DNA from: Acidaminococcus fermentans DSM 20731
GTDB lineage: Bacteria; Bacillota; Negativicutes; Acidaminococcales; Acidaminococcaceae
Direction of reading: 5' to 3'
Length of the DNA stretch: 64,000 nucleotides
Assembly (NCBI RefSeq): GCF_000025305.1
Contig: NC_013740.1
Location: 1,364,001-1,428,000 of the forward strand
Part shown: piece by piece, positions 1 to 64,000 of the stretch
How positions within the stretch are numbered: the first letter of the stretch is position 1
Layout of the letters: each line of letters opens with the position of its first letter
The notes under the pieces: model-generated
Told to the model about the DNA's origin: nothing
Database searches by the model: none
What the model saw: only the letters and a program-made list of their open reading frames with translations
Translations under genes and position numbers: made by a program

Positions 1-13
1 AATTTCACAACCA

Positions 14-466
14 TTAATCCACCTGGCCCAGTACATCCAGCCGCTTCACCCCTTCGATGAGGCGCAGCTTGTCCATCAGGGCTTCCATATCGATGTTCAG
101 GTATTTGGTCTCCACGGAAATGGTGGTGTTGGCCACTCCCTGGAGAGGCACGCCCTGGTTGATGGTGATCACGCTGCCTCCGTCTGCAGCAATGGTATTG
201 AGCACACTGGAAAGAACCCCGGGCTTGTGTTCCAGCAGCAGGGAGATGGTGATGACTTTTTCCTTGCTGGCATCATAGAACGGGAATACATAATCCTTGT
301 ATTTGTAGTAAGCACTGCGGCTGAGCCCCACCTTGCTTACGGCTTCGTTCACCGTCTTCATCTTTCCCCGTTTCAGGATCTCCTTTACCAGGATGGTCTT
401 TTTGATTGCTTCCGGAAGAATTTCCTCTCTGACTAAGTAAAATTCCGATTTCCTCTCGTTGTTCAT
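14..466 (-). CDS. ACT domain-containing protein, UPF0735/PheB family
   Basis: A 150-residue protein. The N-terminal ~65 residues are basic and look like a small helix-turn-helix region (SKVGLSRSAYYKYKDYV). The C-terminal ~80 residues form an ACT domain (ISLLLEHKPGVLSSVLNTIA). This is the layout of the UPF0735/PheB family, which is often near aromatic amino acid or homoserine genes; its biochemical role is not settled. ACT domains usually bind amino acids, so a small regulatory role is an inference. It follows gpsA on the same strand but has its own candidate extended -10 in the gap. The start has GGAAAGG upstream. Family assignment is firm, function is not. Confidence 0.85.
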   Translation of the reverse strand: MNNERKSEFYLVREEILPEAIKKTILVKEILKRGKMKTVNEAVSKVGLSRSAYYKYKDYVFPFYDASKEKVITISLLLEHKPGVLSSVLNTIAADGGSVITINQGVPLQGVANTTISVETKYLNIDMEALMDKLRLIEGVKRLDVLGQVD

Positions 467-513
467 GTGTAATCTATCCTTTCCACAAGAATGTTAATCC
501 TTCCTAGGTAGAC

Positions 514-522
514 ATTATATCA
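514..522 (-). promoter_or_regulatory. Candidate extended -10 promoter for the ACT-domain gene
   Basis: On the minus strand TGATATAAT (TGn followed by a perfect TATAAT) lies about 50 bases upstream of the ACT gene start. No convincing -35 hexamer is visible 17 bases further up, as is usual for extended -10 promoters. Confidence 0.45.
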
Positions 523-539
523 TACAGTTCTGCAGAATG

Positions 540-1532
540 CTACTCTTTCTTCAATGTCCTTTTCATCAGGTCTTCAATGGCCCGTTTCACGTCCTTGCCC
601 TGGAACAGCACCTGGTACAGCTGTTCGATGATGGGCATTTCCACCTGATGGGTCCGGGCCAGCTCCCGGACCACCGGAGTGGCGTTGATGCCTTCGATGA
701 CCATCCGGGTGCCTCCGGTGATCTCTTCCAAAGTCTTTCCCCGAGCCAGGGCATAGCCGGCGGACCGGTTCCGGCTGAGAGGACTGGTGCAGGTGGCAAT
801 CAGATCCCCCACCCCGGCCAATCCGAAAAAGGTGGCCCGGTGGGCCCCCAACTTCATCCCCAGACGGGTGAGCTCCGCCAGGCCCCGGGTGATCAGCCCG
901 GCCTGGGCATTTTCTCCGAAGCCCATGCCGGAGAGCATGCCTCCCACCAGGGCGATGCAGTTCTTTACACAGCCGCACAGCTCCACCCCGATCAGATCCG
1001 GAGAAGTATAGGGCCGGAAATAGGGGGTCAGGAAGCACTGCTGGAGGAACCGGGCTTCCTTCATGTTCCGGCAGGCGATCACCGTGGCCGCCGGCTGCTT
1101 CTGGGCGATTTCCCGGGCCAGGTTGGGCCCGCTGAGGGCAGCAATGGCCCGGGCGTGAGGGAATGTCTCCTCCAGAATATCCGTCATCAGCTTGTGGGTG
1201 GACAAATCGAACCCCTTGGTACAGGACAGGATCACCTGGCTGCGGCAATCGGTGAAGCGGGCCGCCTGCCGGGCAATGGTCCCCATGCCCTTGGAGGGCA
1301 CCACGAACACCAGCACTTCAGCGCCCTCCAGGGCTTCCTGCAGGTCTGCGGTAACCTGAATGGAAGGGGACAGCCGGAAATCCGGCAGATAATCGGCATT
1401 GCACCGGGTTTCCCGGATCCGGGCCGCTTTTTCCGGGTTCCGGGCCCAAAGGGCCACCTCCCGTCCATTGTCCGCCAGGATCTGGGCCAGTACCGTCCCC
1501 CAGCTGCCGGCTCCAATGACTGCTGCTTTCAT
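540..1532 (-). CDS. gpsA: Glycerol-3-phosphate dehydrogenase [NAD(P)+]
   Basis: A 330-residue enzyme that reduces dihydroxyacetone phosphate to sn-glycerol-3-phosphate, the backbone for phospholipids. The N-terminal Rossmann motif GAGSWGTVLA is at residues 7-16. The catalytic-lysine region CGCVKNCIALVGGML and the substrate-binding stretch AGVGDLIATCTS are intact, and the length is normal for the family. plsY, the acyltransferase that uses its product, lies immediately upstream on the same strand, so the pair supplies the first step of phosphatidic acid synthesis. A hairpin/heptad element (1556-1642) separates the two genes. The identification is certain from motifs and context. Confidence 0.97.
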   Translation of the reverse strand: MKAAVIGAGSWGTVLAQILADNGREVALWARNPEKAARIRETRCNADYLPDFRLSPSIQVTADLQEALEGAEVLVFVVPSKGMGTIARQAARFTDCRSQVILSCTKGFDLSTHKLMTDILEETFPHARAIAALSGPNLAREIAQKQPAATVIACRNMKEARFLQQCFLTPYFRPYTSPDLIGVELCGCVKNCIALVGGMLSGMGFGENAQAGLITRGLAELTRLGMKLGAHRATFFGLAGVGDLIATCTSPLSRNRSAGYALARGKTLEEITGGTRMVIEGINATPVVRELARTHQVEMPIIEQLYQVLFQGKDVKRAIEDLMKRTLKKE

Positions 1533-1555
1533 CGTTTCAACTCCTTTGCATTAAA

Positions 1556-1642
1556 AAAGGGACTGTTGCCTGGGCAACAGCCCCTTTGGCCGCAATCCGC
1601 GACCCAAGGCCCGCGACCGGGGTGTGAATCCTTTCACACCCC
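1556..1642. repeat. Hairpin-heptad-hairpin element between plsY and gpsA
   Basis: Two hairpins flank a short degenerate heptad run. The first (1559-1588) has the stem CTGTTGCC/GGCAACAG followed by pyrimidines. The second (1619-1642) has GGGGTGTGAA/TTTCACACCCC. Between them (1597-1617) read CCGCGAC, CCAAGGC, CCGCGAC, which on the minus strand are GTCGCGG-type units. The second hairpin sits three bases past the plsY stop and is the likely terminator or attenuator there. Confidence 0.7.
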
Positions 1643-1644
1643 TA

Positions 1645-2247
1645 TCATTTCTTCCAATGCCCCTGCCGGATCTTGCTTTCGGTTCCGTTTTTCAGGCGGA
1701 TCATGTTCTGGTAATGGCGGGCCACCACTACGGCGGCACACAGGCCCACAAAGGCCACAAGCCGGCCGTCATAGCCCAGATACCAGGCGGAAAAAGGCGC
1801 CGCCAGAGCCGCCAGGATGGACCCCAGGGACACATACCGGGTGACGAACACCGTGGCCAGCCAGATGGTCAGGGCAAACACCGCCACTTCCGGCATGAAG
1901 TACAGCAGGATCCCCAGACCGGTGGCCACACCCTTGCCTCCTTTGAACCCGCACATCCAGGAAAAACTGTGTCCCAGGATGGCACAGGTGGCGCACAGGA
2001 TCAGCACCGTCAAATCAGAGGAAACATAATGGTTCACCAGATAAAGAGCCAGCACACCCTTGAGCAGGTCTCCCAGGAGCACGAAGGATGCCATCCGGGC
2101 CCCTACGGTCCGGAACACGTTGGTGGCTCCGATGTTGTGGCTGCCGTAATCCCGGATATCGATGCCGCAGATCAGCTTCACCAGAAGCAGGCCGCAGGAA
2201 ACGGATCCCAGGAGATACCCGATGACCCCACTGAGCAGATAATCCAT
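1645..2247 (-). CDS. plsY: Acyl-phosphate:glycerol-3-phosphate acyltransferase
   Basis: A 200-residue integral membrane enzyme that transfers an acyl group from acyl-phosphate to glycerol-3-phosphate, giving lysophosphatidic acid. PlsY signatures are clear: DYGSHNIGATNVFRTVG near residues 33-50 and the phosphate-binding loop GFKGGKGVATGLG near residue 105. About five hydrophobic helices fit the family. It follows der by 15 bases, and its substrate supplier gpsA is downstream. With plsC at 6729-7325 the window holds two successive acylation steps; plsX is not present here. Confidence 0.97.
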   Translation of the reverse strand: MDYLLSGVIGYLLGSVSCGLLLVKLICGIDIRDYGSHNIGATNVFRTVGARMASFVLLGDLLKGVLALYLVNHYVSSDLTVLILCATCAILGHSFSWMCGFKGGKGVATGLGILLYFMPEVAVFALTIWLATVFVTRYVSLGSILAALAAPFSAWYLGYDGRLVAFVGLCAAVVVARHYQNMIRLKNGTESKIRQGHWKK

Positions 2248-2262
2248 AGTGATCGACCGTCC

Positions 2263-3594
2263 TTACGCCTCGTCCTCGTTCTTGCCCCGGACGATGATGT
2301 TGATGGGAGTGCCTTTGAACCCGAAGGCTTCCCGCAGCTGGTTTTCCAGATACCGCTGATAGGAGAAATGCATGATTTCCGGTTCGTTGCAGAAAATCAC
2401 GAAGGTGGGCGGCTTTACCTTCACCTGGGTGGTGTAGAGGATCTTCAGCCGTTTGCCCTTTTCCATGGGCGGCTGGTTCATGGCCACCGCGTCGGTGACC
2501 ACCTGGTTCAGCACGCTGGTGGAAATCCGCATGGCGTTGGCTTCCGCCGCATCCTTGATCATTTCCGGCAGACGGCTGATCCGCTGCTGGGTCAGGGCGG
2601 ACACGTACACCACATTGGCATAGGGCATGAAGATCAGCTCATGGCGGATCTGTTTGGTGAACTCTTCCGTGGACATGACGGTCTTGTTGGGATACAGATC
2701 CCATTTGTTCACCACGATTACGATCCCCTTGCCCGCTTCATGGGCATAGCCGGCGATTTTCTTGTCCTGTTCCGTGATCCCTTCCACGGCGTTGAGCACC
2801 AGCAGCACCACGTCGCTCCGGTCCACCGCCCGGAGGGTCCGGATGATGCTGTATTTTTCGATGGGTTCGTCGATTTTCCCCTTCCGGCGCATACCGGCAG
2901 TATCGATGAACAGATAGGTCTGGCCGTCTTTTTCCACCGGCACGTCGATGGCGTCCCGGGTGGTCCCGGCCACATCGCTGACAATGGACCGGGTCTGGCC
3001 GATGATGTCGTTGAAGATGGAAGATTTCCCCACATTGGGGCGGCCGATGATGGCCACCTTGATCACGTCTTCGCTGTCATCGTCCTCGTCCCCTTCTTCC
3101 GGGAACTTTTCCACCACCGCATCCAGGAGATCCCCCAGATTCAGCCGGTTGGAGGCGGAAATCAGGTAGGGTTCCCCGATGCCCAGATTGTAGAATTCGT
3201 AGGCTTCCGCTTCCTGCTTGGGCGTATCCGCCTTGTTCACCGCCAGGACCACCGGTTTTCTGGACTGCCGGAGCATCTTGGCCACTTCCATATCGTCATT
3301 GGTGATCCCCGTCCGGGCATCACACACAAACAAAATCACATCCGCTTCCCGTACAGCCACTTCCGCCTGCTGCCGGATGGATACGGCAATGGAATCGGTG
3401 TTCTGCATCTCGATGCCGCCGGTATCCACCATGGTGAACTTCCGGTCCAGCCATTCCGCATCGGCATAGAGACGGTCACGGGTCACGCCGGGGGTATCTT
3501 CCACAATGGAGATCCGGCTGTCGGCAAATATGTTAAATAGTGTTGATTTGCCGACATTGGGTCTGCCGACAATGGCAACTATGGGTTTGCTCAT
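2263..3594 (-). CDS. der: Ribosome-associated GTPase Der (EngA)
   Basis: A 443-residue tandem GTPase needed for maturation of the 50S ribosomal subunit. Two G domains are visible: the first with GRPNVGKST near residues 10-18, DTPG and NKAD; the second with GRPNVGKSS after residue 180, DTAG and NKWD. A C-terminal KH-like domain follows (KVKPPTFVIFCNEPEIMHFS). Length and order are typical of Der. It lies between fni and plsY in the same minus-strand run with short gaps, so it is probably cotranscribed. Confidence 0.98.
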   Translation of the reverse strand: MSKPIVAIVGRPNVGKSTLFNIFADSRISIVEDTPGVTRDRLYADAEWLDRKFTMVDTGGIEMQNTDSIAVSIRQQAEVAVREADVILFVCDARTGITNDDMEVAKMLRQSRKPVVLAVNKADTPKQEAEAYEFYNLGIGEPYLISASNRLNLGDLLDAVVEKFPEEGDEDDDSEDVIKVAIIGRPNVGKSSIFNDIIGQTRSIVSDVAGTTRDAIDVPVEKDGQTYLFIDTAGMRRKGKIDEPIEKYSIIRTLRAVDRSDVVLLVLNAVEGITEQDKKIAGYAHEAGKGIVIVVNKWDLYPNKTVMSTEEFTKQIRHELIFMPYANVVYVSALTQQRISRLPEMIKDAAEANAMRISTSVLNQVVTDAVAMNQPPMEKGKRLKILYTTQVKVKPPTFVIFCNEPEIMHFSYQRYLENQLREAFGFKGTPINIIVRGKNEDEA

Positions 3595-3609
3595 GAAAAA
3601 GAACCTCTT

Positions 3610-4662
3610 TCAGTTAAATTCGTTTTCCCCGTAGGAAAAAGAACGGACTGCCGCGGCCAGGTTCCCGGTAAAATAATACCGGACCTGCCGCAGCTCCGTC
3701 CCTCTGGTGCACCCGGTAAGGGTGTAGAAATCTTTGACAGCTTCCAGGAGCTGCCGTATCCGTTGGATGGCCAACAGGGTCCCGCCTTCCCGGACAAGAC
3801 GCAGGATATTTCCAGCCATCCCCACTGCATTGGCTCCCAGCACCTGGGCCCGGAACACATCCAGGGCCGACCGGATTCCGCCGGAAGCGATGATTCCGTT
3901 CTGCCAGCCTTTGGCTTCCACGGTTTCCAAAAGGGACAGCGCCGAGGGAATGCCCCACTGGGACAGTTCCCGGTTCCCTTCCGGATAGCGGCAGCCTTCG
4001 ATGGCCGGGAAATTGGTCCCGCCGGCTCCGCCGGTATCCAGGATGGATACCCCGCAGTCCAGCAGGCGTCTGGCTTCTTCCCGGGCCATGCCGCAGCCTG
4101 TTTCCTTCACGATCACAGGGACTTCCGACTGGCTGCAGATGGCTGCAATCTGCTCCAGCCACCGGGAAAAATCCCGGTCCCCTTCTTCCATGGCCAGTTC
4201 CTGGGCACTGTTGAGATGGATCTCCAGTGCCTGGGCTTCCACCATGTCCACAGCCCGCCGGGCTTCCTCCGGAGTGGCCAGCGCGCTCACGTTGGCAAAG
4301 ACCACACCCTTGGGATTCTCCCTCCGGACCACCTGGTAGGTGTCTGCATACAGCCCTTTCCGCACAGCCCCGTACTGGGACCCCACGGCCATGGCGCACC
4401 CGGTTTCCCGGGCCACCACCGCCAGATCCCGGTTGATGGACTTTACGGCCTCCGCCCCGCCGGTGATGGCGTCGATCACCAGGGGCTGGGACAGTGTCCC
4501 CACCCCGGGCAGGCTCACGGAAAGGTCCACTTTCCGCCGGTCCACCTGGGGCAGACAGCAGTGCATCACCTGCATATCAGAAAAGCCGGTGGCGCAAGGA
4601 CCATCCTCAAGGTGCAGGGCATACTTGATATGATCGATTTTACGGCTCTCCCGGCTTTTCAT
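3610..4662 (-). CDS. fni: Isopentenyl-diphosphate delta-isomerase, type 2
   Basis: A 350-residue FMN-dependent enzyme that interconverts isopentenyl and dimethylallyl diphosphate in isoprenoid synthesis. Family motifs include the N-terminal RKIDHIKYAL, VIDAITGGAE, the glycine-rich flavin/phosphate region LDTGGAGGTNFPAIE and ASGGIRSALDVF. It directly follows ispH-rpsA, whose IspH half makes the two isomers in the MEP pathway, so substrate maker and isomerase are adjacent. Type 2 isomerase fits a Firmicute. Confidence 0.95.
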   Translation of the reverse strand: MKSRESRKIDHIKYALHLEDGPCATGFSDMQVMHCCLPQVDRRKVDLSVSLPGVGTLSQPLVIDAITGGAEAVKSINRDLAVVARETGCAMAVGSQYGAVRKGLYADTYQVVRRENPKGVVFANVSALATPEEARRAVDMVEAQALEIHLNSAQELAMEEGDRDFSRWLEQIAAICSQSEVPVIVKETGCGMAREEARRLLDCGVSILDTGGAGGTNFPAIEGCRYPEGNRELSQWGIPSALSLLETVEAKGWQNGIIASGGIRSALDVFRAQVLGANAVGMAGNILRLVREGGTLLAIQRIRQLLEAVKDFYTLTGCTRGTELRQVRYYFTGNLAAAVRSFSYGENEFN

Positions 4663-4682
4663 CTATGACAAACCTCTCTTAC

Positions 4683-6725
4683 TTATTTATGGGCTTCCGC
4701 TTCTGCTTCGGCCAGTTTTTCGCCCAGGCCCTGGGACAGAGTGCTCTTCTTGCCCAGATACTGACGCATTTCAGCCTTTTCTGCATCTTCCTTGGCTTTG
4801 GTGATGCTCAGGGCGATCTTCTTGTGTTCGGTATCCACACGCAGGACTTTGACCTTTACTTCCTGACCGATTTCCAGAACATCTTCCGGTTTGTCGATCC
4901 GCTGTTCAGCGATTTCGGAAATGTGGATCATGCCTTCGTTCTTGTCGTTCAGTTTTACAATGGCGCCGAAGGGCAGGAACCGTACAACGGTACCGGTCAC
5001 TACATCACCCACGCGGAATTCCTTGGCGGCAGCCACCCAGGGATCTTCCTGGAGAGCCTTGACGGACAGGCTGATACGGCCTTTTTCTTCGTCCAGGCCT
5101 TTGATGTACACGTTGATCTTTTCGCCCACTTTGTACAGGTCAGCCGGTTTCACGCTGCGGTCCCAGGACACTTCAGAGATGTGCACCAGGCCCTGGACCA
5201 TGGGAGCGATTTCCACGAACATACCGAAATCAACGATGCTCTTGATGGTCCCTTCAACGGTTTCGCCTTCATGGAAGGTCTGGAAAGCTTTTTCCAGGGC
5301 TTCATGACGTTCTTCTTCCCGTTTGGCTCTTTCTTCCTTCCAGGCAGCGTTCTTGGCAGCCCGTTCTTCACGCAGAACGTTTCTGCGGGAGAATACCAGA
5401 CGTTTCTTTTCCGGATTGATTTCCAGCAGAGAAACTTCCAGATCCTTGCCTTCATATTCTTTTACATCATCCACATGCTTCAGATCCAGGTGGGAAGCGG
5501 GGATGAAGCCAGTCAGTCCTTCGTAGGAAACAGTCAGGCCGCCTTTTACAGCCCGCAGGCCCTTGACCTGAACGGTCTTCTTGTCAGCCAGTTCTTCCGG
5601 CAGTTTCAGCCAGGCCTGATCGGCTTCCGCTTTGGTTCTGCTCAGGACAACCAGACCATCCTGGTTTTCGCTGGCAATGACTTTCAGGGTCACTTTGTCG
5701 CCCGGTTTCACAGTGGGGGCTACGGTGTCCTTGGTACCACCCAAAGTCCATTGGTCGAAGGCCACAGACCCTTCACTCTGATACCCGAAGTCTACCACGA
5801 CCTCATCATCGGTCACTTCTACCACGGTAGCCTCCACAATCATGCCAATGTGCAATTTCATGCATTCCTGTTCGCCCAACAAACTTTCCATCGTTTCCAT
5901 AGTTCCAATAGCCTCCTCAATAATTTCCTGCGGCGTCGATGCGCCAGCAGTGATGCCAATTTTTTGTGCTCCGGCCAGCATCGGTCCCGTGATTTCACTG
6001 GCGTCCTGCAAAAGATAGGAACGGGGATTGATTTCCCTGGCCAGTTCCCACAGATGTCTCGTGTTCGCGCTGTTCTTGCCGCCAAATACGAAGAAAGCAT
6101 CTGTTTTCCCTGCCAGCTGCCGTGCGGCAGCCTGTCGTTCTGCGGTGGCAGTGCAAATGGTTCGCACGACTTTATAGTCGCCCGGACGTTTCTCCTGAGC
6201 CATTCGAAGCAGAAGGTTAAACTTCTCAGCTTCAAAAGTCGTCTGACTGACTACCCCAAACTTATCTTTTTCAGGAAGAGATCCAAGGTCATCGGATGTT
6301 TCAATGACCACAGAATCGCTGCCTGCCCAAGCCTTGATACTTTGCACCTCAGGATGACGCTTTTCCCCAACAATGATGACAAAACGGCCTTCACCTGCCA
6401 GTTCAGCAGCCGTTTTCTGTGCTTTCCGCACATGAGGACAAGTGGCATCGATGACGTTCAGTTCCCGCTGCCGGGCCTCCTCGTAGAGAGCGGGCCCCAC
6501 ACCGTGGGAACGGAATATGACTGTATCGCCAGCCGCGAATTGCGCCAGCTTCTCCTTGCATTCTACACCTTGCTGTTTCAGTTTTTCTACAACACGGGGA
6601 TTATGAACCAATTCACCCAGAGTGGCAATACTATCATTATACCCTTTTGCTTGCACTTCTGCAACGTTTATTGCTCTTTTTACACCATAACAGAAGCCGC
6701 AGGGGTCTGCAACATAGATTTTCAT
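4683..6725 (-). CDS. ispH-rpsA: Fusion: HMBPP reductase (IspH) and ribosomal protein S1
   Basis: One 680-residue reading frame carrying two proteins. Residues 1-280 are 4-hydroxy-3-methylbut-2-enyl diphosphate reductase, the last MEP-pathway enzyme; the [4Fe-4S] ligands are Cys12, Cys96 and Cys191 in CGFCYGV, ATCPHV and TICTATAERQ. From about residue 294 follow four S1 RNA-binding repeats (about 294-363, 385-447, 488-556, 572-642), with an Arg/Glu-rich helical linker before the third. The fusion is known from Clostridia and Negativicutes; why the two are joined is unclear. No internal stop or frameshift is seen, so it is genuine and not an assembly join. plsC is 3 bases upstream and fni 20 bases downstream. 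Confidence 0.97.
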   Translation of the reverse strand: MKIYVADPCGFCYGVKRAINVAEVQAKGYNDSIATLGELVHNPRVVEKLKQQGVECKEKLAQFAAGDTVIFRSHGVGPALYEEARQRELNVIDATCPHVRKAQKTAAELAGEGRFVIIVGEKRHPEVQSIKAWAGSDSVVIETSDDLGSLPEKDKFGVVSQTTFEAEKFNLLLRMAQEKRPGDYKVVRTICTATAERQAAARQLAGKTDAFFVFGGKNSANTRHLWELAREINPRSYLLQDASEITGPMLAGAQKIGITAGASTPQEIIEEAIGTMETMESLLGEQECMKLHIGMIVEATVVEVTDDEVVVDFGYQSEGSVAFDQWTLGGTKDTVAPTVKPGDKVTLKVIASENQDGLVVLSRTKAEADQAWLKLPEELADKKTVQVKGLRAVKGGLTVSYEGLTGFIPASHLDLKHVDDVKEYEGKDLEVSLLEINPEKKRLVFSRRNVLREERAAKNAAWKEERAKREEERHEALEKAFQTFHEGETVEGTIKSIVDFGMFVEIAPMVQGLVHISEVSWDRSVKPADLYKVGEKINVYIKGLDEEKGRISLSVKALQEDPWVAAAKEFRVGDVVTGTVVRFLPFGAIVKLNDKNEGMIHISEIAEQRIDKPEDVLEIGQEVKVKVLRVDTEHKKIALSITKAKEDAEKAEMRQYLGKKSTLSQGLGEKLAEAEAEAHK

Positions 6726-6728
6726 CCG

Positions 6729-7325
6729 TCAATTTTCGCTGTGCGCATCCATCAGAGCCTGGATTTCCCTCATCAGCTCTTCGCTCAGCTCCTCCACTTT
6801 CAATTTATTTCCCTGTTCATTTTCCAGTTTCATGGGCTTGCCGAACACCACGGTGATCCGGGGCCAGAAACTCTTCCGGCGCTTCAGGTCGCTGCCCAGG
6901 ATGCAGGCGGGCACCACTTCTGCCTTCCCCTTCAGGGCGATGGCCAGGGCTCCGGGCTGGGCTTTCCCCAGTTTCCCGTCCCGGCTCCGGTGCCCTTCCG
7001 GAAAGATCCCCAGCACTTCCTGATGCTTCAGGATGGTGAGCGCTGTCCGGATGGCATGGGCATCCCCGGCGCCCCGGTGGACCGGAAAGGCCCCCAGGCT
7101 TTTGTACAGGGTCCCCAGCACCGGCACGAACAATTCGCTTTTGGCCATGAAATGGACGGGCCGGGAAGAGGCCGTACCCACCATGGGCGGATCCAGCAGG
7201 CTCACATGGTTGCAGGCGATGACCACCGGACCCTTCCCGGGGATGTTCTCCCGGCCGATGACCCGGAGCCGGTAAATGATCCGGAACAGGATGGAAAACA
7301 GCAGCTGGACAAACCGGTACCACAT
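6729..7325 (-). CDS. plsC: 1-acyl-sn-glycerol-3-phosphate acyltransferase
   Basis: A 198-residue membrane-associated enzyme that acylates lysophosphatidic acid to phosphatidic acid. It shows the HX4D motif as NHVSLLD near residue 38 and the substrate-binding block FPEGHRSRDG near residue 112. An N-terminal hydrophobic stretch (FVQLLFSILFRIIYRL) anchors it to the membrane. It begins one base after the cmk stop codon and ends three bases before ispH-rpsA, so it is translated within a tightly packed operon. Substrate is inferred from family and from plsY/gpsA nearby. Confidence 0.95.
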   Translation of the reverse strand: MWYRFVQLLFSILFRIIYRLRVIGRENIPGKGPVVIACNHVSLLDPPMVGTASSRPVHFMAKSELFVPVLGTLYKSLGAFPVHRGAGDAHAIRTALTILKHQEVLGIFPEGHRSRDGKLGKAQPGALAIALKGKAEVVPACILGSDLKRRKSFWPRITVVFGKPMKLENEQGNKLKVEELSEELMREIQALMDAHSEN

Positions 7326-7326
7326 A

Positions 7327-7992
7327 CTACAGCACCTCTCTGGCCATGGCCGCGATTTTTTCCGTCACCTGATCAATGGTCAGGCTGGTGGAATCCAGAT
7401 ACCGGGCATCTTCCGCACACCGGAGGGGAGAGATTTCCCGGTTCTCATCCAGGGCATCCCGCTGGGCAATGCGCTGTTCCAGGTCTTCCAGGGATACCTC
7501 CGTGCCTTTTTCCTTCAGTTCCAGGTACCGGCGCCGGGCCCGTTCCTCCACGGAAGCGGTAAGGAACACCTTCAGTTCCGCCTGGGGGAACACCACGGTG
7601 CCGATGTCCCGGCCGTCCATGACCACCCCGCCCTGATTGCCGATCTTCCGCTGGGCCGCCACCATGGCTGTGCGCACACCGCCCACGGCTGCCACTTTGG
7701 ACACGTTCCGGGACACTTCCAGGCTGCGGATGGCATCGGTGACTTCTTCCCCGTCCGCAAACACCCGGTTCACCCCGTTCCCATACCGGAAGGTAATGGA
7801 AATCTTTTCCGCAATGGCCGTCACCGCCTCTTCACTGAAAGGCAGACCGCTTTCCAGGAAGCGCAGGGTTACCGTACGGTACATGGCGCCCGTGTCGATA
7901 TAGGCATAGCCCAGCAGGGCCGCCACTTTTTTGGCAATGGTGCTTTTCCCGGCCCCGGCCGGGCCATCGATGGCAATGATGATTTTTTTCAC
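7327..7992 (-). CDS. cmk: Cytidylate kinase
   Basis: A 221-residue kinase that phosphorylates CMP and dCMP. The P-loop is IDGPAGAGKST at residues 7-17. YIDTGAMYRTVTL and the VVMDGRDIGTVVFP block are characteristic of Cmk. The start is GTG and overlaps the TGA of the upstream flavoprotein gene (GTGA), which supports translational coupling. The neighbour order cmk-plsC-ispH-rpsA is common in Firmicutes and close to the classic cmk-rpsA pairing. Confidence 0.97.
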   Translation of the reverse strand: MKKIIIAIDGPAGAGKSTIAKKVAALLGYAYIDTGAMYRTVTLRFLESGLPFSEEAVTAIAEKISITFRYGNGVNRVFADGEEVTDAIRSLEVSRNVSKVAAVGGVRTAMVAAQRKIGNQGGVVMDGRDIGTVVFPQAELKVFLTASVEERARRRYLELKEKGTEVSLEDLEQRIAQRDALDENREISPLRCAEDARYLDSTSLTIDQVTEKIAAMAREVL

Positions 7993-9251
7993 ACAGATTC
8001 CTCTTTTCCATCCAGGGCGGCATGGGTCCCTGCCACGCAGCCCGACGAAAAGGCTGCCTGGAGGTTGTAGCCGCCGGTATATCCATCCACATCCATCACT
8101 TCTCCCGCAAAGTACAGGTTGGGCACCTTTTTGGAAGCAAAGGTGGAGGGATTGATTTCTTTGGTGCTGACGCCCCCGGCGGTGACAATGGCTTCCGCCA
8201 GGGGACGGGTGCCGGAAAGGGGCACCATGAAGGCTTTCAGGGTCTCCACCAGCCGCTGCCGTTCCTTCCGGGTGATCTGGTTCACTTCCTGCTCCGGCTT
8301 CAGGCAGGCAGCATCGATGATCACCGGGATCAGGCTCTGGGGCAGCAGGTCATGGAGCCCGGCCTTCAGCTGTTTCCGGCTGTATTTGGCAAAATCCCGC
8401 TGGATCCGGGCATCCAGCTGTTCCGGCGTCAGAGCCGGCTTCAGGTCGATGGCCAGATCCAGGATGGCCTGGGGATCCTTCTTCCAGGCGGTGGAAGCCG
8501 CCCGGGACAGGGTAAGGATGATGGGACCGCTGACCCCGAAATGGGTGAACAGCATCTCCCCGAATTCCTGCCCCAGTACCCTGCTGCCCTGGAGCAGTGT
8601 CCCCCGCACGTTTCGCAGGCTCAGGCCCTGGAGGGCCCGGATTTCCGGATCATCGCTTTCCAGGGGCACCAGGGCCGGACGGGGAGGCACAATGGTGTGG
8701 CCGGCTTCCCGGGCCAGTCCATAGCCGTCCCCTGTGGAACCGGTCCGGGGATAGGAAGCGCCGCCGGTGGTGATCACCACCGCATCTGCCGCCAGGGTCC
8801 GGCCGTCTCCGGTGACCACCCCGGTGACCCGGCCGCCTTCCAGGACCAGATCCCGGACCCGGGTGTTGGTCCGCAGCTCCACTTTCTTTTTCCGGAGGAT
8901 CTTCTTCAGGGTATCCACCACATCCAGGGCCCGGTCGCTCTGGGGGAACACCCGGCCGCCCCGTTCCACTTTCACCGGCAGGCCGTTTTCCTCCAACAGT
9001 TCCATTATATCCCGATTGGTGAAGGTATGAAAAGCCCCAAATAAAAATTTTCCGTTTCCGGGGATCATGGGGATCATATCCCTCATGTCACAGGCATTGG
9101 TGATGTTGCAACGGCCCTTGCCGGTGATCATCAGCTTCCGGCCGGGCATGGCCATTTTTTCCAGAAGGAGCACCCGGGCTCCGTTTTCCGCCGCCTTGAT
9201 GGCTGCCAGGATCCCAGCGGCCCCGGCCCCCACCACGATCACCCGGGTCAT
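7989..9251 (-). CDS. NAD(P)/FAD-dependent oxidoreductase, HI0933/BaiN family
   Basis: A 420-residue flavoprotein. The FAD-binding Rossmann motif VVGAGAAGILAA opens the protein, followed by GRKLMITGKGRCNITN, the hallmark of the HI0933 family, and a second dinucleotide site near GEVMDVDGYTGGYNLQAAF at the C-terminus. Substrates of most members are unknown; BaiN-type annotation as a bile-acid reductase should not be assumed. The frame is open further upstream, but the ATG at 9251 overlaps the rluB stop as ATGA and begins right at the flavin motif, so that start was chosen. Its 3' end overlaps cmk by 4 bases. Confidence 0.93.
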   Translation of the reverse strand: MTRVIVVGAGAAGILAAIKAAENGARVLLLEKMAMPGRKLMITGKGRCNITNACDMRDMIPMIPGNGKFLFGAFHTFTNRDIMELLEENGLPVKVERGGRVFPQSDRALDVVDTLKKILRKKKVELRTNTRVRDLVLEGGRVTGVVTGDGRTLAADAVVITTGGASYPRTGSTGDGYGLAREAGHTIVPPRPALVPLESDDPEIRALQGLSLRNVRGTLLQGSRVLGQEFGEMLFTHFGVSGPIILTLSRAASTAWKKDPQAILDLAIDLKPALTPEQLDARIQRDFAKYSRKQLKAGLHDLLPQSLIPVIIDAACLKPEQEVNQITRKERQRLVETLKAFMVPLSGTRPLAEAIVTAGGVSTKEINPSTFASKKVPNLYFAGEVMDVDGYTGGYNLQAAFSSGCVAGTHAALDGKEESV

Positions 9252-9982
9252 TTCTCCACCGGGCTTTCCAGGGAGGCCACTTCTTCCGGAGTCAGTTCCC
9301 GGAATTCTCCCTTTTTCATGCCTTCCAGGGTCAGGGTCCCCACCTGGATCCGTTTCAGGGATTTCACCGGGAACCCGATGAAATCGCACATCCGCCGGAC
9401 CTGCCGGTTCCTTCCCTCATGGATGGTCACCGTGAACCGGGTCAGGTTCTTTTCCGGATCCCACTTCTTCACATAGACCACCGCCGGCGCCGTGAGCCCA
9501 TCTTCCAGGGGCACCCCCAGCCGCAGCACATCCAGTTTTTCTTCCGGCACCCGGCCGTGGACTTCCACTTCATAGGTCTTGTCTACATGGTGGCTGGGAT
9601 GGGTCAGATGCTGGGCCAGTTCCCCGTCGTTGGTCATCAGCAGCAGCCCTTCGGTCAGGTAATCCAGCCGCCCCACCGGGTACAGCCGCTGATGGAGCCC
9701 GGCCATCAGGTCCGCTACTGTCCGCCGGCCCTGGGGATCCTTCATGGTGGTCACCACCCCCCCGGGCTTGTACAGCAGATAGGTGTGCCGGGCGCTTTTC
9801 CGGTGGAGGGCTTTCCCGTCCACGGTGATCCGGTCCGCCTTCCCCACCCGGGTGCCCAGTTCGGTCACCGGTTTCCCGTTCACCTGGACCCGTCCTGCCA
9901 GGATGATCTTTTCACATTCCCGGCGTGATGCCACACCGGCCGCTGCCATGACTTTCTGCAGCCGTTCCTTGGTCTGTTCCAT
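9248..9982 (-). CDS. rluB: 23S rRNA pseudouridine synthase, RsuA/RluB family
   Basis: A 244-residue enzyme that isomerises uridine to pseudouridine in rRNA. An N-terminal S4 RNA-binding domain (ERLQKVMAAAGVASRRECEK) precedes the catalytic domain, whose aspartate is in PVGRLDYLTEGLLLMTNDG. The HEGRNRQVRRMC motif is also present. The position next to scpB is the conserved Firmicute arrangement scpA-scpB-rluB, which supports RluB over RsuA or RluE. Its stop overlaps the next gene by 4 bases. Confidence 0.94.
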   Translation of the reverse strand: MEQTKERLQKVMAAAGVASRRECEKIILAGRVQVNGKPVTELGTRVGKADRITVDGKALHRKSARHTYLLYKPGGVVTTMKDPQGRRTVADLMAGLHQRLYPVGRLDYLTEGLLLMTNDGELAQHLTHPSHHVDKTYEVEVHGRVPEEKLDVLRLGVPLEDGLTAPAVVYVKKWDPEKNLTRFTVTIHEGRNRQVRRMCDFIGFPVKSLKRIQVGTLTLEGMKKGEFRELTPEEVASLESPVEK

Positions 9983-10003
9983 TGGTTCTGCAATTCCTTT
10001 CCG

Positions 10004-10552
10004 TCAGTCAAATAAGGGTTCCGGTCCTTCCAAGCGGCCTTCCAGCACCTCATCCGGCAGCTGGGGCAGGTCTTCCAGGGAATCCAGTCCGAACACCCGC
10101 AAAAATTCTTCCGTAGTCCCGTACAGGATGGGGCGGCCGATCACTTCCTTCCGGCCCACTTCCCCCACCAGGTCCAGTTCCACCAGGGTACTGAGCACCC
10201 CGTCCACTTTCACCCCCCGGATGGCCTCCATTTCACTTTTGGTCACCGGCTGTTTGAAGGCCACGATGGCCAGGGTCTCCATGGCCGCGTTGGACAATTT
10301 CACTTCCTGTTTTTCCTGGAGCCGGCGGACCAGCCCGGCGGCCTCCTTCTTGGTCACCAGCTGCCAGCCTCCGGCCACTTTCCGCAGCTGGATGCCCCGG
10401 TCCGCCTGCCGGTACTGCTGCTGGAGCTCTTCCAGAAGACGGGCCGCCTCATCCTGGGTGATGAACAGGGCCCCTGCCGCCCGCTCCAGGGTCAGGGGAT
10501 CCCCGCTGGCAAACAGCAGGGCTTCCATTTCAGCGGTCTTGGTGAGTTTCAT
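10004..10552 (-). CDS. scpB: Segregation and condensation protein B
   Basis: A 182-residue protein with two winged-helix domains, the partner of ScpA and SMC in the condensin that compacts newly replicated DNA. It starts MKLTKTAEMEALLFASGDPLT, and ETLAIVAFKQPVTKSEMEAIRG is typical of ScpB. The first ATG has a strong GGAGG six bases upstream that lies inside the end of scpA, giving a 23-base overlap and likely coupling. An internal ATG eight codons on would avoid the overlap but lacks such a site. Confidence 0.96.
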   Translation of the reverse strand: MKLTKTAEMEALLFASGDPLTLERAAGALFITQDEAARLLEELQQQYRQADRGIQLRKVAGGWQLVTKKEAAGLVRRLQEKQEVKLSNAAMETLAIVAFKQPVTKSEMEAIRGVKVDGVLSTLVELDLVGEVGRKEVIGRPILYGTTEEFLRVFGLDSLEDLPQLPDEVLEGRLEGPEPLFD

Positions 10553-11258
10553 GGGTTGCCTCCTTCCGGGGCTCCAGGACCATGGGTCCGAAGGGCTCCT
10601 CCTGGATCAGTTCGATTTCCTTCAGCCGCAGCAGTTCCAGCACCGCCAGGAAGGTGGCGATTACCTCGCTGTGGTTTTTCCGGTCCTGGAGCAGCTGCCG
10701 GAAGTCCAGGTTTCCCTTCCGGCTGTGCAGGGCGTCCCGGATGGCCTCCATCCGGTCCTGGATGGGGAATTCCTGTCGGGGGATCACCGTATCCCCCTCT
10801 TCCTGCCGGGGCAGAAGGCCCGCCAGGGCCCGGAGCAGATCCCCCAGCCCGTACCGTTTCACCTTTTGGAGCACCCTGCCCTGGGGTTCCGGAGACCGGG
10901 CCGTATGGAGACTGGCCCGCTGGAGACATTCCCGCAGGGCCTGGGCCAGCTTTTTGGTCTTCCGGTATTCCACCAGCATGTCCACCAGCATCTGCCGGGG
11001 ATCCGCCTCTTCTTCCCCTTCCTCCGCCGGGGGCTTGGGCAGCAGCATCCGGGATTTGATCTGGAGCAGCATGGCCGCCATCAGCAGGAATTCGCTGGCC
11101 ACATCCAGATTGTATTCCTGCATGGCATTGAGATAGGCCACATACTGCTCCGTCACGGAAACGATGGGAATATCGTAGATGTCGATCTTGTCTTTTTCGA
11201 TGAGATGGATCAGAAGGTCCAGAGGCCCTTCGAAATCCGCCAGTTTCACTTGATACAC
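10530..11258 (-). CDS. scpA: Segregation and condensation protein A
   Basis: A 242-residue kleisin that bridges SMC heads and binds ScpB. The N-terminal signature FEGPLDLLIHLIEKDKIDIYDIPI and the helical stretch EFLLMAAMLLQIKSRMLLP are standard; a C-terminal winged helix (FLAVLELLRLKEIELIQEE) follows. It overlaps scpB, and the M50 protease gene lies 18 bases upstream in the same operon. Confidence 0.97.
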   Translation of the reverse strand: MYQVKLADFEGPLDLLIHLIEKDKIDIYDIPIVSVTEQYVAYLNAMQEYNLDVASEFLLMAAMLLQIKSRMLLPKPPAEEGEEEADPRQMLVDMLVEYRKTKKLAQALRECLQRASLHTARSPEPQGRVLQKVKRYGLGDLLRALAGLLPRQEEGDTVIPRQEFPIQDRMEAIRDALHSRKGNLDFRQLLQDRKNHSEVIATFLAVLELLRLKEIELIQEEPFGPMVLEPRKEATHETHQDR

Positions 11259-11276
11259 AGGCTGCCTTCTTCCCGG

Positions 11277-11903
11277 TCAGAACAGGAACAGTGCCAGGAT
11301 CCCCCGGCACAGCTGGAGAAACAGGGTGGACAGGGGCGACACCACCACACTGACGATGCCGGTGAAACACAGGACGATCAGCAGCAGATTGCTGTAGGGC
11401 CCCACCAGCCGTTCATAGGCCAGGCTCTTGTCCAGGGGCAGCCAGGTCCGCAGCACATTGTACCCATCCATGGGCGGAATGGGCAGCAGATTGAAAAAGG
11501 CAAACCATACATTATAAAGCATAAGCCAGTTCAAGAACAGCAGCACTCCCCGGCCGGCGTTGAAATACCGGGGCAGGAACAGCTGGAGGAACATGGCCAG
11601 GAAGGTGACCAGCAGGTTGCTGGCCGGACCGGCGAAAGCCACCTGCAGCATTCCCTTCCGGGGATTGGCATAGTACCGGGGATCCACCCGCACCGGCCTG
11701 GCCCAGCCGAACCCCACCAGGATCAGCATCAGGGACCCGATCAGATCCAGATGGGCCAGGGGATTCATGGTAAGCCGTCCGTCCCCTTCCGGAGTGGGGT
11801 CCCCCAGGCTGGCGGACATGGCCCCGTGGGCATATTCATGGACGGTGATGGTAAACAGCAGCGCCGGGATCCGGTAGACCAGAGACGCATCCAGATTGAG
11901 CAT
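11277..11903 (-). CDS. Site-2 protease family (M50) membrane metalloprotease
   Basis: A 208-residue integral membrane zinc protease. The zinc-binding HExxH motif is HEYAH at residues 22-26 inside the first membrane helix, and the second ligand region is NLLPIPPMDGYNVL near residue 128. Around five hydrophobic segments are visible and there is no PDZ domain, which matches the short Rip-like group commonly found upstream of scpA in Firmicutes. The substrate is unknown. It heads the long operon that runs through scpA to cmk. Confidence 0.9.
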   Translation of the reverse strand: MLNLDASLVYRIPALLFTITVHEYAHGAMSASLGDPTPEGDGRLTMNPLAHLDLIGSLMLILVGFGWARPVRVDPRYYANPRKGMLQVAFAGPASNLLVTFLAMFLQLFLPRYFNAGRGVLLFLNWLMLYNVWFAFFNLLPIPPMDGYNVLRTWLPLDKSLAYERLVGPYSNLLLIVLCFTGIVSVVVSPLSTLFLQLCRGILALFLF

Positions 11904-11963
11904 AGGGAAAATTTCCTTTCCATAGGTTTTCTTCTATCAAAGCCGGCTGGGCCGGCCTCCTTC

Positions 11964-11994
11964 GGCCGCTGACCGTTGACAGCTGACCGCTGAC
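11964..11994 (-). repeat. Heptad array (GTCAGCG/GTCAACG type)
   Basis: Minus-strand units GTCAGCG, GTCAGCT, GTCAACG, GTCAGCG followed by GCC, in the leader between the codY terminator and the M50 protease gene. The same units recur at 22604, 25758, 59804 and 61630. Confidence 0.75.
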
Positions 11995-12031
11995 GGGGCC
12001 GCTGCCAGAGCAGCAGCCCCATATCCCTATC

Positions 12032-12060
12032 ATACTACCATAAAGGAGAAAAAGGGTCAA
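12032..12060 (-). promoter_or_regulatory. Candidate promoter of the M50-scpAB operon
   Basis: Minus-strand TTGACC, 17-base spacer, TAGTAT, which is 4 of 6 at the -10. The -35 overlaps the codY terminator stem, so one sequence would end one operon and start the next. A TATGAT lies three bases further on with a longer spacer. Confidence 0.4.
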
Positions 12061-12083
12061 ACTGCCCCTGCAGCCTGACCCTT
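12052..12083 (-). terminator. Rho-independent terminator of the codY operon
   Basis: On the minus strand an AAGGGTCA/TGACCCTT stem is followed directly by a T-rich run, 17 bases after the codY stop codon. Confidence 0.75.
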
Positions 12084-12099
12084 TCCCTAAAATTCCTTC

Positions 12100-12876
12100 T
12101 TATTTCTTGTGTTCCTTCAGCCCGTCCCGGAGGTATTCGTTGAGGATCCGCACATAGGTCCCCTTCATCCCCAGGGATTCGGTTTCCAGTACCCCGGCAC
12201 TTTCGAATTTCCGCAGGGCGTTGACGATGACGCTCCGGGTGATGCCGGCCTGGTCGGCGATCTTGCTGGCCACCAGCAGTCCTTCGTCCCCGGGCAGCGC
12301 CTTGAGGATTTCGGAGATGGCTTCCAGTTCGCTGTAGCTCAGGTTGGAGAAGGCGATCTGGACCATGGCCTTCTTCCGGCTGGCTTCTTCGATGTGCATG
12401 GCCTTGTCATGGAGCAGCTGCATACCGATGACAGTGGCGGCATATTCGCTGAGCAGCAGGTCGCTGTCCACGAATTCCTTCTTGAATTTGCCCAGGATCA
12501 GGGTACCCAGACGGACACCGTTGCCGAAAATGGGCACCACCGTGGTGTATTTGCTTTCAAACAGGCATTTGGTCCCTTCGCTGAAAGCGCACATGTTCTT
12601 CACCAGACGGTAGTTGGAAGAAGTCTCCCGGATCCCTTCCAGCCATTTTACATAGTCGGCGGGGAATTTGCCCACGTCCAGCACCTTTTTGATCATCAGC
12701 TCACATTCAAAGCCGTCCAGGATGGAGTAGCCCAGCAGCTCTCCCTCGCTGGAGACGATGTAGATGTTTGCCTTGATCACGTCCTTGAGCACTTCCGCCA
12801 TCTTTTTGTAGCTGACGGTTTCCGTGTTCTGGAGCAGTTTGTTGATCATTCTCGTTTTTTCCAGTAATGGCAACAT
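12100..12876 (-). CDS. codY: Global transcriptional regulator CodY
   Basis: A 258-residue GTP- and branched-chain-amino-acid-sensing repressor that links nutrient state to transcription. The N-terminal GAF domain starts MLPLLEKTRMINKLLQ, and the C-terminal helix-turn-helix reads ASKIADQAGITRSVIVNALRK, close to the Bacillus recognition helix. It is the last gene of the dprA-topA-trmFO-xerC-codY run, with GGAGGG upstream and a terminator after it. In Bacillus hslV and hslU lie between xerC and codY; here they are missing. Confidence 0.97.
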   Translation of the reverse strand: MLPLLEKTRMINKLLQNTETVSYKKMAEVLKDVIKANIYIVSSEGELLGYSILDGFECELMIKKVLDVGKFPADYVKWLEGIRETSSNYRLVKNMCAFSEGTKCLFESKYTTVVPIFGNGVRLGTLILGKFKKEFVDSDLLLSEYAATVIGMQLLHDKAMHIEEASRKKAMVQIAFSNLSYSELEAISEILKALPGDEGLLVASKIADQAGITRSVIVNALRKFESAGVLETESLGMKGTYVRILNEYLRDGLKEHKK

Positions 12877-12888
12877 AATTGGTCCCTC

Positions 12889-13824
12889 CTAGGCCCTTGG
12901 ATGATGTTTTTCATAAACGGCGGTAAGACGCTCCGCCGTCACATGCGTGTAGATTTGCGTGGTGGAAAGGCTCACATGGCCCAGCAGCTCCTGCACCGCC
13001 CGCAGATCCGCTCCGTGGTCCAGCAGATGGGTGGCAAAGGTGTGCCGGATGGTGTGGGGGCTCACATGCTTCTGCAGGGCTGTCATTTCCACATATTTGT
13101 CCAGGATTCTCCGTACGCTCCGGGCGCTGAGAGGCCGGCCCCGGCTGTTCACGAAGACGGTCTGGTGACGGGGCGCCTGGTATTTTTCCATCAGCGTCCC
13201 CCGGCTGTGCCGGAGATAGTCCTCCATGGCCGCCACACAGGGATGGCCCAGAGGCACCAGCCGTTCCTTCCGTCCCTTCCCCAGCAGGATGGCATACCGG
13301 TTGCCCAGATCCACCCGGGTCAGCGTAAGTCCCACCAGTTCCGAAACACGGCAGCCTGTGGAATAGAGGAATTCCAGGATGGCCCTGTCCCGGCGGCCCA
13401 GGACGGTGGTGCAGTCCGGCATCCGCAGCAGGAGATTGATTTCGAATTCTTCCAAAAACACAGGCAGCTTCTTTTCCAGTTTGGGGGTCCTCACCCGGGT
13501 AAAGGGGTTGGTCTTCACCCGGCCTTCCCGCCGGAGATACCGGTAGAAGGACCGCAGGGAGGAAATCCGCCGGGCAATGGTCCGCCGGGACAGGTCCCTG
13601 TCATGCATCTGGGCAAGATAGGAACGGATGTCCAGGACCGTTACCTGAGGCCAGCGGAAATCTTCGGTCCGCTGGGCCATAAACTCTTTGAAATGCCGGA
13701 TATCCGCCAGATAGTTCTCGATGGTCAGGGGAGAATCGTCCTTTTCCACTTCCAGATAAAGGGCAAAATCCTCCGGCCACTTTTCCCCGGAGCCATCCGG
13801 CAGGCGGCTTTTTGTCTGTTCCAT
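12889..13824 (-). CDS. xerC: Tyrosine recombinase XerC-like
   Basis: A 311-residue site-specific recombinase that resolves chromosome dimers at dif. The N-terminal SAM-like core-binding domain (EKDDSPLTIENYLADIRHF) is followed by the catalytic domain with the R-K-H-R-H-Y set: the first Arg in STGCRVSELVGLTL, then HTIRHTFATHLLDHG, LGHVSLSTTQIYTHV. The ATG at 13824 was chosen because it has GAGG at good spacing; a longer TTG-initiated frame (13866) has no such site. XerC (CodV) fits because of the trmFO and codY neighbours. Confidence 0.94.
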   Translation of the reverse strand: MEQTKSRLPDGSGEKWPEDFALYLEVEKDDSPLTIENYLADIRHFKEFMAQRTEDFRWPQVTVLDIRSYLAQMHDRDLSRRTIARRISSLRSFYRYLRREGRVKTNPFTRVRTPKLEKKLPVFLEEFEINLLLRMPDCTTVLGRRDRAILEFLYSTGCRVSELVGLTLTRVDLGNRYAILLGKGRKERLVPLGHPCVAAMEDYLRHSRGTLMEKYQAPRHQTVFVNSRGRPLSARSVRRILDKYVEMTALQKHVSPHTIRHTFATHLLDHGADLRAVQELLGHVSLSTTQIYTHVTAERLTAVYEKHHPRA

Positions 13825-13886
13825 GGCACGCCTCAAATTGTACGAATTGTATTGAATTCCCGACAATTCATACTACCATATTCAGA

Positions 13887-15203
13887 CTAATCATGCAAGT
13901 TATTTTTTACAATTTCGAGAAATTTTAGACTTCTGGCCGCTATGGCCGCATTTTTCTCTTTTTTGCCCCGGATTCTGGGTCCGTCCCAGGGAGCGATCAG
14001 TCCGAAGTTGATGTTCATGGGCTGGAAATGCTTCACTTCCGGGTTGCTGATGTAGTGGCTCAGGGCCCCTATGGCGGTTTCCCGGGGGAAGAGCACCGGC
14101 GGCTTCCCGGCCATGGCCCGGGCCGCATAGATGCCCGCTGCCAGACCGGAAGCAGCGCTTTCCACATACCCTTCCACCCCGGTCATCTGGCCGGCGAAAT
14201 AGAAATGGGGCCGCTCCCGGAGGGAATAATCCGGATTCAGCAGCAGGGGGCTGTTCAGATAGGAATTCTTGTGCATAACCCCGTAGCGGACGAATTCCGC
14301 ATTTTCCAGACCCGGGATCATCCGGAACACCCGTTTCTGTTCCGGCCATTTCAGATGGGTCTGGAAGCCCACAATGTTGTACAGGGTCCCCGCCCCGTTG
14401 TCCTGACGCAGCTGGACCACCGCATAAGGGTCCTCCCCGGTCCGGGGATCCGGCAGCCCCACCGGTTTCAGGGGGCCGAAGCGCATGGTGTCCTCTCCCC
14501 GGAGGGCCATTTCCTCAATGGGCATGCAGGCTTCGAACACATTGTGCTCGAAATCCTTCACCGGAGCCGTTTCCGCCCGGCACAGTTCCTGCCAGAACCG
14601 GATGTACTCCTCTTTGGTGAAGGGGCAGTTGTAGTAGGCCGCCTCCCCCTTGTCATACCGGGAAGCCTTGTAGACCTTTTCCTGGTCCAGGGAATCCACC
14701 GTGACGATGGGAGCCGCCGCATCGAAGAAATGGAAGTAATCCTTCTTCACCAGCTGCTGGATGGCTTCCGAGAGAGCCCCGCTGGTCAGCGGTCCGGAAG
14801 CGGTGATCACGTAGTCTTCCGGGGCGAACCGGCTGTAATCGGTGACTTCCTCTTCCACCAGGGTCACCAGGGGATTTTCCCGGATGGCGGCCGTCACTGC
14901 CTGGGCAAATCCTTCCCGGTCCACGGCCAGGGCGCCCCCGGCCGGCACCTGATGGGCGTCAGCGGCGGCAAGGATCAGGGAATCCAGCCGGCGCATCTCT
15001 TCTTTCAGGAGGCCTACAGCATTTTCGATGTTGTTGGCCCGGAGGGAATTGCTGCACACCAGCTCGCTGAAAAGGGCCGTATGGTGGGCCGGATCGCTTT
15101 TTCCCGGGCGCATTTCGTGGAAGATCACCGGGATCCCCCGCCGGGTCAGCTGCCAGGCGGCTTCACAGCCGGCCAGCCCGGCTCCGATAATATGGATGGT
15201 CAT
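13887..15203 (-). CDS. trmFO: tRNA (uracil-5-)-methyltransferase TrmFO
   Basis: A 438-residue folate- and FAD-dependent methyltransferase that makes m5U54 in the T-loop of tRNA. The FAD motif [15 protein letters not shown] is at the N-terminus; [24 protein letters not shown] and [18 protein letters not shown] are conserved TrmFO blocks. Length is normal. Its position between topA and xerC is the standard Firmicute order. A heptad-containing gap (15204-15394) separates it from topA. Confidence 0.98.
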
Positions 15204-15226
15204 GTGTATAAACCTTTCTATAATAC

Positions 15227-15394
15227 AGTCTCTAGTCTCTAGTCACTAGTCCGCAGCCTAAGGAAGAAATCCGCCAAGGCGAATTTCTGTGAATGTGCCT
15301 TCCGGGAGGCCATAAGTTCCGCCAGCGTCAGCTGGCTTCCTTCGGCTAGTGACTGATGACTAGTGACGGTGTGTGAAAAACTTTTTCACACACC
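15227..15394. repeat. Composite heptad/hairpin element between topA and trmFO
   Basis: Two heptad runs flank an unrelated ~90-base core. At 15227-15252 are AGTCTCT/AGTCACT units; at 15346-15367 are CTAGTGA, CTGATGA, CTAGTGA. A hairpin (15368-15394) with GGTGTGTGAAAAA/TTTTTCACACACC follows and lies at the topA stop codon, where it is the likely topA terminator. The GCTGGCTTCC-TCGGCTAG stretch is shared with the elements at 20049, 22480, 44517 and 59678. Confidence 0.75.
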
Positions 15395-17470
15395 CTATTT
15401 TTTTCTCAAACTGGCATTAGGACACTTCTCGTTGCTGCAGTGGAGCACCGTTTTCCCGTTCCGCTCTTTGTGTTCCACCATCATGCTGCCGCACTGGGGG
15501 CATTTTTCGCTGGTGGGTTTGTCCCAGGAGGTGAACCGGCAGGTGGGATAGTTGGCGCAGCCGTAGAACAGCCGTCCCGTCTTGCTGTGCCGTTCGATCA
15601 GTTCCCCGCCGCACTGGGGGCACTTCACCCCCACCTTCACCAGGATGGGCTTGGTGTTCCGGCATTCCGGGAAGCCGGGGCAGGCCAGGAATTTCCCGTG
15701 GCGCCCCTCCTTCACCACCATGAACCGGCCGCATTTCTCGCATTTCACGTCGCTGACGATCACCGGTTTTTCCACCACCGGGATGTTTTCGTCCGCCACC
15801 TTCAGGGCCTTTTCAAAAGGACCGTAGAATTCCTGGAGCACCGTCTCCTTGTCGGTCCGGTGTTCACTGATGGCATCCAGTTCGCTTTCCATATGGGCGC
15901 TGAAAGGCACATCGATGAAGGGGGAGAAATACTGGGTCAGCATATCGATGGTCAGTTTCCCCAGTTCCGTAGGCAGCAGCTTCTTCCCTTCCTTGGCCAC
16001 ATAGCCCCGGGCCAGGATGGTCTGGATGATGGGAGAATAGGTGCTGGGCCGGCCGATGCCCTTTTCTTCCAGTTCCTTTACCAGGGTGGCTTCGGTGAAG
16101 TTGGCCGGGGGTTCCGTAAAGTGCTGGACCGCCTCGTTCACCCGGATCAGGTTCAGCGCCGTGCCTTTTTCCAGGGCCGGTACCTTCTTGTCCTTTTCCT
16201 CATCCTTCCGGTCCGCCAGTTTCAGGAACCCGTCGAATTTCACCACAGAGCCCGTGGCCCGGAGTTCGTAGTTGTCCCCGGCGATGGTGAGGGTGGTCAG
16301 GGTGCTGATGCTGCTGGCCATCTGGCTGGCCACGGTCCGTTTCCAGATCAGGGTGTACAGCCGCAGCTGGTCCCGGTCCAGATAGGGAGCCACCGCTTCC
16401 GGAGTCCGGGCCACACTGGTGGGACGGATGGCTTCGTGGGCTTCCTGGGCATTCTTCCGGCTGCTGTACACATTGGGTTTCCTGGGCAGGTAATCCGGGC
16501 CGTAGTTGGCGTCCACATAGCCCCGGATCTCGCTGACCGCCGCATCCGCCAGGTGCACCGAGTCCGTACGCATATAGGTGATGAGCCCCACGGAGCCCTT
16601 CCGGCCCAGGGTCACCCCTTCGTACAGCTGCTGGGCCAGCATCATGACCTTTTTGGTGGAAAAGTTCATCTTTTTGTTGGCTTCCTGCTGGAGGCTGCTG
16701 GTGGTAAAGGGCGGCGCCGGCTTCCGCAGCCGGTCCCGGATGGCGCAGTCCGTCACCTGGTAGCTGGCCTTCTTCAGGTCTTCCGTCACCTGGTCCGCTT
16801 CCGCCCGGTTGTGGATCTCCAGTTTCTTCCCGTCCCGCTTCACCACGTCCGCCGTGATCTTGGGGGTCTTCCCGGGAGCCAGCACCACGGAAGAGGTCCA
16901 GTATTCCTCCGGTTCGAAGTCATCGATCAGCTTCTGCCGGTCGCAGATGATCTTCACCGCCACGCTCTGGACACGGCCGGCGCTGAGGCCCTTGCGGATT
17001 TTCCGCCACAGGAGCGGGCTCAGCTGGTACCCTACGATCCGGTCCAGGATCCGCCGGGTCTGCTGGGCATCCACCTTGTCCATATCGATGGCCTGGGGTT
17101 CCTTCAGGGCCCCCTTGATGGCCGTCTGGGTGATTTCATGGAAGGAAATCCGGCAGGCTGCCGCCGGGTCCACTCCCAGGATATAGCTCAGGTGCCAGGC
17201 GATGGCTTCCCCTTCCCGGTCCGGGTCCGTTGCCAGATAGATCTTGTCGGCTTTTTTGGCCAGGGTCTTCAGTTCTTTGATCAGGGGACCCTTGCCCCGG
17301 ATATTGATGTATTTGGGTGTGAAATGATGCTCTACGTCAACACCGAACTGACTCTTGGGCAGGTCCCGCAGATGCCCCATGGAGGCACGGACCGTAAAGG
17401 TTTTACCCAGGAATTTTTCTATGGTTTTGGCTTTCGTAGGGGATTCCACAATGACCAGTTTATTTGTCAC
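15395..17470 (-). CDS. topA: DNA topoisomerase I
   Basis: A 691-residue type IA topoisomerase that relaxes negative supercoils. The Toprim domain runs from VIVESPTKAKTIEKFLG to the metal-binding DPDREGEAI at residues 82-90. The catalytic tyrosine is Tyr299 in LITYMRTDS. Three C-terminal four-cysteine zinc ribbons follow, each with paired CxxC-type motifs (CEKCGRF, CPQCGGE, CPQCGSM). It starts 12 bases after dprA ends. Its stop lies inside the hairpin element that probably terminates the transcript in part. Confidence 0.98.
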   Translation of the reverse strand: MTNKLVIVESPTKAKTIEKFLGKTFTVRASMGHLRDLPKSQFGVDVEHHFTPKYINIRGKGPLIKELKTLAKKADKIYLATDPDREGEAIAWHLSYILGVDPAAACRISFHEITQTAIKGALKEPQAIDMDKVDAQQTRRILDRIVGYQLSPLLWRKIRKGLSAGRVQSVAVKIICDRQKLIDDFEPEEYWTSSVVLAPGKTPKITADVVKRDGKKLEIHNRAEADQVTEDLKKASYQVTDCAIRDRLRKPAPPFTTSSLQQEANKKMNFSTKKVMMLAQQLYEGVTLGRKGSVGLITYMRTDSVHLADAAVSEIRGYVDANYGPDYLPRKPNVYSSRKNAQEAHEAIRPTSVARTPEAVAPYLDRDQLRLYTLIWKRTVASQMASSISTLTTLTIAGDNYELRATGSVVKFDGFLKLADRKDEEKDKKVPALEKGTALNLIRVNEAVQHFTEPPANFTEATLVKELEEKGIGRPSTYSPIIQTILARGYVAKEGKKLLPTELGKLTIDMLTQYFSPFIDVPFSAHMESELDAISEHRTDKETVLQEFYGPFEKALKVADENIPVVEKPVIVSDVKCEKCGRFMVVKEGRHGKFLACPGFPECRNTKPILVKVGVKCPQCGGELIERHSKTGRLFYGCANYPTCRFTSWDKPTSEKCPQCGSMMVEHKERNGKTVLHCSNEKCPNASLRKK

Positions 17471-17482
17471 GATTTTCTCCTC

Positions 17483-18595
17483 CTAAAGTGCAGAATAACG
17501 ATTTCGGCTGTTTCTCCGGATCCGGCCCCCCAGCTCCAGTTCCAGGAGCAGGGTGCTGAGCACCGCCAGGGGCCAGGGAAACGCACCGGCCAGGTCTTCC
17601 AGAGACTGGGCCCGATGTTTTTTGATCCACCGGTACAGGGCTCCGGCCCGTTCCTGTTCTTCCGGGGAAACTTCCCCGAACAGGTCCGGTTCCTCTTCTT
17701 CGGCCGGCCCGGTGCAGGTGCCCGGTTCCCGTCCCAGAAGGCTGTCCAGCAGTTCCCGGGGATCGTCCCCCAGCCTGGCCCCCTGTTTCAGCAGCCAGTG
17801 GGTGCCCTGGCTGGTTTCCGAATCGATGGGACCGGGAACCGCGTACAGGTCACGGTTTTCGTCCGCGGCGGCATGGGCGGTGCTCATGGCCCCGCTGCGG
17901 ATGGCGGCTTCCACCACCAGCACCGACCGGGACAGGCCCACGATGATCCGGTTCCGCAGGGGAAAGTTCTGGGGCAGGGGCGGCGTCCAGGGGGACTGTT
18001 CCGTCACCAGGGCGCCCTGCTCACAGATCTTGTCGAACAGCCGCAGGTGGCGCCGGGGATACAGTTCTCCCAGGCCCCCGCCCAGGACCGCCACCGTAAG
18101 GCCTCCCGCCTCCAGGGCCGCCCGGTGGGCCGCCGCGTCGATGCCGTAGGCCCCGCCGCTGATCACCGGTACCTTTTCCAGAGCCGCCGCCCGGGCGAAC
18201 CGGGCCGCCACGGCAAGACCGTAATCCGTAGCCTTCCGGGACCCTACAATGGCCAGGCAGGCCGGCTGCTCCGGCAGCCTTCCCTTCACGTACAGGACGG
18301 GAGGCGGGGCTCCCAGCTGGTCCACCAGGGGCGGATAATCCGGGCTCCAGCGGCTGATGATCCGGGCCCCATGGACCTGGCACCAGTCCCAGATTTTTTC
18401 CGGCAGGGCCGGTTTCCGGGAGTCCCTCCAGACTTTTTCCAGAGCCGGGGTCAGAAGGCCGGCGGCCCGGAGATCCTTTATTCCCGCCTTCCAGGCCTTT
18501 TCCAGGCTGCCGAAGGCTTCCCGCAGCACCGGCACCCCCTGGGGCGCCTCATAGCTGAGGAGATCAGCCAACGCAGCTCCATAGACTTCTTCCAT
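17483..18595 (-). CDS. dprA: DNA-processing protein DprA
   Basis: A 370-residue protein that binds incoming single-stranded DNA and loads RecA during natural transformation. The central Rossmann fold carries the DprA signature (VGSRKATDYGLAVAARFA, SGGAYGIDAAAH, LGGGLGELYPRRH, PLRNRIIVGLS). A C-terminal winged-helix-like region (LYRWIKKHRAQSLEDLAGAF) is present. It is the first gene of the operon ending in codY. With the pseudopilin genes at the other end of the window it hints at competence or a pilus system, but no comE genes are visible here. Confidence 0.95.
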   Translation of the reverse strand: MEEVYGAALADLLSYEAPQGVPVLREAFGSLEKAWKAGIKDLRAAGLLTPALEKVWRDSRKPALPEKIWDWCQVHGARIISRWSPDYPPLVDQLGAPPPVLYVKGRLPEQPACLAIVGSRKATDYGLAVAARFARAAALEKVPVISGGAYGIDAAAHRAALEAGGLTVAVLGGGLGELYPRRHLRLFDKICEQGALVTEQSPWTPPLPQNFPLRNRIIVGLSRSVLVVEAAIRSGAMSTAHAAADENRDLYAVPGPIDSETSQGTHWLLKQGARLGDDPRELLDSLLGREPGTCTGPAEEEEPDLFGEVSPEEQERAGALYRWIKKHRAQSLEDLAGAFPWPLAVLSTLLLELELGGRIRRNSRNRYSAL

Positions 18596-18655
18596 ACGTT
18601 CACATCCCTTGCTGCATATGATAGTAGTTTTCCCCTCCGCCTACAAACGCTAATA

Positions 18656-18685
18656 AGTATACATGGAAACTGTCTGAAAAATCAA
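18656..18685 (-). promoter_or_regulatory. Candidate promoter of dprA-topA-trmFO-xerC-codY
   Basis: Minus-strand TTGATT, 18-base spacer, TATACT, ending about 60 bases before the dprA start. It faces away from the hydF promoter at 18725-18753. Confidence 0.6.
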
Positions 18686-18724
18686 GAGGGGGGCGATGCA
18701 GGTTCTGGGCAATGCCCCCGGCCC

Positions 18725-18753
18725 TTGCACCTTTCCCCCGTTTATTGTATGAT
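18725..18753 (+). promoter_or_regulatory. Candidate promoter of hydF
   Basis: Plus-strand TTGCAC, 17-base spacer, TATGAT, about 70 bases before the hydF ATG. Confidence 0.6.
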
Positions 18754-18824
18754 AAGGGCAAACAATCATTCTTTGTACTTTGTCTAATGTTCGGCAAAGC
18801 CCATTTCCCAAGGAGGGACCCTGT

Positions 18825-20042
18825 ATGCCTGCATCTCTCAACGCCACCCCTTCCGGGGAGCGTACCCATATCGGCCTGTTTGGCTGCCGGAACGCCGGCA
18901 AATCTTCCCTGATCAACGCCATTACCGGCCAGGACCTGGCCATTGTATCCGATTACAAAGGCACCACCACCGATCCGGTATCCAAAGCCATGGAGATCCT
19001 GCCCCTGGGGCCGGTGCTCCTTACCGACACCCCGGGGATGGACGATGATACGGATCTGGGCCAGTCCCGGATCGAAAAAGCCCGTCTGGTGCTCCGGAGC
19101 ACGGATATCGCCCTGCTGGTGGTGGATGCCGCCACGGGGATGAACGATTTCGACCGGAAGCTGCTCCAGGAAATCCGGGACCGGAAGATCCCCTACCTGG
19201 TGGTGTTCAACAAATGCGACCTGGTCCCCAGCTTCACCCTGCCGGAAGACCTGAAGGACCACAGCATGCTGGTCAGCGCCCAGGCCGGCACCCGGATCTG
19301 GGAACTGAAAGAACGGATCTCCCAGGCCCTGGGCAAAGAGGAAGTGAAAAAGCCCCTGCTCCTGGACCTGTTGGAACCCCATGCCCTGGTGGTGCTGGTG
19401 GTACCCTGTGACGAAAGCGCCCCCAAGGGACGGCTGATCCTGCCCCAGCAGCAGACCATCCGGGAACTCCTGGACGGCCACTGCAGCGTCCTGGTTGTCC
19501 AGCCCCAGGAACTGCCCGCCATGATCCGCCTTCTGGGCCAAAAAATCAGCCTGGTGGTCACCGACAGCCAGGCCTTCCATACGGTCAGTCAGATGGTGCC
19601 CCCGGAGATCCGGCTCACCAGCTTCTCCATCCTGTTCGCCCGCTACAAGGGTCAGCTGGCCCCCTTCCTGGAAGGTGCCCTGAAGCTGAAGGACCTGAAG
19701 GACGGAGACCCGGTGCTGATTTCCGAAGGATGCACCCATCACCGGCAGTGCAACGATATCGGCACTGTGAAGCTGCCCAACTGGATCCGGAAATATTCCG
19801 GAGCCCGGCCAGATTTCCACTACAGCAGCGGCAAGGGGTTCCCGGACGACCTTTCTTCCTTTAAACTGGTAATCCACTGCGGCGCCTGCATGCTGAATCC
19901 CCAGGAAGTGGCCTACCGCCAGGGCGCCGCCCAAAAACAGAACGTGCCCATGACCAATTACGGCATCGCCATCGCCTGCATGAACGGGATCCTGCCCAGA
20001 GTCCTGGCCCCGTTCCCGGAGCTGTTGGAGAAGGTGAAGTAA
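18825..20042 (+). CDS. hydF: [FeFe]-hydrogenase H-cluster maturation GTPase HydF
   Basis: A 405-residue scaffold that assembles the 2Fe subcluster and delivers it to the [FeFe]-hydrogenase. The GTPase domain has GCRNAGKS at residues 20-27, DTPG and NKCD. The C-terminal iron-sulfur ligands follow the HydF pattern: CTHH in SEGCTHHRQC and HCGAC later on. The ATG at 18825 has AAGGAGGG eight bases upstream; a TTG-initiated extension to 18780 lacks support. hydE and hydG are not in the window. Presence implies hydrogen-evolving fermentation. Confidence 0.97.
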   Translation: MPASLNATPSGERTHIGLFGCRNAGKSSLINAITGQDLAIVSDYKGTTTDPVSKAMEILPLGPVLLTDTPGMDDDTDLGQSRIEKARLVLRSTDIALLVVDAATGMNDFDRKLLQEIRDRKIPYLVVFNKCDLVPSFTLPEDLKDHSMLVSAQAGTRIWELKERISQALGKEEVKKPLLLDLLEPHALVVLVVPCDESAPKGRLILPQQQTIRELLDGHCSVLVVQPQELPAMIRLLGQKISLVVTDSQAFHTVSQMVPPEIRLTSFSILFARYKGQLAPFLEGALKLKDLKDGDPVLISEGCTHHRQCNDIGTVKLPNWIRKYSGARPDFHYSSGKGFPDDLSSFKLVIHCGACMLNPQEVAYRQGAAQKQNVPMTNYGIAIACMNGILPRVLAPFPELLEKVK

Positions 20043-20048
20043 AAAAAG

Positions 20049-20170
20049 AGGCGCTGTGAAAAAATCATCCACAGCGCCTTTATTTCGCTTGCGTCAGCTG
20101 GCTTCCATCGGCTAGTGACTAGAGACTAGTGACTGGTGACGGGGTGTGAAAAAGCATTTTTTCACACCCC
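20049..20170. repeat. Hairpin-heptad-hairpin element between hydF and the CDF transporter gene
   Basis: Three parts. Hairpin AGGCGCTGTG/CACAGCGCCT (20049-20079) followed by TTTATTT, a terminator for hydF. Heptads CTAGTGA, CTAGAGA, CTAGTGA, CTGGTGA (20112-20140). Hairpin GGGGTGTGAAAAA/TTTTTCACACCCC (20141-20170), which on the minus strand follows the CDF stop. Nearly identical copies are at 44517-44638, at 59678-59800 and, inverted, at 22480-22601. Confidence 0.85.
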
Positions 20171-20174
20171 CTTT

Positions 20175-21308
20175 TTATCCCTGCAGCGCCGAAATATCCC
20201 GGTCCACATCCACGGACACCCGGTAGCCCGGGTACAGGGCCCCCACTTCTTTTTCCAGTTCCCGGACAATGGCATCCCGGTCCCGGCCGAAGGTGACCAC
20301 CACGTCGAACCGCATGGTTTTGGCTTTCCGGTCCACATAGAACCCATGGACCTGGAGAGCCCAGGTATGCTTCATCACCAGACCGCTCACCTTCTCCCGG
20401 ATGGCTGCCGCCTCCGGATCCCGGGTGTTGCAGGAATACACCGTCACTCCGGACAGATGGACCCCGGTGGCCTGGAAGATCTTCCGGTTGATCCGATGGG
20501 TCAGCCGGTCCACCTGTTCCACCGTCATCACATCCGGCAGTTCAATGTGGACGGAAGCATAGTTCCGGCCGGGCCCGTAGTTGTTGATCATCAGATCATA
20601 GGCTCCCCGGATCTCCGGTTCCGCCACCAGCAGGTTCTTGATTTCCCGGACCAGCTGGGGATCCGGCCGTTCTCCCAGGATTTCATTCAGGGTATCCCGC
20701 AGCAGTCCATAGCCGCTGCGCAGGATGAAACAGGCAATGAAAGCCCCTACATAGGATTCCAGCGGGATTCCCCACTGGAGATACACCAGTGCCGCCACCA
20801 GCACGGAAAAAGACAGCACCGCATCGAACAGGGCATCGGACCCGGACCCCACCAGAGCCCCGGAATCCGCTTCCTTCCCCCGGGCCTTCACATACCGGCC
20901 CAGGATGATTTTGGCAATCACCGCCACCACCAGCAGCACCAGGGATACAGTGGTGTATTCCGGGATTTCCGGATCCAGAATCTTTTTCACACTTTCCACC
21001 AGAGCCGTGATGCCCGCATAGAAAATGATGAGGGAAATCACCAGGGCGCTGAGATATTCATACCGGCCATGGCCGAAGGGATGTTCGAAATCCGGGTTCC
21101 GGTCCGCCAGTTTGGCTCCGGCCACCGTAATAATGGAAGACAATACATCGGACAGGTTGTTCACCGCATCCATCAGGATGGCAATGGAATTGGTGGAAAA
21201 ACCCACCACCGCCTTGAATCCCGCCAGCAGTATATTGACCCCGATGCCAATGAAACTGGTCCGCAGGATGATGGATTCCCTGCGGCCGTTTGTCATGGAA
21301 GTTCCCAT
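20175..21308 (-). CDS. Cation diffusion facilitator family transporter
   Basis: A 377-residue metal/proton antiporter. Six hydrophobic helices occupy about residues 15-225. Metal-site features include NSIAILMDAVNNLSDVLSS and FEHPFGHGRYEYLSAL, the latter with the paired histidines of the CDF/MMT1 group. A C-terminal cytoplasmic domain (GAYDLMINNYGPGRNYASVH) follows, longer than in the smallest members. The metal cannot be told from sequence; zinc, iron or manganese are likely. The ATG at 21308 has GAGGGG upstream and was preferred over one 11 codons earlier. Confidence 0.93.
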   Translation of the reverse strand: MGTSMTNGRRESIILRTSFIGIGVNILLAGFKAVVGFSTNSIAILMDAVNNLSDVLSSIITVAGAKLADRNPDFEHPFGHGRYEYLSALVISLIIFYAGITALVESVKKILDPEIPEYTTVSLVLLVVAVIAKIILGRYVKARGKEADSGALVGSGSDALFDAVLSFSVLVAALVYLQWGIPLESYVGAFIACFILRSGYGLLRDTLNEILGERPDPQLVREIKNLLVAEPEIRGAYDLMINNYGPGRNYASVHIELPDVMTVEQVDRLTHRINRKIFQATGVHLSGVTVYSCNTRDPEAAAIREKVSGLVMKHTWALQVHGFYVDRKAKTMRFDVVVTFGRDRDAIVRELEKEVGALYPGYRVSVDVDRDISALQG

Positions 21309-21463
21309 AAGAACCAACCCCTCATACAGAATTGCACCCATTATAGCACAAATGGATGGGGATGGACAAAAGAAGCAGGGGGCGCAGGCCCGGCGCCCCG
21401 CCCGAATTTACGGTCCGTTCCGCTTATCGCGGGCAGGCTGACCTCTGACGTCTTACCAGCTCT

Positions 21464-21964
21464 TCACTTCTCCCCGGCCTCCATCCGCCCCTTTTCCCGC
21501 TTCAGGATCATGGCCAGTTCCGGGTCTTCCCCGGCTTCCACCGGGCCGTAATTGGTGTGGTTTCCTTCCCCGTCCCAGCTGCAGAGGAAGTACCCCATGG
21601 CACTGGCATCATATTCCACGGTGTAATACCGGGGATCTTCCCCCTGGAGCCCGTGGACCAGATAGGCCCGGGGACACAGGGTATTGAAATTCCAGCCTTC
21701 CTTGAAAGGAAAATGCATCCGCAGCACATAGCACTGGGGCAGGCCAGTGTGTTCATTGCGGATCTCCAGCCCTTCCGCGGAAAAATCCGCTTCCTGGAAA
21801 GACGGTCCATCCGCTTCCCCGGCTTCCGGCAGGTCTTTCAGGACCCCTGCACACAAGGGCCCGAACCCGTTCCCCAGAAGGAAGGGGCTGATCTGTTTCC
21901 CGTCTGGCCCGGGATAGACCACCGCCGGCAGGAACTGGTGTTCAAGGAAATACAAAGGGTCCAT
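21464..21964 (-). CDS. Protein of unknown function, downstream of the FKBP isomerase gene
   Basis: A 166-residue acidic, probably cytoplasmic protein without signal peptide or membrane segment. I do not recognise the family. It has several aromatic-rich stretches (YFLEHQFLPAVVYPG, RYYTVEYDASAMGYFLCSW). The ATG at 21964 starts one base after the FKBP stop codon, with GGAAGGG upstream, so it is cotranscribed with and probably coupled to that isomerase. Confidence 0.7.
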   Translation of the reverse strand: MDPLYFLEHQFLPAVVYPGPDGKQISPFLLGNGFGPLCAGVLKDLPEAGEADGPSFQEADFSAEGLEIRNEHTGLPQCYVLRMHFPFKEGWNFNTLCPRAYLVHGLQGEDPRYYTVEYDASAMGYFLCSWDGEGNHTNYGPVEAGEDPELAMILKREKGRMEAGEK

Positions 21965-21965
21965 G

Positions 21966-22394
21966 TTACCCTTCCACCTCGACCAGTTCAATCTTGAAGT
22001 TCAGTTCTTTTCCGGCCATTTCGTGGTTGGCGTCGAAGGTGATGGTGGAATCGGTCTTTTCCGTCACCCGCACCGGAATCTGCTGGCCGTTGGGCGTGCT
22101 CAGGGCCACCCGCTGGCCCACTTCCAGGGCTTCAGAACCGGGCATCTCGGCGATTTTCACCGTCAGGACGTTCTGGGGATTGGGCTGCCCATAGGCTTCT
22201 TCCGGCATCAGGTGGATGTTCTTCACTTCCCCCACAGCCATATCCCGGACCGCATCATCGAATCCCTTGATCATCATGCCGGCACCCACCACGAATTCCA
22301 GCGGTTCCCCCCGGTCATAGGAAGAATCGAATTTGGTCCCGTCGTTCAGGGTCCCTTCATAATGGACTTTGACTTTCTTGTTTTCGTTGCTCAT
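21966..22394 (-). CDS. FKBP-type peptidyl-prolyl isomerase, SlyD-like
   Basis: A 142-residue prolyl isomerase and chaperone. The FKBP core ([20 protein letters not shown], then [18 protein letters not shown]) is interrupted by the insert-in-flap chaperone domain (about residues 70-120) typical of SlyD. The histidine-rich metal-binding tail of E. coli SlyD is absent; the protein ends ELVEVEG. The ATG at 22394 has GGAG six bases upstream. A longer open frame runs into repeat DNA and begins with residues also encoded by another copy of that repeat, so it is not real coding sequence. Confidence 0.92.
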
Positions 22395-22479
22395 GTTTTT
22401 CTCCATTCTGTAGATAGATTCAGAAACTGTCAGACAGTCCTTATTGTACCGTACATAAGAAGGAAAGTAAACTGGAAAG

Positions 22480-22631
22480 GGGGTGTGAAAAAATGCTTTT
22501 TCACACCCCGTCACTAGTCACTAGTCTCTAGTCACTAGCCGATGGAAGCCAGCTGACGCAAGCGAAATAAAGGCGCTGTGGATGATTTTTTCACAGCGCC
22601 TTTGTCAGCTGTCAACGGTCAACGGTCAGCG
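22480..22631. repeat. Inverted copy of hairpin-heptad-hairpin element plus second heptad array
   Basis: Hairpin GGGGTGTGAAAAA/TTTTTCACACCCC (22480-22509), heptads GTCACTA, GTCACTA, GTCTCTA, GTCACTA (22510-22537), hairpin AGGCGCTGTG/CACAGCGCCT (22571-22601), then GTCAGCT, GTCAACG, GTCAACG, GTCAGCG (22604-22631). The unit is the reverse complement of the one at 20049-20170. The GGCGCTGTG hairpin faces the minus-strand gene ending at 22693 and would terminate it. Confidence 0.85.
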
Positions 22632-22680
22632 GCCCTTACGGCACCGCAATGGATCTGCCGGCCCTTCCGGCCCGCCTGGC
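22632..22680. repeat. GC-rich dispersed element fragment
   Basis: CTTACGGCACCGCAATGGAT followed by GGCCCTTCCGGCCCGCC. Related TACGG-CGCAATG and GGCC-rich blocks occur near 25822, 52048-52140, 55213-55250 and 61685-61745. Confidence 0.45.
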
Positions 22681-22692
22681 TTCTTATTTCCT

Positions 22693-23283
22693 TCACTCCG
22701 CCTGATGGATGTGGATTTCCCGGATGACACCCCGGGTTACCCTGAAGGCCAGGGTGGTGGTTTTGTTGGCGTGGTATTCGTAGATGGTTTCGTCCAGTCT
22801 GGCATGGTTTTTGGCATTTTCCTCTGCCGGGATCTTGGGAGAATCATACTGCCGGGTCCATACAGAATCCGCCTGACCGTACACATCGTTCAGCACCGTT
22901 TCCCCCATGCCCACCTGGACCCCGTCCGGGGTGGCATCCCCCCATTTGGACGTTTTCATGTCCGTCAGCACATAGGGTGTGTCCGCCATATATTGGATAA
23001 ACAACAGGGTCCGGGAAGGGTAATGGTATTCCCTGGCAGCCCTTCCATATTTCACAGACTGGGGCGCCCCCAGCACCTCCTCCACCCGGCCCATGGTATC
23101 CCCCGTGGCCACCCCGGCCACCGCAGCCTGACCTGGGTAGATGGAACAGCTGATGGTAATGGCCCCCAGATTGGACATGATTTCCGGATCCCGGGCCAGA
23201 GCCGGCTGCCCCGCTGCAAAAGAAAGCAGCAGGCAGCCCAGGACCAGCCCCCGGCGGATCCGTCGGTTCGCAAAATACATCAT
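22693..23283 (-). CDS. Exported protein with two BamE/SmpA-like repeats
   Basis: A 196-residue protein with a signal peptide (RRIRRGLVLGCLLLSFAAG, cleavage probably after ALA near residue 31). The mature part seems to hold two related halves: GVATGDTMGRVEEVLGAPQSV then EYHYPSRTLLFIQY, and VQVGMGETVLNDVYGQADSV then YEYHANKTTTLAFRV. This glycine-turn plus hydrophobic-strand pattern resembles the BamE/SmpA fold; that is my inference. The start has AAGGAGGT upstream. A longer frame is open but would begin within a heptad repeat. Confidence 0.65.
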   Translation of the reverse strand: MMYFANRRIRRGLVLGCLLLSFAAGQPALARDPEIMSNLGAITISCSIYPGQAAVAGVATGDTMGRVEEVLGAPQSVKYGRAAREYHYPSRTLLFIQYMADTPYVLTDMKTSKWGDATPDGVQVGMGETVLNDVYGQADSVWTRQYDSPKIPAEENAKNHARLDETIYEYHANKTTTLAFRVTRGVIREIHIHQAE

Positions 23284-23298
23284 GGACACCTCCTTCTG

Positions 23299-23333
23299 GT
23301 TCATCGTGAGTCGTTGGTCGTTCATCGTTGGTC
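23299..23333. repeat. Heptad array (GTCGTTG/GTTCATC type)
   Basis: Units GTTCATC, GTGAGTC, GTTGGTC, GTTCATC, GTTGGTC, then GTTTTGG and GATGCCAGATGC. Read in GTC phase these are GTCGTTG and GTCGTTC. The array lies just upstream of the exported protein gene ending at 22693. Confidence 0.8.
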
Positions 23334-23358
23334 GTTTTGGATGCCAGATGCTGCCGCA

Positions 23359-23958
23359 TCACCGGGAATTCGGGAATCTCTTGTCATAAGCCGTAATCCT
23401 GATGTAAAATGCCGCATCTGATACGGGAGATGGACCATGGTATACCACCAGATTCCGATTGGCCCACTCATCCCAGATGGCCGTAGTAAAGGGGATCCGG
23501 TGACTCAGGACATACTTCATGAACATCTTGTCCGTATGATCCGGGATGCCCAGGGCTCCCAACAGAACATATTCTGACAAACAGGCAGCCCGTATCCCTT
23601 CCTGGTTATTCATCATGACCAAAATAGCGATTTTGGAAACATACCCGGCCTTATTGGTGAAAATCTGGATCAGGGCACTCTGTTTGTCGGAAGCATTGGG
23701 CCGTTTGGCAGCCACCAGATAAATATCATAGGCCTCCCCTTCCACCGGTTCCTCATTGACCTTTTCCAAATGCAGATTGACGTTTTTGGCACGGTTGTGC
23801 AGAAGGATGTCTTCATAGAATTCCGTGAACTTCTTGTCAGAAACCTGGACCAGTACAGGCGGTTTGGCAGCAGCCGCATCGGCCCTGGCATACGGACCGG
23901 CAAAGGAAGAACAGGACCCCATAAGAAGCAACAGCAGTACAAGCAGAACCCTAAACAT
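23359..23958 (-). CDS. Putative lipoprotein of unknown function
   Basis: A 199-residue protein starting MFRVLLVLLLLLMGSC, a lipoprotein-type signal with the cysteine at residue 16. The rest is soluble, mixed alpha/beta by eye (VLVQVSDKKFTEFYEDILLH, ALIQIFTNKAGYVSKIAILV). I do not recognise a family. It follows two other small unrecognised genes on the same strand. The ATG at 23958 was chosen because it places the signal peptide at the N-terminus; the frame is open 50 codons further up. Confidence 0.6.
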   Translation of the reverse strand: MFRVLLVLLLLLMGSCSSFAGPYARADAAAAKPPVLVQVSDKKFTEFYEDILLHNRAKNVNLHLEKVNEEPVEGEAYDIYLVAAKRPNASDKQSALIQIFTNKAGYVSKIAILVMMNNQEGIRAACLSEYVLLGALGIPDHTDKMFMKYVLSHRIPFTTAIWDEWANRNLVVYHGPSPVSDAAFYIRITAYDKRFPNSR

Positions 23959-24094
23959 AGTGACCGCCCCTTTCCGTATCAGACAATGCGTTCCAGCCCG
24001 TTTTTCCGTACGAAAAACATCAACCAGACACTCCCTTACGGCATCCCGATGGACCATCCCGGCCCCGCCGTCCTCCTCTTCACTCTGCCCTGGT

Positions 24095-24538
24095 TCATTC
24101 CCTTCCATCGAGCCGTTTCAGCTGCAGGGATACGATGTTTCCGAAATCACACTGGTCGGCCACCAGATCGCAGGTTACATTCTGCTTCCATTCCGGATCC
24201 ATCTCATCGATGAACTTCAGGGCATCCCCTTCGCTCATCCAGTCCCCATCGATGGCCACCGGCCCCAGGAGATAGGCGGTGAACACGATGGTCCCCTGGT
24301 TGTCTTCATTCCCTTCCTGGTAAATGGCCTGCTCCAAAGTTTCCGCCTGGGGATCCAGCTTTTTCAGCACCTCATTGAGCCCCGCCAGAGCCTCCTCAAT
24401 CTTCTCCATAAAAGGCCGTGCCGCCTCCGGGCTCATCCGGAATTCATAAAAATCCGGCCCCTGGCAGAAATTCACATACCCATAGACCGCCGTTTCCACC
24501 GTACCAAAATCCATATCCTCTGCCAATACAAAGCTCAT
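24095..24538 (-). CDS. Small acidic protein of unknown function
   Basis: A 147-residue, strongly acidic, soluble protein (MSFVLAEDMDFGTVETAVYG start). There is no signal peptide or recognisable domain; an amphipathic helix (EKIEEALAGLNEVLKKL) lies at about residues 45-62. GGAGGG seven bases before the ATG at 24538 supports this start. The longer open frame upstream runs through a heptad array and is discounted. Confidence 0.6.
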   Translation of the reverse strand: MSFVLAEDMDFGTVETAVYGYVNFCQGPDFYEFRMSPEAARPFMEKIEEALAGLNEVLKKLDPQAETLEQAIYQEGNEDNQGTIVFTAYLLGPVAIDGDWMSEGDALKFIDEMDPEWKQNVTCDLVADQCDFGNIVSLQLKRLDGRE

Positions 24539-24610
24539 GATAAAACCCTCCTTTTGTTTTCCTGATTCCAGTATAGCAGAAGAAGTGGGGAGAATTGGGG
24601 ACAGAATGTG

Positions 24611-24652
24611 GTTCATCGGGAGTCGTTGGTCGTTCATCGTGAGTCGTTCATC
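24611..24652. repeat. Heptad array (GTCGTTG/GTTCATC type), six units
   Basis: Units GTTCATC, GGGAGTC, GTTGGTC, GTTCATC, GTGAGTC, GTTCATC, then GTCCC. It is intergenic between the small acidic protein and the Rpn nuclease. Confidence 0.8.
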
Positions 24653-24834
24653 GTCCCGCTCTGCACTCTTCTCCGTGCATCCCGCGGGGCCGTGTCTGCC
24701 TTCTGACCAGGCCCCAAAAATCCCATTCATGCCGGTAAAATGCCTGATAATGACCTTCTTTTTCCAGTTGGGAAGGATTTTTTCTGTTCCCTTCAGAAGA
24801 AATTCCCCATACAACTTTTTAAGGAGGCCAGTCT

Positions 24835-25692
24835 ATGGAAAGAATCAAAACCTTTGACGAACTCACCATCCGGGACAATTTTCTCTTTCAGCATGTCATG
24901 CGCAATGAACGGCTTTGCAAACATCTGATTGAAAAGTTCCTGAACATCCAGATCCGTTCCCTCCAGTACCAGAGTTTCGAAAAAACCATCGATCTCCGTC
25001 TGGAGGGCAAAAGCATCCGCCTGGATGTCTTCGTGGAAGACAATGAAGGCCGTGTTTACGACATCGAAATGCAGTGTTCCAATTCCCCCAGGAATGACCT
25101 GGCCAAACGCAGCCGTTTCTACCAGAGCCTGATCGATGGAGAGCTGCTGGACAAGGGCAAACCCTACGAAGAACTGAATCCGTCCTACGTGATCTTCATC
25201 TGCACCTTCGACCCTTTTCACAGAGGGCTGCCCATTTACACTTTTACCCATTGCTGTAAAGAGGATAACAGGGTACAATTAAAAGACGAAGAGACCCGGA
25301 TGTTCCTGAACAGCAAGGGCAGCGAGAATGCGGCAGATCCTGACATCGCCGCCTTTCTCCGGTACGTGGACGGAAAAGCGGCTGAAGGAAGGTTCGTGGA
25401 AAGCCTGGATCAGGAAGTCCATCTTGTCAAAAGTATGGATAAAGTGAGGCGAGAATACATGATTTTAAGCGATGAAATCAGAAGACGCCAAAAAGAAGCA
25501 GCAGAAGAAGGCTGGCAGGAAGGTATGCAGAAGGGCATGCAGAAGGGTATGGAGAAGGGCCGGGAAAAAGAACGGGAAGCCAACATCCTGGGCATGCTGA
25601 AGGAAAAGATCCCCGTGGAAACCATTTCCCGAATTACCCACTATTCCCTGGACCAGATCCAGAAACTGGGAAAACTGCATGGATTGTTATAG
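24835..25692 (+). CDS. Rpn family recombination-promoting nuclease (PD-(D/E)XK transposase-like)
   Basis: A 285-residue protein of the Rpn/PDDEXK_2 family. The N-terminal part has the family start TFDELTIRDNFLFQHVM, and the nuclease core is visible as RLDVFVEDNEGRVYDIEMQ, giving D and ExQ catalytic positions near residues 63-80. The C-terminus has a run of EGxQKG/EKG repeats (about residues 223-243) and a final helix. Rpn proteins promote RecA-independent recombination, and many genomes carry dispersed copies. AAGGAGG precedes the ATG. It lies 0.5 kb from the Zorya system on the opposite strand; whether it plays any defence role is unknown. Confidence 0.85.
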   Translation: MERIKTFDELTIRDNFLFQHVMRNERLCKHLIEKFLNIQIRSLQYQSFEKTIDLRLEGKSIRLDVFVEDNEGRVYDIEMQCSNSPRNDLAKRSRFYQSLIDGELLDKGKPYEELNPSYVIFICTFDPFHRGLPIYTFTHCCKEDNRVQLKDEETRMFLNSKGSENAADPDIAAFLRYVDGKAAEGRFVESLDQEVHLVKSMDKVRREYMILSDEIRRRQKEAAEEGWQEGMQKGMQKGMEKGREKEREANILGMLKEKIPVETISRITHYSLDQIQKLGKLHGLL

Positions 25693-26209
25693 GTTGGAAA
25701 ACGCTTTGGGCGTTTTCCTTCCGAATGGAAAGGCCGCCGGAGATTCCGGCGGCCTTTGTCAGCTGTCAACAGTCAGCTGTCAGCGGCCGATTGACGCCAA
25801 ATGCCGGGCATTTGCCTTTGAATGGATCTGCCCCTTGGGCGGCCGGGACGGGCTCTCCTCCGGATAGCCCCTACGACGTTGAGGTCAGAGATATAACGAA
25901 AAATCTCAGAAACGAGGTTACCGAAGGCCCCGTTTCTCTGACCTTTGGAATCAGACATCTGATACCAACGCCGCAGGGGCGATCACAGGCCCCCCTTCCT
26001 GACTTCCGGTTTTCAATCCGCCCTTTGCAAGGGCATAAGCAGGCGCCCGACGCTTTAGCGGCGTTGGCGGTCGCTTATGCCGTAGCTGGGGACCAGCCGC
26101 AAGGCTGGTGGTGGGTTAGCAGCCCCCTGGGCTGCGTCTCCCTTCAAAAGCAGCTGCTCTGGCAGATGGTTTCCTTTTGCGTGGGACGAAAAAGGAGCTC
26201 TGCCGCTTT
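25693..26209. other. 517-bp intergenic region with heptads and a series of hairpins
   Basis: No gene is seen. It contains heptads GTCAGCT, GTCAACA, GTCAGCT, GTCAGCG (25758-25785); a GC-rich dispersed fragment (about 25822-25875); and four inverted repeats: GGTCAGAGA/TCTCTGACC (25883-25943, with inner GAAACG/CGTTTC), GGCATAAGC/GCTTATGCC (26032-26081), CCAGCC-GCAA-GGCTGG (26093-26108) and GCAGCCC/GGGCTGC (26119-26135). The last three follow zorD on the minus strand and could be its terminator region or a structured RNA. Confidence 0.6.
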
Positions 26210-29119
26210 TCACCCTGCCGCTTCTTCAATCCGTTTCAGCATGGCCAAAGCGTTTTCTTCACTGGCTTCCGTAGGATACAGGGCACTTCGGCTCAAATCT
26301 CGTTTGTACTGAAGCAGAGCATCCAAATTCAGGTCAAAAGACGCCTCCTCCGGAAAATCCGTATCCACTGCCATGGGAAGATAGACGGTTACCGCCTTTT
26401 TCTGCCCAATCCGGTAAGCCCGGTCCGTGGCCTGGTCTTCTTTGGCCGGATTCCAGCAGCGACTGAGATGGATTACATGATTGGCTCCGGTGATGTTCAG
26501 CCCCACACCGGCAGCCTCCGGGGACAGCAACAGCACCTGGAACCCTGAGGCCTGGTTGAACTGGTTCACCATTTTCTGCCGTGCCACAGCCTGTGTGGTC
26601 CCGTTAATGGGCGGCTGCACCTGGATGCCGTAGACCTGTTCCAGAAAAGTCCGTAGCAGCAGCTGAATCTTCCTGCTTTCCACAAAAATCAGGGCCTTTT
26701 CCCCCTTGGTTCTCACTCCATCCAGGATTGTTCTTGTCCGCATCAGTCTGGCAGAGGAACCGAAGAAACAATCTGGATCACCCAACGAATATCTCTTTCC
26801 ATTCCCCGCACCAAGACTGGGGCAAAGAGAAATATCCCGGAGACGGGCAATGGCCTGGAGCATGGTAATGGATTTTTCTCCCTGCCCTGCCTGTGCTTCC
26901 CGGACCACTTCCCCATACAGTTTCCGCTGTTCTTCCGGCATGGGATCCTTGAAGCGGAGGATTTCTTTGGCAGGCAGTCCCAGATTCACATCCTCCTTCA
27001 GCCGCCGGATAAAACAGGGATCCAGATTCTTCCGCAGCTGGTCTCCCAGTTCTTTCAGCCGTCCCCCCTTGTTTTCCAGATTCTGCAACTGATGCTGATA
27101 ATGGCTGTTGAAATCTTTCAGGGATTCCAGTTTTCCCGGTTCCACAAAATCCATAATGGTCCACAGATCCGTCCAGGAATTTTCTACGGGAGTTCCTGTC
27201 AGTGCCAGCCCGAAATCGCAGTTCATGGCCCGTGCCGCTACAGAAGTCCGGGTGGCCGGATTTTTGATTTTCTGGGCTTCATCCAGGATCATGACACTCC
27301 AGGCCACCCGTCCAAAAGAAAGCTGAAGTTCACGAAGGGTTTCGTAGGTGGTCAGGATCAAGTGATTCTGACTGTAATCAATCTGCCGTTCCCGGTCCTG
27401 AAAATCCAACATGGAGACTTCCTTCAGATTGGGGTCCGGGGGCCGGAAATAACAGCGGCTTCCGTCCGGATTCCGGGCCCAGTGTTTTTTCAGCTCACTG
27501 CCATACATGGGCACAATACTATCGAATACGCCTTCTGCCACAAATTTCCGGTATTCTTCCATCCAGTTCTGGAGCAAGGAAACCGGTGCCACAATCAGCA
27601 CCGATGCCATGTCCCTGCTGCCATAGGCTTTCTTCAGTGCTGACAGGAATCCAAAAGCCTGCAGGGTTTTCCCCAGACCCATATCATCCGCCAGCAGCAC
27701 CCCATGACAACCACTCTCCCAGCAGGCCGCCAGTTGTTCCATCCCCACCTGCTGATGGGGCATGGGGCGAATACCCTCTTTGAGTCCCTTGCCCAGAAAA
27801 CTTCCCAGACGGTTCCCGCCCAGCTGCTTTTCCCGTTTTGCTTTCCGAGAATGATATTCCTGAGAAAGGAAATTTTCCTGGATTTGCAGAGATGCGTCTT
27901 TTTTCTTTTCTCCGGTATTTTCTGGTCCCTGCACCTGGTCCGTTTGTTTTTCTGCAGCTTTTGCCTTCAGCTGATCCACATAGTCCAAAAATTCTGGCGT
28001 CAGTTCCACTTCCTGACTGCCCAGGACAATCCATTTTTCTCCCCGGTCCAGAGCATCACTGACCTTCAGGAACAATTCCGGATAGTCTTTTTCCTTCAGA
28101 TGAAATGTTTCCGTCTTATGAGCTGAACCTTCCCGGCCATCTTCTTCAACGGTTCCTTCCGGAGGCAGCCATTTCCGTCCGGAGCTGAGAGAAAAAGGCA
28201 GATCCGGAGCCAGGAATTCCCCAATGGAAACCACCCTGTCCCCGTACACACCCAAATCAAAATCAAAGGCTTCAGAACCGAAAACCTCCCGGGGATGTTC
28301 TGCCACCTGTCGGGCCGCCTCTGGAGAAAGCCGCTGGCACTGGCGCATTTGACGGATGCCTTCCGCCTGTTCTGGAGTGAAAACATACTGGGTCTTGTCC
28401 GGCCCATAGATTTTCCGTGTGTTGTAGGGATTGCTCCGAAACCCCTGGTCCAGCGAATCTGCTTCGATCCGGGTATAGGAATCCCCATCCCTCCGCAAGA
28501 GGACCGGCAGTACGGAAAAAGAACCGTCTGGATTCTTTTCCAGCCGCACGGAAAGCTTGTCAGCCGTAACAACTTTCTGCCGTTCCATGAACCGGTCCAG
28601 GGTGGCATGGATTTTTTCCGCCCGTTCCTTGATCCGGGCCAGCTGAAGAGTATTGTACTGACTGACTTTCCCTCTGTCCTGGATTTTCTGGCTCTCCCGG
28701 TTGCTTTCTTCCACCAGGCTCAGCAAATCATACTGGTCACGGTTGAACCGGTAACAGGTTTCCCGGCTAAGCTCCACGTAAGAACCCCGTACTACCAAGC
28801 CATAAAAAGGCGTCCCGTCCGGGCGCAGGTATTCCACCTCATACCGAAAGGACGGGGAGCCCAGGCTGCCATGACTGCGAAGGGTGATTGTATAAGGGAA
28901 ATAATCCGGCAGTTCCAGAATTTCCGAAATTTCCGGATCAAGGTCCACCGCCTGGACATGGGGCAGCAGGAATCCTTCCGGTTCTTCCTCCACTTTCCCT
29001 TCAGAGGCCAGGATTTCCAGCTGTCCCTGGATCAGAGGCCAATCTCCTGTAGGTTTTGTTTGGTGACAGGGATAAAAATATCCTTTCTCTTGGGCTATCC
29101 AAAAGTGGTGGTTGGTCAT
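26210..29119 (-). CDS. zorD: Zorya type I protein ZorD, SNF2-family helicase
   Basis: A 969-residue effector of the Zorya anti-phage system. The C-terminal half is a SNF2 ATPase: Walker A DDMGLGKT (478-485), DEAQ (613-616), TGTP (641-644), and motif VI QATDRAYRIGQ (896-906). Residues 1-450 match no domain I can name. From memory, E. coli ZorD is about 1083 residues with its DE pair at 730-731, leaving a C-terminal length almost equal to this protein; the N-terminal part here would be about 115 residues shorter. No separate nuclease domain is obvious by eye. It starts four bases after zorC ends. Alone it could pass for a generic helicase; the neighbours decide the call. Confidence 0.9.
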   Translation of the reverse strand: MTNHHFWIAQEKGYFYPCHQTKPTGDWPLIQGQLEILASEGKVEEEPEGFLLPHVQAVDLDPEISEILELPDYFPYTITLRSHGSLGSPSFRYEVEYLRPDGTPFYGLVVRGSYVELSRETCYRFNRDQYDLLSLVEESNRESQKIQDRGKVSQYNTLQLARIKERAEKIHATLDRFMERQKVVTADKLSVRLEKNPDGSFSVLPVLLRRDGDSYTRIEADSLDQGFRSNPYNTRKIYGPDKTQYVFTPEQAEGIRQMRQCQRLSPEAARQVAEHPREVFGSEAFDFDLGVYGDRVVSIGEFLAPDLPFSLSSGRKWLPPEGTVEEDGREGSAHKTETFHLKEKDYPELFLKVSDALDRGEKWIVLGSQEVELTPEFLDYVDQLKAKAAEKQTDQVQGPENTGEKKKDASLQIQENFLSQEYHSRKAKREKQLGGNRLGSFLGKGLKEGIRPMPHQQVGMEQLAACWESGCHGVLLADDMGLGKTLQAFGFLSALKKAYGSRDMASVLIVAPVSLLQNWMEEYRKFVAEGVFDSIVPMYGSELKKHWARNPDGSRCYFRPPDPNLKEVSMLDFQDRERQIDYSQNHLILTTYETLRELQLSFGRVAWSVMILDEAQKIKNPATRTSVAARAMNCDFGLALTGTPVENSWTDLWTIMDFVEPGKLESLKDFNSHYQHQLQNLENKGGRLKELGDQLRKNLDPCFIRRLKEDVNLGLPAKEILRFKDPMPEEQRKLYGEVVREAQAGQGEKSITMLQAIARLRDISLCPSLGAGNGKRYSLGDPDCFFGSSARLMRTRTILDGVRTKGEKALIFVESRKIQLLLRTFLEQVYGIQVQPPINGTTQAVARQKMVNQFNQASGFQVLLLSPEAAGVGLNITGANHVIHLSRCWNPAKEDQATDRAYRIGQKKAVTVYLPMAVDTDFPEEASFDLNLDALLQYKRDLSRSALYPTEASEENALAMLKRIEEAAG

Positions 29120-29122
29120 ATT

Positions 29123-30526
29123 TTACCTCCATCGGCTTTCTTTGGGCTGTACTCCACAGTGTCTCCGCACCCATTCATTGACCTTCCGCTGCCAGGAACC
29201 GGTTTCTGAACTGGAATGGACAAAATCCTTCTCCACATTGGAAGCCTGTGTAACGTCCGAATAAGAAAAGCCTTTATACGTATATTTCGCCTGATAAAAA
29301 GGCAAGGGCTCTTTTCCCCTTTTCCAAATTCTTAGTTTGCCATTGTGACTGGCTTCTATAAAAACATAATCTCCAATGCTGAACATCAGCAGACTTCTCA
29401 TCGAATCTCCCGACCCGTTTAGCCTTCCAAAGCCCATTCCCTGTTTGGCCAGCTCCATGCGCCAGGCGATCCGTTCCGCATCGGGGCCCAGGAACACCCG
29501 GGTATAGTACATGGCATCCAGATACTTTTCCCAAAAGTTTTTCCGGTATTTCCACATATTTTCCGATGTGGCAACCTGGCGTACTGTCTTGGAAATAATG
29601 GTAAAGAACAGGTTCAGATCGTTCTTTTTTAACCAGGACAGGAAAATTTCCCGGGCTCTTTCCTCCACATCCACCCAGTTCAGGCTGGCTCCCGGATCCC
29701 GGGGATCTCCCAGCGCCTGAAACAGCAGGATCCGTACTTCTTTTTCCCGGTTTCCGTCACCGAACCGGTCCGTCAGATAAATCATCTTTTCCGCAGCATA
29801 AGGGACCATGTTCCCACAGGCTTTGTCCTCACAAATTTCTTTCAGCACGCCGAACAGTTCATCCCAGTCGTCCTCTTCCTCCAGCTGGAAAAAATCTTTG
29901 ACGGCCCACTGTGAAAAGGATCCATACCACAGGTTCACCGGCCAGCAGAATTCCTCCAGCGCCTTCCGGAAGCTTCGCTGTTTCTGGATTTCCCGGGTCA
30001 GCAGCTTGTGTCCGTTGGGTTTCAGCAGCTGTTTCCGGTTCCGGAGATACAGCACCGATTTCAGCAGTTCCGGATCTTTCTGGAGAAACAGGGAGATGCA
30101 TTTCTGCATCCGTTCCCCCTTGTAAGGCTGTCCGTATACAGTGAAGTAGGCAAATACCAGATTCCGGAAGGTGTTCCGCCGGGCGGAACGGGGAATTCCC
30201 TCTTGAATGACCTTCAGGATGTCCTGAAGCAGTACTTCATAAAAACGGGGTTTTTCTTTTTTTTCACGGGTCAGCAGGACCGGCAGGAAAGGAACCTCCC
30301 GCCTTAGGTCTAGCTGTACTTTCTTCCCTCTTTCCTGTACTTTCACCTTGGTATAGAGTTCTTCCATGGTCACCGGATCCAGTGCTGGCCGTCTTCCGGA
30401 ATCGGACACTGTCTTTTTCAGCCATTTTTCCAGTTCCACCGGCCTTCCGGGATGCAGACAGACTTCAGGGAGGCGGATTTTAAAAGATTTCAGCCGTTCC
30501 AGACTGTGCATCAGCGACTTATCCAT
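29123..30526 (-). CDS. zorC: Zorya type I protein ZorC, EH-signature protein
   Basis: A 467-residue, basic, helical soluble protein. The C-terminal third carries the EH-signature region of ZorC: VFIEASHNGKLRIWK with Glu391, His437 in FVHSSS, and the closing WQRKVNEWVRRHCGV. From memory the functional residues of E. coli ZorC are E400 and H443, a similar spacing (43 against 46). ZorC is thought to act with ZorD on invading DNA once ZorA-ZorB senses attack. It overlaps the end of zorB by 8 bases and precedes zorD by 3. Weak as a stand-alone call, strong in context. Confidence 0.88.
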   Translation of the reverse strand: MDKSLMHSLERLKSFKIRLPEVCLHPGRPVELEKWLKKTVSDSGRRPALDPVTMEELYTKVKVQERGKKVQLDLRREVPFLPVLLTREKKEKPRFYEVLLQDILKVIQEGIPRSARRNTFRNLVFAYFTVYGQPYKGERMQKCISLFLQKDPELLKSVLYLRNRKQLLKPNGHKLLTREIQKQRSFRKALEEFCWPVNLWYGSFSQWAVKDFFQLEEEDDWDELFGVLKEICEDKACGNMVPYAAEKMIYLTDRFGDGNREKEVRILLFQALGDPRDPGASLNWVDVEERAREIFLSWLKKNDLNLFFTIISKTVRQVATSENMWKYRKNFWEKYLDAMYYTRVFLGPDAERIAWRMELAKQGMGFGRLNGSGDSMRSLLMFSIGDYVFIEASHNGKLRIWKRGKEPLPFYQAKYTYKGFSYSDVTQASNVEKDFVHSSSETGSWQRKVNEWVRRHCGVQPKESRWR

Positions 30527-31226
30527 GACTTCCTCCCGAAGGCTTTTCCCCAGGATCCTGGGGCGGCATCATAACAAAACGGATATCGATTCGCCGATTG
30601 GCGGCTCTTCCCTCTTCCGAATTGGGATCCAGTCCGTTTTCCCGTACCGGCCGGGTTTCCGCATAACCGGAGCAGGAGAAAATGGGCTCTCCCCGGGGAT
30701 TCACCAGCCAGTTGAATTCCGGTACATCATTCCGCATAAGGTTCCAGGTATTGATGGCCCGCTGTGTGGAAAGTTCCCAGTTGGACTGGAAAAACTCGTT
30801 GTGGATGGGAACATTGTCCGTATGGCCTTCAATGAAAACTGTTTCCAGGGCTTCCCGGTATTCCGGACGGGTCATGGTTTTCAACAGGGACTGACTCAGC
30901 TTGCCCACAGCCGCCTGGCCCTGTTCCTTGATATTGGCTTCCCCGGATTCAAACAACACACTTTCTGGGATCCGCAGCACCCCCTGCTTGGTGTCGATCC
31001 GCACCTGGAGTCCCTGAGCTTGGAGATCCTTCCCTACATCTTTCAACAGCTGATTCCGCAGTTCCGTATTCCCTGTATATTTGTTGGTCACCGTCTGGAA
31101 ATTCAGCATGAAATAGCACAGAGCCAAGATAAAGATGCTCAAGAGCCCAGCCATCAGGTCGCTGACCGAGGTGGTAAAGGCATCACCGCTCTGTTGGGCC
31201 TTCTGTTCTTTCTTTTTCTTCCACAT
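30519..31226 (-). CDS. zorB: Zorya protein ZorB, MotB/OmpA-like proton-channel subunit
   Basis: A 235-residue inner-membrane protein. One membrane helix (about residues 22-42) begins SVSDLMAGLLSIFILALCYF; Asp23 is in the position of the proton-carrying aspartate of MotB and ZorB. Residues about 85-220 form an OmpA-like peptidoglycan-binding domain (GHTDNVPI, NWELSTQRA, NRRIDIRF). It would anchor the ZorA channel to the cell wall. The start is 11 bases after zorA ends and the gene overlaps zorC. A flagellar MotB is unlikely because no flagellar genes are present and the zorCD partners follow. Confidence 0.93.
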   Translation of the reverse strand: MWKKKKEQKAQQSGDAFTTSVSDLMAGLLSIFILALCYFMLNFQTVTNKYTGNTELRNQLLKDVGKDLQAQGLQVRIDTKQGVLRIPESVLFESGEANIKEQGQAAVGKLSQSLLKTMTRPEYREALETVFIEGHTDNVPIHNEFFQSNWELSTQRAINTWNLMRNDVPEFNWLVNPRGEPIFSCSGYAETRPVRENGLDPNSEEGRAANRRIDIRFVMMPPQDPGEKPSGGSHG

Positions 31227-31237
31227 TCAGATTCTCC

Positions 31238-33088
31238 TTAGTGCCGTCTGTTCTTGTCCATGGCATCGGACAGATCCTGGATGGAATCACTCAGACTCTG
31301 GTTGATGGTGGACACAGAATTCATGGCCTCTTTGATGCTCTTGTCGTACTGACCAAGAGTTTCAGACAGCCATTTGCTGGTGGAAGTATTGTACTGTTCC
31401 AGAGTACGGGCCAAAGTATCCGTAGCATCCCGCATTTCCCGGCTGACTCCCTGGAAAGTCTGCTGATAGTTTTCCCAGGCACTGCGCATGGTACTCATGG
31501 AGTCCCGGATCAGTTCCAGGTCTTTCTGGCTGCTCTGGCTGACCTGGACCAGCTTCTGGACGTTCTGATCCACATGGCTGTTGAACTGGTTGCTGGCGCT
31601 GACCACCAGGTTCAGCTGACTGCCCAGGGTATCCGCCACCTTCTGCATGGGTGTGCTGGCCAAAGCAAACTTGTCTGCCGTTTTCCCGGCCGAAGCCATG
31701 ATTTCCCGGTTGTGGCCCAGCATTTCCTTCAGCCCGGCCATATAGGCATCCATGGTCCGGTTCCGTTCCTGCATATCGTGCTGGAGCTGTTTCAGCACTT
31801 CCAGTACGGAATCTTTCATATTGGCCGTCACCTGAATCATTTCTTCCTTCTGGGTCCGGGTGCTCCGGCTCATGGTATCTGTAATCTCCTGGATGGTCCC
31901 CCGGGTAGCCTCCGTAGTCTGGAGCAAAGCCTGGTTGGCTGTCCGGCCGGCTTCCACCATCTGTTCCAGTGCCGCTTTCAGGTTGGTATTCATCTCTTCC
32001 ACCAGTTGCTTCATGGCCGTCTGGCTGGCATCACTGGTAATAGCCTGTTTCTGGATATTGGCGTCCATGGCTTCGTTCAGTTTGGTTACCATCAGTTCCA
32101 CCGAACCCTGGAGCCGGGCGGTATTTTCCGCATTCAGCCGTTCAGAGACTTCCATCATACTGCCCATTTTCCCCTGGAAATCCTGAAGAGTCACGGCCAG
32201 GCCCTGGATCTGGTCCCCGGCCCCCTGTTCGATGGATTTGGACAGGGTATCCCCGGCACTGCTGCCCAGTTTGTCAATGGACTGGTTCAAATCCTGGAAA
32301 ACCGGTTCCAGGCTTTGGGTGAAGGATTCTGTTAAATTGTTCTTCAGTGCCACATCAATGCTCTGGCTGAGCTTTACAAACATGTCTTCCAGACGGCCCA
32401 CCAGTTCCCCATTCAGTTCCCGCATGGCATCCGTCTGGTCTTCTGCCTGTTCCGCCTGATGAGACAGAAATTCTTCCAGGCTTTTAGAGGGGAAAAGGGT
32501 ATTGAGCTGATCGATCAGAGTGTCCAGTTTTTTGGTGTAAGGACGGTAAATCCAGCTGTCAACGAGGTTGTACACCAGTGCCAGGATAAGGCCAACCACA
32601 GAAGTCACAAAAGCCGTTTGTGTCCCGCTGAGCAGGACTTCAATCCCGCTTTTCATAGTTTCCACATTACCCAGGTCGATGCCGCTGATTCCTGCGGTAA
32701 TCCCGGCAAAAGTCCCCAAAAGCCCCAAGCCGGTAAAAATTCCCGGCATGGCATGGAATAGGTCCAGAGGCAGATTGTCCAACAAAGTCTGATCATTGTA
32801 AAAAGCCTCCGGATCCTGGGTCATCAGCACCCCTTCTGCTTTGCTTTTGAACAGCGTCCGTTCAAATTTCTTCCAAATCGAATCATACGGGGCCTGCCCC
32901 ATTTCTTCCTGAAGATTTCCGTAATTTTCCCTGATGGATTCCCGAGAATAATTCTGCAAAACAGAAATAATCTGTTCCACAAAAGAACCAGCTTTACTGA
33001 TTCTGAAAAACCACAGAATACAGAAACCTGCAGCTATAATAAATAATAAATAGAAAAAATCTGAAATCCAAGACAGCCAATTCCCCAT
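31238..33088 (-). CDS. zorA: Zorya protein ZorA, MotA/ExbB-like channel with long coiled tail
   Basis: A 616-residue membrane protein. Helices are at about 8-28, 112-135 and 156-180; the latter two are MotA/TolQ/ExbB-like (GIFTGLGLLGTFAGITAGIS and FVTSVVGLILALVYNLV). Thr126 and Ser163 are 37 residues apart, the spacing I recall for the functional T147 and S184 of E. coli ZorA. Residues ~190-616 are a Gln/Ser/Met-rich coiled tail that would project into the cytoplasm. The tail is ~430 residues, somewhat shorter than in E. coli. It is the first gene of the Zorya operon, preceded by an AT-rich gap. Confidence 0.93.
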   Translation of the reverse strand: MGNWLSWISDFFYLLFIIAAGFCILWFFRISKAGSFVEQIISVLQNYSRESIRENYGNLQEEMGQAPYDSIWKKFERTLFKSKAEGVLMTQDPEAFYNDQTLLDNLPLDLFHAMPGIFTGLGLLGTFAGITAGISGIDLGNVETMKSGIEVLLSGTQTAFVTSVVGLILALVYNLVDSWIYRPYTKKLDTLIDQLNTLFPSKSLEEFLSHQAEQAEDQTDAMRELNGELVGRLEDMFVKLSQSIDVALKNNLTESFTQSLEPVFQDLNQSIDKLGSSAGDTLSKSIEQGAGDQIQGLAVTLQDFQGKMGSMMEVSERLNAENTARLQGSVELMVTKLNEAMDANIQKQAITSDASQTAMKQLVEEMNTNLKAALEQMVEAGRTANQALLQTTEATRGTIQEITDTMSRSTRTQKEEMIQVTANMKDSVLEVLKQLQHDMQERNRTMDAYMAGLKEMLGHNREIMASAGKTADKFALASTPMQKVADTLGSQLNLVVSASNQFNSHVDQNVQKLVQVSQSSQKDLELIRDSMSTMRSAWENYQQTFQGVSREMRDATDTLARTLEQYNTSTSKWLSETLGQYDKSIKEAMNSVSTINQSLSDSIQDLSDAMDKNRRH

Positions 33089-33136
33089 GAAAATTTCCTC
33101 ACCTTCATTTTATTGTTTATCACTGCATATGTTCTT

Positions 33137-33142
33137 ATTATA
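33137..33142 (-). promoter_or_regulatory. Candidate -10 of the Zorya operon
   Basis: A perfect minus-strand TATAAT about 50 bases before zorA, in the AT-rich gap 33089-33214. The hexamer 17 bases upstream (GAGACG) is a weak -35, so the promoter may be weak or regulated. Confidence 0.4.
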
Positions 33143-33214
33143 CACTGAAATATACATTTCGTCTCTCATTCCATTATTTTTGTAATTGTTCTTGTTTATG
33201 GTCATAAAGCAGCA

Positions 33215-33251
33215 GGGCAGGACCTTCCTAAAAGAAAATCCTGTCCTGCCC
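33215..33251 (-). terminator. Hairpin terminator after the DUF805 gene
   Basis: Inverted repeat GGGCAGGAC (33215-33223) / GTCCTGCCC (33243-33251), extended by an internal TTCCT/AGGA match, directly after the DUF805 stop on the minus strand. It insulates the Zorya operon from upstream transcription. The following T content is modest. Confidence 0.55.
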
Positions 33252-33258
33252 ATGGCTT

Positions 33259-33741
33259 TTATTTATTTTTAAAATGATAGTAGCCGTCGTCTTCCTGGAT
33301 TTTGTTCGGTTCTTCCCTGTTTTCCAGAATCCCCCCAGGCACAAACCCTAACCCGATCATAACCACCGCCAAACCATGGGAAACGGCCTTCACTTCCACA
33401 AAGGTCAGGGCCAGCACCAGCAATGGAATACCCACGGCCAGGCGATTGCTGCCGCCGATGTCCCGGATCCGCCGGGACATGGCAGCGTACATTCCCGTCC
33501 CCACCACCAGGACCACAAACAAGGCAATCCACCCGGGAAAACGGCAGGCGGCAAACAGCAAGAGAAACGAAACCAGGTACTGGATCAGGTAGGCTTTCCT
33601 TCCTGTTCGGCCTTTGAATGACAGGGGATTGCCTTCCGCCGCCAGGCACCGGATGAGAACAATCATTCCCGCAATAGCGGGCACCCCATATTCCAGGAAC
33701 AGCCCCAGTTTGACAGTCCCCCAAAAGAAATCATGCAGCAT
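33259..33741 (-). CDS. DUF805 family membrane protein
   Basis: A 160-residue protein with four hydrophobic helices. Family marks are FKGRTGRKAYLIQYL before the second helix and AMSRRIRDIGGSNRLA after the third. The function of DUF805 is unknown. GGAGGG lies nine bases before the ATG. It is upstream of Zorya on the same strand, but a terminator-like hairpin separates them, so it is probably not part of the defence operon. Confidence 0.8.
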   Translation of the reverse strand: MLHDFFWGTVKLGLFLEYGVPAIAGMIVLIRCLAAEGNPLSFKGRTGRKAYLIQYLVSFLLLFAACRFPGWIALFVVLVVGTGMYAAMSRRIRDIGGSNRLAVGIPLLVLALTFVEVKAVSHGLAVVMIGLGFVPGGILENREEPNKIQEDDGYYHFKNK

Positions 33742-33851
33742 ACATTAATACCCTCCATTCCGATATTGGATTTTCTCTATATCCATCATACCAGAATTGG
33801 TGGGTAAAATATGGGACGGAAAAGCATCAGGCTTTCCAGGTGCAGCTGTGG

Positions 33852-33879
33852 GTTCATCGCTGGTCGTTCATCGTTGGTC
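33852..33879. repeat. Heptad array (GTCGTTC/GTTCATC type)
   Basis: Units GTTCATC, GCTGGTC, GTTCATC, GTTGGTC, followed by GTTTTGG, GATGCCAGATGCCGG. The same GGATGCCAGATGC tail follows the array at 23299. Confidence 0.8.
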
Positions 33880-33908
33880 GTTTTGGATGCCAGATGCCGG
33901 GCATCTGC

Positions 33909-34802
33909 CTATGAACGGTTGCGGGTCCTCCGGGCGGCCAGGGTGTTCAGGACCATGGCGGCCACGATGCACAGGGCTCCGGTGATCAGGCTTGGGGTCA
34001 TGGTCTCCCCCAGCAGGAGCACCCCCAGGACCATGGAGGTCAGGGGCTGGAGGGGATAAAAGGAGGCGCAGTAGGTGGCGGGCAGCTTCTGGAGCAGTTC
34101 ATTCCACAGGAGATGGGCCAGGGCGGTGCACACCAGGCAGGTATACAGCAGAGGCATCCAGACCGTCCCCGTAAAGGACACGGCGGCGCCGGTTGCCCGG
34201 ACAAAGACCCAGGCGCTGGGCAGGGAAAGCAGGGCGGCAATGGCCATGCCGTAGCCGGTGACCAGCAGGGGATCATACCGGGCAGTGAGTTTCTTCAGAT
34301 GGATGGTGGCATAGGCCCAGGAAAACAGGGCGAATACGCAGATCACCATGCCGGCGGTGGTCACTCCCTGGGTGGGCCTGCCGATGATGATCCCGGCCCC
34401 TGCCACCGCAACCAGCAGGGACAGCCCCTGGAGTTTCGTCACCTTTTCTCCCAGAAGGATAATGGCCAGACCGGAGATCACCACCGGGGTCAGGGAATTG
34501 ATCAGGGAAGCAAAAGAGGCGCTGGAATACTGGATGCCCAGGAACAGGGCGGCATTGGAAAGGAAATACCCCACCACCCCCACAAAGAACAGTTCTCCCC
34601 AGTCTTTCCGGGCTATGGCTATACGGCCCTGGAGAGTATGGTACCCTGCGGCCAGCAGGATCACCGAAGAAAGGGCGTACCGGATGAACAGCACCCACAG
34701 GGCCGGGATCTGCTGCAGCACCAGGCGCCCGGAGATGTACAGGCTGCCCCAGATGACTATGACCAATGTGCAAAGCAGGGTGCTTTGCCAATTTTTACTC
34801 AT
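33909..34802 (-). CDS. EamA/DMT family transporter
   Basis: A 297-residue membrane protein with ten hydrophobic helices in two EamA halves (VIWGSLYISGRLVLQQIP in the first, YTCLVCTALAHLLWNELLQ in the second). The drug/metabolite transporter family exports amino acids or other small metabolites; the substrate cannot be told. The C-terminus ends in a short basic tail (AARRTRNRS). It appears to be a single-gene unit between the lipoprotein gene and DUF805. Confidence 0.9.
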   Translation of the reverse strand: MSKNWQSTLLCTLVIVIWGSLYISGRLVLQQIPALWVLFIRYALSSVILLAAGYHTLQGRIAIARKDWGELFFVGVVGYFLSNAALFLGIQYSSASFASLINSLTPVVISGLAIILLGEKVTKLQGLSLLVAVAGAGIIIGRPTQGVTTAGMVICVFALFSWAYATIHLKKLTARYDPLLVTGYGMAIAALLSLPSAWVFVRATGAAVSFTGTVWMPLLYTCLVCTALAHLLWNELLQKLPATYCASFYPLQPLTSMVLGVLLLGETMTPSLITGALCIVAAMVLNTLAARRTRNRS

Positions 34803-34830
34803 TGAAAATCGCCTCGGTTACAAATAAATA

Positions 34831-34860
34831 CAGGGGCTGCTGCAAACACAACAGCCCCTG
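34831..34860 (-). terminator. Terminator after the DUF2271-like lipoprotein gene
   Basis: Stem CAGGGGCTG/CAGCCCCTG with a 12-base loop, 24 bases past the gene end on the minus strand and followed by an AT-rich stretch. Confidence 0.65.
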
Positions 34861-34884
34861 GTTCCAGGATTCTGCACTGAATCT

Positions 34885-35493
34885 CTACGGCCGATACACG
34901 GCCTTCACGTTGGTGACCATGTCCTTGTTGGCGGCCTGGTCCGGTTCTTTGGTACGTTTTTCTTTCATTTCCAGGTTCTGTTCCTTCCCGCCTTTCTGGA
35001 AGGTGCCGGTGTAGACGGCATCGCTGTCCTGGAACAGGGTGGCTTCCAGCACCAGTGTGTAGGTGCCGTCGGGTGCGTCCTTGCCGCTGTCATCCTTCCC
35101 GTCCCAGGCCACTTTCACCTGTCCGGACTGCGGAGTGGCCTGGGTAAAAGCGTCCACTTTGGCCTTGTCCAGCTGGGCCACCCCGGATTTCTTCACCCAC
35201 TGGGGCAGGGCCTGGTTCTGTTTTTTATAGCCTTTCGTGGCCACATATTTGGTAGCGAACAGGGTCCGGACCACTTTGCCATTCCCGTCTTCGATCCAGG
35301 CGGCCATCTGGTTGGTGGCCTTTCCGTCTTTTCTGTTGTAGGTGTATTCCAGGGTCAGAGGCCCTTTGGCCTGGGCCGCCGCAGGTGCCTTTTCCTGGGC
35401 TGCCGGGGCTGCTTTCTTTTCACTGCCGCAGCCGGCAAAGAGGCTCATAGCCGTCACTCCGGCCAGCAGCAGGCCGGTCAGTTTGCGATCCAT
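34885..35493 (-). CDS. Putative lipoprotein, DUF2271-like
   Basis: A 202-residue exported protein. The signal MDRKLTGLLLAGVTAMSLFAGC has a clear lipobox (LFAGC, Cys22), followed by an Ala/Lys/Gln-rich linker (residues 25-45). The remaining domain contains AWIEDGNGKVVRTLFATKYV and VAWDGKDDSGKDAPDGTYTLVLE, which resemble DUF2271/FlgD-like beta-sandwich proteins. AAAGGAG precedes the ATG; the frame is open further upstream but that stretch would bury the signal peptide. It follows the MATE transporter gene by 50 bases. Confidence 0.75.
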   Translation of the reverse strand: MDRKLTGLLLAGVTAMSLFAGCGSEKKAAPAAQEKAPAAAQAKGPLTLEYTYNRKDGKATNQMAAWIEDGNGKVVRTLFATKYVATKGYKKQNQALPQWVKKSGVAQLDKAKVDAFTQATPQSGQVKVAWDGKDDSGKDAPDGTYTLVLEATLFQDSDAVYTGTFQKGGKEQNLEMKEKRTKEPDQAANKDMVTNVKAVYRP

Positions 35494-35543
35494 ATGGTTT
35501 CTCCTTTGCAGTAAAATTTTTTTCCGCTGATTCCTTTTCTCCT

Positions 35544-36902
35544 TCAGGCACTTTTCAGCCCGGTGATCCGTCTCTCCCACCCGCTCTTGTGGTAATAGAT
35601 CCACTGGAGCAGATTGCACATCATCCAGCCCATGGGATAGCCCAGGGCGATGGGGATGATGCTGGGGGTCAGATGGCTCACCACCAGCAGGTACAGTTGC
35701 CGGAAAAGGACGAAGGAAAACAGCATGATCACCATGGGTGCCCGGGCATCTCCGATCCCCCGGAGCATCCCGGCCAGGATCTGGTTCATGCAGGCGAAGA
35801 TGTCAAAAAGGCACACACAGCGGATGAACAGTACGCCTTTTGCCACCACTTCCGGCTCCTGGTTGAACAACCGCACGATATGCGGGGCCAGGAAAAATTC
35901 CGGGATCACCAGACAGGTGGTGGCCACAAACGCCATGGTCATGGCCACCCGGATCCCTTTGTGGATCCGGTCCGGATTCCCGGCACCGGCGTTCTGCCCG
36001 GTAAAGGTGGTGATGGCCAGGGCAATGCTCTGCATGGGCATGATCACGAACATATCCATCCGGATATAGATGCCCCACCCTGCCGTATAAGCAGCGCCGA
36101 AGGCATTCACATAGGACTGGACGAAGATGTTGGAAAAAGCCGTCAGGGCCATCTGGAACCCGGCGGGCAGCCCCACATCCACGATTTTTTTCAGCATGGT
36201 CCGGTCCAGGCGCATCTCCCCCCAGGTCAGGGAATAGATCTCCCGGCTGCGGAAGAGCACCACCAGCACCAGCACCGCCGAAACGAACTGGCTCAGGATG
36301 GTGGCGTAAGCCACACCGGCCACTCCCCAGCGGAGCCCGATGACGAAATACAGGTCCAGCACCACATTCAGGAAGGAGGTGAGGGCCAAAAAATACAGCG
36401 GCCGTTTGGAATCTCCCACGGCCCGCAGGATGGCGGACCCCATGTTGTAGATCATCAGGCCGGTGATGCCGGCGAAATAAATCCGCAGATAGGTGATGGA
36501 ATGGGGTGCCACCGTAGGCGCCGTCTGCATGCTCTTCACCAGGAAGGGCGTGATGGTCCAGCCCAGGGCCATGAACACCAGGGACAGAAGGAAGGTCCCC
36601 ACCAGGGAGGTATGGACCGCCCGGCGCAGTTCTGCTCCCATTTTTGCCCCGAAATACTGGGCGATCACCACGCTGGCCCCGGTGCTCATCCCCAGGAAAA
36701 AGCCCACCAGGGTGTTGATGCAGGGCATGACGGAGGTCACCCCGCCCAGGGCCGCAGAACCCACGAAATTCCCCACCACCACAGAATCCACTGCATTGTA
36801 CAGCTGCTGGAACAGGTTCCCGAACAGGAGGGGCAGGGCAAACCAGAAAAGATGCGGGAAGATCCCGCCCCGGGTCATATCCTTCGTGGACGTTTTGGCC
36901 AA
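35544..36902 (-). CDS. MATE family efflux transporter
   Basis: A 452-residue protein with twelve hydrophobic helices that exports drugs or metabolites in exchange for sodium or protons. MATE features include FWFALPLLFGNLFQQLYNAVDSVVVGNFVG at the start (broken into normal helix 1) and the mid-protein repeat GLPAGFQMALTAFSNIFVQSYVN. It is 14 bases downstream of trpS on the same strand. The substrate is unknown. Confidence 0.93.
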   Translation of the reverse strand: MAKTSTKDMTRGGIFPHLFWFALPLLFGNLFQQLYNAVDSVVVGNFVGSAALGGVTSVMPCINTLVGFFLGMSTGASVVIAQYFGAKMGAELRRAVHTSLVGTFLLSLVFMALGWTITPFLVKSMQTAPTVAPHSITYLRIYFAGITGLMIYNMGSAILRAVGDSKRPLYFLALTSFLNVVLDLYFVIGLRWGVAGVAYATILSQFVSAVLVLVVLFRSREIYSLTWGEMRLDRTMLKKIVDVGLPAGFQMALTAFSNIFVQSYVNAFGAAYTAGWGIYIRMDMFVIMPMQSIALAITTFTGQNAGAGNPDRIHKGIRVAMTMAFVATTCLVIPEFFLAPHIVRLFNQEPEVVAKGVLFIRCVCLFDIFACMNQILAGMLRGIGDARAPMVIMLFSFVLFRQLYLLVVSHLTPSIIPIALGYPMGWMMCNLLQWIYYHKSGWERRITGLKSA

Positions 36903-36916
36903 GGAATCACTCCCTT

Positions 36917-37978
36917 TTATTTCAGCAGGTTGTCGTTCTCAAAGTAGTTGATCTTCATGGCGGCGCGTACTTCGGAGAGGGTCTGAGCGGCTTTGGCTTC
37001 GGCCCGGGCAGTGCCTTCCTTCAGGATGTCCACCACTTCCGGTTTCCGGGCTTCCCAGTATTCCCGGCGTTCCCGGATGGGGCCCAGTACGGACTGGAGC
37101 ACTTCGTTCAGGAACCGTTTGATCTTCATGTCGCCCAGGCCGCCCCGCTGGTAATGGGCCTTCAGCTCATCCAGGTTGGCGTAATCGGGCAGGAAAGCGG
37201 CAAAATGTTCCGGTTTGCTGAAGGCGTCCAGATAGGTGAACACCGGGTTCCCTTCCACATGGCCGGGATCGCTGACCTGGATATGGGTGGGATCGGTGAA
37301 CATGCTCATGACCTTCTTTTTGATGGTGTCCGCATCATCGGACAGGTAGATGCAGTTGCCCAGGGATTTGGACATCTTGGCTTTTCCGTCCAGGCCGGGC
37401 AGACGCAGGCAGGCCTTGTTGGAAGGCAGCACGATGTCCGGTTCGGTGAGGGTTTCCCCATAGACGCTGTTGAACTTGTGGACGATTTCCCGGCACTGTT
37501 CCAACATGGGTTTCTGGTCTTCCCCCACAGGCACATGGGTGGCGTGGAATGCGGTGATGTCCGCCGCCTGGCTCACCGGGTAGCAGAAGAAGCCCAGGGG
37601 CACGCTGGCTTCGAAGTTCTTCTGCTGGATTTCCGCCTTGACGGTGGGGTTCCGCTGGACCCGGGCCACGGTGACCAGGTCCATATAATAGGTAGACAGT
37701 TCGAAGAGTTCCGGGATCAGGCTCTGGATGAAGATGGTGGCTTTCTGGGGATCGATGCCCACAGCCAGGTAGTCCAGGGCCACCTGGAGCACGTTCTGCC
37801 GGACTTTTTCCGGGTTTTCCGCATTGTCGGTCAGGGCCTGGGCATCGGCGATCATAAAGTAGATTTCGTCGAATTTCCCGCTGTTCTGGAGCAGCACCCG
37901 TTCCTGGAGAGAGCCAACGAAATGGCCCACATGGAGATGGCCGGTGGGACGGTCCCCGGTCAGAATGATTTTTGTCAT
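36917..37978 (-). CDS. trpS: Tryptophanyl-tRNA synthetase
   Basis: A 353-residue class I synthetase that charges tRNA-Trp. The HIGH-like motif is [11 protein letters not shown] near residue 13 and the KMSKS loop is [11 protein letters not shown]. Length is normal. A strong consensus promoter (38121-38148) precedes it with a ~135-base leader that does not look like a T-box. GCGAGGA lies upstream of the ATG. It is the first gene of a trpS-MATE-lipoprotein run. Confidence 0.97.
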
Positions 37979-38120
37979 AACGATTCCTCGCCTTCTGCTG
38001 TTGTTACAATATATTGAAAATCAGTGCGTCATGTATAACTATACTATGAATGTGGCTTTTCTTCAAGGGGCCGGGGCACTGTCCATTCTAAAAAAACACT
38101 TGTATTTTCCATGGGAATTC

Positions 38121-38148
38121 ATTATACTTAAGGACGATGATTTGTCAA
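38121..38148 (-). promoter_or_regulatory. Consensus promoter of trpS
   Basis: Minus-strand TTGACA, 16-base spacer, TATAAT: both hexamers perfect. It overlaps the region upstream of the divergent sstT gene. Confidence 0.8.
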
Positions 38149-38179
38149 TATTTTCTAAAACCTAGAAAGGAAGTCTCGT

Positions 38180-39442
38180 ATGAACTCTATGATCCGCACA
38201 CTTCGTAAAATCCCCCTGATCCACCAGATCGCCGTTGGTCTCATCATCGGCATCCTGATTGCCGTGTTCCTCCCCGGCGCCGTGCCCGTGGTTGGCATCT
38301 TCGGCGACCTGTTCGTCCGGGCCCTGAAAGGGGTGGCTCCCCTGCTGGTATTCATCCTGGTGATGAACGCCATGGTCCAGCGGAAAGAAGGGGGCGACAC
38401 CCAGATGAAGCCCATCATCACCCTGTATGTGATCGGTACTTTCGCCGCTTCCATCGTGGGCGTGGTCCTTTCCTTCCTGTTCCCCCAGACCCTGATGCTC
38501 CAGCTGGGAAACGCCAAGGTGAATCCCCCCAGCGGCATTGCGGAAGTGGTCCACAACCTGGTGCTGAACATCGTGGACAATCCCCTGAATGCCATCCTGA
38601 ACGCCAACTACATCGGTATCCTGGCCTGGGCGGTGATCATCGGCCTGGCTCTCCACAAGGCGGCCAGCCCGGAAACCAAGCATGTGCTGGAAGACCTGTC
38701 CGCCGGCATCACCAAAGTGGTCACCTGGGTGATCCATTTCGCTCCTCTGGGGATCATGGGCCTGGTGACCCAGTCCATCAGCGCCAGCGGCCTGTCCGCC
38801 CTGATTTCCTATTTCAGCCTGCTGGGCGTGCTGCTGGGTTCCTATTTCCTGGTGGCCCTGGTGATGAACCCCATCATCGTATACCTGAACGTACGGAAGA
38901 ACCCCTACCCCCTGGTGTGGGCCACCATCAGGGAAAGCGGCATCTACGCTTTCTTCACCCGTTCTTCCGCCGCCAACATCCCGGTGAACCTGACCCTGTG
39001 CAAACGGCTGGGGCTGAACCCGGATACCTACACCATCTCCATTCCCCTGGGGGCCACCATCAACATGGCCGGGGCCTCCATCACCATTTCGGTGCTGAGC
39101 CTGGCCGCCGCCCATACCCTGGGCGTGGCTGTTGACCTGCCCACGGCCCTGCTGCTGTGCATCGTTTCCACCGTAGGGGCCTGCGGGGCTTCCGGGGTGG
39201 CCGGGGGTTCCCTGCTGCTGATCCCCGTGGCCTGTGCCTCTTTCGGCATCAGCAATGACATCGCCATGCAGGTGGTGGGCGTGGGCTTCATCATCAGCAT
39301 CATCGAAGACGCCTGTGAAACGGCCCTGAACAGCAGCAGCGACGTGCTGTTCACCGCCACCGCCGAATACGCCAGAAGAGCCCGGCTGGGGACCCTGAAG
39401 GCAGAGGATATGGTACCGAAGGAATTGGAAGAAGACGAATAA
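38180..39442 (+). CDS. sstT: Serine/threonine:sodium symporter
   Basis: A 420-residue member of the dicarboxylate/amino acid:cation symporter family, of the SstT subgroup that imports serine and threonine with sodium. Recognisable blocks: LIHQIAVGLIIGILIAV, ALKGVAPLLVFILVMNAM, TRSSAANIPVNLTLCKRLG and GAGGxSG-type VGACGASGVAGGSLLLIPVA. AAAGGAAG precedes the ATG. Divergent from trpS and convergent with the BASS gene; a shared bidirectional terminator lies right after it. Confidence 0.94.
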   Translation: MNSMIRTLRKIPLIHQIAVGLIIGILIAVFLPGAVPVVGIFGDLFVRALKGVAPLLVFILVMNAMVQRKEGGDTQMKPIITLYVIGTFAASIVGVVLSFLFPQTLMLQLGNAKVNPPSGIAEVVHNLVLNIVDNPLNAILNANYIGILAWAVIIGLALHKAASPETKHVLEDLSAGITKVVTWVIHFAPLGIMGLVTQSISASGLSALISYFSLLGVLLGSYFLVALVMNPIIVYLNVRKNPYPLVWATIRESGIYAFFTRSSAANIPVNLTLCKRLGLNPDTYTISIPLGATINMAGASITISVLSLAAAHTLGVAVDLPTALLLCIVSTVGACGASGVAGGSLLLIPVACASFGISNDIAMQVVGVGFIISIIEDACETALNSSSDVLFTATAEYARRARLGTLKAEDMVPKELEEDE

Positions 39443-39493
39443 AAAAGAGGTGTTGCACGTGTGAAAATCACACACGCGCAACACCTCTTTTTT
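39441..39493. terminator. Bidirectional terminator between sstT and the BASS transporter gene
   Basis: Stem GAGGTGTTGC/GCAACACCTC (39447-39456, 39478-39487) with an A-run on one side and a T-run on the other, so it can end transcription from both convergent genes. The loop holds a second small inverted repeat (GTGTGA/TCACAC). Confidence 0.9.
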
Positions 39494-40500
39494 CATTTCA
39501 CCCTCACCGGTACCGGTTCCATCCCTTCTTCTTCATACTGGGAATCGAACTTTTCATTCAGATAGTTGCTGTACAGGTAGGCCAGGACGGCACCGGAGAT
39601 GTTGTGCCAGGCACTGAAGATGGCTCCGGGGACACCGGCCATGGGCATGGCGGCGAAATGGGCCTTGGCCAGGCCGGTGGCCAGACCGGAATTCTGCATC
39701 CCCACTTCGATGGACAGGGCCACCATCTGTTTCCAGCTCATGCCGGTGAGCTTGCCGATGGCAAAGCCCAGCAGATACCCCAGCACATTGTGGAGCATCA
39801 CCACCAGGAGGATCAGTCCGGCGCTGTTCAGGATGGCGTTCCGGCTGGCTCCGATGATCCCGGCAATCAGGAAGCTGATCACCAGACTGGAAACGGCGGG
39901 CAGGTAATCCACCGCTTCTTTGGCGAATTTGGGGAAGAAGTTCTTCACCGCCAGGCCCACACCGATGGGCACGAACACGATCTGGAGGATGGAAACGAAC
40001 ATGCCCATGGGATCAAAGGCGATCTGCTTGCCCACCAGCAGCCAGGTCAGAAGCGGGGTCATGATGGGACTCAGCACCGTGGAGCAGCTGGTCATGGTCA
40101 CGGAAAAGGGCACATCCCCATGGCTCATGAAGGTGATCACGTTGGAGGACGTCCCGCCGGGGCAGGTGCCCACCAGCACCACCCCCACCGTCAGGGCTGG
40201 ATCCAGATGGAAGGCCTTGGAGAGCAGAAAAGCCAGGAAGGGCATGACGAAATACTGGGCACAGACCCCGAAGAAAATGTTCTTGGGCTGCTTCAGCACC
40301 AGGGCGAAATCGTGGAGGCTGGTGGTCATCCCCATGCCGAACATGATGATCCCCAGCATGACGCTGAGGATGGAGACCCCGTAGGCCTTCCCCAGCACCC
40401 AGGAAAAAGCATGGGGGGCGAAAAGCCCGATGCCCAGGAACACCACAGCGATGACGCCGAAATACTTGCCGATCAGTCCACAAACTTTTTTCAAACTCAT
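39493..40500 (-). CDS. Bile acid:sodium symporter (BASS) family transporter
   Basis: A 335-residue membrane protein with about ten helices. BASS family features: GIIMFGMGMTTSLHDFALVLKQP, GVVLVGTCPGGTSSNVITF, and the sodium-site region ALSIEVGMQNSGLATGLAKAHF. Bacterial members move organic anions such as keto acids or pantoate as well as bile acids. The T-box in its leader implies control by charging of a tRNA, so an amino acid or amino acid precursor is a likely substrate (inference). The ATG at 40500 has AGGATGAGG upstream; the open frame before it overlaps the T-box terminator. Confidence 0.9.
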   Translation of the reverse strand: MSLKKVCGLIGKYFGVIAVVFLGIGLFAPHAFSWVLGKAYGVSILSVMLGIIMFGMGMTTSLHDFALVLKQPKNIFFGVCAQYFVMPFLAFLLSKAFHLDPALTVGVVLVGTCPGGTSSNVITFMSHGDVPFSVTMTSCSTVLSPIMTPLLTWLLVGKQIAFDPMGMFVSILQIVFVPIGVGLAVKNFFPKFAKEAVDYLPAVSSLVISFLIAGIIGASRNAILNSAGLILLVVMLHNVLGYLLGFAIGKLTGMSWKQMVALSIEVGMQNSGLATGLAKAHFAAMPMAGVPGAIFSAWHNISGAVLAYLYSNYLNEKFDSQYEEEGMEPVPVRVK

Positions 40501-40528
40501 TTTCCTCATCCTTTCTTTTTCCGGAAAC

Positions 40529-40784
40529 AAAAAAGCCCCGTCCCCTGAAAGGGACGGAGCCATCTCCGCGATACCACCCAATTTCCCGCAGGCCTTGCAG
40601 CCCACAGGCTCTCTCAACGTACCAACATACGCGTTTCCACTAACGGGGATCAGCCGTACGGACTTATTTTTGCTTCAGTCCGTCTCTTCCGGGAGGATTT
40701 TCCTTTCGGCCAGGCCGCCGGTTCACACCATCCACCGGCTCTCTGGAGGCACGCATCCAGAAAGTACTCTTTCCCATCATCAGA
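40529..40784 (-). promoter_or_regulatory. T-box riboswitch in the leader of the BASS transporter gene
   Basis: The minus strand shows the full T-box plan. Stem I starts near 40784 with GGGAAAGAGTA (40775-40765). The distal loop region has AGAGAGCCGGTGGA and GGTGTGAACCGGC (about 40745-40716). The specifier side is around GAAAATCCTCCC (40702-40691). The T-box sequence GGGTGGTATCGCGG is at 40579-40566. An intrinsic terminator GCTCCGTCCC/GGGACGGGGC with a T6 run follows (40560-40529). Binding of uncharged tRNA would favour antitermination and raise expression. I cannot fix the specifier codon by eye; ATC (Ile), AAT (Asn) and TCC (Ser) are possible. Confidence 0.92.
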
Positions 40785-40821
40785 TTTCCTTATGCAATTG
40801 AGTTGCTTCTCTTTGAAAAGC

Positions 40822-40858
40822 ATGCCCTTATCTTACGAGGATAAGGGCATTTTGTCAA
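40822..40858 (-). promoter_or_regulatory. Promoter of the T-box/BASS unit with overlapping inverted repeat
   Basis: Minus-strand TTGACA (40858-40853), 17-base spacer, TAAGAT (40835-40830). A perfect 11-bp inverted repeat, ATGCCCTTATC/GATAAGGGCAT (40822-40832, 40840-40850), covers the spacer and the -10. It may be an operator; it could also act as the mgtE terminator, although no long T-run follows on the minus strand. Confidence 0.7.
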
Positions 40859-40900
40859 GAAAATTTTTGCTTTATAGGAAAAACTTTTTCAATGGGCTGA

Positions 40901-42295
40901 TTACTGTAACAAATATGGCAGAAACATCTTGGCCAGGCCCAGGAAAATGAAGAACCCGCATACATCGGTGAAAGTGGTGATGAAGATGCTGGAAGCCACG
41001 GCCGGGTCGTAGTTCATGGCTTTCAGGACCACCGGCACCAGGAACCCCACCAGGGCTGCGATCATCAGGTTGCAGATCATGGCCACCAGGATGATGAGCC
41101 CCAGGGCCAGATTGTGGTTCATCCACACGATCACTGCCCCGGCGATGATCCCGTTCACCAGGCCATTGATGAAGCCTACGGTGATGCCCCGGAGGATCCG
41201 GAGTCCGTTGCCGTGGAGTTTGATGTCCCCCAGGGCAATGCCCCGGACCACCACCGCCAGGGTCTGGGTGCCCGCGTTGCCCCCCATGCCGGCTACAATG
41301 GGCATGGCGGCGGCCAGGGCCACCACCTGGCTGATGGTATCTTCGAACAAAGAAACCACCGAGGAAGCCAAAAACGCCGTCACCAGGTTGATCAGCAGCC
41401 AGGGCAGCCGGAGCTTGACGCTTTCCAGCACCGTGCTGTCCACGTCTTCTTCCTTGCTGACACCGCCCATCTTCAACATGTCTTCGGTGTTTTCTTCTTC
41501 GATGACGTCGATGATGTCGTCAACGGTGATGATCCCCAGCATGCCCTTCCGCTTGTTCACCACCGGGATGGCATGGAGGTCGTATTTGGATACCAGCCGG
41601 GCCACGTCTTCCTGGTCCGCTTCCGGTTCCACGGAGATCACGTTGTCCTCCATGATGTCCTGGAGGGTGTCATAGTTCTTGGCCACCAGAAGTTCCCGGA
41701 GGGACACGGTGCCCACCAGCTGCTTTTTTTCATTGAGCACATAGAGGATGTTGATTTCTTCCGTCTTGGGGGCGATTTCCTTCACCTTTTCCAGGGCCTG
41801 GCTCACGGTAAGGGAGCTGCGCATGGAAATGTATTCTGTGGTCATGATCCCGCCGGCAGTGCTTTCCCCATAGCCCAGCAGGTTCCGGATCACTTCCTGG
41901 TCGCTGGATTTCATCAGCTTGACCAGCTCTTTCCGCCGGTTGGCGGGCATATCCCCCAGGATATCCACGATATCGTCCTTGGACATATGCTGGAAGATCC
42001 GGATGATCTTGTTCAGATCGAACAGCTTCATGATCCGGACCTGGAGCTCGTCATCAGCCTGTTCGATGATCTCCGCCATCTGCTGGTCCGGCAGGATGGT
42101 GGCCAGGAACACGATGTCGCTGTCGCTGGCTTCTTCCAGGGCATAGGCCAGGTCGATGGGGTGGGAATCTTCCACCAGCTTCAGGACAGCCTCTTTATCT
42201 TTTCGGTTCAGGGCGGAAATCAGTTCGTTCTCTACCCGTTCTTCCAGTTCTTCCTGTTTTTCTTCTACAGAATGGTTCTCTTTCTGTTCATCCAT
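40901..42295 (-). CDS. mgtE: Magnesium transporter MgtE
   Basis: A 464-residue magnesium channel. The N-terminal helical domain (about 20-130) is followed by two CBS domains (about 135-260: GGIMTTEYISMRSSLTVSQALE and DNVISVEPEADQEDVARLVS), and five membrane helices hold the selectivity region GNAGTQTLAVVVRGIALGD. The N and CBS domains sense cytoplasmic Mg2+ and close the channel. The ATG at 42295 is preceded by GAGGGGAG; a GTG three codons earlier is too close to it. It is downstream of the SH3-like protein and RlmI genes. Confidence 0.95.
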   Translation of the reverse strand: MDEQKENHSVEEKQEELEERVENELISALNRKDKEAVLKLVEDSHPIDLAYALEEASDSDIVFLATILPDQQMAEIIEQADDELQVRIMKLFDLNKIIRIFQHMSKDDIVDILGDMPANRRKELVKLMKSSDQEVIRNLLGYGESTAGGIMTTEYISMRSSLTVSQALEKVKEIAPKTEEINILYVLNEKKQLVGTVSLRELLVAKNYDTLQDIMEDNVISVEPEADQEDVARLVSKYDLHAIPVVNKRKGMLGIITVDDIIDVIEEENTEDMLKMGGVSKEEDVDSTVLESVKLRLPWLLINLVTAFLASSVVSLFEDTISQVVALAAAMPIVAGMGGNAGTQTLAVVVRGIALGDIKLHGNGLRILRGITVGFINGLVNGIIAGAVIVWMNHNLALGLIILVAMICNLMIAALVGFLVPVVLKAMNYDPAVASSIFITTFTDVCGFFIFLGLAKMFLPYLLQ

Positions 42296-42385
42296 GCTGA
42301 ACACTCTCCCCTCATGGGTCCCCGTCCTCCCCGGGGCCTGTATGGTGGGAAAGGCCGACCTTCCCCGGTCAGCGTTCCCCCGCTT

Positions 42386-42718
42386 TTACTTCCGCGTCAG
42401 AGCCACGTCGTCCGACGAGAGCCATCCAACGGCACCGTCAAAGCGGATGCATAGATTGTAGACTTTGTTTTCCACCGCATTCCGGGTCTGGTTGATGGGC
42501 ACGAAAATGGTGCCTTTGGGATAAAAGCCCAGGGTCAGGCTGTCTTTTCCCGGTTCGGCATAGAAAGGCACACCATTGCGGGTGGTCATCATGATGATCT
42601 TGGACTGCTGGAACCGTTCTTCCGTGGAAGCGGCATGAGCCGTACCGGTCAGGACCGGCAGGGCGCCCACCCCCACCAGGGAGCAGAAAGCCAGCGCCAG
42701 GGTGATTTTCTTGAACAT
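42386..42718 (-). CDS. Small exported SH3-like protein
   Basis: A 110-residue protein with a signal peptide (KKITLALAFCSLVGVGALPVL, cleavage after AHA near residue 29). The ~80-residue mature part resembles a bacterial SH3 domain: VPFYAEPGKDSLTLGFYPKGTIFVP and a GAVGWLSSDDVAL ending. Such domains bind cell-wall peptides, so a periplasmic or wall-linked role is likely but unproven. GAGGTG precedes the ATG. It sits between rlmI and mgtE. Confidence 0.7.
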   Translation of the reverse strand: MFKKITLALAFCSLVGVGALPVLTGTAHAASTEERFQQSKIIMMTTRNGVPFYAEPGKDSLTLGFYPKGTIFVPINQTRNAVENKVYNLCIRFDGAVGWLSSDDVALTRK

Positions 42719-42742
42719 GGGACACCTCGTTTCTCCAGGGGC

Positions 42743-43972
42743 TTACACCACCTGGAAGATATAGAATTTCAGATAATCAGTTTCCGGCACATTGTACAGG
42801 ATCGGGTGATCCGGAGCCTGCTGCCGGGCTTCCACCTGCCGGAGGGAAACCGCCGCATCCCGGGCGGCCTCATGGAGCATTTCCACGAACAGTTCGCTTT
42901 TCATGAAATGGCTGCAGCTGCAGGTGGCCAGGTAGCCTCCCCGGGGCAGCAGCTTCATGGCCTTCAGGTTGATCTCCTTGTAGCCCCGGAAGGCGCTTTT
43001 CACCGTGTGGCTGCTTTTGGTAAAGGCCGGGGGATCCAGGATGATGAAATCGAAGGGATGCTGCTTTTTGTTTTCCAGATCCGTCAGGTATTCGAACACA
43101 TTGGCTTCCACGGTCTGGATTTTGTCTTCCAGTCCGTTGAGGGCAAAGTTGTCCCGGGCCCGTTTCAGGGCTTCCCCGGAAATATCCACCGCCGTGACGC
43201 TGGCAGCGCCCCCTTTGGCCGCGTTCAGGGCAAAGGGACCGGTGTGGGTGAAGCAGTCCAGTACATGCTTGCCGGCACAGATCCGGGAAACCGCCAGCCG
43301 GTTGTATTTCTGGTCCAGGAAATAGCCGGTTTTCTGGCCGTTCACCACGTCCACCCGGTACCGGAGGCCGTTTTCCGTGATGATGGGCATGAGATCCTGT
43401 TCCGTCAGGGTGCTGCCGGGGATTTCCGCAATGCCCTGGCCTTCCGTGAGCCCTTCCAGTTCCCGGATCTTCACATCGTTCCGTTCGTAGATGCCTTTCA
43501 CCTCTTCGCCCATGGCCCGGAGCTGCTCCAGGAGCTGGGTGAAAATCAGTTCCTTCCGCTGTTCCATGCCCAGGCTCAGCACCTGGGCCACCAGAACGTC
43601 CCCGAACCGGTCCACGGTGAGTCCCGGGAAGCCGTCAGCTTCCCCGAAGATCAGCCGGCAGTCTTTGAAATCCTCTCCGGGCATGACGGTTTTCCGGTAA
43701 TCCAGGGCGTACTGGATCCGCCGTGCAAAGAAGGCTTCATCGAACCGGTCGTTGGCGTTCCGGGACAGGAGCCGCACCCGGATCTTGGAATGGTCGTTGT
43801 AGAAACCGGTACCGATGTACTTGCCCTTCTTCTCGCTGACCACGTCCACCAGGTCCCCGTTTTCCACAGGACCGGCCACGTCCAGCACTTCGTCCCCGAA
43901 CACCCAGGGGTGCCCGCCCCGGGCCATTTTTTCCCCTTTGCGGGTGATGGTCACTTTCGTATATTCACGCAT
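42743..43972 (-). CDS. rlmI: Class I SAM-dependent rRNA methyltransferase, RlmI-like
   Basis: A 409-residue enzyme of the RlmI family, which methylates C1962 of 23S rRNA (m5C). An N-terminal PUA domain (KVTITRKGEKMARGGHPWVF) precedes the methyltransferase core with VLDCFTHTGPFALNAA (SAM site), ITAVDISGEALK-like VTAVDISGEALKRA and FDFIILDPPAF. Length fits RlmI. Which base is methylated is inferred from family. It begins the rlmI-SH3-mgtE run. Confidence 0.88.
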   Translation of the reverse strand: MREYTKVTITRKGEKMARGGHPWVFGDEVLDVAGPVENGDLVDVVSEKKGKYIGTGFYNDHSKIRVRLLSRNANDRFDEAFFARRIQYALDYRKTVMPGEDFKDCRLIFGEADGFPGLTVDRFGDVLVAQVLSLGMEQRKELIFTQLLEQLRAMGEEVKGIYERNDVKIRELEGLTEGQGIAEIPGSTLTEQDLMPIITENGLRYRVDVVNGQKTGYFLDQKYNRLAVSRICAGKHVLDCFTHTGPFALNAAKGGAASVTAVDISGEALKRARDNFALNGLEDKIQTVEANVFEYLTDLENKKQHPFDFIILDPPAFTKSSHTVKSAFRGYKEINLKAMKLLPRGGYLATCSCSHFMKSELFVEMLHEAARDAAVSLRQVEARQQAPDHPILYNVPETDYLKFYIFQVV

Positions 43973-44055
43973 ACGCTTCCGCCCTCCCGGTTAATGTCGT
44001 ATAGTTTATTGTACCATATGTAACGGGTGATGGGAACGGGTTTTGGTATGCAAAA

Positions 44056-44122
44056 AAGGGACTGTGAAAAAATGAAGAATCATTTTTTCACAGTCCCTTT
44101 GGTCGCGGGTCGCGAGTCGCGG
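44056..44122. repeat. Hairpin plus heptad array (GTCGCGG type)
   Basis: Hairpin GGGACTGTG/CACAGTCCC (44058-44097) with inner AAAAAATGA/TCATTTTTT, ending in a T-run on the minus strand; it terminates the small gene ending at 44128. Next to it are heptads GTCGCGG, GTCGCGA, GTCGCGG (44102-44122). Confidence 0.8.
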
Positions 44123-44127
44123 GCTTG

Positions 44128-44460
44128 TTAGCGGAGCCCGAATATCCTGTCGATCAGCCTCTGGATCCCGCTGGGGTCCTTTTTGGGAGCCGGACGGGGT
44201 TCCGGTGCCGGGGCCGGTTCCGCCTGTTTGGCCTGGGCCTTCCGGGTATCTTCTCCCAGCTTCCCCACCTGCTTTTCCAGGCTGGCCAGGCTGTTTTTCA
44301 GATTGGTGTCGTCGTACCGGGTGCCCACAATGTCCCGCTTCATGCTCCGGACTTCCTTTTCCAGCAGCAGCTGCTGGCTGTCCAGCCGAAGATACAGCCC
44401 GAAAGTGCACAGCAGGTTCCCGGCCAAAAGGGCCAGGACCATTTTCTGGAATCGTGTCAT
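44128..44460 (-). CDS. Small membrane-anchored coiled-coil protein of unknown function
   Basis: A 110-residue protein with one N-terminal membrane helix (KMVLALLAGNLLCTFGLYL, about residues 6-24), a predicted coiled coil (LLLEKEVRSMKRDIVGTRYD to LEKQVGKLGED), a Pro/Ala/Glu linker (EPAPAPEPRPAPKK) and a short helix at the end. The layout recalls small divisome or pilus accessory proteins, but I do not recognise a family. GGAGG lies seven bases before the ATG at 44460. Confidence 0.7.
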   Translation of the reverse strand: MTRFQKMVLALLAGNLLCTFGLYLRLDSQQLLLEKEVRSMKRDIVGTRYDDTNLKNSLASLEKQVGKLGEDTRKAQAKQAEPAPAPEPRPAPKKDPSGIQRLIDRIFGLR

Positions 44461-44516
44461 ACCAGGACCTCCTGAAAAAATTTTCCCCATTGTAACATAA
44501 CGGAAGGAAAAAGGAA

Positions 44517-44638
44517 AGGCGCTGTGAAAAAATCATCCACAGCGCCTTTATTTCGCTTGCGTCAGCTGGCTTCCATCGGCTAGTGACTAGAGACTAGTGA
44601 CTAGTGACGGGGTGTGAAAAAGCATTTTTTCACACCCC
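44517..44638. repeat. Hairpin-heptad-hairpin element downstream of guaB
   Basis: Near-identical to the copy at 20049-20170 and in the same orientation: hairpin AGGCGCTGTG/CACAGCGCCT (44517-44547), heptads CTAGTGA, CTAGAGA, CTAGTGA, CTAGTGA (44580-44607), hairpin GGGGTGTGAAAAA/TTTTTCACACCCC (44609-44638). The last hairpin is 11 bases past the guaB stop and would terminate it. Confidence 0.85.
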
Positions 44639-44649
44639 CCTTATCCGCC

Positions 44650-46161
44650 TCATTTCGGATAGTTGGAAGAAGTATTTTCTTTCAGCAGAACGTCGTGGGC
44701 CCCGCCTTCCACCAGGCTGGTGGCGGATACCAGGGTCAGTTTGGCCTTTTTCTGCAGTTCGGGGATGGTGAGAGCCCCGCAGTTGCACATGGTGGACCGC
44801 ATCTTGGAGATGGTCAGGTTCACGTTGTCTTTCAGGCCGCCGGCGTAGGGCACGTAGGAATCCACCCCTTCTTCGAAGGAGAGTTTCTTGTCGCCGCCCA
44901 GGTCATACCGCTGCCAGTTCCGGGCACGGGCGGAACCTTCGCCCCAGTATTCCTTCATGTAGGTGCCGTTGATGTTCACCTTGTTGGTGGGGGATTCGTC
45001 GAACCGGGCGAAATACCGGCCCAGCATCAGGAAGTCAGCACCCATGGCCAGAGCCAGGGTCATGTGATAATCGTACACAATGCCGCCGTCGGAGCAGATG
45101 GGCACGTAGATGCCGGTTTCCTTGAAGTATTCGTCCCGGGCCTTGGCCACTTCGATGACTGCCGTAGCCTGGCCCCGGCCGATGCCTTTCTGTTCCCGGG
45201 TGATGCAGATGGAACCGCCGCCGATCCCGATCTTCACGAAGTCAGCGCCGCATTCTGCCAGGAACCGGAAGCCTTCGGCGTCCACCACGTTGCCGGCCCC
45301 TACCTTGACGGAATCACCGTATTTGTCCCGGATCCATTTCAGGGTCCGTTTCTGCCATTCACTGTAGCCTTCGGAGGAGTCGATGCACAGTACGTCCGCA
45401 CCGGCTTCCACCAGGGCCGGTACCCGCTGTTCGTAGTCACGGGTGTTGATGCCGGCACCTACCACGTGGCGTTTCTGGTTGTCCAGCAGTTCCAGGGGAT
45501 ACTGTTTATGGGTGGAGTAGTCTTTCCGGAACACCATGTACATCAGGTTGCCCTCTTTGTCGATAATGGGCAGGGTGTTCAGTTTGTGTTCCCAGATGAT
45601 GTCATTGGCCTGTTTCAGGGTGATGTCGCTGCTGCCCACCACCATGTCGGAAACCGGGGTCATGAAATCCTTCACCTGGTCTTCCATGTTCATACGGCTG
45701 ATCCGGTAGTCACGGCTGGTGACGATGCCTTCCAGATGACCGTTCTTGCTGCCGTCGCTGGTAACGGCCATGGTGCTGTGGCCGGTCTTTTCCTTCAGGG
45801 CCAGTACATCGGCCAGGGTGCTTTCCGGACGCAGGTTGGAGTCGCTGACCACGAATCCGGCCTTGAAGCTCTTGACCCGGGCCACCATGGCAGCTTCGCT
45901 TTCGATGGTCTGGGACCCGTAGATGAAGGAGATGCCCCCTTCACGGGACAGAGCGATGGCCATGTTGTCGTCGGATACGGACTGCATGATGGCGGAAACC
46001 AGGGGAATATTCAGGGTCAGAGCCGGTTCTTCACCTTTTTTGAATTTCACCAGCGGAGTCTTCAGACTCACATTTGCCGGGATGCATTCGCTGGAAGAAT
46101 ATCCAGGAACTAAAAGATACTCACTGAAAGTATGAGCAGGTTCATCATAGATAAAAGCCAT
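44650..46161 (-). CDS. guaB: IMP dehydrogenase
   Basis: A 503-residue enzyme that oxidises IMP to XMP, the first committed step to GMP. The TIM barrel is split by two CBS domains (about residues 95-230). The catalytic loop is [20 protein letters not shown], with Cys in the GSIC motif and Ile where Thr is more common. [20 protein letters not shown] follows. It lies 147 bases downstream of purD with its own promoter, so it extends the purine operon to GMP synthesis but is probably controlled separately. Confidence 0.96.
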
Positions 46162-46190
46162 TGTATATCCCCCTTTGAAATATTTTTCTC

Positions 46191-46219
46191 ATTTTAGCAC
46201 CAGTCTGTCACAAATGCAA
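46191..46219 (-). promoter_or_regulatory. Candidate guaB promoter
   Basis: Minus-strand TTGCAT, 17-base spacer, TAAAAT, about 30 bases upstream of the guaB ATG. Confidence 0.6.
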
Positions 46220-46265
46220 CAGGTTTTTCTGTTTTTTTTCCAACAAAGTCTTTCCGTTACGGAAA

Positions 46266-46299
46266 CAGACCGCAGAGGCTGGATAGGGACTGCGGTCTG
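46266..46299 (-). terminator. Hairpin after purD
   Basis: Stem CAGACCGCAG/CTGCGGTCTG (46266-46275, 46290-46299) just past the purD stop, extended by flanking CCGTTA/TAACGG-type bases. No long T-run follows, so termination strength is uncertain. Confidence 0.6.
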
Positions 46300-46308
46300 T
46301 AACGGTTC

Positions 46309-47592
46309 TTATTTTGCCTTCAGCCGGCGCAGGGCTCTCCAGGCAATATCCTGGCGGTAATGGGCCCCGTCGAAATGGATCTTGTCCACGGCGTCATAGG
46401 CTTTCTGCTGGGCGGAAGGAATGTCATCAGCCACAGCGGTCACCCCCAGCACACGGCCCCCGTTGGTGAGGATCTTCCCGTCCTCTTCCCGGGTACCGGC
46501 GTGGAAAACCACCACATTGTCCATGGCATTGGCCGCTTTCAGACCGGTGATGGGGATCCCCTTCTTGTAGGATGCCGGGTAGCCGCCGCTGGCCATGACC
46601 ACGCATACGGCCGCCTTGTCGCTCCATTCCACCAGGTCAGGGGTCAGGGTGCCGTTGGCGCAGGCCACCATGATCTCTGCCAGGTCGCTTTTCAGCAGGG
46701 GCAGCACCACCTGGGTTTCCGGATCCCCGAACCGGGCGTTGAATTCCACCACTTTTACACTGTCCCCTTTGATCATGAGACCGGCATACAGGCAGCCGGA
46801 ATAAGGCCGGCCTTCCTTGGCCAGGGCATCCACAATGGGGCGCAGCACTTCCTTCACGGTTTTTTCCTTCAGGGCATCGGTCATCACCGGAGCCGGGCAG
46901 TAGGCCCCCATGCCCCCGGTATTGGGCCCCTGGTCCCCGTCATTCACCCGTTTGTGGTCCTGGGCGGCCAGCATGGGCACAATGGTCTTCCCATCGGTGA
47001 AGGCCAGCAGGGAGGCTTCCTCCCCTTCCATGAACTCTTCGATGACCACCCGGTTGCCGGCACTGCCGAACTTGTGGGCTCCCATCATTTCGTCCAGGGC
47101 TGCCAGGGCTTCGTCCCTGGTCATGGCCACCACCACACCCTTGCCGGCAGCCAGGCCGTCCGCCTTGATCACGATGGGCGCGCCTTTTTCTTCCACAAAG
47201 GCCCTGGCATCCGCCAGGTTGTCGCACACCTTGAAGAAGGCCGTGGGCACCCCGTACTTTTCCATCAGTTCCTTGGAGAAAATCTTGGAGCCTTCGATTT
47301 CCGCCGCTTTGGCACTGGGCCCGAAAATGGTCAGACCCCGGGCTTTGAACACATCCACGATACCGGCCACCAGCGGGGCTTCCGGCCCCACCACCGTCAG
47401 GTCGATGGCGTGTTTTTCCGCCCAGTCCGCCAGACCGTCCAGGTCCGCAATATCCAGGTCCACACATTCCGCCAGGTCCTTCATGCCGGGATTCCCGGGA
47501 GCTGCGTAGAGTTTCGTCACCTTTTTGCTTTGGGCCAGCTTCCAGACCAGGGTATGTTCCCGGCCGCCGCCGCCAATTACCAGTACCTGCAT
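46309..47592 (-). CDS. purD: Phosphoribosylamine-glycine ligase
   Basis: A 427-residue ATP-grasp enzyme that joins glycine to phosphoribosylamine. It starts MQVLVIGGGGREHTLVWKLA, typical of PurD; the ATP-grasp core has APIVIKADGLAAGKGVVVA, and PNTGGMGAYCPAPVM and EFNARFGDPETQVVLPLL are conserved. It is the last gene of the purE-F-M-N-H-D run, 13 bases after the IMP cyclohydrolase gene, as in the Bacillus pur operon. Confidence 0.97.
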   Translation of the reverse strand: MQVLVIGGGGREHTLVWKLAQSKKVTKLYAAPGNPGMKDLAECVDLDIADLDGLADWAEKHAIDLTVVGPEAPLVAGIVDVFKARGLTIFGPSAKAAEIEGSKIFSKELMEKYGVPTAFFKVCDNLADARAFVEEKGAPIVIKADGLAAGKGVVVAMTRDEALAALDEMMGAHKFGSAGNRVVIEEFMEGEEASLLAFTDGKTIVPMLAAQDHKRVNDGDQGPNTGGMGAYCPAPVMTDALKEKTVKEVLRPIVDALAKEGRPYSGCLYAGLMIKGDSVKVVEFNARFGDPETQVVLPLLKSDLAEIMVACANGTLTPDLVEWSDKAAVCVVMASGGYPASYKKGIPITGLKAANAMDNVVVFHAGTREEDGKILTNGGRVLGVTAVADDIPSAQQKAYDAVDKIHFDGAHYRQDIAWRALRRLKAK

Positions 47593-47605
47593 GCTAAAGC
47601 CTCCC

Positions 47606-48208
47606 TTATTCTTCGCTTTCCAGCTGCTTCTTCAGATAGGCTGCAATGGCCGTATCGTATTCCGCCGTATGGGCAAAGGCTTCCTGGGCCAGCATCTTCC
47701 GGGTCTTCAGGTCGATGTCGCCTTTTTCCTTCAGCATGTGGATCAGGTCTTCATACCGGTCCGGATTGGTGATGATCACCACATCGTGGAAGTTCTTGGC
47801 AGAAGCCCGGACCATGGCCGGCCCGCCGATATCGATGTTTTCGATGGCTTCGGCTTCCGTAACATCCGGTTTGGCAATGGTCTGCTGGAAGGGATACAGG
47901 TTCACCACCACCAGGTCGATGGGCTGGATCCCGTTTTTCTTCATGTCTTCCATATGTTTGGGATTGCTGCGCACCGCCAGGATGCCCCCGTGGATCTTGG
48001 GGTTCAGGGTCTTCACCCGGCCGTCCATCATTTCCGGGGTCCCGGTCACATCGCTCACATAGGTCACCGGCACGCCGGCTTCCTTCAGGACTTTCATGGT
48101 ACCGCCGGTGGAAATGATTTCCACCCCGTTGTTGTTCAGGAAATAGCCCAGCTTCACAATGCCGGTCTTATCAGAAACGCTCAGTAATGCTCTGCGAATT
48201 TTCAACAT
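47606..48208 (-). CDS. purH: IMP cyclohydrolase, N-terminal PurH domain only
   Basis: A 200-residue protein equal to the MGS-like IMP cyclohydrolase half of PurH: RRALLSVSDKTGIVKLGYFL, VSDVTGTPEMMDGRVKTLNP, KIHGGILAVR and DIGGPAMVRASAKN. It closes the ring of FAICAR to give IMP. Usual PurH is ~510 residues and carries an AICAR formyltransferase domain after this; here the frame ends cleanly with AAYLKKQLESEE and purD follows after 13 bases, with no leftover transformylase sequence. The formyl step must be made elsewhere. It is not a frameshift by eye; split versions are known from other anaerobes. Confidence 0.92.
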   Translation of the reverse strand: MLKIRRALLSVSDKTGIVKLGYFLNNNGVEIISTGGTMKVLKEAGVPVTYVSDVTGTPEMMDGRVKTLNPKIHGGILAVRSNPKHMEDMKKNGIQPIDLVVVNLYPFQQTIAKPDVTEAEAIENIDIGGPAMVRASAKNFHDVVIITNPDRYEDLIHMLKEKGDIDLKTRKMLAQEAFAHTAEYDTAIAAYLKKQLESEE

Positions 48209-48220
48209 GGATCGTTCTCC

Positions 48221-48832
48221 TTATTTCCGGATTTTCACTTTCCGGCCATTCACGGTCAGCCGGTCTTCCGCCCACAGCTTCACCACTTCCGGCAGGATGG
48301 TATGTTCCTGGACCAGGATCCGGGCAGCCAGGGTATCATGGGTATCTTCGTCCAGCACCGGCACGGCAGCCTGCATGATGATGGGCCCCGTATCCATCCC
48401 GGCATCCACAAAGTGGACGGTGCAGCCGGCGATCTTCACCCCGTAGTTCAGGGCCTGTCCCTGGGCGTCCAGCCCGGTAAAGGACGGCAGCAGGGCCGGA
48501 TGGATGTTGATGATCCTGTGGTACCAGGAATTCACGAAATCCCCGCTGAGGATCCGCATGAACCCGGCCAGCACCACCAGTTCCACTCCCGCTTCCCGGA
48601 GAGTCTTGTCGATGGCCGCTTCAAAGGACGGCTTGTCCACATAGTCCTGGCGGGCAATGGCATAATGGGGGATGCCCATTTTTTCCGCCCGTTCCAGGGC
48701 ATAGGCTTCCGGGCTGTCGCTGATCACCACGGCGATCTCGATGGGGAGGTTCTCTTTTTTGATCTTGTCGGCCACGGCCTGGAAATTGCTTCCCCGGCCG
48801 CTGACCAGCACCCCGATTTTCCGCTTAGTCAC
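48221..48832 (-). CDS. purN: Phosphoribosylglycinamide formyltransferase
   Basis: A 203-residue enzyme that formylates GAR using 10-formyl-tetrahydrofolate. It starts [18 protein letters not shown]; the catalytic region has [34 protein letters not shown] and the [14 protein letters not shown] block. It overlaps the end of purM by 8 bases, so translation is probably coupled. Confidence 0.97.
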
Positions 48833-49880
48833 CGAAAACCCCGCCTTTCATGACGGTCTTCCTGTTCCCGGGCACCACCTGGCCCAGTTCGTAGAAGGTT
48901 TCCCCGTTTTCTTTCAGATGGGCCCGGACGGCGTCCGCTTCAGACGGATCCACCACCAGTACCATCCCCACACCCATATTGAAGGTCCGGTACATTTCCT
49001 TCACCGGCACATTGCCCCATTCCTGGAGCTTCTTGAACACGGCGGGCACTTCCCAGGCGTCTGCATGGACTTCCGCATCGCAGTCTTCCGGCAGGATCCG
49101 GGGAATGTTGTCGTAGAAGCCGCCCCCGGTGATGTGGACCATGCCGTGGAGGTCGAATTTTTTGATCATGGGCAGGATGGTCCTGGGATACAGCCGGGTG
49201 GGAGTCAGCAGTTCCTCACCCAGGGTCTTGCCGAATTCCGGGATGTAGGTATCCACGCTGAAGCCCTGGGCTTCGAAGCAGATCTTCCGGACCAGGGAGA
49301 ACCCGTTGGAATGGACCCCGGTGGAAGGCAGGCCCAGCAGCACGTCTCCGGCCTTTACCTTCTCCCCGGTGATCATCTTGCTCCGTTCCACAACGCCCAC
49401 GCTGAAGCCGGCGATGTCGTATTCGTCCTTGGCATAGAACCCGGCCATTTCAGCGGTTTCCCCGCCGATCAGAGCGCAGCCGCTTTCCTTGCAGGCATTG
49501 GCCACCCCTTTGACGATGTCGGCGATTTTCTGGGATTCCACCTTGGCGGTGGCGATGTAATCCAGGAAGAACAGAGGTTCCGCCCCCTGGACCAGGATAT
49601 CATTGACGCACATGGCCACGGCGTCCTGGCCGATGGTGTCGTGCCGGTCCATCATGAAGGCGATCTTCAGCTTGGTGCCAACCCCGTCGGTACCGGAAAC
49701 CAGCACCGGATCCTGGTATTTGTTCCCCAGGGCGAACAGGCCCCCGAAGCCCCCCAGATCCCCGATGACTTCCGGACGGTAGGTGGCCCGGACGCTGTCC
49801 TTCATCAGTTCCACAGCCTTGTTGCCGGCGTCGATGTCCACTCCTGCATCTGCGTATGTAATGACCTTTTTCTCGCTCAC
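48825..49880 (-). CDS. purM: Phosphoribosylformylglycinamidine cyclo-ligase
   Basis: A 351-residue enzyme forming AIR from FGAM. It begins [22 protein letters not shown] and carries [27 protein letters not shown] and [14 protein letters not shown], all diagnostic of PurM. It lies between purF and purN with short spacing. purC, purQ, purL and purS are not in the window, so the operon here is partial. Confidence 0.98.
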
Positions 49881-49892
49881 GCTGTTTCCTCC

Positions 49893-51335
49893 TTAGCAAC
49901 CCAGTTCAAACTGTAATTTGGATCCTTTTTTCATTTCTTTATCTGCTCCATCCGGATAATGGGAGTTGAAGCAGGCATAGCACATGTCATCGGGCTTCAG
50001 CACGGACAGGCTGGCCCGGAGCCCTTCCATGGTGATGTAGTGCAGGCTGTCCGCCTTGATGTACTGGCGGATTTCCTCTTCGGTCTTGCTGGCGGCGATC
50101 AGTTCCTTCCGTTCGGAAGTGTCGATGCCGTAGAAGCAGGAATCCATCACAGGAGGAGAGCTGATGCACACATGGATGGCGGTGGCTCCCGCATCCCGGA
50201 GCAGCTGGACGATTTTCCCGCTGGTGGTGCCCCGAACGATGGAGTCGTCCACCATCACCACGGATTTGCCCGCCACCAGGCTCCGGTTGGCGTTCAGTTT
50301 CAGCCGCACCGCGTTGAGCCGCTGTTTCTGGGTGGGCTGGATGAAGGTCCGGCCGATGTATTTGTTCTTGGTGAGCCCTTCCACAAAGGGGATCCCCGCT
50401 TCCAGACCGTAGCCGATGGCGGCGGGAGTCCCGGAATCCGGGACGGAAATCACCACGTCCGCTTTGATGTCTTTGGTTTCCCGTGCCAGGATCCGGCCCA
50501 TGTTCAGACGGGCCTGATACACGCTTTCCCCGTCGATGATGCTGTCCGGACGGGCAAAATACACGTATTCGAAGATGCAGTGGGCACAGTGGGCCGGTTT
50601 GCAGGTGCTGTACATGATGCTTCTGGGTTCCGCTTCTTCGTCGTCGATGACGATCATTTCCCCGGGCTTCACATCCCGCACATAATGGGCCCCCACCAGA
50701 TCCAGGGCGCAGGTTTCACTGGCCACCACCCATCCATGGTCCAGACGGCCCAGGCACAGGGGCCGGAACCCGTAGGGATCCCGGAAGGCGATCAGCTGGC
50801 TGTCGTTCATGATCAGGATGGCAAATGCCCCCTTGATGGTGTCGGCGGCTTCCGCCACCCGTTCCGGCAGGGTCTTCTTCCGGCTCCGGGCGATCAGGCT
50901 CAGCACCACTTCACTGTCGATAGTGGTCTGGAACACCACCCCGTCCGCAGCCAGTTCCTTCCGCAGTTCCGCCGCGTTGGTCAGGTTGCCGTTGTGGCTC
51001 ATGGCCAGGTTGCCCCCGTCGTAGAACACCTTCAGGGGCTGTACATTGTAGGGCATGCTGGCGCCGGTGGTGGAATAGCGCACATGGCCGGCGGCGATGT
51101 AACCGTCCAGGCCCTTCAGGCCGTCTTTGAACACATCGTTCACCAGGCCCATGCCCTTTTTGATGTGCATGTGCCGGCCGTCAGTAACGGCAATGCCGGC
51201 GCTTTCCTGGCCTCTGTGCTGGAGGGCGAACAGCCCCCAGTAGGTGTTCAGTGCCACATCGTCTTTTTTGGAATAGATGCCGAAGACCCCGCATTCTTCA
51301 TGGAGCTTGTCTTCTGCAAAAAAGTTGTCCCCCAT
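49893..51335 (-). CDS. purF: Amidophosphoribosyltransferase
   Basis: A 480-residue enzyme for the first committed step of purine synthesis, making phosphoribosylamine from PRPP and glutamine. Residues 1-14 look like a propeptide that is cleaved to expose the catalytic Cys15 (HEECGVFGIY). The glutaminase domain has LQHRGQESAGIA; the PRPP loop is VVMVDDSIVRGTTS. Cysteines at MYSTCKPAHCAHC and DDMCYACF fit the Bacillus type that holds a [4Fe-4S] cluster and is oxygen labile. Confidence 0.97.
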   Translation of the reverse strand: MGDNFFAEDKLHEECGVFGIYSKKDDVALNTYWGLFALQHRGQESAGIAVTDGRHMHIKKGMGLVNDVFKDGLKGLDGYIAAGHVRYSTTGASMPYNVQPLKVFYDGGNLAMSHNGNLTNAAELRKELAADGVVFQTTIDSEVVLSLIARSRKKTLPERVAEAADTIKGAFAILIMNDSQLIAFRDPYGFRPLCLGRLDHGWVVASETCALDLVGAHYVRDVKPGEMIVIDDEEAEPRSIMYSTCKPAHCAHCIFEYVYFARPDSIIDGESVYQARLNMGRILARETKDIKADVVISVPDSGTPAAIGYGLEAGIPFVEGLTKNKYIGRTFIQPTQKQRLNAVRLKLNANRSLVAGKSVVMVDDSIVRGTTSGKIVQLLRDAGATAIHVCISSPPVMDSCFYGIDTSERKELIAASKTEEEIRQYIKADSLHYITMEGLRASLSVLKPDDMCYACFNSHYPDGADKEMKKGSKLQFELGC

Positions 51336-51351
51336 AGTTCCTCCCGTTTCC

Positions 51352-51855
51352 TTATGCTTTGGCAGCGGCGGCTCTGGCAGCAGCCAGTTTTTCCCCTTTG
51401 GCCTTCACTTCTTCCTGCATCCTGGCTCTGAAATCCGCCAGTTTCTGCACCAGTTCCGGATGGGCACCGGCCAGGATCTCCACTGCGAAGATGGCGGCGT
51501 TCTTGGCTCCGTTGATGGCCATGGTGGCCACCGGGATGCCGGAAGGCATCTGGACGAAGCTCAGCAGGGAATCCATCCCGTTCAGGGGAGTAGCATTGAT
51601 GGGAATGCCGATCACCGGCAGGGTGGTGTAGGCGGCAATGACCCCGCCCAGGTGGGCAGCGGCCCCGGCAGCGGCGATGATGGCTTCCACACCCCGGTCA
51701 CGGGCACCGGCGGCGAATTCCTTTACCAGTTCCGGAGTCCGGTGGGCACTGGCCACCACCACTTCCACTTCCACGCCGAAATCCTTCAGGACTTTTTCCG
51801 CAGGTTCCAGCACCGGCCAGTCCGAATTGCTTCCCATGATAATTGCTACTTTCAT
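51352..51855 (-). CDS. purE: N5-carboxyaminoimidazole ribonucleotide mutase
   Basis: A 167-residue class I PurE that converts N5-CAIR to CAIR. It starts [13 protein letters not shown], the family signature, followed by [16 protein letters not shown] and [18 protein letters not shown]. The C-terminal Ala-rich tail (AARAAAAKA) is a small extension. GGAGG precedes the ATG at 51855; the frame is open further upstream within the leader. It is the first gene of the pur operon. purK is not present beside it. Confidence 0.96.
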
Positions 51856-51952
51856 TCGTGAGCACCTCCAATGAAAAAAGGCCCGTGATACCGCCTGCAC
51901 AACGCTGTTCAAGTTTCTCAGAGCCAAACCACCACAATAATTTTATACTCTT

Positions 51953-51981
51953 ATTCTATCAACGGACCGGGGGGATGTCAA
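51953..51981 (-). promoter_or_regulatory. Promoter of the pur operon
   Basis: Minus-strand TTGACA, 17-base spacer, TAGAAT, about 100 bases upstream of the purE ATG. Confidence 0.75.
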
Positions 51982-52047
51982 TGATTTATCGAACTTTTAT
52001 AACATAAGTTACACTATCGTTCGAAATGGGCGGGAACTCTGCTCCAA

Positions 52048-52131
52048 CCGTAGGGGCGCCGGCCCGGCGCCCCGCAAAACACATGGTCAACTGCTGATTT
52101 GGCGGGCCGCCCGGGCCTGGCGCCCCTACGG
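52048..52131. repeat. 84-bp GC-rich element with terminal inverted repeats
   Basis: Both ends read CCGTAGGGGCGCC inward (52048-52060 on the plus strand, 52119-52131 on the minus strand), and the match continues through GGCCCGG with one extra base. This looks like a miniature inverted-repeat element. Single ends or fragments with CCCCTACGG recur at 55213-55241 and 61685-61712. Confidence 0.6.
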
Positions 52132-52203
52132 CATCGCAATGCTAAGATTGCCATGGCCCCCAACACGGACCACCGGCGCCGGCGTGCAGCTCCCTGCGCA
52201 ATA

Positions 52204-52212
52204 TGGTATAAT
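52204..52212 (+). promoter_or_regulatory. Extended -10 upstream of the proline-rich exported protein gene
   Basis: TGGTATAAT, a TGn extended -10 with perfect hexamer, 22 bases before the ATG at 52235; no clear -35. Confidence 0.5.
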
Positions 52213-52234
52213 AGGAAACAAAGAGGTGATTCCC

Positions 52235-52708
52235 ATGACACAGTCCATTTGGAAACGGTTTTTCCTGACCATCCTTACGGCGCTTTCCGTCTGCGGCTCG
52301 GCGCTGGCCGCCGGGGCCATCCCGGTGCCCAAGCCCGGACGGATCGGTTCCCCGTTGCCCCGTCCCACGGTTCCCATTGGAGGCTACCAGAACCACCGCC
52401 CCATCCCCACTCCCGTCTATACGCCCGTGACCCCTGCCCGGCCGGTGCAGCTGCCCCGGATCCCCCTGCGGCCCATTGTCCAGCCCATGACCAGATCCCT
52501 GGCTCCCACGGGAGAACAGCTGGGCGTTTACAAGCCCGATCTGACCTTATTTTCCTGGGCCTCTCCCCGGGACATCGGGACGCCTGTGGGCCTTTCCCGG
52601 CTCCACGACCCATCCTGGTCCCTGGCCTGGTGGAAACCGGAATCCGCCATCACCCAGGCCGATGTGGCCCAGAGCCGGCTGGCGAAGCTGATGGAAGAGG
52701 TGAAATGA
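52235..52708 (+). CDS. Exported proline-rich protein of unknown function
   Basis: A 157-residue protein with a signal peptide (KRFFLTILTALSVCGSALA, cleavage near residue 26). Residues 27-95 are rich in proline and arginine (VPKPGRIGSPLPRPTVP, PVYTPVTPARPVQLPRIPL), likely extended and periplasmic. The C-terminal third has SPRDIGTPVGLSRLHDPSWS. No family is recognised. Start chosen for the GAGGTG site and signal peptide. Confidence 0.65.
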   Translation: MTQSIWKRFFLTILTALSVCGSALAAGAIPVPKPGRIGSPLPRPTVPIGGYQNHRPIPTPVYTPVTPARPVQLPRIPLRPIVQPMTRSLAPTGEQLGVYKPDLTLFSWASPRDIGTPVGLSRLHDPSWSLAWWKPESAITQADVAQSRLAKLMEEVK

Positions 52709-52713
52709 ATGAA

Positions 52714-52813
52714 AAAGAGGGTGTTGCACAGAACGTGCAACACCCTCTTTGATTGCGGCTCGCGACCCGTGACTGGCGGCCCACGACCAGGGTGTGAATT
52801 TTTTCACACCCCC
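52714..52813. repeat. Hairpin-heptad-hairpin element between convergent genes
   Basis: Bidirectional terminator hairpin AGAGGGTGTTGCAC/GTGCAACACCCTCT (52714-52750), heptads TCGCGAC, CCGTGAC, TGGCGGC, CCACGAC (52760-52787; GTC units on the minus strand), then hairpin GGGTGTGAA/TTCACACCC (52790-52812) just past the mutS2 stop. Confidence 0.8.
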
Positions 52814-52816
52814 TTT

Positions 52817-55189
52817 TCATTTCACCCACACAATGGTGGCGCCGAAGCCCCCTTCGTTCAGGGGGGCCATTTCTGTTTTCAGCACATTGGGGTGCTGGTC
52901 CAGGTATTCCAGGAGGCCTTTCCGGAGCATGCCGGTGCCCTTCCCGTGGACCAGACGGAACCGGTCCATCCCGGCCAGCAGGGCGTCGTCGATGGCCTTG
53001 TCCACATAGGGGATGGCCTCATCCACGGTTTTGCCCCGGACATCGATCTGTACCGTGGCATCCTGGGCCTTCTTCACAAACAGGTTGTGGCCCTGGCTGG
53101 TACTCTTCTTCAGGGTCCGGTGGGTACTCCTGGGCTGGCTGGGAGCTTCCTTCAGCAGCAGGCAGTCCTTCAGCTTCAGGTTCATCTTCATGATCCCGAT
53201 CCGCACCGTAACTTCCTTGCCGTTGAGGGCCACAATGGTGCCGCTCTGGCCGATCTTCTTCACGTACACCTTCTTGCCCACCGCCGCATTGCCGCTGGTG
53301 AGCCCCTGGCCTTCGGGCATGGGCTTCCCGTCAATGGAGAAGTTCTTGTTCAGCACCTTCCGGGACAGTTCCGCCAGCTGTTCCACCTTCCGGCTTTCCA
53401 CCATGTCCTGGTTGGCCCGGAGTTCCTTCAGGATGGAGGTGGATTCCCGCCGGGCGTTCCGGTACAGTTCGTCCGCCTGTTCCCGGGCCTTCCGGAGGAT
53501 GGCGTTCCGGCTCTTTTCCAGATCCTGTTTCTGCCGGGTCAGTTCGTTCTTCAGGTATTCCGCTTCCCGCTGGAGGGCGGAAATCTCGTCCTTCCGGCTT
53601 TCGTATTCCCGGCGCTCCCCTTCCAGGTTCTGGAGCACCCGTTCCATATTGCTGTGGCCTTCCCCGATGAAGGTCCTGGCCTCGTCCAGGATCCCCTGAG
53701 GCAGCCCCAGCCTCTTGCTGATGTAGAAGGCGTTGGAACTGCCGGGCACTCCCATGAGCAGCTTGTAGGTGGGCCGCAGGGTTTCCGGATCGAATTCCAC
53801 GCTGGCGTTTTCCATGCCTTCATGCTCGTAGGCAAAGGTCTTCAGTTCGCTGTAGTGGGTGGTCATGATGGTGAGCACCTTCTTCTTGTACAGATACTCG
53901 ATCATGGCCATGGCCAGGGCCGCCCCTTCGGTGGGGTCGGTGCCCACGCACACTTCATCCACCAGCACCAGGTCCCCTTCCCGGACTTCGTCCAGGATGG
54001 AGATCATGTTCTTCATGTGGCCGGAGAAGGTGGACAGGCTCTGTTCGATGCTCTGTTCATCCCCGATATCCGCATAGACGCCCCCGAACACCGGCAGGAT
54101 GGCTTCTCTGGCCGGGACGAACATCCCCGCCTGGGCCATGAGGGCGAACACCCCCACGGTCTTCAAGGCCACGGTCTTGCCCCCGGTGTTGGGACCGGTG
54201 ATCAAAAGGGTGGTGAAATCGTCTCCCAGGTTGATGTCCAGGGGCACCACCTTTTCCTGGTCCAGGAGAGGATGGCGTCCCTGGGTGATCCGCAGCCGCT
54301 GCTGGAGGATCATCATGGGCCGGCAGCAGTGGAGCTTCTGGGCCAGGGCCGCCTTGGCCCCGATCAGATCCACCTGGGCGGCGATGTCCAGGGAGCTGAG
54401 GATGTTTTCCGCCTCGCTGCCCACGTGGCCGGTGAGGGTCCGGAGGATCCGTTCCACTTCCGCCTGTTCCTCCAGCCGGTATTTCTTGATGTCGTTGTTC
54501 AGGTTCACCACCGCCATGGGTTCCACGAACAGGGTGGCCCCGCTGGCGCTCTGGTCATGGACCACCCCGGGGAAGTTCAGCCGGTATTCCTGTTTGATGG
54601 GGATCACGTACCGGTCTTCCCGCATGGTCACCAGGGCATCCTGGAAGTATTTCTGGTTGTTGGGGTCGTGGAGCAGGCTGTTCAGCTTGTCCTTCACCCG
54701 GTTCTTGGCTGCCAGGATCCCGGTGCGCAGGCCCTGGAGCTTCACGGAAGCATTGTCCTTGATGTTGCCCTTTTCATCCAGGGCGCTGGACAGCTGCTTG
54801 CTGAGCCGGGAGAAATCCCCCAGCTGGGGACCGTAATCCCGGAGGGCCGGGGCGTTTTCCGTATCTTCCAGCAGGAACTGCTTCAGATGACGGAGACCGT
54901 CGATGGTGTCCCCGATGGCCTTGAAGTCTTCCGGCTCCAGGATGCTCCCCACCCGGGTCCGTTTCACCAGGGGGCTGATGTCCGTCATGCCCCCCAGGGG
55001 CAGCCGTTTCCCTTCGTCCAGCAGCTGGACGGCTTCGGCGGTTTCCTCCTGGGCCAGTTTCACCTGCTCGAACCGGCTGGAGCTCACCAGATCCAGGGCC
55101 AGTTTCCGGCCCAGGGAGGTGCCGGCCTGGTCCGCCAGCAGGATTTTCACTTTGTCGAATTCCAATGTATTGACAGCAAATTTCGCCAT
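52817..55189 (-). CDS. mutS2: Endonuclease MutS2
   Basis: A 790-residue protein of the MutS2 family, involved in suppressing recombination and in ribosome rescue rather than mismatch repair. The ATPase has ITGPNTGGKTVALKTVG (Walker A), VLVDEVCVGTDPTEGAALA (Walker B) and a long coiled region (EGERREYESRKDEISALQRE). The C-terminal Smr nuclease domain is IDVRGKTVDEAIPYVDKAI with HGKGTGMLRKG. The N-terminal mismatch-recognition domain of MutS is absent, as expected. It ends at an intergenic hairpin element. Confidence 0.97.
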   Translation of the reverse strand: MAKFAVNTLEFDKVKILLADQAGTSLGRKLALDLVSSSRFEQVKLAQEETAEAVQLLDEGKRLPLGGMTDISPLVKRTRVGSILEPEDFKAIGDTIDGLRHLKQFLLEDTENAPALRDYGPQLGDFSRLSKQLSSALDEKGNIKDNASVKLQGLRTGILAAKNRVKDKLNSLLHDPNNQKYFQDALVTMREDRYVIPIKQEYRLNFPGVVHDQSASGATLFVEPMAVVNLNNDIKKYRLEEQAEVERILRTLTGHVGSEAENILSSLDIAAQVDLIGAKAALAQKLHCCRPMMILQQRLRITQGRHPLLDQEKVVPLDINLGDDFTTLLITGPNTGGKTVALKTVGVFALMAQAGMFVPAREAILPVFGGVYADIGDEQSIEQSLSTFSGHMKNMISILDEVREGDLVLVDEVCVGTDPTEGAALAMAMIEYLYKKKVLTIMTTHYSELKTFAYEHEGMENASVEFDPETLRPTYKLLMGVPGSSNAFYISKRLGLPQGILDEARTFIGEGHSNMERVLQNLEGERREYESRKDEISALQREAEYLKNELTRQKQDLEKSRNAILRKAREQADELYRNARRESTSILKELRANQDMVESRKVEQLAELSRKVLNKNFSIDGKPMPEGQGLTSGNAAVGKKVYVKKIGQSGTIVALNGKEVTVRIGIMKMNLKLKDCLLLKEAPSQPRSTHRTLKKSTSQGHNLFVKKAQDATVQIDVRGKTVDEAIPYVDKAIDDALLAGMDRFRLVHGKGTGMLRKGLLEYLDQHPNVLKTEMAPLNEGGFGATIVWVK

Positions 55190-55212
55190 AGAATCTCCTT
55201 TATGTTGAAAAG

Positions 55213-55250
55213 CGGGCGGCCGGGCCTGCCGCCCCTACGGTACCGTGCAG
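55213..55250. repeat. GC-rich dispersed element fragment upstream of mutS2
   Basis: GCGGGCGGCCGGGCCTGCC then GCCCCTACGG, related to one end of the element at 52048-52131. Confidence 0.45.
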
Positions 55251-55312
55251 CCTTGTCCCACGGTCCATCGGGGGTGCCCGGAACCCGGCACACCGCCATA
55301 GAGTGCCTTCTC

Positions 55313-57778
55313 TTACAGCACACCCCGGAAATAATGGCCCCGGGTGGTGTGGGGACGGTTTTCTTCCACTTTGGTATCCCCGTCCAGTACACCCCGGTAC
55401 AGGGCAGTCAGTTCGCCCAGCTCTTCAGCCGTATAATCCCGTCCGTCGATCCGCAGCCGGGCAATGCCGGTCTTTTCCATTTCCGGCACATTGGCCAGCA
55501 TGGAAAGCGGATGTCCGTTGAGCACGTGCATCCGGCCGAACTGGTCCTGCTTCAGGGGGAACTTTTCCTTCTTCCGGTCTTCCAGGAAGCCCTGTTCCCT
55601 GCAGTGATAGCTGCAGGAGCCTTTGTCCAGGTTCCCCAGGAAGCTGCCTTCCACGCAGTATTCGCTGACCATCATCTCCAGGGCCCCTTCTGCCAGGCAT
55701 TCAATGGGCAGGGGGCTCTTTTTCACCAGGCCCGCCACCTGCTGGAGGGTCAGCTCCGGGGACAGAGTGATGCCGGAAAAGCCCTGTTCCTGCCAGAACA
55801 GGATGCTCTGGCTGTTGAAGGCGTTCATATCGTAATCCAGCCACAGGGGCAGCCCCAGATCCCGGGCCATTTCCACCAGCCCGTTGTTGGCGATCAGGAA
55901 CCCGTCTGGCTGGAGGGCCGCCCACTGGCTGAGGGCATTCCGGAAGTATTTCAGCTGGCCTTCACTGACGATCCGGCTTGTGGCGGCCATCCACTGTTTG
56001 CCCCGGGCCCGGACCCAGCCGCTGATGGTCCGGTAGTCTTCCAGGGTCAGAAGGGGCAGGCTGTAGCTGTCGCCCCCCACCAGCAGCACATCCGCCCCGG
56101 CATCCAGGGCCACCTTGGCCTTGTCCAGGGTATCCACCAGTACGCTGAGCTGGCTGTGCTTCCGGGTGCCGTGGTTTTCCCGCTGCCGGAGCACTTCCCG
56201 GTGCCACACGGCCTTTTTCCGGGGCGGCAGGAAGGCGTCCAGCCGTTTTTTGGTCAGTTCCTCCACCGCAGCCCGCCGGGCTTCGTTGATTTCGCTCATG
56301 GGCACCATCACCCCTTCATCCAGGTGGCAGATCAGTTCTCCCAGGGCAAATTCCGTGGTCCCCAGCCGGTCCAGCTGTTTCCGGACGGCGGCTTCATCCA
56401 AAGCGTGCTTCCGGGCCTTTTCCACAATGAACCCGGTGTGGGCAGTGCCGGTGTTCCCCTCTTCATCCGTGACGGTGACTTCCATGGGCTGGCCCAGACG
56501 GGCGGTGACTTCCGCATACAGGGGAATCCGTTTCTTGTGGTCTTCCCCGAAATACTGGGCGGCGTACTGCATCAGCTCATTGTCATAGGTCCGGAACACC
56601 CGGTCGTTGAGCCGGATGCCCCGGGGCACCGGAATGGTGACACTGCTGCCGGAGCGGGCCACCGGCACCGGTTTGCCGTTGACGGTCATGTGATCCACGG
56701 AGGTGCCCACCCGGCCCCCTACGCTGACCCAGAATTCCAGTCCGTCGCCCAGGTGCAGGTCCCGGTCCAGTTTCAGGGTACCGGCGGTATGATCCCTGCT
56801 CAGGCTCTGGACCCGGCCCAGGAGCACCCCCCGGTTGTTGGGCCGTCGGTCGCTCATCATGGTCCGGCCCGGTTTTTTCACCATATAGGCGGTGGTAAAA
56901 TCCCGGTTGAAGATCTGTTCGATGTTGTCCCGGTCTTCCTGGGGCACTTCATAATGACCGGCCAGATAGCTGTCGATGGCCCGGCGGTAAATGTCCGTCA
57001 CCACCGCCACATATTCCGGCCGCTTCATCCGCCCTTCGATCTTGAAGGAACGGATGCCGGTCTCAATCAGCTGGGGCAGCACATCCAGGGTGTTCAGGTC
57101 CTTGGGAGACAGCAGGTAATGGCCTGCATCCACCTTGGCCAGCATGTCCTTCCCCTCTTTGTTCACCAGGGTGTAAGGCAGCCGGCAGGGCTGGGCACAC
57201 CGGCCCCGGTTGCCGCTGCGGCCCCCGATCAGGCTGCTCATCAGGCACTGGCCGCTGTAGCACACGCACAGAGCCCCGTGCATGAACCCTTCGATTTTGC
57301 CGGGAGTGGTGCTGCACACGGTCTTCAGGTCCTTCAGGGTGGTTTCCCGGGCCATCACCGCCTGTTCCATGCCGTTGTGATAGGTAAACACCGCGCCGGC
57401 GGAATTGGTCACCGTCATCTGGGTGCTGGCGTGGAGAGGCAGTTCCGGGGCCACCTGCCGGGCCACCCGGATCACCCCCAGGTCCTGGACGATGATCCCG
57501 TCCACCCCGATATTGCTCAAAAAGCACAGGTATTCCCCCAGGTCGGGCATTTCCGCGTCATCCACCAGGGTGTTCACCGTTACATAGATCCGTACCCGGT
57601 GGAGATGGGCAAAGCGGATGGCCCGGGTCATTTCCTCCGGCCCGAAGTTTTCCGCATAGGCCCGGGCTCCAAAATGGCTTCCTCCCAGGTACACCGCATC
57701 GGCGCCGGCGAAGACAGCCGCTTCCAAAGCTTCCCAGGTGCCCGCCGGGGACAGCAGTTCGATATCGTTTCTTTCCAT
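55313..57778 (-). CDS. U32 family peptidase
   Basis: An 821-residue protein of the peptidase U32 family, the large form with an added C-terminal region. The N-terminal barrel has IELLSPAGTWEALEAAVFAGADAVYLGG (family start), YSGQCLMSSLIGGRSGNRG and RCAQPCRLPY with the cysteines linked to an iron-sulfur site. A second half has VDTLDKAKVALDAGADVLLVGG and a CYHCREQG-like CSYHCREQGF. Related members act in collagen cleavage or in hydroxylation of tRNA U34 (TrhP). Here tRNA modification is at least as likely as proteolysis. GGAG precedes the ATG at 57778. Confidence 0.9.
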   Translation of the reverse strand: MERNDIELLSPAGTWEALEAAVFAGADAVYLGGSHFGARAYAENFGPEEMTRAIRFAHLHRVRIYVTVNTLVDDAEMPDLGEYLCFLSNIGVDGIIVQDLGVIRVARQVAPELPLHASTQMTVTNSAGAVFTYHNGMEQAVMARETTLKDLKTVCSTTPGKIEGFMHGALCVCYSGQCLMSSLIGGRSGNRGRCAQPCRLPYTLVNKEGKDMLAKVDAGHYLLSPKDLNTLDVLPQLIETGIRSFKIEGRMKRPEYVAVVTDIYRRAIDSYLAGHYEVPQEDRDNIEQIFNRDFTTAYMVKKPGRTMMSDRRPNNRGVLLGRVQSLSRDHTAGTLKLDRDLHLGDGLEFWVSVGGRVGTSVDHMTVNGKPVPVARSGSSVTIPVPRGIRLNDRVFRTYDNELMQYAAQYFGEDHKKRIPLYAEVTARLGQPMEVTVTDEEGNTGTAHTGFIVEKARKHALDEAAVRKQLDRLGTTEFALGELICHLDEGVMVPMSEINEARRAAVEELTKKRLDAFLPPRKKAVWHREVLRQRENHGTRKHSQLSVLVDTLDKAKVALDAGADVLLVGGDSYSLPLLTLEDYRTISGWVRARGKQWMAATSRIVSEGQLKYFRNALSQWAALQPDGFLIANNGLVEMARDLGLPLWLDYDMNAFNSQSILFWQEQGFSGITLSPELTLQQVAGLVKKSPLPIECLAEGALEMMVSEYCVEGSFLGNLDKGSCSYHCREQGFLEDRKKEKFPLKQDQFGRMHVLNGHPLSMLANVPEMEKTGIARLRIDGRDYTAEELGELTALYRGVLDGDTKVEENRPHTTRGHYFRGVL

Positions 57779-57996
57779 TCTGACTCCTTTATGATCCAGC
57801 AGGGGAAGGCCCCTTTTTACGTTCAATCCGTGACTTTATATTTTACCATATTCCCGCCCTGCTGGCCAGATTTCCTCTAAGATAAAATCCTGGGCTTTTT
57901 CCTGTCAAACCAGTTGTATTTTAAAGTATTTGTATTATACTTATGGATATCAAAAATATGAATCTGCACCACCCCATCAGAAAAGAGGTATTACCC

Positions 57997-59673
57997 ATGC
58001 CCGTCACCATGCCTCCTGCGCCGGGTCCATCAGAAGACAGGACGGCGGTTCCGGCACTCCGCCAGTACATCCAAACCCATATTGACGAAGCCCTTGAAAA
58101 AGGCTGGATCCGGCTGTACTACCAGCCCGTGGTCCGGGCGCTTTCCCGAACCCTTGCCGGCTACGAAGCCCTGGCCCGGTGGCAGGACCCGGTCCGCGGG
58201 CTGATTTCCCCGGCCGCGTTCATCCCGGCCCTGGAAGAAATCCATGCCATCCACAAACTGGATCTGTATATGGTGGACCAGATCTGCTCCCTGTACGGAC
58301 CCCGGAACGATCTGGGGTTTCCCACCGTCCCCATTTCCTTCAACCTGTCCCGGCTGGATTTCTTCGATTGTGACATCCATGCCGAAATCAGCCGCCGGGT
58401 GGACCGGGCCGGTGTCCCCCATGGGAACCTGGCCATCGAGATCACCGAAAGCGTCTTTGTCCAGGATATGAGCGTCATCGCCCCCATCCTGGACCAGTTC
58501 CGCCAGGACGGCTACAGCCTGTGGATGGACGATTTCGGCAGCGGCTACTCCTCCCTGAACGTGCTGAAGGATTATGCCTTCGACACCATCAAACTGGACA
58601 TGGGATTTCTCCGCCGATTCTCGGACCGGGCCCGGGTCATTGTGGAATCCGTGATCCGCATGGCCAAGGACCTCAACATCCAGACCCTGGCTGAAGGAGT
58701 GGAAACCGAAGCCCAGGCGGAATTTCTCCGCAACATCGGCTGCAGCCTGCTCCAGGGCTTTCTGTTCAGCAAACCTTTTGAAATGACCCGGGAAAAAGTG
58801 GTGCAGAAAGACCTGGGACTGATCCACGAAACTCCGGAAGTCCGGAAGTACTTTGACCGGGCTGCCCAGGTGGACCTTTTGACTGATACACCCCTGGCCC
58901 TGGTGGAATTCCGGCAGAACACGGCGAAAGAACACAATTTCCGGTTCCTGTTCGCCAATGACGGCTACCGGAAATCCCTGGCCTCCATGGGACTGACCAC
59001 GGTGCAAAAGACAGAAAATGCCCTGAACAGTACGGAAACCGGTCTGTGGGAAAAACTTTCTTCCTGCATCATCCAGAGCATCCGGAACGGCGGCCGCCGG
59101 GAAACCACCACCTTCCAGGAAGGGAATCAGTTCATGTGGCTCCAGGTGGAAGTGATCGCCCGGCACGAGAACTGCTGGCTGCTGAAATGCTGTTTCCAGA
59201 ACATCACCACCTCCATGGACATGCTCCAGGAAGCCAAGCTGAAAGGGCTCCGGGACAAAATCTACCAGCTGTACAACACCGTGACCCTGCTGGACCGGGA
59301 CAGAGAAACCGCCCAGCTTCTGACCTTCTGGTGCCGGGACGCCAAGTTCCAGCCTGGACGGATCTACAATGCCTTTGAAACCTGGCACGCCTATACGGAG
59401 GGATACATCCACCCGGACGACCGGCAGCGGTTCATGGAATTCAGCAGCTACCGGAATCTGGAAAGCCGGGCAGATCCGGCAAACCACACGGCCGCTGACT
59501 ATTTCCGCTCCCGGATGCCCAACGGAAAATACATGTGGAATTTCCATGCCATGATCATCCTGCCGCCCCAGTACGGCCACAAATATCTCCATGTGGCCCG
59601 GATCTGCCGGTACGCCGATCCCCTGATCGCCCGCCAGCTGATCCAGGCCTATGAGGAGTATTTTGGGAAATGA
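57997..59673 (+). CDS. EAL-domain cyclic-di-GMP phosphodiesterase with C-terminal sensory region
   Basis: A 558-residue protein. The EAL domain (about residues 35-285) has all catalytic motifs: YEALAR (Glu57), NLSRLDF, EITES, DDFGSGYSSL, KLDMGF and AEGVETEAQ, so it is probably active in cleaving c-di-GMP. There is no GGDEF domain and no membrane segment. Residues ~300-558 look like one or two PAS-like folds (FRFLFANDGYRKSLASMG, ending MPNGKYMWNFHAMIILPPQ). The order EAL then sensor is the reverse of the common layout. The ATG at 57997 has GAGG at the right distance. A terminator hairpin follows. Confidence 0.9.
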   Translation: MPVTMPPAPGPSEDRTAVPALRQYIQTHIDEALEKGWIRLYYQPVVRALSRTLAGYEALARWQDPVRGLISPAAFIPALEEIHAIHKLDLYMVDQICSLYGPRNDLGFPTVPISFNLSRLDFFDCDIHAEISRRVDRAGVPHGNLAIEITESVFVQDMSVIAPILDQFRQDGYSLWMDDFGSGYSSLNVLKDYAFDTIKLDMGFLRRFSDRARVIVESVIRMAKDLNIQTLAEGVETEAQAEFLRNIGCSLLQGFLFSKPFEMTREKVVQKDLGLIHETPEVRKYFDRAAQVDLLTDTPLALVEFRQNTAKEHNFRFLFANDGYRKSLASMGLTTVQKTENALNSTETGLWEKLSSCIIQSIRNGGRRETTTFQEGNQFMWLQVEVIARHENCWLLKCCFQNITTSMDMLQEAKLKGLRDKIYQLYNTVTLLDRDRETAQLLTFWCRDAKFQPGRIYNAFETWHAYTEGYIHPDDRQRFMEFSSYRNLESRADPANHTAADYFRSRMPNGKYMWNFHAMIILPPQYGHKYLHVARICRYADPLIARQLIQAYEEYFGK

Positions 59674-59677
59674 AAAA

Positions 59678-59823
59678 AGGCGCTGTGAAAAAATCATTCA
59701 CAGCGCCTTAAATTTGCCAGCGTAAGCTGGCTTCCATCGGCTAGAGACTAGTGACTAGAGACTAGTGACGGGGATGTGAAAATCATTTTTTCACATCCCC
59801 CTTGTCAACTGTCAGCTGTCAAA
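59678..59823. repeat. Hairpin-heptad-hairpin element plus second heptad run
   Basis: Hairpin AGGCGCTGTG/CACAGCGCCT (59678-59708), heptads CTAGAGA, CTAGTGA, CTAGAGA, CTAGTGA (59741-59768), hairpin GGGGATGTGAA/TTCACATCCCC (59770-59800), then GTCAACT, GTCAGCT, GTCAAAT (59804-59823). It separates the convergent EAL and chagasin-like genes; the two hairpins can terminate one each. Confidence 0.85.
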
Positions 59824-59829
59824 TCCAGT

Positions 59830-60693
59830 TCATTTCACCTTAAACCGAAACACCCGTTCCCTCAGGGGGACGGCCATTTTTTTTGTGTAAACGGCTTTGA
59901 TCTGGTAGTCACCGGGCTGGCTGAAGCCGGCGAACAGGATGGTGACCCCGGGAGATCCGGCCTGGCCGGTGGGATTCAGCAGCGGCAGGGTGAAAGAATG
60001 GCCCAGGTTCACGAATCCCGGCTGGCTGCTCTGGTCCACCAGTACCCACTGGTTGCCGCTGGTGGGGTTGGCTTCCATGTACAGAGCCACCAGTTCCCCG
60101 GCCTTCAGGTCCAGTGTCATGTCTTCCGCACTGCTGTCCAGTTTGTAGCTGGTGAGCAGCCGGGCCCCTTCCGCCACGTTGATGGCCTTCAGCAGTTTCG
60201 TATAAGGGATGGTGGTATCCAGAGGCCCTCCCGGCTGGGACGCCATCCGGACCCCGTCTTCGGCAAACACGTAGTTTTTCCCCTGGAGGTACTGGGCGTA
60301 CTCCGCCGCATTGGTGTACAAAAGATCCTTGTCCTCCAGCACCTTGCCTCCGGTCACGTCCAGGTTCATGCCGGCATACACCGTCCGGTCCCCTTCCGCC
60401 TTCAGGATGATGCTGAACAGGGTGGGACGGTTCATGGTCACCTCATAGGAGAGCACCGCCTTGCCCCCGGCCTCCCGGCCCAGGGCGTTGGCCTTTTCCT
60501 TGATCAGGTGGTTCAGGTTGGCCTGGAGATTGGCTTCCTTCAGCCCGTCCACAAAGGGGACCTGGCCGGATGCCTTCCCGTCAGAATAGTCCTGGCGCAG
60601 CAGGGTGGTATGGCCAAAGGCAAACGCGGACAGAGGCAGGGCCAGGGAAAGTCCCAGGGCCAGGGCTGCCGCAGATTTTTTCAGATGCATCAT
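59830..60693 (-). CDS. Exported protein with DUF3298-like domain and chagasin-like (I42) inhibitor domain
   Basis: A 287-residue protein with a signal peptide (KKSAAALALGLSLALPLSAFA, cleavage near residue 25). Residues ~30-185 resemble the DUF4163/DUF3298 (RsiV-type) fold: LSYEVTMNRPTLFSIILKAE, GMNLDVTGGKVLEDKDLL. Residues ~195-287 look like a chagasin-type cysteine-protease inhibitor: LEANPTSGNQW-like MEANPTSGNQWVL, then a closing GDYQIKAVYTKK strand. Inhibition of papain-type proteases is inferred from the loop NPTSGNQW. The start has GGAGG five bases upstream. A longer frame is open through repeat DNA but is rejected. Confidence 0.8.
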   Translation of the reverse strand: MMHLKKSAAALALGLSLALPLSAFAFGHTTLLRQDYSDGKASGQVPFVDGLKEANLQANLNHLIKEKANALGREAGGKAVLSYEVTMNRPTLFSIILKAEGDRTVYAGMNLDVTGGKVLEDKDLLYTNAAEYAQYLQGKNYVFAEDGVRMASQPGGPLDTTIPYTKLLKAINVAEGARLLTSYKLDSSAEDMTLDLKAGELVALYMEANPTSGNQWVLVDQSSQPGFVNLGHSFTLPLLNPTGQAGSPGVTILFAGFSQPGDYQIKAVYTKKMAVPLRERVFRFKVK

Positions 60694-60789
60694 GGATTCC
60701 TCCTTCTTAAGCTTCCCTTCTATTCTACACGATAAACCGGGAAAGAAAGATGAAATTTGTGAAAAGTTGCAAGAGGAGGCTGACGGCCC

Positions 60790-60817
60790 GTCGTTCGTCG
60801 TTCGTCGTTCATCGTTG
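60790..60817. repeat. Heptad array (GTCGTTC type)
   Basis: Units GTCGTTC three times and ATCGTTG, followed by GAAATGCCAGATGC. Intergenic, upstream of the chagasin-like gene. Confidence 0.8.
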
Positions 60818-60832
60818 GAAATGCCAGATGCG

Positions 60833-60902
60833 GGGATTTTGGCTGGGGCATAGTACCCGCACCCCCGACTCCCTCCAGGCGCTGGGTTATACGTCAGCCC
60901 TA
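60833..60902. repeat. Left copy of a repeat flanking hicAB
   Basis: The copy has GGGATTTTGGCTGGGGCATA then GTACCCGC (60833-60860) and, further on, GGGTTATACGTCAGCCC (60885-60901). Similar blocks lie on the other side of hicAB at 61781-61807 and 61860-61969. Confidence 0.6.
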
Positions 60903-60911
60903 CCAGACGTC

Positions 60912-61328
60912 TTATCCCCCAATCCCCATCTCCCTCATCAACGCACGCTGGAGCACATTGGAAAAGTTGATGTTTTTCTTTTGGGCCAGGGTATCCAGCC
61001 ACCGGGGAATGGACAGGGTCTTTTTTACGGCCCTTGTGTCATTCCGTTTGCGGTATGCCAGGGTATCCACCTGGATCAGGGTCAGGCAGGAAGAAGGGGG
61101 AACCTTGATGGATTCAAGGCTGGGCGGTGCAGGGATTTTCTCCCCTGCGTCTTCGGCTTCCACCATCCGCAGGTTCAGCACATCTTCTGCCATTTCCAGG
61201 GCCTCTTCCATGGTTGCCCCAAAAGTGTAGCAGGCGTCCATTCCAGGAAAATCAACACTGTAACAGCCAGCCGGAAACCCTTCTTCCGGAGGCTGGTGGG
61301 TCACAATCGCGGGATACCATTTTTTCAT
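60912..61328 (-). CDS. hicB: HicB-type antitoxin
   Basis: A 138-residue antitoxin. The N-terminal HicB fold reads GCYSVDFPGMDACYTFGATMEEALEMAEDVL; the C-terminal ~35 residues (KTLSIPRWLDTLAQKKNINF then SNVLQRALM) look like a DNA-binding domain. It neutralises HicA and usually represses the operon. It follows hicA by 15 bases on the same strand, the normal hicA-hicB order. The middle section (about 65-95) is longer than in small HicB proteins. Confidence 0.9.
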   Translation of the reverse strand: MKKWYPAIVTHQPPEEGFPAGCYSVDFPGMDACYTFGATMEEALEMAEDVLNLRMVEAEDAGEKIPAPPSLESIKVPPSSCLTLIQVDTLAYRKRNDTRAVKKTLSIPRWLDTLAQKKNINFSNVLQRALMREMGIGG

Positions 61329-61343
61329 GGGAACCTCCTGTTT

Positions 61344-61532
61344 TCACTCACTGTCGATACCGGCATCTTTCAGGATCCGCAGGGCTGTCCCTGCGGGGAT
61401 TTCCCTGGCATGCCGGCTGACCGGGATCTTTTTGCCGGTCAATGGACTGTAATAAAGGCTGTGTCTTCCTCCCTCCCGGAGCAAAAACACGCCATGCCGT
61501 TTTAAGATTTTCAACAGTTCTGCCGTTCGCAC
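61344..61532 (-). CDS. hicA: HicA-type mRNA interferase toxin
   Basis: A 62-residue double-stranded-RNA-binding-like toxin. It has TAELLKILKRHGVFLLREGG and the catalytic-histidine region GRHSLYYSPLTGKKIPVSRH. The size is typical of HicA. The start codon is GTG with GAGGTG upstream. A strong promoter with an embedded palindrome (61548-61576) precedes it. Confidence 0.9.
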   Translation of the reverse strand: MRTAELLKILKRHGVFLLREGGRHSLYYSPLTGKKIPVSRHAREIPAGTALRILKDAGIDSE

Positions 61533-61547
61533 GTGTTCACCTCTTTT

Positions 61548-61576
61548 ATTTTATCACGTAATCATACGTATGTAAA
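61548..61576 (-). promoter_or_regulatory. hicAB promoter with candidate operator
   Basis: Minus-strand TTTACA, 17-base spacer, TAAAAT. A perfect 10-bp palindrome CATACGTATG (61563-61572) covers the end of the -35 and the spacer, a good place for HicB autorepression. Confidence 0.65.
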
Positions 61577-61973
61577 TTGTCATTGCCGGTCAAAAAAACG
61601 GGGAGCGGGCGAACCGGCCCTTCGGGCCTGTCAGAAGTCAGCGGTCAGCATAGTCGTGACAAGCAGACTGGCCGCAGCTTCTGCCGGGCCGCCCGGCGTG
61701 CGGCCCCTACGGCCCCCCAATGGATCTTCCGGTTCTGCCGCTTCTCTTCACTCTGCATGGATCCAGATGCACGAGAGCAGCGGATTTTAGCTGGGGCATA
61801 GTACCCGTCCCCCCCGCCGACTTCTTCCCTGCACACAAGAAGGCCCAGATGCGCGAAAGGGGAGATTTTGGAGTTGGGCATAATACATGGTGGTATATGC
61901 CCGGCTCCAAAATCCCCCCTGACAAAGCAGATGGGGTCTTATTGTGCGCAGGGGTTATGCGTCAGCCCCCAGT
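61577..61973. other. Intergenic region with heptads, GC-rich element and long palindrome
   Basis: No gene is seen. It holds heptads GTCAGAA, GTCAGCG, GTCAGCA (61630-61650); a GC-rich fragment with GCGGCCCCTACGG (about 61685-61745); the right repeat copy CGGATTTTAGCTGGGGCATA (61781-61800, then GTACCCG); and a 64-base imperfect palindrome (61859-61922) with outer arms GATTTTGGAG/CTCCAAAATC and inner arms GGGCATA/TATGCCC. GGGGTTATGCGTCAGCCC (about 61952-61969) repeats the block at 60885. Confidence 0.6.
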
Positions 61974-62837
61974 CTACATCATCACCCCCGTCCTTCCCGG
62001 CTGCAAAACTTCGGGGTCCGGTTCAAACTCCGCTCCCTCCTGGATCACTACCGGGCCCCGGCAGGCCAGGATCCCTTTGACCTTGGCCCCTTTTTCCAGG
62101 GTCAGGGCGCCGGTGGCGCAGAGGTAGACTTTGTCCAACCGGGCACCGGAGTGGACGGTGATGTCCCCGTTGGCCAGAAAGCGGAAATCCCCCTGGCACC
62201 GGAAACCCTGGCGGAACCGGATGCTTCCCCGGTTGACCAGGATGCCGCTGCCCTGGAGCAGGGCGGTCTTTCCGTTTTTTTCCGGCCACTGGAGGGTTTC
62301 CCGGCCGTAACAGAACACCCCTTCCAGGGGGACTTCCATCCGCCGGGTGTTCGGCAGGGTCTGGGTGCGGCACCGGCCGAACCGGGACCAGTCCACCCAT
62401 AGTTTCCCCTGCTTCCGTCCTTCTGCCCAGATGCCGGTTTCCGGGAAGGTTTCTCCCTTTTCCGTTCCGGGCATGGTGATTTCATACCGGCTGGCGGCCA
62501 TCAGCTCTTCTCCGGTATCCCGATGGAGCCGGATCCGCTCTTCCCGGATGGGCCCGTCGGCCAGACCGGTCAGGGAACCGTATACCCCGGGCCGGTCTTT
62601 CCGGAACACCACCGGTTCCAGGGCCCGGTGTTCTCCCGGAACCAGCAGGAGCTCTCCTTCCCTTACCCGGCACAGACTCCGGAAGAGATAGGCGGCCTGC
62701 CGGGCTTCCTCCTTCAGCTGCCAGCTGTACAGGGCCTGGCGGGTCACCCCCAGCAGTCCGGCGGTGACAGTGGTCAGCAGCCCCAGTCCCACCAGCACCG
62801 CCAGGCTCACCATCCCCGGACGCCTTTTAGCGGCCAT
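61974..62837 (-). CDS. Minor pseudopilin-like protein, GspK/PilX-type N-terminus
   Basis: A 287-residue protein starting MAAKRRPGMVSLAVLVGLGLLT: a short basic leader, glycine, then a hydrophobic helix, as in type IV pilins and pseudopilins. There is no glutamate at the fifth position after the glycine, as is typical for GspK. The C-terminal region has repeated strands (RGSIRFRQGFRCQGDFRFLA, NGDITVHSGARLDKVYLCAT) like polymer-forming or right-handed beta structures. It overlaps the upstream gene by 11 bases and has GGAGG before its ATG. The role in a secretion or pilus tip is inferred from order. Confidence 0.65.
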   Translation of the reverse strand: MAAKRRPGMVSLAVLVGLGLLTTVTAGLLGVTRQALYSWQLKEEARQAAYLFRSLCRVREGELLLVPGEHRALEPVVFRKDRPGVYGSLTGLADGPIREERIRLHRDTGEELMAASRYEITMPGTEKGETFPETGIWAEGRKQGKLWVDWSRFGRCRTQTLPNTRRMEVPLEGVFCYGRETLQWPEKNGKTALLQGSGILVNRGSIRFRQGFRCQGDFRFLANGDITVHSGARLDKVYLCATGALTLEKGAKVKGILACRGPVVIQEGAEFEPDPEVLQPGRTGVMM

Positions 62838-63330
62838 ACCGGAACACCTCCTTCCACACTTTCCGGGCCCCGGTCTTCCGGTCCACCAGGGTCAGTTCCC
62901 AGGCCAGCCGGCCGGGCTCCAGGATGCTGGCCCGGAACCCTTCCGCCCGCACATGCTCGGGAGTCAGGGGCAGGCTCACCGGATTCTGCTTCCTGGGGCG
63001 CCACACCTTGGTGTACAGGGTGGGCCAGGGCCGTTTCCCGGTGGTCATCACGAACCAGGACACCCAGGCGGCATCCGGCCGTCCGTACAGCCGGACTTCG
63101 GTCCCGTGGTCCCCCTGGAACACCCGGACCTGGTCTCCTTCGAACAGGAACCGGCTTTCCAGACGGGCCTGGAGGTCCTGTTCCAGCCGGTCCAGTTCTC
63201 CCTGGGTCCATATCGTCTCCAGAGCCCGGACCGCCGGGGGCAGCCCGGTGAGCAGCCGGGCCAGCACCAGGGTCACCAGTACCAGGGCCCCCAGTCCTTC
63301 CCCCAGGATGCTCCCCCTACTCTTTCTCAT
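62827..63330 (-). CDS. Pseudopilin-like protein, third of the cluster
   Basis: A 167-residue protein with a prepilin-like leader: MRKSRG, then SILGEGLGALVLVTLVLARL, giving glutamate at +5 after the presumed cleavage. The rest is soluble (ALETIWTQGELDRLEQDLQA). I infer a GspJ-like or minor pilin role from the order of the four overlapping genes. The ATG at 63330 overlaps the end of the upstream gene; a TTG three codons earlier is also possible. Confidence 0.65.
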   Translation of the reverse strand: MRKSRGSILGEGLGALVLVTLVLARLLTGLPPAVRALETIWTQGELDRLEQDLQARLESRFLFEGDQVRVFQGDHGTEVRLYGRPDAAWVSWFVMTTGKRPWPTLYTKVWRPRKQNPVSLPLTPEHVRAEGFRASILEPGRLAWELTLVDRKTGARKVWKEVFRYGR

Positions 63331-63637
63331 ACCGGGCAAAGTGCAGGGCGGGTTTCCCGGGCCTGTGGAGAGAGAGGGTCCGGAGCACCGTGCCGGGAAG
63401 CTGGGGCACCGGAGTCTGGGTAAGGGTCCGTTCCCCGGTTTCTCCCCAGGGCAGCCCCTCCTCTTCCAGCAGGGCCGTCCCTTCCCGGCTGACCGTTTCC
63501 AGGTTCCGCTGGAGCCGGATCATCCGTACCCCCGTCCGGAGACCCAGCATAAGGGTCAGGGCACCGGCCGCCAGAAGGAAACAGGCCAGCACCCCGTCCA
63601 GCAGCAGGAAGCCTCCCTGCCGCTTACCGGGCCCCAT
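63317..63637 (-). CDS. Pseudopilin-like protein, second of the cluster
   Basis: A 106-residue protein: MGPGKRQGG then FLLLDGVLACFLLAAGALTLM, a type III leader with phenylalanine at +1 and aspartate, not glutamate, at +5. The short size and position between the GspH-like and GspJ-like genes suggest GspI. The ATG at 63637 lies inside the upstream gene (14-base overlap) with GGATGG before it; a TTG at 63658 is the alternative. Confidence 0.65.
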   Translation of the reverse strand: MGPGKRQGGFLLLDGVLACFLLAAGALTLMLGLRTGVRMIRLQRNLETVSREGTALLEEEGLPWGETGERTLTQTPVPQLPGTVLRTLSLHRPGKPALHFARYEKE

Positions 63638-64000
63638 GGTATTCCATCCGTCCCACAAAGGGGGAAAAGGTCACCAGCTGATACCGTTTGGGGTGATCCC
63701 CCTGGTACACCGCCAGGGTAAAGGCTTCTTCCCCATTCCCTGAGGGGGCAAAGCCGCCTTCCTGGGTCCGGATCCGGCAGCCTCCCAGGCCCAGGGCGGG
63801 AAAATCCAGGACGGTTTTCTGCCGGGTGCCGTAAAATCCGGACACCCGCTTCCCGTCCGGGGCCGTGTTGAACCGCACATGGTTCTGGTGCAGGTACTGG
63901 GCCCGCTGCTGAAGGGCGGAAAAGGTGCTGCCGGCGGCCCGGGCTCCCAGCTGCACCTGGAGTCTCCCGGCCAGGGCCTGCCAGCGGATTCCCAGGGGCA
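63624..64000 (-). CDS. Partial pseudopilin-like protein (5' end outside the window)
   Basis: An open frame that continues past the window edge with no stop, so the true N-terminus (and any pilin leader) is missing. The visible ~125 residues include LQVQLGARAAGSTFSALQQR, AQYLHQNHVRFNTAP and a GGCRIR stretch, similar in feel to GspH/FimT proteins, which follow a hydrophobic helix. The downstream partners support this. The call rests mainly on context. Confidence 0.5.
   Translation of the reverse strand, partial: PLGIRWQALAGRLQVQLGARAAGSTFSALQQRAQYLHQNHVRFNTAPDGKRVSGFYGTRQKTVLDFPALGLGGCRIRTQEGGFAPSGNGEEAFTLAVYQGDHPKRYQLVTFSPFVGRMEYHGAR

Follow-up and report, generated by a model that had tools for sequence, protein, structure and literature searches.

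In the genome of Acidaminococcus fermentans DSM 20731, we found that a BASS-family transporter gene, here called BASS-A, lies behind a T-box riboswitch that reads isoleucine, and that this pairing is conserved; the T-box, its specifier, the gene behind it and the conservation were each computed directly. We consider it likely that the isoleucine T-box switches BASS-A on and that BASS-A imports a branched carboxylate that is turned into isoleucine. BASS proteins tend to carry a bile-acid symporter annotation, and the shared isoleucine T-box wiring suggests import of an isoleucine precursor rather than of bile acids. The window (the whole stretch of DNA that was analysed, 64 kb) contains the following features around BASS-A:

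40830..40858, minus strand: sigma-70-type promoter TTGACA-17-TAAGAT, 10/12 consensus, with a predicted start site
40547..40789, minus strand: T-box leader RF00230, full length from stem I to antiterminator, by the Rfam covariance model
40696..40698, minus strand: specifier codon AUC (isoleucine) in the context GAAA-AUC-C, from the sequence and the RF00230 alignment
40566..40579, minus strand: T-box sequence GGGTGGTATCGCGG, which contains the UGGU bulge at 40576-40573
40524..40561, minus strand: intrinsic terminator GGCTCCGTCCC-TTTC-AGGGGACGGGGCT plus a T run, from sequence and folding
39493..40500, minus strand: BASS/SBF transporter BASS-A, 335 aa, with its best start at 40500 and its stop codon ending at 39493
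39444..39490, scored on the minus strand: long hairpin of 20 pairs between the convergent BASS and sstT genes

The sequence-only reading of this stretch had placed a T-box riboswitch with all its main parts and an intrinsic terminator at 40529-40858, which matches the span from promoter to terminator, and had proposed an Rfam search and a specifier prediction as checks. Each part was recovered. The Rfam search gave a full-length RF00230 match at 40789-40547 on the minus strand (131.7 bits vs a gathering score of 93, E 5.2e-29, model positions 1-219), which places the element in the T-box leader family and is the sole Rfam match at gathering score within the window. At E <= 0.001, the genome (searched as one contig of 2,329,769 bases) has 17 T-box matches, of which 11 exceed the family cut-off, and the BASS-A leader ranks second. 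The specifier codon is AUC, for isoleucine, and the UGGU bulge could pair with a tRNA ending ACCA. A transcript start downstream of stem I had been named as speaking against the riboswitch, whereas the predicted promoter at 40858-40830 sits upstream of stem I. For the terminator, the folding energy is -22.7 kcal/mol (z -5.97), and 0 of 200 shuffles were as good; the antiterminator segment by itself did not outperform its shuffles (z 0.08). CUCCGUCCC, the 5' strand of the terminator, is common to the antiterminator (the pairs in the RF00230 alignment use the same strand), and the two structures are mutually exclusive. The hairpin at 39444..39490 is the probable shared terminator of BASS-A and sstT, presumably used on the plus strand as well. 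Overlapping the promoter there is also a perfect palindrome (ATGCCCTTATC-N7-GATAAGGGCAT, 40822-40850), present in genomes G003 and G007 and absent in G005, which may serve as the terminator of mgtE, as an operator, or in both roles.

For the switching, the direction of transport and the substrate of BASS-A, we infer the following. The leader would be a transcription-attenuating T-box that senses the charging of tRNA-Ile. Uncharged tRNA-Ile would pair at two sites, the AUC specifier and (through its 3' end) the UGGU bulge; formation of the antiterminator would then allow transcription of the BASS gene. With charged tRNA-Ile, the terminator would form. BASS-A would import, probably with Na+, a branched carboxylate from which the cell makes isoleucine. 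We see two candidates for it: 2,3-dihydroxy-3-methylvalerate, on which IlvD acts, and the keto acid 3-methyl-2-oxovalerate. The leader is like transcriptional isoleucine-specific RF00230 T-boxes in having all the main elements, a UGGN bulge, a terminator and an amino-acid supply gene; it differs in that the gene that it controls encodes a BASS transporter.

When we read the other T-boxes of the same genome by eye, naming the genes downstream by eye from their translations, we found AUC at the same place before ileS, ilvC and BASS-B (a second paralog with an isoleucine T-box, 37% identical to BASS-A). The remaining specifiers were GUC before valS, UUC before pheS, ACC before thrS, UGG before trpE, UCC before serA and CUG before leuA. 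AUC is found in 4 of the 17 T-box matches of the genome (ileS, ilvC, BASS-A and BASS-B), and in the BASS-A leader it fits the regulated pathway. A one-base shift, which would give an Asn (AAU) or Ser (UCC) specifier, is excluded by the register of ileS, ilvC, thrS, pheS, trpE and serA. The ileS and ilvC T-boxes have a UGGU bulge like the BASS-A leader, the serA T-box has UGGC, and the genome's tRNA-Asn ends G-CCA. We take tRNA-Ile to carry A73, which the UGGU bulge would fit; the bulge alone is no proof of tRNA identity because a G-U wobble with G73 is possible. The genome's tRNA-Ile was not found in the stretches beside two rRNA stretches. We regard the T-box element and its isoleucine specificity as near certain. 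Two further T-boxes of this genome were read by eye. One (L008, C1:1112790-1113035) has a CUG (Leu) specifier and a UGGU bulge and precedes a YkvI-like membrane protein (named by eye), which is possibly a leucine-linked transporter; the other (L010, C1:316388-316605), before a MetN-like ABC ATPase (also by eye), has a UGC specifier and a UGGA bulge, which suggests that it senses cysteine rather than methionine.

The claim that this T-box controls a BASS-family transporter at 39493 was also borne out. BASS-A matches PF01758 at 151.9 bits vs a gathering score of 24.3, and so belongs to the Pfam family; the genome has 7 PF01758 matches, 6 over the cut-off and 5 of these above 130 bits. BASS-A is the sole gene in the T-box transcript, and the T-box acts on this transporter alone because it is followed by the convergent gene sstT. 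sstT (38180-39442 in the window) encodes a serine/threonine transporter and is likewise convergent to BASS-A in G003 and G007; threonine is an isoleucine precursor.

To describe the conservation of the linkage, we followed BASS-A and BASS-B orthologs and a longer list of protein-pattern matches in other genomes. In the close relatives G003, G005 and G007, the same leader precedes the BASS-A ortholog. In five genomes (G001, G002, G004, G006 and G019), the ortholog lies directly behind ilvD and the T-box lies before ilvD, and in G043 it is the last gene of a T-box-ilvC-ilvB-ilvN-ilvD-BASS cluster. A T-box is present at all 9 loci with BASS-B orthologs (at least 53% identity), our own included. 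As a point against the link, a T-box was not found at 15 of the 24 BASS-A orthologs of other genomes (L026-L049, 59-97% identity; 20 examined by Rfam and L046 to L049 by pattern scan); among these 15, L048 and L049 have almost no upstream DNA, and L046 and L047 (in G031 and G036, where wider stretches were also run against Rfam) lie beside panC. Among the best 80 named loci of the longer list, a T-box precedes BASS or ilvD-BASS in 11, which come from Megasphaera, a Veillonellaceae isolate, four Lachnospiraceae, Clostridium, Fournierella, Pygmaiobacter, Gemmiger and a Tissierellia genome; 10 of these T-boxes reach the gathering score and the one at L111 is below it. Three-mismatch pattern matches upstream of BASS at L106, L134 and L167 were left out of the T-box counts, and Rfam gave no T-box at gathering score for the ilvD-BASS loci L211 and L212.

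The specifier is AUC in all 20 gathering-score T-boxes that lie directly before BASS (19 by script and L059 by eye). In the 12 T-boxes before ilvD-BASS (that of G043 via ilvC-ilvB-ilvN), it is AUC in 9 and CUC (Leu) in 3, and these three count as evidence against the isoleucine reading. Within the specifier region, the script sought ATC or CTC alone; reading by eye gave the same codons. A T-box sequence with AUC was also seen by eye in L111 and L071; L111 and L213, which covers the place of L071, score below gathering, and both L111 and L071 are outside the count of 20 and inside the 33 T-box rows of the tree described below.

In a clostridia sample, 8 of 293 genomes match the Gemmiger BASS at 1e-85; a T-box was found by pattern in Gemmiger alone and two loci are beside panC, with Rfam covering Gemmiger and the two panC-adjacent loci and the pattern scan the other five. 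Of 119 genomes of the Gemmiger family, 74 have an ilvD match, and T-box-ilvD-BASS is present in 3 of 30 loci examined. We mapped the T-box label (33 rows) onto a tree of 93 BASS proteins, made up of 45 labelled rows and a random draw of 48 unlabelled ones. T-box rows form several separate groups, and the label must have been gained or lost 9 times, with starred branches forcing at least 6 of these changes; this is a quick tree with SH-aLRT support only, labels come from the pattern scan, and gains and losses are not told apart. The isoleucine link of BASS genes was thus probably made more than once, and such repeated origin speaks for function over inheritance alone.

T-boxes and BASS proteins are each well known, and we found no report of the conserved pairing of an isoleucine T-box with a BASS gene. 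In the portion of its text covered, the 2008 survey of T-box-controlled transporters by Wels and colleagues names MFS, APC, NSS, DAACS, LIVCS, NhaC and ABC transporters and does not list BASS; an unspecified "sodium symporter (4x)" is also noted there behind distant T-boxes (PMC2494555). Neither the main text of the 2013 regulon survey (PMC3766115) nor that of the TBDB paper (PMC7778990) contains "bile" or "symporter". The search covered the titles of listed papers and main text or passages of those cited here, and we claim no priority. BASS-A is like T-box-controlled LIVCS (BrnQ) carriers, which are described in the same portion of the 2008 survey, in being, by prediction, a transporter induced by a lack of branched-chain aminoacyl-tRNA (PMC2494555); unlike them, it belongs to another protein family and its predicted substrate is a precursor acid, not an amino acid. 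Through this conserved isoleucine signal, a group of gut BASS proteins can be assigned to a defined pathway, and their possible substrates narrow to a short list.

BASS-A is likely to import an isoleucine precursor, as judged from its regulation and gene neighbourhood. The sequence-only reading had proposed that the transporter imports an amino acid or the corresponding keto acid, which would give it a testable substrate. Import is supported by the isoleucine specifier and the conserved link, with isoleucine itself being the less likely cargo, and a short list of isoleucine precursors can indeed be drawn up; that reading named neither the amino acid nor a dihydroxy acid. The gene for IlvD, whose substrate is 2,3-dihydroxy-3-methylvalerate, adjoins BASS in many relatives. 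T-box-ilvD-BASS occurs in four genomes (a Veillonellaceae isolate, G062; Fournierella, G065; a Pygmaiobacter MAG, G066; and Gemmiger, G067) in which searches for KARI (at E 1e-3) and AHAS (at E 1e-100) found nothing. In such cells, the orphan IlvD would have work only if its substrate is imported, and these genomes, which are of unstated completeness, point to import of 2,3-dihydroxy acids. G006 likewise has T-box-ilvD-BASS without KARI and AHAS, but its genome is 85% complete. The three Gemmiger-type genomes are one lineage, and the evidence therefore amounts to two, perhaps three, independent cases.

A bolder reading, which we hold to be possible but less likely than not, is that BASS-A is the first carrier of 2,3-dihydroxy branched-chain acids, that isoleucine T-box-ilvD-BASS salvages intermediates of neighbours, and that BASS-B is the keto-acid counterpart. 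Gut bacteria that lack AHAS and KARI and keep ilvD would then live on released pathway intermediates, calls of branched-chain auxotrophy for such bacteria would be wrong or incomplete, and a pathway intermediate would be a traded gut metabolite. In the parts of the sources covered, engineered yeast releases dihydroxyisovalerate and ketoisovalerate (PMC5678825), and lamb serum, as opposed to gut fluid, has (R) 2,3-dihydroxy-3-methylvalerate among its metabolites (PMC10729572). The A. fermentans genome has ilvB, ilvC and ilvD, and therefore precursor import would be a supplement there.

It is possible, though we hold it in some doubt, that BASS-A instead imports 3-methyl-2-oxovalerate and its relatives, that an aminotransferase turns this keto acid into isoleucine, and that the ilvD linkage reflects a shared pathway only. 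3-Methyl-2-oxovalerate is the product of IlvD, and plant BASS5 carries 2-keto acids according to the covered part of the ASBT_NM structure paper (PMC10645422). In G009, G026 and G035 (93-100% complete), an isoleucine T-box precedes BASS-B and there is no ilvC, ilvD or AHAS over the cut-off (G035 has one AHAS match, below it); a dihydroxy acid would be useless to these cells, which suggests that the substrate of BASS-B is a keto acid or other late precursor. However, keto-acid import by BASS-A leaves the retention of ilvD in the four genomes without AHAS and KARI unexplained. ASBT_NM was also not stabilised by ketopantoate, which its authors, in the part covered, ascribe to Asn 265 (PMC10645422), and the counterpart of Asn 265 is kept in both BASS-A and BASS-B. 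A class-IV aminotransferase (PF01063, 1e-20) was found in 25 of 32 genomes and not in Gemmiger G067, which counts against precursor import in general, although this search did not discriminate.

Rumen anaerobes can form isoleucine from 2-methylbutyrate by reductive carboxylation, and G001 and G002 have ilvC and ilvD with no AHAS over the cut-off. Both points would suit import of 2-methylbutyrate, of another isoleucine-yielding acid (2-oxobutyrate or acetohydroxybutyrate) or of isoleucine, a set of alternatives that, with export of a side product, we judge unlikely. Export during isoleucine hunger makes little sense, and the BASS substrates in the covered part of the structure paper are organic acids, not neutral amino acids (PMC10645422).

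The closest solved chains to BASS-A are 3zux, 3zuy and 8oyf (E 1.3e-78 to 2e-78), and 8OYF is the ASBT of Neisseria meningitidis (ASBT_NM). BASS-A is thus homologous to PanS, ASBT_NM and plant BASS1 (3zux, E 1.3e-78). When we transferred the pocket numbering by hand from the alignment of BASS-A with its solved homologues, the BASS-A pocket read FIMTSSNINSGHN at F15, I47, M48, T112, A113, S114, N115, I203, N265, S266, G267, H294 and N295. BASS-A keeps Thr112, Ser114, Asn115, Asn265, Gly267, His294, Asn295 and Ile203, and the pantoate contacts of the ASBT_NM complex, as given in the covered part of the structure paper (PMC10645422), are matched with a single change, A113 to Ser. The Na+ ligands named there are Ser 114 and Asn 115; their counterparts in BASS-A, S119 and N120, are invariant in alignment A2, and transport by BASS-A is probably coupled to Na+. 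The BASS-B pocket differs in having N295 replaced by Gln and G267 by Ala. At position 113, all 10 panC-linked rows have Ala, the T-box rows (n=33) have Ser in 20, Ala in 9, Gly in 3 and Thr in 1, and the unlabelled rows (n=96) have Ser in 32 and Ala in 64. Ser113 as a mark of specificity is not significant with 4 independent pairs and is a hint at most. A further BASS subgroup with AUC T-boxes (L071, L073 and L075, in G044, G050 and G045; 2 of 3 at gathering score) has Gly113 and, at 294-295, Glu/Gln followed by Tyr/Phe instead of His-Asn, and its substrate may differ.

This pocket, with the ASBT_NM contact residues nearly all kept, resembles that of a pantoate binder, and PanS (NF047939) is the second-best NCBIfam match of BASS-A, at 244.4 bits. 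Unlike members of these groups, BASS-A scores below the curated cut-offs of both PanS (400) and the TIGR00841 bile acid:sodium symporter subfamily (253.7 bits, cut-off 326.3), has Ser for Ala113 and an isoleucine T-box, and is without pantothenate linkage, with a separate panC-linked paralog in the same genome. It could still be a PanS-type transporter of pantoate or ketopantoate that is incidentally under isoleucine control, and panC is present in most Negativicutes with T-box-BASS. In G031 and G036, a BASS-A ortholog lies behind a pan motif and ahead of panC (PanC of G031 was confirmed by HMM), so that pantothenate-gene linkage is present for these two orthologs and for the third paralog of our genome, BASS-C, and absent for our BASS-A. 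However, it is BASS-C that adjoins panC in A. fermentans, as in 8 further genomes by coordinates; G003, which is 99% complete, keeps both T-box-BASS-A and T-box-BASS-B but lacks panC and, at E <= 1e-30, a third BASS; and at E <= 1e-40 panC is missing from 9 of 9 clostridial T-box-BASS genomes (G063-G071, with the T-box of G063 below gathering). These three observations disfavour pantoate as the substrate, isoleucine status is no report of pantoate need, and we consider this explanation improbable. Import of an isoleucine precursor thus stays our preferred reading for BASS-A. 2,3-Dihydroxy-3-methylvalerate is isomeric with pantoate (C6H12O4).

The pan motif was described in 2010 for operons of panB, panC and aspartate decarboxylase, in the part of that paper covered (PMC2864571), and a BASS gene in a pan motif regulon would point to a pantoate transporter. 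In A. fermentans (L201, C1:897000-907000), panC is followed by BASS-C with no pan motif at gathering score, and BASS-C is likely a pantoate carrier. Elsewhere, pan motif (RF01749) matches precede panC or a panC-adjoining BASS at L102 (7843-7935), L207 (2266-2358), L208 (5526-5629), L202 (8279-8367) and L197 (6545-6623).
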